A stretch of DNA of 39,324 nucleotides. Origin: Planctomycetota bacterium. GTDB lineage: Bacteria > Planctomycetota > Planctomycetia > Pirellulales > Lacipirellulaceae. The position numbers and the translations under genes were made by a program. How positions within the stretch are numbered: the first letter of the stretch is position 1; each line of letters begins with the position of its first letter. The DNA is taken from NCBI GenBank assembly GCA_024276705.1, contig JAJRWS010000174.1, positions 1-39,324 on the forward strand, written 5' to 3'. This document shows positions 1 through 39,324 of the stretch, piece by piece. The notes under the pieces were generated by a model. It saw only the letters and a program-made list of their open reading frames with translations. It was not told the DNA's origin and did not search any database.

Positions 1-896
1 CCGTTGTAGGCGTTGCGGGCGAGCAACGTGTTGAGCCAAGGTTCTTCACGCTCATGATGGGCGATGTGGCCCATCGCAATGTAGAGTTTACCTCCTGCGG
101 AGGTCGTGATGGCCGGCATGGCGATGTAAAGCGGCAGACCGAGCCATTGGGTTCGGTAAGGCGCTCGGATCACCTGGTCGTCCGAAACCGGATTGTTGTC
201 CGGACCATGTTCCCAATGGCTCCAGTTGTCCGTGCCAGCCCGCGCCGGTTTGCGAATTTTCATCCAGACGCCTTGCCCATCTTCGACGATTTCCGCTGCC
301 ACTTGTTGGGCTGGATCCTTGGGCCCAATCCGGTCCCGCCACTTGCGCAGCCCGTCGCGATTCAACCCGGCTGCAGCCGCCTGGGATGAGGTCCGAAAAC
401 CCACAATCGCGCGCCCGCCGGGGCGCAGGACACGAAGAATTTCCGTCGTGGACATTTTTTCGAACTGATCTTCGCTCCCATCGATCGCCAGCAGCAGGTC
501 GATCATGCCGCTCGCATAGGGTAAGCGTTCCAGTTGGCCTCGTTCCACAACAATCCGTTTTCCGAATAGGCCTGCCCGGTCCACGGCCGCGCGCACTTTG
601 GCAACCGAATCGGGCCGCGGATCGAGGACATGCACAAAGAATTGTCCTGGCATGGATTCCTCTTCCGAAACCATGGCCAGCGGCAGCCGACTGTCGTCAC
701 AACCGACGATGGAGCAAACACCCGCGCTGATTCCCGAAAGTTTTCGAAGGTGAGCTCCCAGGCTCGCCCCGTTTTCATCGGGAGCCGTCTCAGCACGCGT
801 CTGGGGAATGACTGCCTCCCAGGCGGACTCTGGCAAAAACCAGGCACATCCCAGAGACAGCAGGCAGATGAGTCGCAAACGGTGAACAGGTCGCAT
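1..896 (-). CDS. Exported methyltransferase/PQQ-propeller-type protein (N-terminal part, runs off the window)
   Basis: This partial gene gives about 298 residues before the window edge. It starts at an ATG at 896 with a GGAGGG ribosome site 6 bases upstream. A basic, hydrophobic leader (MRPVHRLRLICLLSLGCAW) indicates export. Around residues 55-160 there is a class I methyltransferase-like stretch: a VHVLDPRPDSVAKVRA segment, then YASGMIDLLLAIDGSEDQF, then EILRVLRPGGRAIVGFRT, which matches the usual D-x-x-L...RPGG pattern. After residue 200 comes DNWSHWEHGPDNNPVS and LYIAMPAITTSAGGKLYIAMGH. From memory this is typical of planctomycete exported proteins that join a methyltransferase-like domain to a PQQ-type beta-propeller. 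The actual substrate is unknown, and the propeller lies outside the window. The gene is divergent from the GH62 genes, with a decayed fragment between them. Confidence 0.75.
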   Translation of the reverse strand, partial: MRPVHRLRLICLLSLGCAWFLPESAWEAVIPQTRAETAPDENGASLGAHLRKLSGISAGVCSIVGCDDSRLPLAMVSEEESMPGQFFVHVLDPRPDSVAKVRAAVDRAGLFGKRIVVERGQLERLPYASGMIDLLLAIDGSEDQFEKMSTTEILRVLRPGGRAIVGFRTSSQAAAAGLNRDGLRKWRDRIGPKDPAQQVAAEIVEDGQGVWMKIRKPARAGTDNWSHWEHGPDNNPVSDDQVIRAPYRTQWLGLPLYIAMPAITTSAGGKLYIAMGHIAHHEREEPWLNTLLARNAYN

Positions 897-1002
897 CGCA
901 AGGCCCTCCAATGGTAGAATGACGCATGGTAGTCTCGCAACCGGAGCATGCCTTGTCAATCAATGGAACCTCCTAGTACATGGAAACCGCAAAGTCCGTT
1001 TT

Positions 1003-1089
1003 TCCAGTGCCGCTGAAGACCTTGCTACCTGGCTATTGCTGGGCATGGGATCTCTGCTGTTGGCGACACGTAGACGACGGTCCTGTTAG
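1003..1089 (+). pseudogene. Orphan PEP-CTERM-like C-terminal tail
   Basis: A reading frame ending in TAG at 1087-1089 encodes SSAAEDLATWLLLGMGSLLL followed by ATRRRRSC. This is a single hydrophobic helix capped by four arginines, the layout of PEP-CTERM/exosortase sorting tails. There is no start codon in this frame and no room for a full protein after the start of the left-hand gene at 896. Just upstream, gtgccgctgaagac would read V-P-E-D if two bases were removed, so a frameshifted V-P-E-P motif is plausible. I read it as the last remnant of a deleted PEP-CTERM protein gene; the hairpin at 1143-1177 would be its terminator. Alternatively it is chance coding potential. Confidence 0.45.
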
Positions 1090-1142
1090 ACAGTGTGAAC
1101 CGTATGGCCCCATGTGATTCAGAATGCAATAAGGCGCTTCAC

Positions 1143-1177
1143 GCAAGGCCGCCTGCCTGGTTGGTAGGCGGCCTTGC
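1143..1177 (+). terminator. Terminator-like hairpin
   Basis: A perfect 12-bp inverted repeat (GCAAGGCCGCCT at 1143-1154 and its complement at 1166-1177) encloses an 11-nt loop and is followed by TTT. It lies between divergent genes, so it ends neither neighbour. It fits best as the leftover terminator of the deleted gene whose tail is at 1003-1089. Confidence 0.55.
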
Positions 1178-1337
1178 TTTCCGTGTGCCCTTTGAGTCGT
1201 GCCCTGCTGGAATGCATTTGTCCAAATGGTAAAGCAGTTTATACGCAAAATAGTTCTATGCAAATTTATAGAAATACCCTCCGGACTGGTTCCAACCGTG
1301 CCATCCTTTACAAATAATACCTTTCGATGAGAAAAAC

Positions 1338-2459
1338 ATGAAATATCCATTATTACTCCTCCTGACGACTATGTTTTACGCCAGCCTTTGTTGGGCCGGG
1401 GAGACGCTAGTTGTTGCTGAGGACCAAATTGTTTGGAATAAGGTCGATGGAGCAACCGCCGAAGATCCTTTCGTGACAGGGCAGTTCTCGTGGATTGCCA
1501 GCCCGCCATTGATTGGGCCGGTCGACCATGGTGATGATCATTGCGACTCGATCAAGGATCCGACGATCGTCCGTTATGACGGTCGTTGGCATCTGTTCAC
1601 AACCTTACGCAGCGAGAAACGATCGCATCAGATTGAATACATGTCGTTCACGGACTGGAAGGATGCCAACCAGGCGGAGCGGCACCTGCTCGATTTGACC
1701 GGGGGGTATTATTGTGCTCCGCAGGTATTCTATTTTTCACCTCAACAGAAGTGGTATTTGATTCATCAGATCCAGGATCCCAAACGGAAACCCTCGTTGC
1801 AGCCAGCTTTTTCCACTTCCGACGATATCAACAACCCTCGGTTGTGGAGCAAATCCAAGTTGTTGTTCGAGCAGCATCCGGATAACGTCAAGATGTGGAT
1901 CGATTTCTGGGTGATTTGCGATGACACGAAGGCGCACTTGTTTTTTACCTCGCATGCCGGCTGGATGTGGCGGAGTGAAACGTCTCTCGAAGATTTTCCC
2001 GCTAAATGGAGCCGGCCCGAAGTGGTACTGCGCGGCGACATTTTCGAGGCCAGTCATACCTATCGTTTGAAAGGCAGGAACCAGTTTCTCACGTTGATAG
2101 AAGCCCGGAACGGAGGAAAACGGTATTTCAAAGCATTCACGGCTGGGCGGCTTGACGGCAAATGGAGCCCGTTGGCTGCATCCCTTGATCAGTCCCTTGC
2201 ATCCCCGCGCAACGTGCGATTCGAGGGAAAGACTCCCCATGAAAAGCCTTGGACCAGTTCATTTAGCCATGGCGAGTTTTTGCGATCCGGATATGACCAG
2301 CGGCTTCAGATCGATCCGAACGACACGCGGATCCTGTATCAGGGCGTGGCAAAGGATACGAAAGTTTACGAAAACTACGGAAAAATTCCGTGGAGGCTGG
2401 GGCTGCTCACCCTTGATCGTAATACGGGTACGGCCACCCCACACGGAAAAACGCCCTAG
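1338..2459 (+). CDS. Secreted GH62 alpha-L-arabinofuranosidase
   Basis: This 373-residue protein has a signal peptide (MKYPLLLLLTTMFYASLCWA) and then one catalytic domain of the five-bladed propeller family GH62, which removes arabinofuranosyl side chains from arabinoxylan or arabinan. Family landmarks are clear: SIKDPTIV with the likely general base D74, YYCAPQVFYFSP (residues 124-135), KWYLI, WIDFWVICDD (188-196) with D189, FEASHTY with the likely general acid E237, FSHGEFLRSGYDQ, and the closing IPWRLGLLTL. All three expected acidic residues are present. A paralogue follows 162 bp downstream in the same direction. After the TAG stop the frame remains open for 29 codons of protein-like sequence (2460-2549). 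The spacer upstream holds no convincing promoter. Family assignment is confident; the substrate is inferred from the family. Confidence 0.9.
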   Translation: MKYPLLLLLTTMFYASLCWAGETLVVAEDQIVWNKVDGATAEDPFVTGQFSWIASPPLIGPVDHGDDHCDSIKDPTIVRYDGRWHLFTTLRSEKRSHQIEYMSFTDWKDANQAERHLLDLTGGYYCAPQVFYFSPQQKWYLIHQIQDPKRKPSLQPAFSTSDDINNPRLWSKSKLLFEQHPDNVKMWIDFWVICDDTKAHLFFTSHAGWMWRSETSLEDFPAKWSRPEVVLRGDIFEASHTYRLKGRNQFLTLIEARNGGKRYFKAFTAGRLDGKWSPLAASLDQSLASPRNVRFEGKTPHEKPWTSSFSHGEFLRSGYDQRLQIDPNDTRILYQGVAKDTKVYENYGKIPWRLGLLTLDRNTGTATPHGKTP

Positions 2460-2621
2460 CGTGCGACGATTCAGCGCGAACAGGTGGGCCAGGTCGATGG
2501 AAAAGAAATTTATTCCCATGTTTGTGTCCACAAATTTTACACCGACTGAGTTTCACACCAATAGTCAATGTGCTTTCAGGTCCTTAAGTGGCGCTGCCCT
2601 AACTAGCGAAAGGAAATTACA

Positions 2622-3749
2622 ATGGCTCAATCTTTATCTAAGTTTTCTCTAGCGGTCTTTTTAAGTCTGTCTGTTTTTTCAGTGCCCTCTTGGGCTCAAA
2701 GCAATCCAGGCCTGTTCCCCTATGGAAAGTGGACAGTAAGCCAACCGATATTTCAGCCTGGTCCGAAAGGAACTTTCGACGAGGTGGCAGTGAAGGACCC
2801 GACCATTGTCTTTTACCAGGGCCGCTACCACATGTTCTATACCAGTAAGGCAACGCCCGAGACGACCAAAAACAAATTGAAATACGTCAGCAAGGGCCGC
2901 TCCGCCGTTGGCTATGTTTCAGCACCCGACCTGAAAAGTTTAAACAAGGCCAGGCGATATGATTTGTGCAAGATCATCGAGGACGTTGTGGTCGCTCCCC
3001 AGGTGTTTTATTTCCGGCCGCATAAGCTTTGATACCTTGTTGCCCAGACCACGGTGAAAGGCAAGCCGGACTTGATGCCGGTCTACCTGACCAATCCGGA
3101 CATAGCCGACGTACGGGGTTGGTCCAAGCCCACAATGATCAAGACTCGAAAAGCCAACAACGGTTTTTGGATTGATTTCTGGGTCATTTGCGACCAGGCC
3201 AAGGCGCACCTCTTTTACACCGACCATGAAGGCTCTCTGTTCCGAATGGAATGTCCGATCGAAACCTTTCCCGAAGGGTATGCGAACCAAAGAGAAGAAA
3301 CCGTCTTGACGGTGCGTGGCGAAACCGCACAAGGCCGCTGGCGGCTGCACGAGGGGAGTCATATCTATCATGTCAAAAAAACCGGCCAATACCTGGCCCT
3401 GCTGGAGGCCGTTTACCCGCACCCGACGCGTAAAAATTACTGGGACAGCCGATCCCGGTTTATGTTCGCGATGGTTGCCGACAAACTGGAAGGACCCTGG
3501 CGGCGGGTCGAGCCTGAACTCAATGAGTTTGCCGGAAACCCAAAAAACCTGTTCAACGAAGATGGTTCTCGATCGGCCTATGGACAGGTCAGTCATTTTG
3601 AATTGATTCGTTCTGGCTACGATCAGAAACTGGAGATCGAGGACTTCCATCTCCAGTTGTTATTTCAGGCATTCGACGCATCGCACATGGATAGCAATTA
3701 TGATTATAACGATTTGCCCTGGGAATTGGCGGTGATGCGGAATCAATGA
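2622..3749 (+). pseudogene. Second GH62 arabinofuranosidase, interrupted by an in-frame TGA
   Basis: This is a paralogue of the preceding gene with the same layout: signal peptide to about residue 25 (ending VPSWAQ), AVKDPTIVFYQGRYHMFY with base D59, VAPQVFYFRP, WIDFWVICDQ, HEGSHIYHV supplying the acid, HFELIRSGYDQKLEIE and NDLPWELAVM. The frame is continuous from 2622 to 3749 except for TGA at 3030-3032. Aligned with the neighbour, the stop falls exactly on the conserved Trp of the K-W-Y-L motif (QQKWYLIHQ versus HKL-stop-YLVAQ), so a single TGG to TGA change explains it. The first part gives only 136 residues and lacks two of the three catalytic acids. A GTG at 3054 could restart translation, but without export signal or base. 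Recent nonsense mutation, sequencing error and UGA read-through are all possible; other genes here use TGA as a normal stop. Confidence 0.85.
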
Positions 3750-3768
3750 CCATCTGCTCCGCAGGCGT

Positions 3769-3948
3769 TCATTGATTGTCGTCCGCGACTCGGTAACGGT
3801 CGGCCAACACGGTGTCCACCAGCAGTTGAATTGCGTGGTAGGCAATCAATGGCAGAACCGCCAGTCCGCCGAAATCCAATGCCACCGCCAGGCCGACCAT
3901 TATTTTCACAAGACAGAGGTTTTTTAAGTTCGGCTGATTTTTTTCACT
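3769..3948 (-). pseudogene. C-terminal fragment of a bile acid:sodium symporter (BASS) family transporter
   Basis: The minus-strand frame reads KIMVGLAVALDFGGLAVLPL then IAYHAIQLLVDTVLADRYRV and stops with TGA at 3769-3771. This resembles the final transmembrane helix and tail of BASS-family transporters. It is the missing end of the transporter whose N-terminal part lies at 4605-5106. The two pieces are separated by the toxin-antitoxin cassette, and roughly 110-130 residues of the transporter core are gone. The exact break lies in the A/T-rich stretch at about 3915-3943, just beyond the toxin stop codon. Confidence 0.7.
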
Positions 3949-4258
3949 CTAGGGGATCTTCCAGCCGATCTCGCCAGTAACCGGGGCGGCGGCGGAAGTG
4001 GCAAACAGCGAGGCCGATGATCTTCTCCGGTCGCTCTACATAAACCAAGCCGTAAGGATATTTTCGGAACTGAAAAACCCGTGTTCCATGAAAGTAGGGC
4101 GTCCACCCTTGCGGACGATCTGCGACCAGTTCTCTGGCGCGGATCAACTCATTCCAAAACCGATCCGCCGCTTGCTCACTTCGATCAGCGTACCAATGAA
4201 AAGCTTGATGTGCCTCGATGATTGCTTCGGGGTGATATTCAAACGGTTGGTTTGGCAT
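3944..4258 (-). CDS. RelE/ParE-family toxin
   Basis: This 104-residue protein has the compact RelE/ParE toxin pattern: an N-terminal helical part (EYHPEAIIEAHQAFHWYADR, then AADRFWNELIRARELV) followed by strands TRVFQFRKYPYGLVYVE and KIIGLAVCHFRRRPGYWRDR. The last arginine-rich motif is typical of ParE-like members with the double-helix start. It would act in the cytoplasm as an mRNase or gyrase poison; the sequence does not decide which. Its start codon lies inside the end of the upstream antitoxin gene (20-bp overlap), the usual translational coupling of type II modules. The pair sits inside a broken BASS transporter gene, so it probably arrived as a mobile cassette. Confidence 0.85.
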   Translation of the reverse strand: MPNQPFEYHPEAIIEAHQAFHWYADRSEQAADRFWNELIRARELVADRPQGWTPYFHGTRVFQFRKYPYGLVYVERPEKIIGLAVCHFRRRPGYWRDRLEDPLE

Positions 4259-4508
4259 CGCCGCGGATCATCCTTTCCGCTTCATCAGCCGGGATCGTTT
4301 TCACGCGGCCACTGTCTACGTCGGCGATGCGTCGAGCAATTTCATCTTTCCAGGCTGCGGCGACATCAGCAGCGGGCTCTACTGGCCCATGATCAACTGA
4401 GGGATCAGCCAGACTGACGTGAATAGCATCCATTACCTCCAATCGCTGCTCTTCAGGTAGGGTAAGGACTGAGGCAATCACGTGTTGAATTTGCTCATTA
4501 CTTGGCAT
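4239..4508 (-). CDS. Addiction-module antitoxin (small unstable antitoxin type)
   Basis: This 89-residue acidic helical protein begins MPSNEQIQHVIASVLTLPEE and continues QRLEVMDAIHVSL, AAAWKDEIARRIADVDSGRV and IPADEAERM. That is the layout of the short addiction-module component family that pairs with RelE/ParE toxins: helices, then a W-x-x-E-I-x-R-R-x-x-x-x-x-x-G motif. It comes first in the operon, as antitoxins usually do, and overlaps the toxin by 20 bp. AAGGAG lies 8 bases before the ATG, with a good promoter upstream. It presumably binds and neutralises the toxin. No obvious DNA-binding domain is visible, so autoregulation is uncertain. Confidence 0.82.
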   Translation of the reverse strand: MPSNEQIQHVIASVLTLPEEQRLEVMDAIHVSLADPSVDHGPVEPAADVAAAWKDEIARRIADVDSGRVKTIPADEAERMIRGDAKPTV

Positions 4509-4535
4509 TCTTATTGCTCCTTTTCGGTTCTCCCC

Positions 4536-4565
4536 ATTCTATCAGGTTGCGACCTTATCGGTCAA
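4536..4565 (-). promoter_or_regulatory. Sigma-70-type promoter of the toxin-antitoxin operon
   Basis: On the minus strand TTGACC (4565-4560) is followed after 18 bases by TAGAAT (4541-4536). The antitoxin ribosome site AAGGAG (4522-4517) and its ATG at 4508 follow directly. The match to the -35/-10 consensus is good. The promoter lies within the inserted segment, so the cassette carries its own expression signal. Confidence 0.6.
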
Positions 4566-4604
4566 AACATCGTGTGATCAAAATAATCAGCCTAACAGCA
4601 AGTT

Positions 4605-5106
4605 CTATGGTAACACAACCAACAAGGCCAGTTTGATGGCCATCGATCCAAAAGGGATGGTTTTTTGCATGCTGTGGCCAGCGGTCCACTGCAGCCAGGT
4701 TGGCGTGGCCAGAAAGCAGCCCAGGTTGGTGATCAGCGTGACGCTGAGCGCGATCGCATCGTTTCCTCCGGCCCGCCGTGTCCAGACGGCTGCCGAGGCA
4801 ATCGTGCAAGGAACTGCGGCGGCGACCAAAAAACCGCTGCGAAGTTGGCCACTCAGCAAGGGACTCATGGCCCAAGCGAACAGCGGTAATAGAAGCAAGT
4901 TGACACCCACTCCGAGCATGGTCGGCAGAGGTCGGCTCAGCACGGCACGGATAGAATCGCTCCGCAGCGTCAAGCCCATGGCCAGCAGCACACTGGCCAC
5001 CAGTACGTTGCGCGGCAATTGCTCCACGAACGGAGTAAGCGGTTCATGGAATAAGGCCCCCAGCACCAGCGTCGCCGCCAGAGCCAGCAGGAACCAGCGA
5101 CGTTGG
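4605..5106 (-). pseudogene. N-terminal fragment of a bile acid:sodium symporter (BASS) family transporter
   Basis: The frame encodes FLQRRWFLLALAATLVLGAL, then VLLAMGLTL, VNLLLLPLFAWAMSPLLSG, AAAVPCTIASAAVWTRRAGG, NDAIALSVTLITNLGCFLAT and finally KLALLVVLP before a TAG at 4605-4607. The CTIASAAVWTRRAGGNDA stretch is highly characteristic of BASS-like transporters. About 165 residues remain of an expected 300-330; the tail is at 3769-3948. No ATG or convincing start exists at the 5' end: the first homologous codons (from about 5106) are preceded by the GTGGGA and GGGTTCA tandem repeats. The gene has therefore lost its start as well as its middle and is almost certainly dead. It may once have moved an organic anion with Na+. 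Confidence 0.8.
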
Positions 5107-5119
5107 AGGAATGTAAAAA

Positions 5120-5220
5120 GTGGGAGTGGGAGTGGGAGTGGGAGTGGGCAGGGTTCAGGGTTCAGGGTTCAGGGTTCAGGAAAAAAGGTGTCAGGTGTCG
5201 AAAGAAAGGGTTCAGGGTAA
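5120..5220 (+). repeat. Tandem-repeat block: GTGGGA units, GGGTTCA units, then AAAAAAGGTGTC module
   Basis: Four copies of the hexamer GTGGGA (5120-5143, plus a partial copy) are followed by four perfect copies of the heptamer GGGTTCA (5151-5178). Then come AAAAAAGGTGTCAGGTGTCG and AAAGGGTTCAGGG. The same modules recur at 7733-7857, 8356-8385, 36068-36115, 36338-36396 and 39131-39216. This copy replaces the expected 5' end of the broken BASS gene. Confidence 0.85.
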
Positions 5221-5466
5221 ATGATGCTGGGCATGTATTTCCCATTCCGCATTTAGGGACGGCCATCAATAGCTTCGGTATTCCAGGCAAAGTCGCGGTT
5301 ACTTTCATCCTGGTGCGGAAGGGAATGAGTGATGTGAGTTGTGGGAATCGATGATCTGAAGGATGGCTTCTAATGCAGTTCATCAATCATCGATCACACA
5401 TCAACCATCGGGTTGCCTGATTTTCCAGGGCTATTCCAAAGCAGGACGTTAATGTTGCAACAATCT

Positions 5467-7716
5467 TTAGGGGCTTTGCCCTTCTTCCTGCTCGCTGGTC
5501 TCGCTGGTCTCTTCCAGCCTCTGTTGCAATTGGCGGGCGCGTAGTTGGTTGCCTTGCTGCTGAAGCGATCGGTCGGCTTGGAGCAGGGTAATGGCCTCTT
5601 GCAACTGATCCTCGGCTTCGTACGTGCGGGCCAGGTTGTATTGCGCGCCCGCAGTCCAGGGACCGGGAGGCTTAGCCTCCAGCGTACGGTCTTTCAGCCA
5701 ATTCACCGCGGAGCTGTATTTCTGCATGTCATAACAGAGCAGCCCAAGCCAGTAGCTGGCGTCATGCTTGGACATACGATAGATGACCTGCTTGGCAGGT
5801 TGCAACCGACGTAACTGCTGTTCGGACGGGCGTACGGAACGATCCTGGTAAAGACGCAAAGCGTCGCGATGGCCGCGGTTCGGTTCGGCCAGAGGATCGT
5901 CGCGGCGGGCGGGTGGCACCGGCTTGAAGCCCTGAAAGTGGAGTACTCGCGCTTTCCAGAGTTTGGGCCGTTGGGCGAACACGGCAATTCGAAAGGCGGC
6001 CTGCTTTCGTGCGGCCGGTTTGATGGTCTGCTCGGCCTGAATGGCCCGGAAAGGCTCCGGCCATAATTTCACGCCGGCCAGGTGCGAGTGCCCCTTGAGC
6101 TGTTCAGCAAGACGACGATGGTCGGCACTGAGAATCACCGACTGTTCGCCTTCCAGATGACTCTCCAGCAGGAAAGCCCGGCGCGACAGCTGCAGCGAGG
6201 AGGCCACCAGACTGGCTTCAACATGCGTCAACTCGCTGGCATCCACCCGATAGGGATGGCCATCGTCCAGGGCCAGTTGCTGCAAGAGTGAGGGATTGTC
6301 CACAACCTCAGCCAGCGTGGCCACCGTCCCGTCCTGGGAGCCAGACCCGGCTTGGGAGCCAGACCCGTCCTGGGAGCCAGACCCGGCTTGGGAACTGGGG
6401 GCGGAGGAACTGGAAACGGGGGAACCGGGGACGGGCAGACCCAATTGCGTGTCGAATAGATACAGTTTTCCCTCGCTCCACAAGGCGGGCAACCACCAGG
6501 GCGATGGCTCCAGAGTGGTCCGATCGTCCCCGGTTCTGTCACCAGAAGCCTCGTTTTTGGCAGCATTCTCCTTGATGGGGCCTGCCGTGGAGAGCATCAC
6601 CACATCGAGTTGCTGTTGGCGGCAGAGTTCAGCAAATACCCAGGCGCGCTGCCTGGCCGTGCCATGGCCGTACATGAGCACCTGCCAGGGGTGAAACACG
6701 ATGGTTTCTGGGTCGGGAGCATCCAGTTGAATATTGCGGATGGTCCAATCGAACAGCGCGGAAGCGACTTCCACATCGTCCAGGGCAGGACCGATGGCCC
6801 AGGCAGAGATGTCACGCAGCCAGATGGCCTGTTGCAACAAGCGCACTTCTTCATTGGAAAAGAGGCCTTCTCGCAACGCGTCCGCTTGCAGGAGCGTGGC
6901 AATGTCTTTCTCGGTTCGAAGCGATTCGGGCAAGGTCGCCAGGAGAGGATCGGCCTGCCATGTTTGCTGTCGGTTCTGGTCTGGACGGCTGCGCAGCCAA
7001 AGATTGATTCGTTCCGCCAGTTGCAGTAAGGCCCCTTCGTCAGGTGTGGGCTCCCAGGCGACCACCGGGCGCCGCAGCTTCACGTACCGGTTCAGGCGTT
7101 TTCGGACATCATTCATGCGTTTGTCGGAGTAACGCCAGATTTCCAATCGCTCCGGTACCGTGACAGGCCCGGTCAACCCCCCTTCCACAATCAACGTATT
7201 TTCAGGATTACGAGTGTCGAGCCGGCGAACGGTGAGCTGCAAATAAGTCCGTTTCGCGATTCCATGCTCGCGACTCTCCTGATCGTAGTTAATGTAGTAA
7301 CGAACGATGTCTCCGAATCCTACTCCCAGGCGGCGAAAATTGGCATTGCCGGAAGTTACCTGAATGAAGTTGTAAGGCCCTTCGGGAACGTCCGGATTGA
7401 CACTGCAGATGGCTTGGACTTCCTTCTGGTCACGGCTCTTGGATGCGTCGAGGACTACCTGGGGAGGTTTCAATTCCAAGTCGACTTCGCGTGGCAGGTC
7501 GTTGAGGGTGGCGGCGATACTGTTCAGGATCAAGGCGGAAGGATCACGATTCGAAGAGGAGACTCGAATGCCTTGACTTGAACGCCCTCGGCGTTGAGAT
7601 CGCTTTTTCGGGCGTTCACATCCATCGAGCATGCCCGCGAATAGTACCACCAGCAGTACGACAAGAACTCGTTGGGACGAAGCAAAAGACGCCAGAGGAT
7701 TTACTATGATTTTCAC
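5467..7716 (-). CDS. Large planctomycete-type lipoprotein with TPR-like C-terminus; function unknown
   Basis: The predicted product has 749 residues and starts at a GTG at 7716; no ribosome site is obvious. A hydrophobic leader ends in the lipobox-like LDGC (C33), so it is probably a lipoprotein. Residues 34-60 are very basic. The middle has an FAELCRQQQLDVVML segment after GTARQRAW, which vaguely recalls transglutaminase-like folds, but I see no clear catalytic triad. Residues about 441-462 are a low-complexity S-Q-[AD]-G-S-G repeat encoded by an 18-bp tandem repeat. The C-terminal 110 residues (ASYWLGLLCYDMQKYSSAVNWL, then GAQYNLARTYEAEDQLQEAI) look like two TPR units. No specific function can be assigned. 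Both flanks carry the dispersed repeat family. Confidence 0.75.
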   Translation of the reverse strand: MKIIVNPLASFASSQRVLVVLLVVLFAGMLDGCERPKKRSQRRGRSSQGIRVSSSNRDPSALILNSIAATLNDLPREVDLELKPPQVVLDASKSRDQKEVQAICSVNPDVPEGPYNFIQVTSGNANFRRLGVGFGDIVRYYINYDQESREHGIAKRTYLQLTVRRLDTRNPENTLIVEGGLTGPVTVPERLEIWRYSDKRMNDVRKRLNRYVKLRRPVVAWEPTPDEGALLQLAERINLWLRSRPDQNRQQTWQADPLLATLPESLRTEKDIATLLQADALREGLFSNEEVRLLQQAIWLRDISAWAIGPALDDVEVASALFDWTIRNIQLDAPDPETIVFHPWQVLMYGHGTARQRAWVFAELCRQQQLDVVMLSTAGPIKENAAKNEASGDRTGDDRTTLEPSPWWLPALWSEGKLYLFDTQLGLPVPGSPVSSSSAPSSQAGSGSQDGSGSQAGSGSQDGTVATLAEVVDNPSLLQQLALDDGHPYRVDASELTHVEASLVASSLQLSRRAFLLESHLEGEQSVILSADHRRLAEQLKGHSHLAGVKLWPEPFRAIQAEQTIKPAARKQAAFRIAVFAQRPKLWKARVLHFQGFKPVPPARRDDPLAEPNRGHRDALRLYQDRSVRPSEQQLRRLQPAKQVIYRMSKHDASYWLGLLCYDMQKYSSAVNWLKDRTLEAKPPGPWTAGAQYNLARTYEAEDQLQEAITLLQADRSLQQQGNQLRARQLQQRLEETSETSEQEEGQSP
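6331..6395 (-). repeat. In-frame 18-bp tandem repeat inside the lipoprotein gene
   Basis: Three full copies and one partial copy of an 18-bp unit (gtcctgggagccagaccc alternating with ggcttgggagccagaccc on the + strand) encode alternating S-Q-A-G-S-G and S-Q-D-G-S-G. The period is a multiple of three, so copy-number change would keep the frame. It forms a flexible linker between the middle domain and the TPR-like part. Confidence 0.85.
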
Positions 7717-7732
7717 AGCGAAAGTGATTGTT

Positions 7733-7857
7733 AGGGTTCAAGGAAAAAGGTGTCGGGGGAAGAGGGGTCAGGGTTCAGGAAAGAAGGCGTCTGGTGTCAG
7801 GTGTCGGAACCTGTCAATTGTCAATAGTTATTTGTCAATTGTCATTGGCCATTGATT
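7733..7857 (+). repeat. Dispersed repeat copy: GGGTTCA, GGTGTC and TTGTCAA modules
   Basis: Directly upstream of the lipoprotein start, this block contains AGGGTTCAAGGAAAAAGGTG, a second GGGTTCAGG, GGTGTCAGGTGTCGG, and then a 7-nt-periodic stretch built on TGTCAAT/TGTCATT. The 34 bases at 7806-7839 are identical to 39169-39202. The heptad period resembles the short tandemly repeated repetitive (STRR) sequences known from cyanobacteria. Confidence 0.85.
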
Positions 7858-8040
7858 ACAAGGACCGATGATCCCTCAGAATTTTCTGTAGTAGCCAGCA
7901 ACAAAGTGGCACAAGGTGGGCTATCAAGTCGCGAAACAAAATTAAAAAAACGCATGAAACACGGCAAAGTCAGTATTGCATCAAACTTCAATTGATTATA
8001 GGTCCGACCTGTGAACGGTTAGCGTGAGCGGCTACAACTT

Positions 8041-8206
8041 ATCTGCGTTATCTGCGTTATCTGCGGGCTTCTTTCTTTTTTGGTGAATTCAAAGCAGACG
8101 CTGAGGATCTGATAAGTTTCTTCTTCAAGAAGGTATTCATTGCTCATGCTATCTCCCATTGACTCTTATTCAAGGAGGCCCGCAGATAACGCAGATTGAC
8201 GCAGAT
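8041..8206. repeat. Long inverted repeat built from TATCTGCGT units
   Basis: The left arm (8041-8068) contains ATCTGCGTT-ATCTGCGTT-ATCTGCGGGC. The right arm (8178-8206) is its near-complement, GCCCGCAGATAACGCAGATT followed by GACGCAGAT. About 110 bases separate them. The arms would pair over roughly 28 bp with few mismatches. The unit is a 9-mer, different from the heptamer family nearby. Confidence 0.8.
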
Positions 8207-8428
8207 GATTCGATTGGGAAGTGACCCTATGTCGAAAAAGTCTCCCGGCCTCATTTCTCTTGCCTTTGGATATGCCATTAACATATCACCGAATCTACGG
8301 CTTGTGAACGATTACCTCTCAATGACAAATGAATATTGTTGAATGACGAATTCCTTGTCCGGGTGTCAACAAAAAGGTGTCGGGTGTTAGAGTCTTACAC
8401 TGTATCATGCTCGCACTGTGCGCTCGTA

Positions 8429-8569
8429 GAAGCACGAAATCCGAAGCACGAAATCTCAAACAAACTCAAAACCATAAATCCCAATATCGAAACGGCTTAC
8501 GGTTACCTACCCCATAGTGGCTACGTCCTTGTTTTGGATTTTATATTTCGAACATTTGCATTTGTTTCG
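8429..8569. repeat. Degenerate palindromic intergenic element (GAAGCACGAAATCC type)
   Basis: It starts with two tandem copies of GAAGCACGAAATC(C/T), continues with A-rich CAAACTCAAAACCATAAATC and CGAAAC, and ends with GTTTTGGATTTTATATTTCG and TTTGTTTCG. The second half is an imperfect complement of the first. From memory, similar AGCACGAAATCCGAAGCACG blocks are common between genes in planctomycete genomes. Function unknown. Confidence 0.6.
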
Positions 8570-8654
8570 CCCTGCCTCTTGAAAAATGGCGTATTCTGGT
8601 ATTCGAATTTCATGCCGGTTATGGCTTATCTATTAGGTTGCAGGAAAACCCGCG

Positions 8655-9515
8655 TTAGGGTTCAAGGCTTTGGACCTCCTGCTCTAATGTGCCGACTGCG
8701 GCACGGAGAGTCAACAATCGTTGCAACAGGCCTTCCATTTCGGCCAGCGGAACCATGTTGGGGCCGTCACTGGGAGACTGGTCCGGGTCGGGATGGGTTT
8801 CGCAAAACAGTCCCTCTGCGCCTAATGCGATCGCGGCGCGAGCTAGCGGTTCGACCATGGTCCGATTACCGCCCGTGGTGCTTCCCATGCCGCCCGGTTC
8901 CTGCACACTATGCGTCGCGTCAAAAATTACCGGTACGCCCAGCGATTGCATTTGGGGGATACTGCGCATATCGTTGACCAGCTTTCCATAGCCGAAGAAA
9001 GTGCCTCGTTCCGTGAGCAGTATATTCGAGCAACCTGCTTCTTCGAGCTTGTGGACCACATGGCGCATGTCCAGGGGAGAGAGAAATTGGGCTTTCTTGA
9101 CATTCACGGCCTTGCCGGTAGTCGCGGCCGCGGTTAGCAGATCGGTTTGCCGGGCTAAAAATGCCGGGATCTGCAGTAACTGGCAGACTTCACCAACCGG
9201 GGCAGCCTGGCCCGGTTCATGAATGTCGGTCGTGACAGTAAGGCCCGTGATTGTTTTGACACGGTCTAGCATTGCCAGCCCTCGCTTCAATCCAGGACCT
9301 CGATACGATTGACTACTGGTGCGATTCGCCTTGTCAAACGATGCCTTGAAGATCAATTGAATTTCCAGTTTCCGGGCAACGCGTGCCAGGTGTTCGGCAA
9401 TTTCGATTGTGGCGGCTTCATCTTCCAGCACACAAGGGCCAGCGATCAACAGCAATGGATGCTCACGACCACAGGTGGAAGAATCAATACGAACTGGATA
9501 ATTTGGCATCAGCAT
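8655..9515 (-). CDS. kdsA: 3-deoxy-8-phosphooctulonate synthase (Kdo-8-P synthase)
   Basis: This enzyme condenses phosphoenolpyruvate with arabinose-5-phosphate to Kdo-8-phosphate, the first committed step to the Kdo sugar of lipopolysaccharide. Family motifs are clear: [103 protein letters not shown] and [17 protein letters not shown] chose the ATG at 9515 ([10 protein letters not shown]), giving 286 residues, close to the usual 280-285, with AGGA just upstream. A longer frame from 9590 has a poor ribosome site. The ATG at 9509 is a second candidate. Its presence argues for a Gram-negative-type outer membrane with Kdo. It stands alone; the rest of the Kdo pathway is not nearby. Confidence 0.96.
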
Positions 9516-9726
9516 GGATCCTATGGCAGGATTGTCGGCAGGCGGTTCCAGGGTGAAACTTCGAAAATAGGGTCTGGTGGCAGCGAGCATGGAGCCGTTC
9601 GCGACAATGGCAGCAATATAACCCTATTCCAGCTTGTGAATAAGACGGTTGGAATACTGTTTCAGACTGAGGTGGGGCCCCCGGGTTGAGTCAGATCGAT
9701 TGGCGAAACTACGGAAACTTGGTACC

Positions 9727-9761
9727 GCTCTCTGCTCTCTGCTCTCTGCTCTCTGCTCTCC
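9727..9761 (+). repeat. GCTCTCT heptamer tandem repeat
   Basis: Four perfect copies of GCTCTCT and a fifth ending in C lie between genes, about 210 bp upstream of the kdsA start. The 7-nt period matches the GGGTTCA and TTGTCAA repeats elsewhere in the window, although the unit sequence is different. Confidence 0.9.
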
Positions 9762-10349
9762 GCTTCATGTATCGCGACTCGTCTCATTATCGGACGGATT
9801 GTTGCACCTACCCAGACGGATCGTCAGCGACGAACCTCGCCTGGCTCGCTGTTTAAGTGCTGTCTCCTCGCTGTCGGAAAATAACATAAGTCTTTTTGTG
9901 ATTGCGGTTTACGTTTTTTCGACAGATTCGATCCATCTCAATATGAGACAGGCCGGGCAGTTCTCTTGTTAACTTTATCCATAAAATAAAGGCTCCGCAT
10001 TGTATCGGCGCGTTTTGTAGCAGGCCACTACAGCGAAAAATTGCTTGCTGATTGGGGAAACCCCATTCAACACCCGCGGAAATGCTATTTCTAGCGGCCC
10101 TTGTCTCACGCTAAGCCATTGAGGTTCAGGACTTTACGATGCAACGAGCAGCGCAGGCCGAGAAAACCGTATCCCACTCTGGCACAGTAACTGCAATCTA
10201 GACATGGTCGCAGGAGAAGACGAGTGCGATGGCCTTGGATGAGACGGTTAACGAATCACGACTTTTACTGGGCTCCACGCGACGACCGGTAAGCTAGAAG
10301 CCTGACCGGGTACTCTATTTTCCTTACTGAATTTTCCCTTATCTGGCCC

Positions 10350-10439
10350 GCGGGGTCTCGAACGAATTTTGGTGAGTCGGTTCACTTGCCCCTGACTGAT
10401 TTGCCCAGCCGGAGCGTATTCGGCTCGTTCGAGTCCCGC
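10350..10439. repeat. Imperfect inverted repeat beside the sulfatase stop codon
   Basis: GCGGGGTCTCGAACGA (10350-10365) is nearly complementary to TCGTTCGAGTCCCGC (10425-10439), with about 59 bases between. The right arm runs into TTTTTTA, which holds the sulfatase stop codon on the other strand. It could end a rightward transcript or be a degraded mobile-element end. Confidence 0.5.
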
Positions 10440-10443
10440 TTTT

Positions 10444-11943
10444 TTATTGGCCTGATTCGTCGATTTCAGGAATTGGTTCGTCCGGGTCTATCACTTTTCC
10501 TTCCCAGGTAGCCACGCCGTTGCGGTAGGTCAGGATCCGGTAGGCGCTGCCAGGTGCTGGCGGGAGACTGGGTGAGGGAATCCATTGGCTCAGTTCGTCC
10601 ACAATTGGCCTGCGGGTCGGATCACCTGCCAGATTGTGCCACTCATGGGGGTCGGCCGTCATGTCGTACAGCTCTTCCGATCCGTCGGCATAGCGGATAA
10701 ATCGCCACCGCTCGGTGCGGATTCCATGGTTGTCGTGGTTGTGCGTGGTAATCGCCGGCCATGGCCGTGGTGCCTTGGCATTTTCAAGCTGTGGCACCAG
10801 ACTGTGCCCTTCGAGCTTATCGTTTTCGGGCAAGCCAGCCAGTTGCAGCAAGGTAGGGTAAAGGTCCAGCAATTCCGCTGGCCGGTCGCAACGGGCACTG
10901 CGTGCAACGCCCGGACCGGCGAAAATCAAGGGCACCCGCGAGGAACGGTCCCACAGGGAGTTCTTGCCCGTGATGCGCTTTTCGCCCAGATGCCAACCAT
11001 GGTCGGACCAGAGGACGACCACGGTGTTCTCCTCCAGGCCGTTGCGCTGGAGAGCGTCCAAGAGACGGCCCACCTGATGATCGACAAAACTGACACAGGC
11101 CAGATAGGAACGAACCAGATTTTTCCATTGGTGGGCTTTTTCCAGGTAGTCGAGTCGCGGTTCGGGCAGGCTCCAGTGCAGGTACCAGGAAAATCGGGGC
11201 GTATCACGGCGGTCGCCGCGCAAGATCGGAGGCAACTGGAGCGTTTCTTCAGGGTAGAGATCAAACCATTTCTGGGTAGCGTAACAAGGCACATGAGGAA
11301 GGAAAAAACCAACCGACAGAAAAAAGGGTTCTTGCGGTTTCTGGTCGAGTTGTCGTACGGCCCAACTGGCCACCTGGTAATCGCCTTTATCTTGGTCTCG
11401 GTGGGGAAAGACGCCCCAGTCCACCAGTTTGTTGGGAGATGGCGTATCGACCAGTTTCGTTTTCGGCCAAGCGCCCACTTTTGCCGGGGGACCGAGGACC
11501 TGAAACTCATGATCGGTTTTCTGGCGGCCATAACCGCCATGATAAATCTTCCCGGCGCTGTAGGTTTTATAGCCATGCGCGTGGAGATACTGGGGAAGTG
11601 ACACGGTCTGGCGAAGTGTTTCGACATCACGGAACCAGGGAGCCAAGCCGTAGATACCAGTCGAGTCGGGGCGTAACCCGAGCATCAAGCTGGTGCGCGA
11701 AGCGTTGCAGAGAGGCGCCTGGCAATGCGCATTGGTAAAGGTGGTCCCACGACGGGCCAATTGATCCATGTGGGGCGTCTGGATTTGCGGATGGCCCCGC
11801 AGCGGTCCGATCCAGTCGTTCAGATCGTCGATGGCGATGAACAAGATATTGGGTTTTTCCGCACCCACGGTGCCTGTGCAAACGACACCCAGAAAAAAAA
11901 GTGCCAGGTAGACATAACGCCATGGATGAAGATGGAGGATCAT
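10444..11943 (-). CDS. Secreted type I sulfatase (iduronate-2-sulfatase/choline-sulfatase-like)
   Basis: This 499-residue alkaline-phosphatase-fold sulfatase hydrolyses sulfate esters, most likely on sulfated polysaccharides given the organism type. A signal peptide ending GTVGA precedes KPNILFIAIDDLNDW with metal ligands D39 and D40. The formylglycine motif is C-N-A-S-R (C79), a Cys-type site with Ala in place of the usual Pro. Further active-site matches are AGKIYHGG (K132, H135), FFLPHVPC (H217) and LWSDHGWHLGEK (D314, H315). The ATG at 11943 has AGGAAA upstream and gives a clean signal peptide; a longer frame to 11994 lacks one. Activity needs a formylglycine-generating enzyme, not seen in this window. 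It stands alone between long spacers, so no operon partner helps to define the substrate. Confidence 0.92.
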   Translation of the reverse strand: MILHLHPWRYVYLALFFLGVVCTGTVGAEKPNILFIAIDDLNDWIGPLRGHPQIQTPHMDQLARRGTTFTNAHCQAPLCNASRTSLMLGLRPDSTGIYGLAPWFRDVETLRQTVSLPQYLHAHGYKTYSAGKIYHGGYGRQKTDHEFQVLGPPAKVGAWPKTKLVDTPSPNKLVDWGVFPHRDQDKGDYQVASWAVRQLDQKPQEPFFLSVGFFLPHVPCYATQKWFDLYPEETLQLPPILRGDRRDTPRFSWYLHWSLPEPRLDYLEKAHQWKNLVRSYLACVSFVDHQVGRLLDALQRNGLEENTVVVLWSDHGWHLGEKRITGKNSLWDRSSRVPLIFAGPGVARSARCDRPAELLDLYPTLLQLAGLPENDKLEGHSLVPQLENAKAPRPWPAITTHNHDNHGIRTERWRFIRYADGSEELYDMTADPHEWHNLAGDPTRRPIVDELSQWIPSPSLPPAPGSAYRILTYRNGVATWEGKVIDPDEPIPEIDESGQ

Positions 11944-12446
11944 TGCAATTTTCCTGGGGAAGATGGGGCGTAACCGTTCATGGCCTGACGTCATTGATAC
12001 CTGTTCCTTATACTCTATATATCAACTTGTAATCCACCAGGCTCCGCCGCTGCCAGAGTATCCCAGCTCGATCTGCCGTTTCTCGCCTATGCAAAGTGCG
12101 TTTACTTGTAAGAGCATGTCGTGCGTAAAAGAGGCCAGCAGGAGCGTATTCCGTTAAGCTGTCAGGGTAACAGAATAGAGGTTTTCATCAGGACACAGTT
12201 ATATTCAGTACTTCCAAATTTCCTCGTAGCCCTACGTGGTGCAGGGCGATAAGCCGCCCGGGAACCGACGCTTTTAACTGCCAATACGCTCGCCGGGTCG
12301 GCTTCATCGACCATTCTTGAAACTACTGATATTCTTGTTTCTTTCGTACCGAAGGTACAGCCCTAGATAGGGACGTCCCTGCGTGACTGCCTCATACTAA
12401 AAAAGCAAGGTATCCAAATCGACGATACTTTGCTAGAAAAGCCGGC
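11944..12446. other. Non-coding divergent spacer
   Basis: About 500 bp separate the divergent sulfatase and AI-2E permease genes. I see no gene, RNA or clear promoter. A small hairpin GTACC-gaa-GGTAC lies near 12349-12361. Promoters for both neighbours should lie here. Confidence 0.5.
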
Positions 12447-13799
12447 ATGCAAGACAAGCCGCAAAACCAGCCGGCCGACCAGTGGCAACGTGAACAGTGG
12501 ACCCTGCTGACAACCTCGGCGATGGTACTCGCCGGTGTTGCCCTGGCCTTCATGCTGTGGTTCACGCAGAGCGTGATGGTGCCCTTCGTGCTGGGTGTAT
12601 TCGTGGTGGCCGTGGTGGCCCCTCTGTCAGATCTCCTGGAATCCCGGGCCCGTTTCCCTCGCTGGTTGTCGATGATAGTCGTGCTCCTGTTGGTGCTGAT
12701 TGCCACGCTGGGATTTCTGCTTCTGTTGAGTTATACATCCCTGGAAATCTATCGATCGGCGGATCGGTACGTGAAGAATATCGATGACTGGCAACACGAA
12801 GTCATTGACAAGAGCAAGGAGAAGCTGGAAGTCGGCAACAACAATCGCTCTCGGAGAGAAGATGCCCCCACCGAGGAGAGGCCCGACAGCGACCAGAGGA
12901 CCAGCTCGAAGGATGCCGAAGTGGCCGAATCCTCCGGTGTCGGCGACAAGGCTCAAGCCGTCGTGCCGGTCGGAGAGCCCGTCCGGAAAACCGCCGACCC
13001 AGTGGAGGGCGAGCCGGAAAGGGGCCAACGGCCAGACCCAGACCTTGACCAACCAGGCCTGGAGCCACCACGAACCATGGAACGCGATTCGAAGAAATCG
13101 GCATTTAGCCTGTGGCGCAGGCTGCTCGATTCGCAACGTATGGAAGCAGCCTGGCAGCAGTTGATGGAAGAATTGAAAGGAGTATTGATCCGTTTCCTGA
13201 AGGGGACCATTGGCTCTGCCGTGGGACTCTTTTCCACCTTCGTATTCATGCTCATCTTCGTCCTGTTCCTGTTAGCCGGTCGCAAACCGGTAGGAACCGC
13301 GGGAGGTGACTACGCAGCGGTGGAACGCAGCATTCGCCGCTACCTGGCTACCAAAACGGCCCTGTCGGCCATCACGGGAATTTTGGTCACCATCATCCTC
13401 GCCTATTTTGGCCTGGAACTGGCGGTCGTGTTCGGGATGTTGACCTTTGTGCTGAATTTCATTCCGTCGATCGGTTCGATCATCGCCACGCTGCTGCCAT
13501 TGCCGGTCGCCTACGCCCAGTTTGATAGCGGCTGGACGTTGCTCTGGATACTGTTGATACCGGGAAGCGTGCAGATGCTGATTGGCAATGTGATCGAACC
13601 GCGAATCATGGGAGAAGGGCTCGACCTGCATCCGATTACGATCCTGTTCGCCCTGACGTTCTGGGGGCTCCTCTGGGGCCCCATCGGCGCGATCCTTGCG
13701 GTACCGATCACGGCCATCTTGCGGCTTGCCATGGTTCGCGTGCAAGCGCTTCGCCCGGTTGCCGAACTGATGGCCGGGCGGTTGCCGGCGCACGGTTAG
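12447..13799 (+). CDS. AI-2E family (YdiK/PerM-type) membrane permease with a large charged insertion
   Basis: The 450-residue protein has the PF01594 arrangement: N-terminal helices (VLAGVALAFMLWFTQSVMVP, FVLGVFVVAVVAPLSDLL, MIVVLLLVLIATLGFLLLL), a soluble stretch, then the conserved C-terminal block. That block has YLATKTALSAITGILVTIIL, LTFVLNFIPSIGSIIATLLP, VQMLIGNVIEPRIMGEGLDL and LHPITILFALTFWGLLWGPI. Family members have been proposed to export signals, Na+/H+ or other small solutes; the substrate cannot be predicted. The unusual part is residues about 125-220, a hydrophilic segment full of Glu, Arg, Asp and Pro that looks disordered and enlarges the soluble region between helices 3 and 4. 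It converges with the Uma2 gene, with 39 bp between stops. Confidence 0.9.
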   Translation: MQDKPQNQPADQWQREQWTLLTTSAMVLAGVALAFMLWFTQSVMVPFVLGVFVVAVVAPLSDLLESRARFPRWLSMIVVLLLVLIATLGFLLLLSYTSLEIYRSADRYVKNIDDWQHEVIDKSKEKLEVGNNNRSRREDAPTEERPDSDQRTSSKDAEVAESSGVGDKAQAVVPVGEPVRKTADPVEGEPERGQRPDPDLDQPGLEPPRTMERDSKKSAFSLWRRLLDSQRMEAAWQQLMEELKGVLIRFLKGTIGSAVGLFSTFVFMLIFVLFLLAGRKPVGTAGGDYAAVERSIRRYLATKTALSAITGILVTIILAYFGLELAVVFGMLTFVLNFIPSIGSIIATLLPLPVAYAQFDSGWTLLWILLIPGSVQMLIGNVIEPRIMGEGLDLHPITILFALTFWGLLWGPIGAILAVPITAILRLAMVRVQALRPVAELMAGRLPAHG

Positions 13800-13838
13800 A
13801 GATGGCTCAACAACAACTACGGGATTTTTCTGGCCGAT

Positions 13839-14522
13839 TTACTTCGGCGATTCACTTCGGCGCAACTGATAAACCCAATGCCCCCGCTGGTGGCGTGAGC
13901 GGTCGAGACGGTATTGGGCGTTTAGCACCTCAGAACGTTGGTAGCTGTCGGCATCGGCAGGTGTCGGTTCAAACGCAGCGCTACCGCGGCGGAGTAGTTG
14001 GAACGAAAGTTCTTCGCCACGAGCATCAATGAGCCAGTATTCGCGGACGCCAGCCTGATAGTAGGCGATCGGCAACCGTAGCGTGTCTTTCTTCACGGAA
14101 CTGTCGCTGACGATTTCAACGACCAGGTCGGGGCCACCTTCGATTTCGACATAACGATCTTTGTCGCCAGTAGCTTTGGGGATGAAAGAAACCCGATGCT
14201 CGTCGATTGCCGGGTAGGTAATCACCATGACATCCGGCTCGGCTGAGAGAGATCCTGCCAGTGAAGAGACTCTTGCCGAATCGACGTAGACATGCCCCAG
14301 GTCAAGTTGCTTAACCCGATTTTTGATCTCGCACGATACCTCAACCTTCAGTTCGCCGTGTGTAAACAGATCTTCGGGTGACATATCAACCTCGATTTTT
14401 CCCGCGATGTAATCAATCCGCCCGCGATCTGGAAAATCTTCAGACAGTGCCCAGTGGCGAAAACCGGCAAGGTCGTAAATTGTGGGGATTTCGATCTGTT
14501 CTTCAAGTAAGATCGTTGCCAT
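13839..14522 (-). CDS. Uma2-family (DUF820) PD-(D/E)XK nuclease-like protein
   Basis: This protein of about 227 residues belongs to the Uma2/DUF820 family, which has a restriction-endonuclease-like fold. Its biological role is generally unknown, and the family is abundant in cyanobacteria and planctomycetes. Visible landmarks are EPDVMVIT (D97), GGPDLVVEIVSDSSVKKD with E136, the following AYYQAGVREYWLID, and an N-terminal region around FPDRGRIDYIAGKIEVDMSP. The catalytic-type acidic residues are kept. I chose the ATG at 14522 because the longer frame starts with TTG at 14540; GGAG lies about 10 bases upstream of the ATG. It is a single gene between the convergent AI-2E permease and the end of the giant exported protein. 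Confidence 0.88.
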   Translation of the reverse strand: MATILLEEQIEIPTIYDLAGFRHWALSEDFPDRGRIDYIAGKIEVDMSPEDLFTHGELKVEVSCEIKNRVKQLDLGHVYVDSARVSSLAGSLSAEPDVMVITYPAIDEHRVSFIPKATGDKDRYVEIEGGPDLVVEIVSDSSVKKDTLRLPIAYYQAGVREYWLIDARGEELSFQLLRRGSAAFEPTPADADSYQRSEVLNAQYRLDRSRHQRGHWVYQLRRSESPK

Positions 14523-14679
14523 CGGGACGGTCTCCGGCAAAAAGGCTGCAATTGGCTAGAATACGTACGGATCCTAAAGTGTCTAACAGCATTCTAACTC
14601 AATTTCTGAGTCTCGCGAAACAACGATTCATAAAAAAGCCTGTTTTAAAACCCTCATGGGAGTGTCCCGTGGCCACTCC

Positions 14680-17600
14680 TTACTCGCGCCATAGGCGTTC
14701 CGGGGAAAACCGATTCGATGCCAGGTCCGCATCGTCTGCCAAGGCGATGTCGCGGGCATTTGCCTCGTGGCTGCGTGACAGGTGAGTTGCCAGTTGGCGG
14801 TACGAATGGGTTTCATGGCCTGCATGCCAGTCTCCTGGCAACCAGCGCGGGGCGGTTCGCGAGAGGTCTCGCGGGAACCATCGCTGAAAAACTTCATCGG
14901 CAGCAGCGCGGTGCGCGTCGATTTGCAAGGATTTGGCTTCGAGGCCGTTCAGCCAGGCCAATGCGTTTTGTTCGACGAGAACGTCTGTCGCTGAAAAGTC
15001 TTGGGTTCCCGCGCGGTCGGAACTGGCAGGCTCGGTCGCCAGCAAGGCTACCAGGGCCTCCCCTTCTCTGGCCAGGACGATGCTCTGGGTGGGCGTTGTG
15101 CCGACCGCCAACTGCCAGGCCAGAAAATCTCCCCCATCGACATCGCCATCACTGCTTGCATCGCCCTCCGAGGATAAGGCTCCAGAGTCGACACCAAAAT
15201 TGACTTGCCATCGAACCAGATCCGATTCACCTGCTGCCGGTTCGGCCAGTGCCGAGGCGGTCTGCGCGGCGATGGTCGTGTCGAAGGCAGCCTGCCATGC
15301 ACTCAGGTCGTTCTCGTCGACCGTGCCGTCGGCATTGGCATCGCCATCGGTCAGACTGGCTTCGGTACCGCCATAGCCTCGCTGCCAGGCCAGAAAATCA
15401 AAACCGTCGACATCGCCATCGCTATCGAAGTCAGCCGTTTCCTGGACGTTCTGATCGTTCGGGTCAGGCACCGACTGTCGGGCTACCGGAGGATCGAAGT
15501 TGCCAACAATCGGCTGCGACCGCTCATCGCCAAACTCGGCGAATAGATCGTTGCCAAAAGGTACCGGTTCGAATGGATGATTCAGGGTATTGACACTGCC
15601 AGTGATGCGAATACCCGCACCACCAGGAGCGATAAAATCGCCGGAGAGGAGGAAGTACCATTCGGCCACGCCCTGAGGTAACGATGCGCTGTCACGCGGT
15701 ACCCACAGGCCGATATCGTCGATACCATCTTGATCCATGTCCGCCGCGACAGGTCGATCGAGGACTCCGGGGAAGCCCCAAATGAAGGTGTCGTCGAGAT
15801 CCCCATCGAGGTCGTCCATCCCGAAGCCATCGGCAGCCAGGTCGAACGTGAAGGTGTTATTGTTGAAAACGGCCAGATCGTCCAGTCCGTCCCCGTCGAA
15901 ATCGCCGACGATCGGCAGTCCCAGCAACGTGCCGTCGACTCGCGTGTCGTCGCCATTCGTTTCGATCATGAAATCCCGGTCGGTGTCCAACAACCAGGTG
16001 CCAAAATTGTAAAGAACCACTTCATCGCCGTTGTCGGCATTGCCGTCGAAGTTACCCGCTAGCGGGATCGCACCAGCCACATTGAAATCCTCTAGTTCAG
16101 GTTGCAGTGTGAGGATGTCGCCTGCAACCGGATTGACAACCCCATCGCTGTTGGTGTCGATAATCCAGCGGAATCCATCCAGTTCCGCCGAATTGCCATA
16201 AGCGGCCAACTGATCGAACCAGCGCTCACCATTCGCCCCACCATTCTCACCGTTCGGTTCTTCGAACGGAACGAATTGACCCGCGAACAACAAATCGTGA
16301 ACATTGAATCCCCCCTGACCAATGGAACCGTCGGGATTGGCGACCGGCAACGTGAAGGCAAGATCGACGTTCGTCGTGTCGTTGCCAATCTGCCCATTCG
16401 CCGGGTCCCAGACAAAGTTGCCATTGATGTCCAGATCGATATCTTGCGAAACATAGGAGCCGATTTCAGGCCGTGTATCGATGGTGAACCGGGCCTCAAA
16501 AAGGCCCCCCGGCAAACCGTCGCCACTGGGGAAGAGAGGATCTTCCAGCGGCTCCTCCGCGTTCGATTCGCCGTCGAGCCGATTGCCGACCGGGTCGACC
16601 AGGTTGTCGGAGATCGTCAACGTGAACCGGTCGTCGGGCAACGGAGCGACGAAGGTGAGGATGATGCTGGCGCTCGCCGGTGCCCCGTCGACCACGGGCG
16701 CGGCTGCGATCGCGACCGTGTCGATGGCGATCACTCCCACATGATCGCCCACCAGCAGGTAATTGCCCGGGTTGGTGGCGATATCGGCTTTCAGGGCGTC
16801 GTACAAGAAATCGGGCCCAAGCCGGTTCGGCTGGTCGACAAAGTCAATCGTGATGCTGGAGACCAGCGGCGTGGGACCGTTCTCTGCAGGTTTGGGATCG
16901 AACAGGTCGTAAGCGGGAGTGTCGGTCACGGTAACATCGAGTACCTGTGGACCCTGAGTGTCGATGAAGAGTTCCAATACCTGCAGTCCGTCAGCCACCC
17001 CGTCATCGGGCAAGTTCACGTTGCCCGCCACATCCTCAGCCGATACCAGCAATTGCCGCAACCCGTCGCGACTGGCGAACAGGCTGGGGTCGTTCAGGTC
17101 GACCACCGACGTCAGTTCCCAGAAGCCTTGCGGTTCGGCCAGATTGCCATCCAGGGGGATGCTCACGGTCTCGCCCAGCAGCGGGTCGTCCGGGTCGATG
17201 GTCCCATTCTGATCAAGATCGGCGTAGACCTTGATGATTGCGTCGGCTTCCGCCTGACCTAACAGGTGCGGCGTGGTGTCGCTGGTGATCCGGTCGGTGA
17301 AGGTCATCGGCATCGTCAACACACCCGTGTCGCTGTCGTCAGCCAGCCCATCGCTGTCGGTGGGGATGCCGAAATTCACTGACGGGACAATCGTATCGAG
17401 GGTCAGCTGCAGCGGCAGTGATAGCTCGGCCCGGCCCAGTACGGCCGGATCGGCCGGATCGCGCAGCCAGAGAGCCGTGCTGATGAAATTGTTGTCTCCT
17501 TCGTTCAGGTCGCCGGAGGTCGCCGTAAAACGCCACAAGTTGTCACTGACGTAAAATGCGTAGCCAATGGAAGAGCCGTTGTTGAATACCTCCACCCCGT

Positions 17601-20600
17601 AGTCGAAACCAATCGTGGGCTGATCGTCGTCGTTCGTGTCGGGCTGCAGATCGAGATTGGTGAACTCGTCCATCCGGTCATCATCCAAGACGATGTCAAA
17701 AACCGATGCGCCATGCAGGTTGGCGTCGAAGAAAGTACTATCGTCGGTATTGTTCCGGCCGCTGTCGGTGGCCGCTTGCAAGTCGACCACCTGGGGGATT
17801 GGAGCTGGTACATTGAGCACCGTGAAGTTGTAGACATTCACTGCCGAAGCCGTAGCGCCCACAACTCGCATCGTGTAGGTTTCGTTCCGCACCACCGGAA
17901 TTGCCACCTGCCTGCCAATCGTGTTGCCGGCCGGATCGATGAGAGGCGTTCCCGTGCCGATCGATGCAGGCAGACCATCGGAGTCGTAGAGTTCCACATT
18001 CAACGCGCCGTCGCCTGGCAAGCCGGGCCGGCCATTTGCCAGAGTCGACACTTCGTCGAAATAGACCTGAAAATCGAGAGTCCCCGTTTCAGCCGCCACG
18101 AACTTGTAGAAGTCGTTATCGCCGGGGATGTTGAATAAGTCGATGCCGCCCGGGTCGATGGTCGGGTCGACATTGACGCTTGCTCCCGCGCCAAGGAAGG
18201 TGGCGGCCGGCAGCGTGTTGTTGCTTTCGAAGGGGTCGTTCTTGAAAATCACCAGTCGGCCCAGGCCATCGCTGCCGGTGCCGGCCGTGATCGGGTTGAT
18301 CGGAGTGACATACACAGACTCGATTTGAGAATAGGTGATCGGCGCCAAACTGCCGACCGTGATGCTGCCGCTCTGTCCGTCCGTTCCCAAGCGTTGGATG
18401 ACGGTGTCGCCCAGCCCTTCGTCGACCACCGCCAGAATATCGCTGGCGTTGGGGGGGCCGCCCACGATTTCCACCGGCAGGCTGCCAGCCAGCAGATCGG
18501 CATGGCGTGCCTGGATGATGTCGTCGCCACTGCCCAGCTCCACCACGATGCGTTCCATGTCGGAGATCTGGTCGGTTCGCACATTGCCGTTGAAGGTGGT
18601 CTGCAGCGTATTGCCAGCGGATTGGAACAGGTCGACCGTGTCGTTGCCGCTAGTGCCGGCCAGGAAAATCGTGTCGAGGCCCGGGCCACCACCGAGCGTG
18701 TTGTCGCCACTGCCGCCCCGAAGCTGGTCGTCTCCCTCGCTGCCGTCGAGCAGGTCGCCGCCGGCGCCACCGAGCAGCAGGTCGTTGCCTTCGTTGCCAA
18801 TGAGGGTCAAGGGCGTGTCGACTAGAATGGCGCTGCCATCGATCGTGTCGTTGCCCGGGCCACCAAGAACCTGAACCGAACCGAACGTCGTCGCGCTGGA
18901 ATCCGGCAGGGCGAGCAGATTGACAATATCTTCCCCATCGTCGCCCAACACTTGGAGCTGAATCAGATCAGTGGGCAAATTGGCGTTGTCCAGTACGACC
19001 ACGTCGTCGCCATTTTCCGTGTCGATTGTCACCACGCCTTTGGCCGTGAAATGAATCGGTTCGAAGGCGTCGACGGTGATCCGTCCCCAGTCCACACCCA
19101 TCAGGTCGCTCTGGTCGTAAGTGATCTGGTTGTCTTCGTGCAGCAGACTGCCGATCAGGGCGCCGTCGATATCGAGCGATCCGACGGGCACGTTCGTGAG
19201 GATCGGCTCCAGATTCTCAAACTCGACCACTTGGGTACCCGTGGGGCCGAGGATCGTGTCGATGCCGGAACCGACCGTTGCCCCGACGGTGATGGTTTCG
19301 CTGGTCTGCAAGTCGCCATCGGTCTGCGAGAGCTGAAGTTGGTCGTCTCCCAAGCCACCGTCGTAGCGGATGCCCATGTCGACGGTCACCAGACCGTTCG
19401 TGCTATCGACAATCAGCGTGTCGTTGCCGCCCAAGCCGTTGACGTTGATTTGTTGAATCGTGTCGAGCTGCAGGGGACTTTCGGCCACTTCCACGCCATT
19501 GACAATAACTTGCAACAGGAGCGGATTGTTGGCGGCACGAACCAGGCGTATGGTGTCGTCCTGGCCGGCAAAATCCATATCGCCATCGATCTGCAAAACG
19601 CCTTTGTCGAAAATGACATCCTGGACATTGCTGAGCGACCAGGCACCCCGGCCCAATGTGCCGGCGACCAGAAAATCGTCGCCTGCGTCATAATCCAGAT
19701 CCGAGACGGGCGCATTGGGCAGGCCCATGCCCAATTCGGACCACATCCCCAACGCCCCGCTGAGCATACGGTGGACGCCGCTGGCTCCACCGACCAGGAT
19801 AGCGTCCGCAATGCCGTTGGTTACGATCTCAACGGTACGCAGCAGCGTGTCGGTCAGGTCTCCGGTAATGTTGGCCCAGTTCGTGCCGGCATTGCTGGTC
19901 TGGTACACCCGCGTGCCATCGGTCGCATAAGCGACGGACCAATCGTCCGGATGCATCTTGACCGCCTGAATGTTGTTCGCTCCGGCCAGTGGCCCGGTGG
20001 CGATGAGAGGGCCGCCCGAGGCGGTCCGTAAAAAGACCTGGCTGCCCGAACCGATGTACAGTACGTCCGGGTTGGCAGCGCCCCCCTGCATACCGCCATA
20101 ATCGACCGGGCTGCCGTCTCGATCGCCGCCCCCGGCCGCGTTGACCCCAATACCAGGGCCAATTTCGGTCAGGTTGTCACCCCGGTCGAGCGATTCGTAA
20201 GTGGAGTTCGAACCGCCAATGATCAACCGGTCGGAGGCGACATTGTTGGTGACCACGGGAGTGACGAATTGCACACCGATGGGATTCCCTCCGGCCAGAA
20301 TGTTCAGGGCCGGAGTCACCGCCGCGCCGACCTGGGAGTTGGCTGCGTCGAAAACCCGGCGGCGGAACGTTCCCAGGTTTTGTGTGTTGGTATAACGGAG
20401 AGACTGACCACCGCCGATCAGGGCGTCGACCGCCACGTCGCCCCCGTCGGCCGTCGACACGCTATCCCAGGTGAAACCGCCGGGAGAAATCTGTTCCGGG
20501 GTCCCCGTGTCCTGGGCGCCCCCCAGGATGATGCCCGAGATCGGATCGTAGGCGATGTCGTGGAACTCGGCTGTCTGCAGATTCCCCATCAACGAAAACC

Positions 20601-22314
20601 AGTCGCCCGTGTTGTCGCCCGGGCTTGAACGCCGGTAGATGCCACCGTCGTCGGTTTCGATGAGATCACCCGCGGCATCAAAGACCATTTCCCGAGAATC
20701 CGCATGGGGGGCTGAACCACTGGCCGTGCCTCCTCCCGCGAAGCCAGCATTTTGGTCATCGGTCAGATGTTCCCATTGGGGCGAAAACTCGTTGGTGGGA
20801 TCACCTGGTGCCACGGGGGCGATCGAAGCGTCGCCGCGGAACAAACGGCCACTGGAGGTGACCGCGCCGATGGCGTTGGGAGCCGCGTCCTGGCGGTCCC
20901 CACCGATGTAGACCGTGCCGTCATCGGCCGGGTCGACCAGGATGGAAAAATGTATCCCCCCCTGCCCTCCCGGCTTTTCTCTCGGGCTCAGCCCCACCAA
21001 TTGCTGATAGGAACCGCCCCCCGCATACTCGCCATTAGGCACGGCCCCGTCGAGAATGAAGCCATCGCTAGAGGTCAACGGACCGTTGCCATCAGGGTCC
21101 GTCGCAGTGATGGTAAACTCCCCATTGGCTGCCGTATTGCCAGTGACTCCGGTGACGCGTACCCGCTGGCCATTATTGATGCCATGCCCGACCGAAGTGA
21201 CGATGATTTGCCCGGGTGCGGTCGATAGGGAACTGACGTTACCCACCGCGACAACCCCTTCCAGGGAGACGGGCAGATCCATCTGCGCCCAGTTGCCACC
21301 CAGGTTGTCGCTGTAACCGATGTAGGACGGCCGGCCCGAATCGACCACACCGACGAAAATGCGCCCCGAAATCGGTGAAACGGCCATTTCGATGTTGTTG
21401 TTACTACCGGTCTGGATGGCTGCTTCGAGCCCAGCGGGATCGTTCTGCGATACGTTGGTCCAATCGGTTCCATCGTTGTCGGAACGGAACAGGCCGATAT
21501 CGTCAACCGATACGTAGAGCCGGGAGTTCAGCGTCGGATCGACAACCAGATCGAATGCAGCGCCCGCGGAGAGATTGCCCGTGCCAGAGATGAAACCGAA
21601 GGTCTCCCCACCGTCGGTACTTTGGTAGACCCCTCCGCTCGTACCACCACCAAAATTATTGGCCGAAACAACGATGAGATCACCCCGGGCATAAACGCCC
21701 GATATGTTTCTGCCTGCCAGGTCGTCGACTCCCAGCGGATTCCACGTATCGCCCCCGTCGGTGGTCCGCAACAATCCGTTGAGAGGTCCCCCAATTCGGG
21801 ACCAACTACTAAAATGTCCGATCCCCGCCACGATCGTCTGGCTGGTGAGGTCCGCGTCGTCAAAGGCCATGGCTCCAATTGAAAGCGAACCGAACTGATC
21901 GAGCAGTGGTTCCCAAGTTGGTCCACCACCGCTGGTGGCATCGGTGGTCCGCCAGATGCCGCCATTGGCCGCACCCAGAAAGAGCGTGTCGGCATCGGTG
22001 GGGTCCGCCAACACCGTATGGATGGCGCCGGTCACCGGATCGTCTCCCAGTGGACTGGGAGAAGCGACGTTGCGGACCTGGCCGTCGAGTGTAGGACCAG
22101 GGCCTTCGGCCACCCAGTCAGGAATACCACTGATAGCGACCGACAGCATGCAGCGATCTTCCAGCGACTCGACCGCCAGCCGGCGGTTCAAGTTTCCTTT
22201 GGCTTGCAGTATTCGATCGAGGGAACGGGCTCCCCAAAATGTTCGCTTGCCACGCACCGTGGATTGCGATTGGTGACTTGACTTCCAACCTGTGCGCTGA
22301 GAGACAAAAAACAT
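14680..22314 (-). CDS. Giant multidomain exported protein (BNR/WD-like propeller, RTX-like, PPC, FG-GAP and dockerin-like repeats)
   Basis: The product is about 2,544 residues. The ATG at 22314 has AAGGTG six bases upstream; GTG 22323 and ATG 22320 are alternatives. The first 60 residues carry the planctomycete giant-protein motif LAVESLEDRCMLS. Residues about 90-900 resemble BNR/sortilin-type propellers (IHTVLADPTDADTLFLGAAN, GGIWRTTD, TTDGGDTWNPLG and similar). About 905-1150 is N-G-L-G-G-N-D-rich. About 1155-1235 holds hemolysin-type Ca-binding repeats (GNEGNDLLLGGAGGDLLDGS). About 1362-1505 is a bacterial pre-peptidase C-terminal-like domain (DPFESNN, DNDFYKFVAAETGTLDFQVY). About 1510-1800 is Ig/cadherin-like. 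About 2080-2225 has FG-GAP-like GDFDGDGLDDLAVF and DMDQDGIDDIGLW. About 2290-2400 has three dockerin-type Ca loops (DFDSDGDVDGFDFLAWQ, DANADGTVDENDLSAWQ, DASSDGDVDGGDFLAWQ). The 120-residue tail is unlike a known sorting signal. A surface adhesion or scaffold role is an inference. Confidence 0.9.
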   Translation of the reverse strand: MFFVSQRTGWKSSHQSQSTVRGKRTFWGARSLDRILQAKGNLNRRLAVESLEDRCMLSVAISGIPDWVAEGPGPTLDGQVRNVASPSPLGDDPVTGAIHTVLADPTDADTLFLGAANGGIWRTTDATSGGGPTWEPLLDQFGSLSIGAMAFDDADLTSQTIVAGIGHFSSWSRIGGPLNGLLRTTDGGDTWNPLGVDDLAGRNISGVYARGDLIVVSANNFGGGTSGGVYQSTDGGETFGFISGTGNLSAGAAFDLVVDPTLNSRLYVSVDDIGLFRSDNDGTDWTNVSQNDPAGLEAAIQTGSNNNIEMAVSPISGRIFVGVVDSGRPSYIGYSDNLGGNWAQMDLPVSLEGVVAVGNVSSLSTAPGQIIVTSVGHGINNGQRVRVTGVTGNTAANGEFTITATDPDGNGPLTSSDGFILDGAVPNGEYAGGGSYQQLVGLSPREKPGGQGGIHFSILVDPADDGTVYIGGDRQDAAPNAIGAVTSSGRLFRGDASIAPVAPGDPTNEFSPQWEHLTDDQNAGFAGGGTASGSAPHADSREMVFDAAGDLIETDDGGIYRRSSPGDNTGDWFSLMGNLQTAEFHDIAYDPISGIILGGAQDTGTPEQISPGGFTWDSVSTADGGDVAVDALIGGGQSLRYTNTQNLGTFRRRVFDAANSQVGAAVTPALNILAGGNPIGVQFVTPVVTNNVASDRLIIGGSNSTYESLDRGDNLTEIGPGIGVNAAGGGDRDGSPVDYGGMQGGAANPDVLYIGSGSQVFLRTASGGPLIATGPLAGANNIQAVKMHPDDWSVAYATDGTRVYQTSNAGTNWANITGDLTDTLLRTVEIVTNGIADAILVGGASGVHRMLSGALGMWSELGMGLPNAPVSDLDYDAGDDFLVAGTLGRGAWSLSNVQDVIFDKGVLQIDGDMDFAGQDDTIRLVRAANNPLLLQVIVNGVEVAESPLQLDTIQQINVNGLGGNDTLIVDSTNGLVTVDMGIRYDGGLGDDQLQLSQTDGDLQTSETITVGATVGSGIDTILGPTGTQVVEFENLEPILTNVPVGSLDIDGALIGSLLHEDNQITYDQSDLMGVDWGRITVDAFEPIHFTAKGVVTIDTENGDDVVVLDNANLPTDLIQLQVLGDDGEDIVNLLALPDSSATTFGSVQVLGGPGNDTIDGSAILVDTPLTLIGNEGNDLLLGGAGGDLLDGSEGDDQLRGGSGDNTLGGGPGLDTIFLAGTSGNDTVDLFQSAGNTLQTTFNGNVRTDQISDMERIVVELGSGDDIIQARHADLLAGSLPVEIVGGPPNASDILAVVDEGLGDTVIQRLGTDGQSGSITVGSLAPITYSQIESVYVTPINPITAGTGSDGLGRLVIFKNDPFESNNTLPAATFLGAGASVNVDPTIDPGGIDLFNIPGDNDFYKFVAAETGTLDFQVYFDEVSTLANGRPGLPGDGALNVELYDSDGLPASIGTGTPLIDPAGNTIGRQVAIPVVRNETYTMRVVGATASAVNVYNFTVLNVPAPIPQVVDLQAATDSGRNNTDDSTFFDANLHGASVFDIVLDDDRMDEFTNLDLQPDTNDDDQPTIGFDYGVEVFNNGSSIGYAFYVSDNLWRFTATSGDLNEGDNNFISTALWLRDPADPAVLGRAELSLPLQLTLDTIVPSVNFGIPTDSDGLADDSDTGVLTMPMTFTDRITSDTTPHLLGQAEADAIIKVYADLDQNGTIDPDDPLLGETVSIPLDGNLAEPQGFWELTSVVDLNDPSLFASRDGLRQLLVSAEDVAGNVNLPDDGVADGLQVLELFIDTQGPQVLDVTVTDTPAYDLFDPKPAENGPTPLVSSITIDFVDQPNRLGPDFLYDALKADIATNPGNYLLVGDHVGVIAIDTVAIAAAPVVDGAPASASIILTFVAPLPDDRFTLTISDNLVDPVGNRLDGESNAEEPLEDPLFPSGDGLPGGLFEARFTIDTRPEIGSYVSQDIDLDINGNFVWDPANGQIGNDTTNVDLAFTLPVANPDGSIGQGGFNVHDLLFAGQFVPFEEPNGENGGANGERWFDQLAAYGNSAELDGFRWIIDTNSDGVVNPVAGDILTLQPELEDFNVAGAIPLAGNFDGNADNGDEVVLYNFGTWLLDTDRDFMIETNGDDTRVDGTLLGLPIVGDFDGDGLDDLAVFNNNTFTFDLAADGFGMDDLDGDLDDTFIWGFPGVLDRPVAADMDQDGIDDIGLWVPRDSASLPQGVAEWYFLLSGDFIAPGGAGIRITGSVNTLNHPFEPVPFGNDLFAEFGDERSQPIVGNFDPPVARQSVPDPNDQNVQETADFDSDGDVDGFDFLAWQRGYGGTEASLTDGDANADGTVDENDLSAWQAAFDTTIAAQTASALAEPAAGESDLVRWQVNFGVDSGALSSEGDASSDGDVDGGDFLAWQLAVGTTPTQSIVLAREGEALVALLATEPASSDRAGTQDFSATDVLVEQNALAWLNGLEAKSLQIDAHRAAADEVFQRWFPRDLSRTAPRWLPGDWHAGHETHSYRQLATHLSRSHEANARDIALADDADLASNRFSPERLWRE

Positions 22315-22706
22315 GACCATCACCTTGGCTTGATTAACAGAAATTTCGCGGAAGGAATATCAGGATGCTGCTCTGTCTGTCACCGTGCGGGCCAAAGCTG
22401 GTCTGAAACGAAGGACCAAGCCGGAGCAAAAACCGCCTTGCCTGGGGTCACTGGGTTGAGGGGCATGACCATCGAATGCGCCAGGCATCAAGACTTCGAG
22501 CTACGGTGATTGATCGTAATCGAATAAAGTAGGATGATCAAGTATTTTATGCCGGATAGGATAAATAGGAAGGTCGTGAGACGATGGAGCCTGTGCTGGC
22601 CGGACAGGTAGCTTAATGAAAAAAGGCCGACCCGGGGGGTCGGCCTTTCGCCTGAATTTATCACAATATTGTGCATTGAAACTTACGATGACAGATAGCG
22701 AAGTCC
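22315..22706. other. Spacer between the giant gene and the outer-membrane gene
   Basis: About 390 bp that must hold the giant gene's promoter and does hold the terminator at 22619-22648. No gene is visible. The stretch 22510-22580 is A/T-rich, but I cannot fix a -35/-10 pair. Confidence 0.5.
22619..22648 (-). terminator. Rho-independent terminator of the outer-membrane protein gene
   Basis: On the minus strand AAAGGCCGACCC and GGGTCGGCCTTT form a perfect 12-bp stem around a 3-nt loop (22622-22648). The stem runs into a six-base T-run (22624-22619). It lies about 60 bases after the stop of the outer-membrane protein gene. Confidence 0.9.
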
Positions 22707-23813
22707 TTAAAAGCGGTATTCGGCCCTCGCGGTAAGTCCGTCGAATGAAATGGTGCCATCGACACCCACATAATTATCGGCCTGGACGGCATCGACAAAG
22801 GTTGGGGTGGTGACCGAATTGAACCAGAATGCGGCCATGTAACCGGCCGAAAACCGCCAATGACGGCATGGCCCAGTCCAAGCGATTCCCAACTCGTAGT
22901 CCAGAATTGTGACAAAACGGTCATCTTTCCAAACGGCATTGGCCAGCAACACGTTACCGGTCGTATTGCGCATGGTGTAATAGCTGCGGAATTCTCCCAC
23001 GATCGGCGAAAGCGAGGTGCGTCCATAGAGCGAAAAACCACGGCAGCCAACGAGGCGTTCGCCATCGAGACCAAACTTTAGTCCCCCTCCATCGAAATCA
23101 ATCTGTGTGTTGGTGTCGATGGTTCCTCCCAAGCCGCCCGAGAAGACGCCGGTTTGGCTGAAGTCCTGAGTTAAATGGCCATACCGGCCGCCAAGACTAT
23201 AGTTTAACCAATGGCGATTACAGCCAAACCAGAGACGCCGGTATTCGACGTCGGCCAGTTGGAAATCGATATCATAGTTCGCATTGACTGGACCCGCCGA
23301 TCCGGTGAGGGCCGCGCCCGGGTGCTGGACCAGCGAGCCAACCGAGCCTCCACCACCTGGTATGTTCGGCGGGAAGACAGTATCAACGGCAGAGCTTTCG
23401 TAAAACGTATAGGAGACGGCGATGCTGGAAAAACGGTCCAAAGCCCAGTTGGCTCCGATTCGAAATCCTGGATTGTAGTCGGGATCGGCCGTGCTTATGC
23501 GTCCAAAGGGAGTGGTGCCCGCACCCCCCAAACCGTTCTGCTGCTGGGCATGGGTCATGTCCACGCCCGTGGCCTGAAGGTAGAGTAATTCGCCCCAGAC
23601 GCCCGTGCGATGCTCCCAAGGGCAAAAAGTTGGCTGCACACGGCAGCTTACGCAACCGTCATTGTCCTCACATGAGTCACAGTCATCGGACGCTTCGGCA
23701 TAGCCACAGGATTGGGCCAAGGCAGAGGAAGCATCGACAATAGCCAGATGCACGGTCCAACATGCCACGGTCAGGCTGCACACGCAGCCTGGCCAGCGTT
23801 TCAAGTAGCTCAT
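22707..23813 (-). CDS. Outer-membrane beta-barrel protein (Lpg1974/BBP type) with a Cys-rich linker
   Basis: The protein has about 368 residues. The ATG at 23813 has the strong GGGGAGGAA ribosome site; the longer frame begins with GTG. The signal peptide ends near SSALAQS. A linker with six cysteines follows (CGYAEASDDCDSCEDNDGCV, then SCRVQPTFCP). Then come alternating amphipathic strands such as WGELLYLQATGVDM, NPGFRIGANWALDRFSSIAV, YDIDFQLADVEYRRLWF, NYSLGGRYGHLTQDF, FSLYGRTSLSPIVGEF and WRFSAGYMAAFWF. It ends in LTARAEYRF, with the C-terminal aromatic residue expected of BAM-assembled barrels. It resembles planctomycete proteins annotated as Lpg1974-like pore-forming barrels; pore function is inferred. 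Its own terminator follows, so it is probably monocistronic. Confidence 0.82.
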   Translation of the reverse strand: MSYLKRWPGCVCSLTVACWTVHLAIVDASSALAQSCGYAEASDDCDSCEDNDGCVSCRVQPTFCPWEHRTGVWGELLYLQATGVDMTHAQQQNGLGGAGTTPFGRISTADPDYNPGFRIGANWALDRFSSIAVSYTFYESSAVDTVFPPNIPGGGGSVGSLVQHPGAALTGSAGPVNANYDIDFQLADVEYRRLWFGCNRHWLNYSLGGRYGHLTQDFSQTGVFSGGLGGTIDTNTQIDFDGGGLKFGLDGERLVGCRGFSLYGRTSLSPIVGEFRSYYTMRNTTGNVLLANAVWKDDRFVTILDYELGIAWTGPCRHWRFSAGYMAAFWFNSVTTPTFVDAVQADNYVGVDGTISFDGLTARAEYRF

Positions 23814-24045
23814 ACAGAGTTCCTCCCCTGGTAGTACCACGGGCCGCGCTGGGCCAAAAAGGAAAATGCGGCTTTACATGGTCTATAGATTGTATGGTTC
23901 CAACTGGATGAATCGGTTTATCCCAATATCCGTATTTACCCCATTCGGATAATAATTCACCAAATTCCGGTTCTTACGTTTGCAGCAAGTTTAGGGGATG
24001 CGTGATTTACGAGGGGATGTTGCAGAGTGAGAAACCTGGTTCGGG

Positions 24046-24327
24046 TCAGATATCGACGGCACGACCCGTATTGTCCCGCCCAGACGTATCACCCGCCGCA
24101 AGGCCCAATTCGGCGCGAAGATGTTGGATGTCTCTGGAGAGTGCATCCTTAACGAGTCGGAAGTCGCTGGAGTGGATGATCAGATTGAGCCCTGTACGGG
24201 TCCAGGCAATCAATTCTGAAATTCCTTCCGACCAGTGCATGCCCACTCCCACCCGGGCTTTGCGGCCTTTCTGAATGATCGTGCTGACCGCGCTTTGGAA
24301 ATCGGGATGATCGTAGGCCAGAATGGC
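24046..24327 (-). pseudogene. C-terminal fragment of an HpcH/HpaI-family aldolase
   Basis: An open frame of 93 codons follows an in-frame TGA (24328-24330) and has no proper start. It reads HPDFQSAVSTIIQKGRKARV, VGVGMHWSEGISELIAWTRT, GLNLIIHSSDFRLVKDALSR and DIQHLRAEL. This is the end of the HpcH/HpaI aldolase barrel, where a final strand and helix (x-G-x-x-L-I-x-x-x-x-D-x-x-L-x-x-x-A-L) close the fold. The rest, about 160-170 residues, is missing upstream. The break is about 60 bp from the MITE-like element at 24389, so insertion and deletion there may have truncated it. Confidence 0.6.
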
Positions 24328-24388
24328 TCATTGAGTTACGGCAGGAAATCGTGGTAGAATCATGGCGATCCGAGCGTTTTCATTATAT

Positions 24389-24551
24389 GTAACACTTTAG
24401 CCGTCTGAAGAAAAAGCGTGAATCGCCCGGGTCTGGAACCTTTTTTCGTGGCGGTTGCATGCTTGCCCCGGGAAAAGCGGTTTGGCCACGAAAAAAGGAT
24501 CGAGACCCCCTTCCTCACAGTGAAGTCTACTTCAGACGACTAAAGTGTTAC
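24389..24551. mobile_element. MITE-like palindromic element with 22-bp terminal inverted repeats
   Basis: The ends 24389-24410 and 24530-24551 are inverted repeats of 22 bp with one mismatch; the left end reads GTAACACTTTAG then CCGTCTGAAG. The interior is also partly palindromic: CCTTTTTTCGTGGC at 24439-24452 against CCACGAAAAAAGG near 24486-24498. The flanks are CATTATAT (24381-24388) and CATTGTAT (24552-24559), an 8-bp direct repeat with one mismatch. Size 163 bp, no coding capacity. GTAA ends and 8-bp duplications are, from memory, features of IS66-family elements, so a relative of that family could move it. It sits 42 bp before the STAS gene start, so it may also affect expression. Confidence 0.65.
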
Positions 24552-24593
24552 CATTGTATTACGCGTTCTCAACTCCTACCCAGGTGCCGTACG

Positions 24594-24956
24594 ATGTCGA
24601 TCAATTCCTATACGAAAGACAAAATCCTGACGATCCGGTTGCTCGATGAGCGGTTGATGGATGAGAGTCAGCTCAAACGAATCTACACCGACATGATGGC
24701 CCTGTTGGACAAATCGACCGAGCAGCAGGTCGTGCTCGATTTCAGCAAAGTACAATTCATGTCTTCCGCCATGCTGGGCAAACTGGTGCAGATCCACAAG
24801 AAGTGCAAAGAATACAAAGTAAAATTGAAACTCTGTGGAATCTCTCCGGAGATCTACGAAGTGTTCAAGATCACCAGACTGCATAAATTGTTCGATATTG
24901 CCGCGGACGAAGCGAGTGCCCGCAAAGCCTTCTCCAAACGCGGGCTGTTTGGCTAA
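24594..24956 (+). CDS. STAS-domain anti-sigma factor antagonist
   Basis: The 120-residue protein is a single STAS domain of the SpoIIAA/RsbV type. The core reads TEQQVVLDFSKVQFMSSAML, then GKLVQIHKKCKEYKVKLKLC and ISPEIYEVFKITRLHKLFDI. The S-S in QFMSSAML corresponds to the serine phosphorylated by an anti-sigma kinase in this family; the usual D-S-S-G-L is S-S-A-M-L. It would act in the cytoplasm by binding an anti-sigma factor when unphosphorylated. No such kinase is in the window. The ATG at 24594 follows CAGGTG; an upstream in-frame extension runs into the MITE-like element and is unlikely. The stop is 4 bases before the lipid kinase start, so they form an operon. Confidence 0.88.
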   Translation: MSINSYTKDKILTIRLLDERLMDESQLKRIYTDMMALLDKSTEQQVVLDFSKVQFMSSAMLGKLVQIHKKCKEYKVKLKLCGISPEIYEVFKITRLHKLFDIAADEASARKAFSKRGLFG

Positions 24957-24960
24957 CGTC

Positions 24961-25941
24961 ATGGAAACGGGGTATTTCGCGGTCATGAATCGAGCGGCCG
25001 GCGGTGGGCGTTGCGGCCGCCTGGCGGATGCCGCGCTTGAAAAGCTTCGTCGCGGCGGGATCGAAGTGGAAATCGCCGAGAGTCGCAGTCCGGGCCATGG
25101 GTGCGAACTGGCGCGGGCCGCGTACGCGCGTGGATTTCGACGGTTTATTGCCTTTGGCGGCGATGGGACCTCCTACGAAATTGTCAATGGCCTGTTTCCC
25201 GTACCTCGACGGGTAGCCGGGGAACCTCGAGGAGAGCCAATCACGCTCGCCTTTCAACCTCTGGGAACGGGCAACTCGTTCTTGCGCGATTTTACCGATC
25301 AAGGTGTGGAGCAAGTGGGGCATGCCACCGAGGCCTTATTGTCAGACCGCTCACGGCCATGCGATGTGCTCCGGTTGACTTACAAACGTGAAAGCGGCCC
25401 GGAGCAAACAGGACTTAAGCAGAAGGGGCCTGCTCAGACGGGTACCCTGCACTACATCAACCTGCTGAGCATCGGCTATTCCGCCGATGTCGCGGCCTTG
25501 ACCAACCGGCGTCTGAAAGGCTGGGGGCCAGTGGGATACCTGTTGAGCATCATGATCGGTCTCTATCGATTACGGCGTCCCATGTTGCCGCTGCGCACGT
25601 CAGCACAGAACGAATTCGACCGTCGTGCGCATCTATTCCTGGCTTTCTGCAACAGCAAATACACGGGGGGCCGGATGCTCCTGGCGCCGCAAGCAGACAT
25701 CGACGATGGCCTGGTGGAGTATGTGCGTTGCGGTCCGATAGGACGCCTGAAGCTATTGCGCAACTTACATAAATTGTACGATGGCACGTTCATGGAATTG
25801 CCGGCCGTCTCCCGAGCCGCCGTCTCCCGGGTCGAATTCGATTTAGACGGACCGGTCGACGTACTCGTCGATGGTGAAGTTCTCCATTTGCACTGCCTGC
25901 AAATCGACGTCCTGCCCGCCGCCCTGCGAGTGGTGGTTTGA
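24961..25941 (+). CDS. Diacylglycerol kinase-family lipid kinase
   Basis: The 326-residue protein has the DAGK catalytic fold of YegS/DgkB-type lipid kinases, which phosphorylate diacylglycerol, sphingoid or related lipids with ATP. The nucleotide-binding motif FIAFGGDGTSYEIVNGL (GGDGT at residues 66-70) and FQPLGTGNSFLRDF (GTGN at 102-105) are intact. The second domain shows INLLSIGYSADVAAL, SKYTGGRMLLAPQADIDDGL, and the closing DGPVDVLVDGEVLHLHCLQI, as is typical of the family. An insertion at about 142-160 is rich in Gln, Thr and Gly. The ATG at 24961 lies 4 bases after the STAS stop, so expression is probably coupled. The pairing hints at a link between stress-type signalling and membrane lipid metabolism, but this is an inference. 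Confidence 0.9.
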   Translation: METGYFAVMNRAAGGGRCGRLADAALEKLRRGGIEVEIAESRSPGHGCELARAAYARGFRRFIAFGGDGTSYEIVNGLFPVPRRVAGEPRGEPITLAFQPLGTGNSFLRDFTDQGVEQVGHATEALLSDRSRPCDVLRLTYKRESGPEQTGLKQKGPAQTGTLHYINLLSIGYSADVAALTNRRLKGWGPVGYLLSIMIGLYRLRRPMLPLRTSAQNEFDRRAHLFLAFCNSKYTGGRMLLAPQADIDDGLVEYVRCGPIGRLKLLRNLHKLYDGTFMELPAVSRAAVSRVEFDLDGPVDVLVDGEVLHLHCLQIDVLPAALRVVV

Positions 25942-26171
25942 GGAGCTGGGAGTTGGGTAACATAGGGCTGTACCTTTGGCACGGAAGAAAGACAAGAATA
26001 AAACCATGCCTTACAGGCCCACGAAGAGTCCGAAGTTCGCCCCTTATCCCTTTCGCAGCAAGTAGCCGATTTATGGCCAACACGATAAAATGCCACTCCC
26101 CTAATTCCTATCCGTAAGCTACCCGCTATGCGAGTGGTACGTGACTTCAACCATTACCCACGAACCGATCG

Positions 26172-27413
26172 ATGTCTGACAAAAGCCTCCCGTTTGATTT
26201 GCCGAAGCTGCAAGCCATCAGCAAGCAATTCCCCACCCCTTTCTATCTCTACGATGAGCGGGCCATTCGTGCCGGCGCCCGTCGTTTGTTGCGGGCCTTT
26301 TCCTGGGTCGATGGGTTCCAGGAATATTTCGCGGTCAAGGCGACTCCCAACCCGCACATCCTCAAGCTGCTGGCCGAAGAAGGATTCGGCGGCGATTGTT
26401 CGAGCTTACCGGAACTGGCCCTGTGTGAACGGGTGGGGATCACGGCTGAACAGATCATGTTCACTTCCAACAACACGCCCGCAAATGAGTTTGTAAAAGC
26501 GCGGGAGCTGGGGGCGGTCATCAATCTCGATGATTTGACCCACATTCCTTTTCTCGCGGAACGGGTGGGCATGCCCGAGCTGATTTCACTCCGCTACAAC
26601 CCGGGCCCGCAACGGACGGGCAATGCCATCATCGGCAACCCGGCGGAAGCCAAGTATGGTTTCACCCGCCCGCAACTCCTGGACGGTTTTCGCCAGGCTC
26701 GCGACCTGGGGGCACACCGCTTCGGGCTGCACACGATGGTCGCTTCGAACGAGCTGAATGCCGGTTATTTTATTGAAACGGCGCGTATGCTGTTCGAGCT
26801 GGCCGTCGAGCTGGCGGACCGTTGCGATATCCGACTGGAGTTTGTGAACCTGGGTGGCGGGATCGGCATCCCTTACCGACCGGAGGAACAGCCGGTGGAT
26901 CTCGACGAAGTCAGCCATGGCATTCACCAGCTTTACGACGAGCTGATCGTTGCCGCCGGCCTGCATCCGCTGCGCCTATGCATGGAGAATGGCCGCTGCA
27001 TCACGGGGCCCTTTGGCTACCTGGTCACCCGGGCGATCCACAAGAAGCATACCTACAAGGAGTATGTCGGGGTGGATGCTTGCATGGCCAATCTGATGCG
27101 GCCCGGCATGTACGGCGCATATCACCACATTACGGTCGTCGGAAAAGAAAACGAACCCCACGATGTCACGGTCGACGTGGTCGGTTCGCTGTGTGAAAAC
27201 AACGACAAATTCGCCATCGACCGGCCCTTGCCGAAAATCGAGGCCGGCGATTTCCTCGTCATCCACGACGCCGGCGCCCATGGTCACGGCATGGGATTTC
27301 AATACAACGGACGTCTCCGGTCCGCGGAACTACTACTCCAGGAAGATGGCACCGTCCGGCAAATCCGTCGGGCGGAGACTCTCGACGACTATTTCTCGAC
27401 GCTCGAATTCTGA
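26172..27413 (+). CDS. lysA: Diaminopimelate decarboxylase (PLP, fold type III)
   Basis: The 413-residue enzyme matches LysA-type decarboxylases, which make L-lysine from meso-diaminopimelate with PLP. The lysine that binds PLP is in EYFAVKATPNP (K56). Further landmarks are GDCSSLPELAL, ITAEQIMFTSNNTP, LRYNPG, FGLHTMVASNEL, EFVNLGGGIGIPY for the phosphate-binding glycines, LCMENGRCITGPFGYLVTRA, and GSLCENNDKFAIDRPLP with the C-E-x-x-D motif from the neighbouring subunit. Length fits the family. The closing GHGMGFQYNGRLRSAELLL also fits. Some relatives act on ornithine or carboxynorspermidine, but the C-E-N-N-D motif and overall pattern favour diaminopimelate. The ribosome site before the ATG at 26172 is weak. 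Confidence 0.85.
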   Translation: MSDKSLPFDLPKLQAISKQFPTPFYLYDERAIRAGARRLLRAFSWVDGFQEYFAVKATPNPHILKLLAEEGFGGDCSSLPELALCERVGITAEQIMFTSNNTPANEFVKARELGAVINLDDLTHIPFLAERVGMPELISLRYNPGPQRTGNAIIGNPAEAKYGFTRPQLLDGFRQARDLGAHRFGLHTMVASNELNAGYFIETARMLFELAVELADRCDIRLEFVNLGGGIGIPYRPEEQPVDLDEVSHGIHQLYDELIVAAGLHPLRLCMENGRCITGPFGYLVTRAIHKKHTYKEYVGVDACMANLMRPGMYGAYHHITVVGKENEPHDVTVDVVGSLCENNDKFAIDRPLPKIEAGDFLVIHDAGAHGHGMGFQYNGRLRSAELLLQEDGTVRQIRRAETLDDYFSTLEF

Positions 27414-27622
27414 CAACGGAACAGCGTGTCTGGCCCAACTAGCAAACGTGGAGGTTCGTGCTGCAGCAACGCCATGAGGAATCCCGCATCTCACCACGAC
27501 CGACTGGACAACTTCGGATTCGCCGCCACTTCCTCTGCCAATTATTGAACAGACCCGTTATATTGCAGATCCAGTATTCAGGTTTCCGCACGTTTTTCGT
27601 ATCTTGAGACAGGAGAGTGATC

Positions 27623-28117
27623 ATGGGGGCCTCCATGCTAGACCGTTTATCGGCCGCAGATTGCATGCAACGTGATGTCGTGACGATTGGTCCCGTCGAT
27701 ACGTTGCGCGATGCGCTGGATCTGATGACCGAAAACCATGTGACCGGCTTGCCCGTCATGGACCGTGCTGGGCAGTGTGTCGGCCTGATCTCAGCAACCG
27801 ACATTTTAAACTATGAGCAAGAACATTCCGAAGACGTTGGGGATACAACGCAAGGACAGCATTTCAATCCCGATATCCAGCAATGGGAAACCATATCGCT
27901 GACCGCGTTTGGCCTGGAGGATTTTGGCGATGTTCGCGTGCAGGACGTGATGGCACGAGATCTCATTTCAGTGGAATGCGAGACGCCACTCCAGCGGGTG
28001 GCCCATCAAATGTTGGATGCCAAAGTCCACCGGGTACTCGTACTGGACGATCAGCGACGACTGTATGGCGTTGTTTCAGCGCTCGATTTTGTCCGCGCCG
28101 TGGCGAAGATGGACTAA
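27623..28117 (+). CDS. Protein with two CBS domains
   Basis: The 164-residue protein is a CBS pair, a module that binds adenosine nucleotides such as AMP, ATP or SAM. CBS1 spans about residues 8-65: AADCMQRDVVTIGPVDTLRD, HVTGLPVMDRAGQCVGLISA and TDIL. CBS2 is about 105-160: VQDVMARDLISVECETPLQR, HRVLVLDDQRRLYGVVSALD and FVRAV. Between them is an acidic 40-residue linker. There is no extra catalytic domain. AGGAG lies 8 bases before the ATG at 27623; a GTG at 27617 and an ATG at 27635 are alternatives. It probably works as a nucleotide-sensing regulator, with an unknown partner. It stands 200 bp after lysA. Confidence 0.9.
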   Translation: MGASMLDRLSAADCMQRDVVTIGPVDTLRDALDLMTENHVTGLPVMDRAGQCVGLISATDILNYEQEHSEDVGDTTQGQHFNPDIQQWETISLTAFGLEDFGDVRVQDVMARDLISVECETPLQRVAHQMLDAKVHRVLVLDDQRRLYGVVSALDFVRAVAKMD

Positions 28118-28247
28118 TAAGCCCTTCGATCGTGAGTGTAGCCTATCCGTGGGCAGGAAGTCGATCACCCCAGGAAATGACAAGATCCCTTTCGCGTACC
28201 CTTCCACCCACAAGATAATAGCCAAGCGCGAGTTGGAGTGCCGGCGA

Positions 28248-30189
28248 ATGATGATGAAATGGATGACACCAGGCATGCTGTTGACCATGCTGGCTTCACC
28301 GGCGCTCGGGGCATCCACTTGGGTTCACCCGGCAGGGCTGATCGATCGGGCCACACTGGCGGATGTACGGCACAAACGCGAAACGCAGCCCTGGGCCGCC
28401 GATGTGCTGGCAAGCAAGGACCGTGCCGTGCAGCCTTGGCTCGAGCTTTCGCTGGTGCGACTCGAAGCGATGATGCCGACGAAACGGACCCGTGTCTACT
28501 GGCTACTGCAGTGTCCCGCCTGCAGGCAATCACTCCTATTCGATGCGTTCAACAACCGGCAAGCGACCTGTCCACATTGCGAGAAGTCTCACAACCTCAA
28601 GGAGATATCGACCGCAGCGCCGCCAGGAGCACCCTACGCAGGGACGCTGTACGACGGCTGGGCATGCTTTTATCTTCAGGCCTGTGCCCGCATTGCCAGG
28701 GACCTGGCATTGCTGCATGCACTCGGAGCGGAGCAGGCGTATGCCGAGCGGGCGGCTGATATCCTGAAGTTGTTCGCTCAGCGGACGAAAGGCTTGCCGG
28801 TGGCAGGTAGCGGCTCGTTTCGAATGATCTGGACATACGCCTATGAGGGCGACTGCCATGTGCTCCTCTCCCTGGTGGCAGCGTACGAGCTCGTGCGGGA
28901 GGTCGAAGGACTGTTTTCGGCGGAGGAACATCGGGCGATCCAACAAGATCTGCTGAGGCACTGGGTGGACTCGGTCTTCCGTACCGAAACCGACCAGAGC
29001 CAGCGGCACAACAACACCTACACCAACCTGACAGCCGTTGCCCTGGTCGGGTGTGCGTTGGAGGATGCGGATTACGTCGACTGGGCGTTTGGACAACGAC
29101 GATATGCGATGAGCGTGCGGCCTGGCCATCGGAGCCTGGCATGGCTGGGGGCAAACAACTACCGCAAGGACGGGGCGTTCTGGGGGCTTTGCACCGCGTA
29201 TCATCTCTACGCACTCGGTCCGCATTGCCGGGCCATGCTGCTGGGAACAAAACTCAGCCGGCAGATGCCCGGCCTCTTTCCTCCCGAGCTGTACGATGCG
29301 ATGGATCCGGCGAACCCGCGGGCGCGGACCGCGCGGCGGGCGATCACATGGTTTACCGCGCTGTCGCTGCCGGACATGACCATGGCTCCTTTTGGCGATA
29401 TGGGAGGACGCGTGAGCCTTGCGTCCTACCCGCTACGTAACGCGTGGCGGCGAAGCACACCGAACGGGCAATGCCGAAGCTGGCGTGACGGTAACGTGGC
29501 GGATCCCCGCCGAAGATCATGCGGACTACGAGGGCCGCAAGCGGGAAGTCACTTCGCGAGTCACCCTGGTGGGGCAGCCGGGGCAGCAGGCAAGTATTCT
29601 CGACACTTACCCCGAGCCGAATCGGTACAGTCTGATGGTCCGCCATCCGGGGCCGAATTCGCTGTTCGTCGCGGTCCATGAGGCATACCACGATCGGCCC
29701 CTGGTGGCAGGGCTCCAGGAAATCCCCATGGGCCCGGGCCGGGGATTTGAAGTGCGGCACGCGAACGGGGGCAAGCGAATCATTCTGCTTGGTGCCGGTT
29801 CGGGCAAGGGCGGGCTGCGGACCGACGCCCAGTTGGCGCTGCTCGAGCTCAATGCATCCGGGCAGTTGGTCAGCGCGGGGATATTGAGAGGGACGGTGCT
29901 GACGTACGGTGGGCTGCGGCTGACGGCGAAGACCGAAACTTGCCTGTCGGTCACGTTCGGCGAAGATGGGCCGGTGATCGCAGCGTCGCCGCCGGTCGCG
30001 ACCCGAACCGTGAGGGGCCGAACGGTGGGAGGCAAGCCGATCCGCGCGGCGGAACGTGTACCGTTCGAGATGGTGGTGCCGGCACGTTTTTCACCAACGG
30101 GGCAAGCCGTGACCGAAGCGGGGCTTACCGATCCGGATTGGTATCAGCGACCTGGCGAGGATAGACGTAGTCGCGACCCTGAAGATTGA
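28248..30189 (+). pseudogene. Exported alginate-lyase/heparinase-like protein, frameshifted
   Basis: The ATG at 28248 (GGAG 9 bases upstream) starts a protein with a leader ending ASPALGA. A helical region follows: CPACRQSLLFDAFNNRQATC PHCEK (a Cys4 zinc-ribbon-like insert of two C-x-x-C pairs), YDGWACFYLQACARIARDLA, YAYEGDCHVLLSLVAAYEL and RHNNTYTNLTAVALVGCAL. This resembles the alpha/alpha toroid of alginate lyase/heparinase II-III families. At about 29410-29450 the frame is lost: frame A continues with implausible sequence to 29681. Another frame opens and reads GNAEAGVTVTWRIPAEDHAD and LDTYPEPNRYSLMVRHPGPN up to 30189, typical of the C-terminal beta-sandwich. The two halves, about 390 and 250 residues, may also have lost sequence at the joint. 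The end overlaps the convergent gene by 65 bp. A frameshift or sequencing error is possible; polysaccharide lysis is inferred. Confidence 0.65.
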
Positions 30190-31771
30190 CCCCTGCCTGG
30201 GCCATCCGCCCCAGGTCGGTATCTTCCGCCGGTAGTTCGTAAAAACCGATTGGGAACCGGGCTCCCTTGCCACCAGCGCCGGCGGGCAGGAAGCTTTGGC
30301 CAGCACTTCGGTGAGTGATCTCCAAGACCTGGTTCCCGGTAACGCGGGGGACGGAGAGTTCACCGCCGCCCGGGATCGGTACGCGGACCGCTTCCTGTTC
30401 GCCGTTCGCAAAGTCGGTGCGACGGACCAGGACCCGGTCGCCCAGCCGGAGTCCCGACACGACCGAACCGGCCCGTTTGGGAACATCCCAGGTGATTGGC
30501 GTGCCCCGATCGAGGAACCCACGGTACTGGAGCGAAGCCGCATAGACCTGATGGACCAGGCGGATTTCCTGGGGAAGTTCCTTGGAAACGCACCACAGAA
30601 AGTAAGTGTCGTGACCGCGCAGGAGCAGGTGCCAGAGGAGTTCTTGATATTTTTCCGCGCTGAATTGGCGAACCCGCGGGTCCGCCTCCTTGGGGGGGGC
30701 GGTGGTTGTCCAGTGGACGAAGGAGATGATCGGAGTCGCTGCAGGCGTGTGTTGACCCGCATTCGAGCCGACCAGGAGCATATTGTAGAACCAGCGGTAA
30801 TCGAAATCCTTGAAGTCATACCAGTCGAAGGTCGGATACCAGGTATAGACGACCGGCATGGCAAAGGTATAACCGGTCTGTTCGAACTCGTGAAACCACT
30901 CGCGGTACCGCGCTTTTTGATCCTGGCGAAACGGCACTCCCGCGGCAAAATGTTCAAAGTAGTCGTACCAGTAGCGATAGCCGTCATGAGGGTAGACGCC
31001 GTAGTTCCCAACCAGAGCCTGAGGGAAAAACCTGGTCACGTTGTCGCCGAAGGCAATGCGTTGCATGTCGGCACGGATCTCCCGTAGCCGCTTCTGGAAC
31101 TGGCGAAAATCGTCGATCCGGGGAATCTCGCGTCGGCAGACGCGGCACTTCTTCGAGGAGGCCCAGGCGTCGTTCCATTCGATCGGCCCATCGACTTCCC
31201 AGTCGGCGAAGATGAAGTCGACTGGGAGCCCAGCTTTCTGGTAGGCGCGGAGGAATGCCGCCAGCCGTTCTTTGACGACCGGGATGCGAGGTTGAAGCGT
31301 GAAGGGGCAACCGAGCTTGCCGCCAAAGGAAGTTTCGGCGAAATGTTTCCCCGAATCATCGACATGGAAGGTTGCATCGGTGCCGTCGAAAAACGAATAG
31401 AGGCAGGCGTTGGCGTTGATGGCAACACGCAGGCCCAATCGCTTCTGCATGGCCCCAATCCGGAGACCTTCGGCGAGTGATTTTTCGAATGTGTTCGGTC
31501 GCCAGTCGACCGTGTAGCCAATGCCGCGGGCATTCAAAGTCCGTAGAACCTCCTCCGCCCGGGCATCGTTGACCCCGGCCAGGGTTCCCGTGATGGGCAG
31601 GACATAGAGCGGCAGGCGGTCTCCACAGGCAAACCGCAGCGGCTCGGTGTTATCCAGGACGACACGCAGATTGGCCGGTAGATCGTCTTGCGCTCGCAAG
31701 GGAGGCCCGGCGAAAAGCCCCGCGTAAAGGACGGCGGTCATGGCAAGAAGAAGTCGAGTGGGAAAACACAT
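30125..31771 (-). CDS. Exported glycoside-hydrolase-like protein with a DWE motif; possibly C-terminally truncated
   Basis: The ATG at 31771 (GAGG 8 bases upstream) gives 548 residues with a signal peptide ending PLRAQ. The following barrel-like region contains RVAINANACLYSFFDGTDAT, VDFIFADWEVDGPIEWNDAW, a C-R-V-C pair, and AMPVVYTWYPTFDWYDFKDF with many aromatic residues. The D-W-E motif after a hydrophobic strand recalls hyaluronidase-like and other retaining hydrolases, but I cannot assign a family. The C-terminal part (GLRLGDRVLVRRTDFANGEQ and following) is strand-rich. The last segment RFPIGFYELPAEDTDLGRMA QAGVNL looks like the beginning of another domain that breaks off after one strand. 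The remaining 20 residues overlap the convergent lyase gene, so a deletion may have fused the two ends. Sugar-polymer degradation is an inference. Confidence 0.65.
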   Translation of the reverse strand: MCFPTRLLLAMTAVLYAGLFAGPPLRAQDDLPANLRVVLDNTEPLRFACGDRLPLYVLPITGTLAGVNDARAEEVLRTLNARGIGYTVDWRPNTFEKSLAEGLRIGAMQKRLGLRVAINANACLYSFFDGTDATFHVDDSGKHFAETSFGGKLGCPFTLQPRIPVVKERLAAFLRAYQKAGLPVDFIFADWEVDGPIEWNDAWASSKKCRVCRREIPRIDDFRQFQKRLREIRADMQRIAFGDNVTRFFPQALVGNYGVYPHDGYRYWYDYFEHFAAGVPFRQDQKARYREWFHEFEQTGYTFAMPVVYTWYPTFDWYDFKDFDYRWFYNMLLVGSNAGQHTPAATPIISFVHWTTTAPPKEADPRVRQFSAEKYQELLWHLLLRGHDTYFLWCVSKELPQEIRLVHQVYAASLQYRGFLDRGTPITWDVPKRAGSVVSGLRLGDRVLVRRTDFANGEQEAVRVPIPGGGELSVPRVTGNQVLEITHRSAGQSFLPAGAGGKGARFPIGFYELPAEDTDLGRMAQAGVNLQGRDYVYPRQVADTNPDR

Positions 31772-31841
31772 GGTTGGGGACCTCAACGTGGAAGCGTGCC
31801 GGATGTACGGGGTGTTGTCACGGCCATGAAACCAGCATAAC

Positions 31842-32555
31842 TCAAACTGCGTACTTCAGCACGGCGATGAAGTGGCATGCGGTGCCGGTGATCACCATGA
31901 GATGCCAGCGGAAGTGGTTGTAGCGAACGTGGTCAGTGACATAAAAGGCCACCCCCAGCGTGTAAGCCAATCCGCCCGTGGTCAACCAGAACAGTCCCCA
32001 GGCAGGCATTGCCTGCCATAACGGTTTGATGACCAACAACACCAGCCAGCCCATCAGCAGGTAGAGTCCGGTTGAGATCTTTTCGTAGCGCACCCCCGTC
32101 GTTGCCTTGAGTGCCAGGCCGATCAGGGTCAGGCCCCAGATCATCCCCAACAACATCCAGCCCCAGCGGCCTCGCAACACGCCTAAGGTGAAGGGGGTGT
32201 ACGTGCCCGCGATCAGCAGATAGATGGCGCCATGATCGAATAACCGGAACAGACCCTTGGCGCGGCTGGCGGGCAGCGCGTGGTACAGGGTTGAGGTGAA
32301 GTAGAGCAGCACGACCGTGGCCGAAAAAATGGTCGCCCCGACAATCCCCGATACTTCCTTCTGTTCCACTGCGGAGGCAATCAGGGTTGGAATGGCGAGC
32401 ACGGCCACCAGCAAGGCCAGGCCGTGGCTCAGGCTGTTGGCGAGTTCTTCCCCACTTGACTGGAGTCGCTGCGCCTGATCTGAGTCGGTCTGGGCTGGTT
32501 CCGCCGGGTCGGGTTCTGCCTGGCCTGGTTCTGTCTGGCGAGGGCTTTCACTCAT
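31842..32555 (-). CDS. Hemolysin III family (YqfA/PAQR-type) membrane protein
   Basis: The 237-residue protein has seven predicted helices and the hemolysin III/PAQR signatures: STLYHALP with the family S-x-x-x-H type element, RLFDHGAIYLLIAGTYTPFT, and near the end YNHFRWHLMVITGTACHFIA with the H-x-x-x-H zinc-type histidines. Such proteins are integral membrane hydrolase-like members, often called hemolysins without proof of lysis; zinc-dependent activity is proposed for the superfamily. The N-terminal 38 residues form a Glu/Pro/Gln/Asp-rich hydrophilic tail before helix 1. I use the ATG at 32555; the longer frame up to 32702 shows no added similarity. The ribosome site is weak. It is divergent from the URO-D-like gene. 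Confidence 0.88.
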   Translation of the reverse strand: MSESPRQTEPGQAEPDPAEPAQTDSDQAQRLQSSGEELANSLSHGLALLVAVLAIPTLIASAVEQKEVSGIVGATIFSATVVLLYFTSTLYHALPASRAKGLFRLFDHGAIYLLIAGTYTPFTLGVLRGRWGWMLLGMIWGLTLIGLALKATTGVRYEKISTGLYLLMGWLVLLVIKPLWQAMPAWGLFWLTTGGLAYTLGVAFYVTDHVRYNHFRWHLMVITGTACHFIAVLKYAV

Positions 32556-32971
32556 GACGGGCAACGCTTCGATTGCTTTTTGGGGACGACCTATCTCGAC
32601 AATGCCACTTTGAGGCAGAACCTCCGATAATACAAGGTGTTTTGGTTCTGTGTGCCCGCACGCTGGGGTACGAAGGGCGTGGGCTATGCGTGAATAGACC
32701 ACGCCTATCGCCGGATGGGACGTGCCACACTCTCTATATTAAGCTTTGCCAGACCTCTAGGTTGACCAATAGAAATGCGACAGCCTTGATTGTGCAGGTT
32801 TTAACCGTTCCTACGCCTCGCTATTTCGGGCAAACCAAAGTCAAGGCTTCTAGCCGTGGCCGTTTAATCCAAAGATGGGAGAACTGACCGTGGATTAAGA
32901 TTAAGATTAAGATTAAGAAACGGGAAATAATGGTCTTATGTCGCGAACGCTTACAACCAGGCCTATCCAGC
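32556..32971. other. Divergent spacer with a GATTAA hexamer repeat
   Basis: About 415 bp with no credible gene. A hairpin with 7-bp arms GGCGTGG/CCACGCC (32676-32705) and four copies of GATTAA (32893-32916) are visible. The upstream in-frame extension of each neighbouring gene into this spacer is judged non-coding. Confidence 0.5.
32893..32916 (+). repeat. GATTAA hexamer tandem repeat
   Basis: Four perfect copies of GATTAA lie 56 bp before the chosen ATG of the URO-D-like gene. A 6-nt unit also occurs as GTGGGA at 5120-5143. It could vary in number and alter the spacing of an upstream promoter. Confidence 0.9.
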
Positions 32972-34081
32972 ATGTCGTCCACGTTAAATCAGCTTCCGGG
33001 TGCCAGGCCGTTGAAGTATTTCATTCCCCTGGCCGCGCCACCCTGGCGACTGCCGGTGGAAGGCGACGAGCCCTTCATGCGGCCGGAGATCGGTTTTACA
33101 CCCGCCTGGTTCCATAAGTATTGCGACATCGATTTCTCCGAGCGTTGGCACCACGACCCGGACTACCGGCTGGAATCGCATGAAAAAATGCAGGCCGAAG
33201 TCCGTCGCCGCTTCCCGGGTCATGACATCGGCCGTGTGTTGCGGGCGGAGCCGCCTGACCTGCTCAGTGGACTGTTTGGCACTTGCCTGATGCCGCACTT
33301 GTTCGGTCAGCGGTTGCAATACTTTGCCGATCAATGGCCGGCCGGAAAAGACCACCCTTACGCAGATTCCACCAAGGCCGATGCGTTGGAACCGCTCGAT
33401 CTGGATGCGCATCCCCGTTTTCAAGACATCCTGAGGCAGTGCGACCTAATCGAAAGGCTGACCGGCGGCCTGTTTGGACAATGCAATTGGCAGGGCGTGC
33501 TCAATACGGCTTTCCGCATTCGCGGCCAGCAGATCTTTCTCGACATGATCGAATCCCCCCAGCGGGCCCACCACCTCTTCCAGTGCATCACCACGACAAT
33601 GGTGGACGGCATCAAGAAATTGTATCAGCGCCAACGGCGGGCCGGCATCGACTACCAGTTCGGTTCCACGGCCAACTGCGTCGTGAACATGGTCAGCCGT
33701 GCTATGTACGAGGAGCACATGCTGCCGTTCGACCTGCAATTGCGGGCGGAGTTCGTAAGTTTCGGTCTGCACAACTGCGCCTGGATTGTCGATCCGTACA
33801 TGGAGCCGTATGCCACCATCCCGGCGCTTGGCTACATCGACATGGGCCTCACCTCCGACCTCAAGAAGGCTAAACGGCTTTTTCCCGATGCCCGCCGGAC
33901 CGTGCTTTACACAGCCATGGAACTGGCTGAAAAAAACCAGGAAGAAATCCGGGCGGATTTTGCGAAGATCGCCCGAGAATATGCCCCCTGCGATGTCGGC
34001 ATGCCGAACATCGACATCCACATCCCGGACCAGCGGGTCAAGTTCGCGCTCGACCTCTGCCAGGAATTCAGCCGTGGATAG
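32972..34081 (+). CDS. Uroporphyrinogen decarboxylase (URO-D)-superfamily protein
   Basis: The ATG at 32972 gives 369 residues. The sequence fits the URO-D/corrinoid methyltransferase superfamily: an (alpha/beta)8 barrel with GFTPAWFHKYCDIDFSERWH near the N-terminus, LPFDLQLRAEFVSFGLHNCA WIVDPYMEPYATIPALGYID (H-x-C motif about residue 267) and SDLKKAKRLFPDARRTVLYT. The HNC-type element resembles the metal or thiol site of MtaA/MtbA-like methyltransferases rather than haem enzymes. In planctomycetes many such proteins are not in haem pathways, so haem synthesis is not implied. True substrate unknown. The Tat aldo/keto reductase begins 146 bp downstream in the same direction and could share its transcript. 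Confidence 0.75.
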   Translation: MSSTLNQLPGARPLKYFIPLAAPPWRLPVEGDEPFMRPEIGFTPAWFHKYCDIDFSERWHHDPDYRLESHEKMQAEVRRRFPGHDIGRVLRAEPPDLLSGLFGTCLMPHLFGQRLQYFADQWPAGKDHPYADSTKADALEPLDLDAHPRFQDILRQCDLIERLTGGLFGQCNWQGVLNTAFRIRGQQIFLDMIESPQRAHHLFQCITTTMVDGIKKLYQRQRRAGIDYQFGSTANCVVNMVSRAMYEEHMLPFDLQLRAEFVSFGLHNCAWIVDPYMEPYATIPALGYIDMGLTSDLKKAKRLFPDARRTVLYTAMELAEKNQEEIRADFAKIAREYAPCDVGMPNIDIHIPDQRVKFALDLCQEFSRG

Positions 34082-34226
34082 GGCCGATTTCGGCACGATC
34101 TTGCAGTCGCCCTGAAATCATGCGATGATAAAAAGGGTGCAGAGGTCCTGTTTGACAATCCGCTGCCAATCGACCCCCGTCGGGGCCGCATCGAACTGGC
34201 AGGGAGAAAACCTGGGAGAGCGTGTC

Positions 34227-35288
34227 ATGGCTAGTGGCGAGAATACCCGGCGACAGTTCATCAAGGTCACCTCGGCGGCCATGGCTGCCGGCACCATCGG
34301 CTCGCTGGCCAAAGCCGACGAAATACCGGTCGATACCTCGAAGATCCTGAATTACAACCCCAAGATGAAGTATCGCCGGCTGGGCAAGACCGGCCTGATG
34401 ATCTCGGAGATCAGTCTGGGCGGACACGGTTGGCGCAGTCCCGAAGACCGCGTTCCGGTGCTACAACGGGCGGCCGAGTTGGGCATGAACTATCTCGACA
34501 CCAACACGGTGGATGAGAATGTGATTTATGGCAAAGCGATGACCGGCAAGACCCGCGGCGCCAGCGCCAAGGAGTGGCACATCGGGTTCGCTTCGTGGCC
34601 CACCAAGGTAACCGAAGAATACGAGGAGCATCTTTCCAAGGAACGATTCCTGGGCGAGATCGACGACCGGTTGAAAACCTACCACACCGATGTGCTCGAC
34701 ATGTGGCGGCCGGTCGGGGCAACCTGGGGCGAAGGCCAGAAAAAGATTTCGAGCATGCTGATGGTCAGCCACCGTGTGCTGGACATGGTGGTTGAGGTAT
34801 TCGAGAAGGTCCAAAAGCAGGGCAAGGTCCGTTTTCTGGGTATCTCGGCGCACAACCCCAAGGTTTTCCGCCGCGTGCTCAACGAATACCCACAGTTCTC
34901 GGTCATTATTTTCCCTTATCTGTTTCTGACCAAGGAATTCGGCGGCGACAGCCTGTTGAAACTGGCACAGGAAAAGGACGTTGGGGTGATTGGCCTGAAA
35001 CCGTTCGGAGCCGGTACCACGTTCGGACTCAGGCCGCAACAGATCAAAGGCAAGGTGGATACGCGGGCGCATGTGCTGGTTAAGGAAATGCTCCAGGAGC
35101 CGCGACTGACGGCAATCATTCCGGGTGTGAACATCCCGGAACAACTCGAGGAGAATGTCCAGGGTTCCTACGAGCGCGACAAGCCCCACACGGACGAAGA
35201 CAAGGAAGCCCTCCGCCAGTGCACCAAAAACTACTACGCTCACCTGACTCCCGAGTACCAATGGCTGCGCAACTGGGAAGTCGTCTGA
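34227..35288 (+). CDS. Tat-exported aldo/keto reductase-like protein with degenerate catalytic tetrad
   Basis: The ATG at 34227 (GGGAG 8 bases upstream) gives 353 residues. A twin-arginine signal (TRRQFIKVTSAAMAAGTIGS) precedes the AKR barrel: MKYRRLGKTGLMISEISLGG, LGMNYLDTNTVDENVIYGKA, FLGEIDDRLKTYHTDVLDMW, KVQKQGKVRFLGISAHNPKV and GVIGLKPFGAGTTFG. The aspartate (LDTN) and a lysine (SWPTKV) of the AKR tetrad are kept. The usual tyrosine is D in DTNTVD, and the usual histidine position in DVLDMWRP is not His. Normal NADPH-dependent carbonyl reduction therefore looks doubtful. The C-terminus QCTKNYYAHLTPEYQWLRNW is helical. The stop overlaps the start of a tetraheme cytochrome (TGATG), so the two proteins are coupled and both exported. 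Confidence 0.87.
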   Translation: MASGENTRRQFIKVTSAAMAAGTIGSLAKADEIPVDTSKILNYNPKMKYRRLGKTGLMISEISLGGHGWRSPEDRVPVLQRAAELGMNYLDTNTVDENVIYGKAMTGKTRGASAKEWHIGFASWPTKVTEEYEEHLSKERFLGEIDDRLKTYHTDVLDMWRPVGATWGEGQKKISSMLMVSHRVLDMVVEVFEKVQKQGKVRFLGISAHNPKVFRRVLNEYPQFSVIIFPYLFLTKEFGGDSLLKLAQEKDVGVIGLKPFGAGTTFGLRPQQIKGKVDTRAHVLVKEMLQEPRLTAIIPGVNIPEQLEENVQGSYERDKPHTDEDKEALRQCTKNYYAHLTPEYQWLRNWEVV

Positions 35289-35827
35289 TGGGCGTTTTTC
35301 TTTCGGTGAGAATTGGGGTCGTGGTGGTGTTTCTGCTCGGGGTCGATTGTTGCCTGCGCGGGACGACAACGGACGCATGGGCGAAAGAAGATACCGTCAG
35401 GGCAATACCGAAAGCTGAAACCAGCAGTGGCGTTAAAACTGACGTCAAGGACAAAACGAAGGCAGAAGACACATCCGACCAGAGCCTGATGGATCCACTG
35501 GGCGCCAACGCGGCCTGCTATGTCTGTCACATGACGTACGTCAAAGAGGAGTTGAGTAAAATCCACCTCAAGGAGAAAATCGGTTGCATCAAGTGCCACG
35601 GCACCAGCGCTGGCCACGCAAACGACGAGAATATTGGTGCGACCAAACCCGACGTGACGTTCCAGCGCAAACAAGTCAATACTTCCTGCCGAGAATGCCA
35701 CTCAGGCCATGATGCCGCCCCCGAGGTGGTGATCGCCAGCTGGATCGATTTAGGTTCACCCAAAAAGTCGCCCATCTGTACCGATTGCCACGGCAAACAC
35801 CGAATTGAGAAAGCCGCTGAAAAATAA
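35288..35827 (+). CDS. Periplasmic tetraheme c-type cytochrome
   Basis: The 179-residue protein has an N-terminal hydrophobic segment (VRIGVVVVFLLGVDCCL) that acts as signal or anchor, a Lys/Asp-rich linker (residues about 32-66), and four haem c-binding motifs: CYVCH at 77-81, CIKCH at 100-104, CRECH at 134-138 and CTDCH at 164-168. Extra histidines (HMTYV, KIHLKEK, SGHAND, GHDAAP, GKHRIE) could be distal ligands. This layout fits small multihaem electron carriers of the NapC/cytochrome c7 or cytochrome c nitrite reductase-partner kind, though no close family is certain. Its start overlaps the stop of the AKR-like gene by one base (TGATG), which implies translational coupling and a shared role as a redox pair outside the cytoplasm. 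Confidence 0.88.
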   Translation: MGVFLSVRIGVVVVFLLGVDCCLRGTTTDAWAKEDTVRAIPKAETSSGVKTDVKDKTKAEDTSDQSLMDPLGANAACYVCHMTYVKEELSKIHLKEKIGCIKCHGTSAGHANDENIGATKPDVTFQRKQVNTSCRECHSGHDAAPEVVIASWIDLGSPKKSPICTDCHGKHRIEKAAEK

Positions 35828-35890
35828 GAGCCTGGGAGGAATTTAGAAGTAGTGAAATTGTGTTTCTTGACGGGCGATGTGACTTTGCTA

Positions 35891-36002
35891 GGCTAGTGTC
35901 TGGTCAAGCCTGAATTTTCGGATAGCGATCGGAACAACTCTCGGAGGTGCAAAGGCTAACTCAGACCGCTACCCGAAAATATTAGTTTGACAACGGGCTA
36001 GG
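35891..36002. repeat. Imperfect palindromic element
   Basis: ATTTTCGGATAGCG (35914-35927) pairs with CGCTACCCGAAAAT (35967-35980) with one mismatch. The outer parts also partly match: GTCAA pairs with TTGAC, and CTAG near 35893 with CTAG near 35998. The total length of about 112 bp and lack of coding capacity suggest a MITE or a structured repeat. Confidence 0.55.
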
Positions 36003-36067
36003 TTAGAGCCTGGTTGGTCCTGTCGGTTAAGACTCCAGGTTCAGCACATGGAATCAATGCATTGCTC

Positions 36068-36115
36068 GAAACCCCGAACCCCGCCCTCTTTTTTCCTGAA
36101 CCCTGGTACCCACTT
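36068..36115 (-). repeat. Dispersed repeat copy, reverse orientation (partial)
   Basis: Read on the minus strand, it contains CCAGGGTTCAGGAAAAAAGA and GGG-rich units, matching the GGGTTCAGG-AAAAAA module seen on the plus strand at 5151 and 39131. The AAAAAAGGTGTC and TTGTCAA parts are not present here. Confidence 0.7.
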
Positions 36116-36132
36116 CAGCCCCCTCACCCTAG

Positions 36133-36210
36133 CCCTCTCCCCCAACCACTTGCCGGTAAAGTTCTTGCGGTATGGAACATCTACCGGCGGCAAGTGGTCG
36201 GGGGAGAGGG
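36133..36210. repeat. Long hairpin with CCCTCTCCC arms
   Basis: The arms CCCTCTCCCCCAACCACTTG plus CCGGTA (36133-36158) and TACCGGCGGCAAGTGGTCGG plus GGGAGAGGG (36182-36210) pair over about 26 bp around a 23-nt loop. CCCTCACCCTAGCCCTCTCCC-type blocks are common interspersed repeats in bacterial genomes. Confidence 0.8.
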
Positions 36211-36337
36211 GACATTGTTTTACCCTGACCCCCGGCGGCCTTTGGCCGAGAGCAGGAGAAGGGAGTAAGTAGAAAGGAGAGTGAATCACTGCAACCATGG
36301 TCTTTCCACACGCTCCTGCGGTCTACGCACTACATTC

Positions 36338-36396
36338 TACTCTCTTTCCTGACACCTGACTCCCGACACCTTTTTTCCTGAACACTGAACACTCTC
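36338..36396 (-). repeat. Dispersed repeat copy, reverse orientation
   Basis: Read on the minus strand: GTTCAGTGTTCAGG, then AAAAAAGGTGTCGGGAGTCA and GGTGTCAGG. The module order is the same as in the plus-strand copies at 5151-5220. Confidence 0.8.
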
Positions 36397-36422
36397 TTTC
36401 TCCAGCACCCAACGACTTGCTT

Positions 36423-36447
36423 TCATGCCCGCACGGTACGGGCATGA
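36423..36447 (+). promoter_or_regulatory. Perfect hairpin just upstream of the Gfo/Idh/MocA start
   Basis: TCATGCCCG (36423-36431) and CGGGCATGA (36439-36447) form a 9-bp stem with a 7-nt loop, 30 bases before the ATG at 36478. No T-run follows, so it is more likely an operator or mRNA 5' structure than a terminator. Its role is inferred. Confidence 0.45.
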
Positions 36448-36477
36448 GGCGGAGTCGGTCTCTCATAAGAGGATACC

Positions 36478-37815
36478 ATGCCAAACTCCCAGCCACAGAA
36501 AGACAATACCACGCGCCGACAATTCCTTCAGTCCACCTCGGTGGTGATGGCTACCGGAGCCTTGGCGGGAGGCTTAGCACGCACCGTGCATGCGGCCGGG
36601 GATGAGACCATCCGTATTGCTCTGGTTGGCTGTGGCGGGCGTGGAACGGGTGCCGCCATGCAGGCGCTCAGCACTTCCGGACCGGTGAAACTGGTCGCGA
36701 TGGCCGACGCTTTTAAGGACCGGCTTCAAAGCAGCCTGCAGACGATTGCCGCCAAGCATAGCAAGCAAGTGGATGTGCCCGATGAAAAGCAGTTCGTCGG
36801 TTTCGACGCCTACCAGAAAGCCATCGCCGCCGATGTCGATATGGTCATCCTGGCAACGCCTCCCGGATTTCGACCTCTGCATTTTGCCGCGGCCGTCGAG
36901 GCAGGCAAACACATCTTCATGGAAAAACCGGTCGCCGTCGACGCCCCGGGCATCCGAACCGTCTTGAAAGCGGCCGAGGTTTCCAAACAAAAGAATCTCT
37001 GCGTCGGCGTGGGGTTACAGCGTCATCACCAGCCGGTCTACATCGAAACGATCAAGCGTCTGCAGGATGGAGAGATTGGCGACATCCAGGGGACACGCGT
37101 CTATTGGAATATGGGCCTGCTGTGGGTCAAGAAGCGAGCCGATCTGGAAAAACAGGCTGGACGTAAATTGTCCGAACTGGAATACCAGATGCGCAACTGG
37201 TATTACTTCAACTGGCTCTGTGGCGACCATATTACCGAGCAGCATATCCACAATCTCGATGTGAGCAACTGGCTCAAAGGTGCCTACCCGGTCAAGGCCC
37301 AGGGAATGGGAGGCCGGCAAGTCCGGACAGGGCCCGACTCGGGGCAAATTTTCGATCATCATGCGGTGGAATTCACCTATGAGGATGGAATGACGATGGC
37401 CAGTCAGTGCCGTCACATGCATGGTTGCTGGAATAGCGTTTCCGAGCATGCGTTGGGAACACGCGGGTCCTCGAATATCGGCAAGGGCCGCATCGTGGGC
37501 ACGGAGACCTGGCGTTATCGGGGCAAGAATACCAAAAGCCCCTATCAAATTGAGCATGACGATCTGTTTGCCGCCATCCGCAGCAATACGCCATACAACG
37601 AGGCGGAGAATGGCGCCAAAAGCACCATGACTTCCATCCTTGGGCGGATGGCCACCTATTCGGGAAAAGTGGTGCAATGGAAAGATGCGATCGCCTCGAA
37701 TCTGTCCCTTGCGGACACGGCCAGCCTGCACGGGTTTGACGACCAGGCACCGGTCACTCCCGACGCCGAGGGACGTTACCCCATCGCGATCCCAGGGGTG
37801 ACAAAAGTCATCTGA
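36478..37815 (+). CDS. Tat-exported Gfo/Idh/MocA-family oxidoreductase
   Basis: The 445-residue protein starts at an ATG preceded by AGAGGA. The Tat signal is TTRRQFLQSTSVVMATGALA ending about residue 40. The Rossmann fold follows: IRIALVGCGGRGTGAA (47-60), ADVDMVILATPPGFRPLHFA and GKHIFMEKPVAVD (E149-K150-P151, the conserved catalytic lysine in EKP). The second domain contains YYFNWLCGDHITEQHIHNLD VSNWL, with the histidines of the G-D-H...H-x-x-D pattern typical of this family. It would bind NAD(P) tightly and act on sugars or inositols outside the cytoplasm, like many planctomycete relatives and glucose-fructose oxidoreductase. Substrate unknown. It is a single gene: the preceding cytochrome is 650 bp away and the next gene is convergent. 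Confidence 0.93.
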   Translation: MPNSQPQKDNTTRRQFLQSTSVVMATGALAGGLARTVHAAGDETIRIALVGCGGRGTGAAMQALSTSGPVKLVAMADAFKDRLQSSLQTIAAKHSKQVDVPDEKQFVGFDAYQKAIAADVDMVILATPPGFRPLHFAAAVEAGKHIFMEKPVAVDAPGIRTVLKAAEVSKQKNLCVGVGLQRHHQPVYIETIKRLQDGEIGDIQGTRVYWNMGLLWVKKRADLEKQAGRKLSELEYQMRNWYYFNWLCGDHITEQHIHNLDVSNWLKGAYPVKAQGMGGRQVRTGPDSGQIFDHHAVEFTYEDGMTMASQCRHMHGCWNSVSEHALGTRGSSNIGKGRIVGTETWRYRGKNTKSPYQIEHDDLFAAIRSNTPYNEAENGAKSTMTSILGRMATYSGKVVQWKDAIASNLSLADTASLHGFDDQAPVTPDAEGRYPIAIPGVTKVI

Positions 37816-37928
37816 AATAGAGTTTTGCTCTGCAGGAAGCGCGCATAGGGGTGCGTAGGTTGTGGGTCCCATCTGCCGGATGAAACCTGAAGCCATGACG
37901 GACTCAATCCGCTCTCTGCTTTATGTTC

Positions 37929-39122
37929 CTACGGTGGTGGGATTCGCGGCGGGGACAGGTCGTTCCGGTCCGGAGCGCGGAATACGGTGCTGCGCACCTG
38001 TGGAAAGTGTTGGCGCAGCAGATTTTCGTAAGCACCGGTGGGCATGAGCGTGCCAATCGTTGCCAGAGGATCGGTCAAGGCACCCCGTGGCCCAATCACC
38101 ACGCACATCCGGCGTGAGGAGGTACCCAGGCCGGTGTGCGGATCGATCACGTGGCTGGTTCGATGCCCTTGCCGCTCGAAGAACTGAACCGTATCGCCCG
38201 AGACACTCACAGCGCAGTTGGCCAGCCGCACAGTTTTGGGAGAATTTTCAGGGACCGAAGATTTCCCCTGGGCGGGCGGCTGGCCGATCACGACAGGCTT
38301 GGTATCGACGGGGGCGTTGATAAGGGGGCCAATATCGACGGGCCCGATGTCGACAGGCCAGCCCGACGCACCGGGAGGCGGATCGCCCAGCACCATGTCG
38401 CCACCCGCTTCGAATGTTGCCCGCTGAATCCCCTGCTCCGCAAGTACCCGCAGGGCTTCGTCTCCCGCAAAACCTTTGGCGATACTGCCCAGATCGAGCA
38501 GCATGCCTGGTTGAACCAGCTCCACCGTTTGCTGCGCGAGATCCAATCGCATGTTTCGATAATTGACCAAACGGCGGGCAGCAGCCAGGTCGGCCGGTTC
38601 CACACCGGTGCGGCGGGCGACGCGCCACCGGCGCGTGACCGGACCGATGGTCGGATCGTAGAGGCCACCGGTCCATTCGGCCAATTGCCAGGCCGAGGCG
38701 AGTACTTGGAACAGTTCCGTGCTGACCGCGACGGGCCCCTGGCCAGCCTGGCGACAGAGACGCGACAGTTCGCTATCGGGCTGGTAGTCCGAAAAGATCT
38801 GGTTCAATTCGCGGATGCGTTGAAAAGCGATTTTCGCGGCTTGCTGTCCCGACTCCCGACTGGAAGCCCACAACGTCAAATCGACCATCATACCCATCTG
38901 GAACTGGGAAACGCGCACCCGCTGAAGTGTTTTCGTCTGTCCAGGAGATCGGTCTGGCATGTCCGACCGGTTTACGGGCCGCGGCGGAACGGACGCTCTC
39001 GCAGACACGGGCTCCCCGGCCGGGACTGCACCCGCCAGCCCCCCACGTATGCAGACTCCGCAGAGCAGGGTCAGGATGCAGGTCAAAGGCCAATTGGTGG
39101 GACCAGGGTGCATTAGGTGCAT
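37929..39122 (-). CDS. apbE: Exported ApbE-type FAD:protein FMN transferase
   Basis: This 397-residue protein attaches FMN to threonine of partner proteins, using FAD and Mg2+. Family motifs: QMGMMVDLTLWA, LNQIFSDYQPDSELSRL, GGLYDPTIGPV, LLDLGSIAKGFAGDEAL (209-224), FEAGGDMVLGDPPPG (238-251), TSHVIDPHTG (321-330), and ALTDPLATIGTLMPTG (D351, T355 Mg2+ ligand area). An N-terminal leader (WPLTCILTLLCGVC) indicates export. There is an uncommon Pro/Val/Asp-rich insertion at about 254-300 with the repeat VDIGPVDIGP. The start is ATG 39122 or ATG 39113, in a tandem repeat ATGCACCTA. No ribosome site is evident, and a dispersed repeat block begins only 9 bases upstream. A flavinylated target is not obvious nearby. 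Confidence 0.9.
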   Translation of the reverse strand: MHLMHPGPTNWPLTCILTLLCGVCIRGGLAGAVPAGEPVSARASVPPRPVNRSDMPDRSPGQTKTLQRVRVSQFQMGMMVDLTLWASSRESGQQAAKIAFQRIRELNQIFSDYQPDSELSRLCRQAGQGPVAVSTELFQVLASAWQLAEWTGGLYDPTIGPVTRRWRVARRTGVEPADLAAARRLVNYRNMRLDLAQQTVELVQPGMLLDLGSIAKGFAGDEALRVLAEQGIQRATFEAGGDMVLGDPPPGASGWPVDIGPVDIGPLINAPVDTKPVVIGQPPAQGKSSVPENSPKTVRLANCAVSVSGDTVQFFERQGHRTSHVIDPHTGLGTSSRRMCVVIGPRGALTDPLATIGTLMPTGAYENLLRQHFPQVRSTVFRAPDRNDLSPPRIPPP

Positions 39123-39130
39123 TAGGTGCC

Positions 39131-39216
39131 GAGGGTTCAGGGTTCAGGGTTCAGGAAAAGGGGGTGCAGGAACCTGTCAATTGTCAATAGTTATTTGTCA
39201 ATAGTCATTTGTCATT
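39131..39216 (+). repeat. Dispersed repeat copy (best preserved)
   Basis: It contains GAGGGTTCAGGGTTCAGGGT plus TCAGG, then AAAAGGGGGTGCAGG, then 34 bases (39169-39202) identical to 7806-7839, and a further heptad stretch TAGTCATTTGTCATTAG. It lies directly before the apbE start codon, where its promoter should be. Confidence 0.85.
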
Positions 39217-39247
39217 AGTTTCAACGGAGGATCATTCGTTGACGATT

Positions 39248-39324
39248 CTATTTCTTTTTCGCTGTCTTGACGGAGGCATTGAGGATACGGCAAAGCTGCT
39301 GGTTTTCGTCGATCCGTGCTGCAA
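39248..39324 (-). CDS. C-terminal end of an unidentified gene (runs off the window)
   Basis: The minus-strand frame gives about 25 residues, AARIDENQQLCRILNASVKTAKKK, before TAG at 39248-39250. It is amphipathic and helix-like with a basic tail. Too short to identify. The stop lies about 30 bp from the dispersed repeat. Confidence 0.45.
   Translation of the reverse strand, partial: AARIDENQQLCRILNASVKTAKKK

Follow-up and report, generated by a model that had tools for sequence, protein, structure and literature searches.

Aldo/keto reductases (AKRs) are defined by a single catalytic tetrad, Asp-Tyr-Lys-His, together with NAD(P)H, and a Gln anchors the nicotinamide in these enzymes. The solved members of the superfamily (PF00248) nearest to the protein considered here are AKR11C1 (1ynp), AKR14A1 (4aub/3n6q) and L-galactose dehydrogenases (7ezi, 7svq). 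A two-gene operon joining a Tat-exported substrate subunit with a PF14537 multihaem cytochrome is known from Eggerthella lenta, where it encodes Cgr1-Cgr2 (PMC5953540). The substrates of PF06439 proteins are 3-ketoglycosides; the 3-ketotrehalose hydrolase BT2157 is one such protein, and others adjoin the periplasmic lactose 3-dehydrogenase LacABC (PMC9007349). Finally, PSCyt1-3 are c-type cytochromes typical of Planctomycetes and Verrucomicrobia that occur near sulfatases and carbohydrate-binding domains (Laminin_G_3) (PMC5615132). A pair formed by an AKR and a tetrahaem cytochrome was not found described in the literature searched, in which subscription journals were mostly outside coverage.

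Such a pair is present in the window, the whole 39,324-nt stretch of DNA that was analyzed, which derives from a planctomycetal MAG that is 85% complete. Its main features are:

34227..35288, + strand: Tat-exported aldo/keto-reductase-fold protein of a tetrad-less family, 353 aa (ORF, Pfam, AlphaFold2, Foldseek)
34227..34316, + strand: twin-arginine signal peptide, AKR residues 1-30 (TRRQFIK ... LAKA; sequence, PF10518 / TIGR01409)
35286..35290, + strand: TGATG, where the AKR stop overlaps the start of the cytochrome, whose ATG is 35288-35290 (sequence)
35288..35827, + strand: tetrahaem cytochrome c, 179 aa, with N-terminal signal/anchor, linker, four CxxCH and eight His (Pfam, motif count)

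The AKR frame runs from an ATG at 34227 to a TGA stop at 35286-35288, and the TGATG overlap by which an earlier sequence-only reading had tied the two genes together is exact in its coordinates. The exported AKR-like protein of that reading is likewise borne out, both by the twin-arginine signal (MASGENTRRQFIK...LAKA, with the cleavage site placed by eye; Pfam TAT_signal E 0.003, NCBIfam TAT_signal_seq above cut-off) and by the PF00248 barrel match (E 1.5e-15). The AlphaFold2 model (pLDDT 84.7) had AKRs as all 50 of its best 50 Foldseek matches. Solved AKRs are matched in barrel fold (Foldseek TM 0.6-0.7), in profile (E 1e-18) and in the tetrad Asp, whereas the family lacks their Tyr, Lys and His as well as their nicotinamide Gln, and differs further in Tat export, in a co-occurring cytochrome, and in a C-terminus of its own (Y-x-WL-x-x-WEYV).

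Catalytic residue positions were assigned by aligning the window AKR to 40 other AKRs from related genomes and by profile alignment to AKR11C1 from the PDB, as follows:

34497..34517, + strand: D91-E97, with D91 the retained tetrad Asp, D96 the Tyr position and E97 invariant in 112 family members (alignments)
34593..34595, + strand: S123, the tetrad Lys position (alignments)
34704..34715, + strand: W160-R161-P162-V163, with V163 the tetrad His position and R161 invariant in 112 members (alignments)
34851..34853, + strand: H209, invariant in 112 members and present also in the nearest tetrad-bearing AKRs (alignments)
34998..35000, + strand: K258 (GLKPF), invariant in 112 members (alignment)

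Asp91 is thus the sole survivor of the tetrad. The sequence-only reading had counted two losses, Tyr and His; both are real, and the count falls one short since the Lys (S123) is lost too. It had also placed an Asp at the Tyr position, which holds (the Tyr-bearing loop is about 4 residues shorter and the Tyr aligns to D96), and a Trp at the His position, which does not, as V163 aligns there with W160-R161 immediately ahead of it. With three tetrad residues gone, its view that the protein is not a standard carbonyl-reducing AKR is upheld. The nicotinamide-anchoring Gln, part of QMP in relatives, is F229 in the window AKR and Thr, Phe or Met across the tetrad-less family, and the C-terminal loop IPG...N is partly retained.

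These losses characterize the whole family. A profile scan of contigs from 84,980 species yielded 342 related AKR-like loci, and the best 80 of these, the most similar, were retained; hosts among those best 80 were Planctomycetota, Verrucomicrobiota, Kiritimatiellae, two Bryobacterales MAGs and a few oddly labelled bins. Family members were separated from general Tat AKRs by profile score (at least about 290 bits versus about 100 bits), and in the tree they were monophyletic with support 0.976 on a long branch. Among 112 aligned members the substitutions could be followed site by site, as the earlier reading had proposed: Y occurred in none at the Tyr position (E, Q, A, G and others instead) and H in none at the His column (T, S, V, Q or M). 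The Lys-to-Ser motif was matched by pattern in 106 of the 112, the remaining six having a local sequence variant with no Lys at the site in those inspected. Invariant throughout were D91, E97, R161, H209, K258 and G300. Pfam recognised PF00248 in 82 of 83 members and no flavin or Fe-S domain in the barrel of any of the 83.

The closest relatives found were Tat-exported planctomycetal AKRs with a QMP/GHKD signature (for example L045-L053 and L002, the latter located in the window's own genome), which share the GHKD and MKP motifs with the family but differ in having the full D-Y-K-H tetrad. All of the 20 nearest AKRs with the QMP signature have Tyr and His, and a pattern match finds Lys in 19 of them; no haem gene was found in the flanks (about 1.5 kb) of 40 outgroup AKR loci. 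An outgroup with the tetrad and without the cytochrome is consistent with loss of the tetrad in a cytochrome-linked clade. A Tat-like signal was present in 16 of these 20 tetrad-bearing relatives, so that the signal of the family was probably inherited; the earlier suggestion that Tat export points to a cofactor bound before export is correspondingly weakened, and Tat was set aside as proof of a cofactor.

The two genes were found together well outside the window. In a phylum sample of 246 genomes both families occurred in the same 7 and no genome held only one of them (Fisher 1e-13, or 4e-12 with the window genome excluded, values that kinship among genomes makes a guide only), and in a class sample of 398 genomes the 6 with the cytochrome were the 6 with family-level AKR scores (Fisher 2e-13, again only a guide given kinship). 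In genomes picked for holding the AKR, the cytochrome was present in 17 of 19, the only exceptions being two Bryobacterales MAGs in which the cytochrome family was not found. A cytochrome was counted as downstream when it had at least three CxxCH and its first haem began no more than 900 nt past the AKR. On this count, 62 of 100 family AKRs had a cytochrome directly downstream, 3 had one upstream, 9 were followed by another family AKR, 23 had no adjacent cytochrome and 3 stood at a contig end; members lacking an adjacent cytochrome lacked the tetrad as well. Spacing differed among loci, with the TGATG overlap one of several arrangements. Hosts of both families were almost all uncultured MAGs in which copy counts vary with thresholds, and within these counts G582 held eight AKRs and eight cytochromes forming eight adjacent pairs, contig by contig, while G052 held two of each. 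Tandem family AKRs were seen at L071, L135, L144, L138, L140, L114 and L119, several sharing one downstream cytochrome. Distances among AKRs and among cytochromes were correlated (Mantel r 0.66, with 2000 of 2000 permutations below 0.29), a correlation to which shared ancestry contributes. Because the two deepest clades of the AKR tree, the window's among them, both have cytochromes, the association is probably ancestral. The AKR and the cytochrome are a genuine exported pair conserved well beyond the window; the sequence-only reading, which had tied them as a pair and had named failure to co-occur elsewhere as grounds for abandoning the idea, is sustained by their presence in other genomes.

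These observations leave little room for the view that the AKR is an ordinary NAD(P)H-dependent enzyme whose catalytic residues have been exchanged and that the cytochrome lies next to it by chance, an explanation we consider very improbable. The PF00248 fold, the retained Asp and the partial C-terminal loop would fit it, but the tetrad is gone in a whole clade together with the nicotinamide Gln, and the exact genome-level co-occurrence, with adjacency across phyla, speaks strongly against chance adjacency, which was rejected.

The cytochrome of the window matched PF14537 (E 9e-8, over the cut-off), and its haem motifs are:

35516..35530, + strand: haem motif 1, CYVCH (motif count)
35585..35599, + strand: haem motif 2, CIKCH (motif count)
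35687..35701, + strand: haem motif 3, CRECH (motif count)
35777..35791, + strand: haem motif 4, CTDCH (motif count)

It has exactly eight His, four within CxxCH and four candidate distal ligands, as four bis-His haems would need. Across 48 cytochromes seven His columns were invariant and the eighth was displaced or absent in part of the members. An AlphaFold2 model built without haems reached pLDDT 72, too weak for fold matching; it had no PDB fold match, and the profile search gave weak matches only. In many members the cytochrome is anchored or lipidated at the membrane. An acidic-leucine motif (LLLDEP or LSLEGxLDEKLP) recurs between membrane anchor and haem domain, for example at L096, L087, L128 and L144; the LLLDEP type was present in 28 of 62 cytochromes versus 0.7 in shuffles, a post hoc count that serves as a lead only, and it is possible that this is a docking motif. 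PSCyt1-3 are alike in being c-type cytochromes, but they differ in domain architecture, reach their highest reported abundance in epilimnion genomes and have no reported pairing with an AKR barrel (PMC5615132).

Fusions and neighbours bear on the likely substrate. Four cytochromes beside a family AKR were fused to PF06439, the 3-keto-disaccharide hydrolase domain (L208, L209 and L210 in G582, L214 in G568), with E-values between 1.6e-10 and 1e-7 that each exceed the cut-off, and at L219 a DUF1080-like gene, recognised by eye, lies between AKR and cytochrome and beside a GH32 gene. Compared with 40 control stretches from only two host genomes, xylose-isomerase-like barrels (EPI4 and EPI5 clusters) were about 10 times and Gfo/Idh genes about 3 times commoner near the pair; the near set had served to train the neighbour HMMs, which makes these ratios upper estimates. 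Enrichment of sulfatases, LamG, ThuA and DUF1080 fell short of significance against the same 40 stretches; sulfatases are true neighbours, yet show no excess over background, and a sulfatase link was rejected. In the window itself the Gfo/Idh type is represented outside the core by:

36478..37815, + strand: Tat-exported Gfo/Idh/MocA oxidoreductase, of a type enriched near pairs elsewhere (Pfam, neighbour counts)

Beyond this gene, at a distance of roughly 2 kb from the pair, is an ApbE flavin transferase gene (37929-39122, - strand); flavinylation of the pair by ApbE was considered and set aside, Pfam having shown no FMN-binding domain in either protein. The gene ending 145 nt upstream of the AKR on the same strand (32930-34081, + strand) matches URO-D weakly and below threshold, and elsewhere a single ORF of 2547 aa occupies 14680-22323 (- strand). 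The URO-D-like, Gfo/Idh and ApbE neighbours in the window point to no particular substrate. The fusions and the enriched sugar-isomerase and Gfo/Idh neighbours nevertheless suggest exported carbohydrate redox chemistry, which, with the PF06439 literature, makes this the leading idea; a sugar or glycoside would be the most likely substrate, with 3-keto-glycoside chemistry the leading candidate. A link of glycoside oxidation to a PF06439 protein, putative in this family, is known for the periplasmic LacABC with its DUF1080 hydrolase, but an AKR barrel and a PF14537 cytochrome are not among the LacABC components as described in the parts of the source drawn on here (PMC9007349).

One alternative could be a respiratory reductase, in which electrons would pass from quinol through the tetrahaem cytochrome to the barrel, where an organic acceptor from outside would be reduced; Cgr1/Cgr2 and further exported pairs of a reductase and a tetrahaem protein work in this manner. 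Cgr1/Cgr2 share PF14537 and the two-gene layout with a Tat-exported partner, but their catalytic fold is different, Cgr2 being a FAD/[4Fe-4S] fumarate-reductase-type flavoprotein where the partner in this family is an AKR barrel (PMC5953540). Expanded AKR/cytochrome paralogues would also fit, as would L207:2452-3453, in which a NapC/NirT quinol-dehydrogenase domain is fused to the family tetrahaem domain and adjoins a family AKR. Set against this, a search of eight host genomes turned up NapC/NirT in just one, so that it was rejected as a general electron donor, the barrel has no flavin or Fe-S domain that Pfam recognises, and catabolism suits the carbohydrate neighbours at least equally. We regard this explanation as unlikely.

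Alternatively, the barrel may not be a redox protein, the AKR fold acting as a scaffold or as a subunit for sugar binding, isomerisation or elimination while the cytochrome serves another enzyme of the assembly, for example a Tat-exported Gfo/Idh or a 3-keto-glycoside enzyme. The missing Tyr, Lys, His and nicotinamide Gln, an invariant polar pocket with no known cofactor site, and Gfo/Idh and AP_endonuc_2 barrels nearby are all consistent with this, as is the absence from the barrel of any recognisable two-electron cofactor. However, the cytochrome was the commonest company of the AKR (66 of 87 loci versus 23 of 87 for Gfo/Idh). Since no other gene was seen beside the AKR so frequently, the simplest assumption is that the cytochrome works with the AKR; a non-redox barrel appears rather improbable to us.

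Our preferred reading, to which we assign a probability of roughly 0.45, is that the pair is an exported two-component redox module likely acting on a sugar or glycoside, in which the barrel handles the substrate and the cytochrome is an electron partner dedicated to it. The barrel would have descended from an NAD(P)H-dependent AKR, lost its machinery for hydride transfer with nicotinamide, and become a subunit that binds and probably converts the substrate, in a newly acquired, conserved polar pocket of D91, E97, R161, H209 and K258. The tetrahaem cytochrome at the membrane would form a complex with it, exchange electrons with it and connect it to the quinone/cytochrome pool, and paralogous pairs of one genome would take different substrates. 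Oxidation is slightly favoured as the direction, since the neighbours are sugar genes, with the NapC/NirT fusion favouring reduction. With a two-electron cofactor missing, direct sugar oxidation by bis-His haems is still without a chemical mechanism. The 23 of 100 AKRs that have no cytochrome beside them, the two Bryobacterales MAGs lacking the cytochrome family, the small control set behind the neighbour ratios and the uninformative neighbours in the window also weigh against this reading.

A wider proposal, tentative and on the doubtful side, is that these proteins form a nicotinamide-free class of exported oxidoreductases in Planctomycetota and Verrucomicrobiota, in which a tetrad-less barrel and the tetrahaem cytochrome dedicated to it swap electrons directly and glycosides are oxidised (or reduced) outside the cytoplasm. 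If true, sugar redox chemistry outside the cytoplasm would proceed without nicotinamide, by a new route. It would assign a function to genes now annotated merely as aldo/keto reductases and tetrahaem cytochromes, the AKR-like loci matched numbering 342, and would offer a prediction on how uncultured bacteria that degrade polysaccharides, many of which come from sediments and stratified waters, get rid of electrons.
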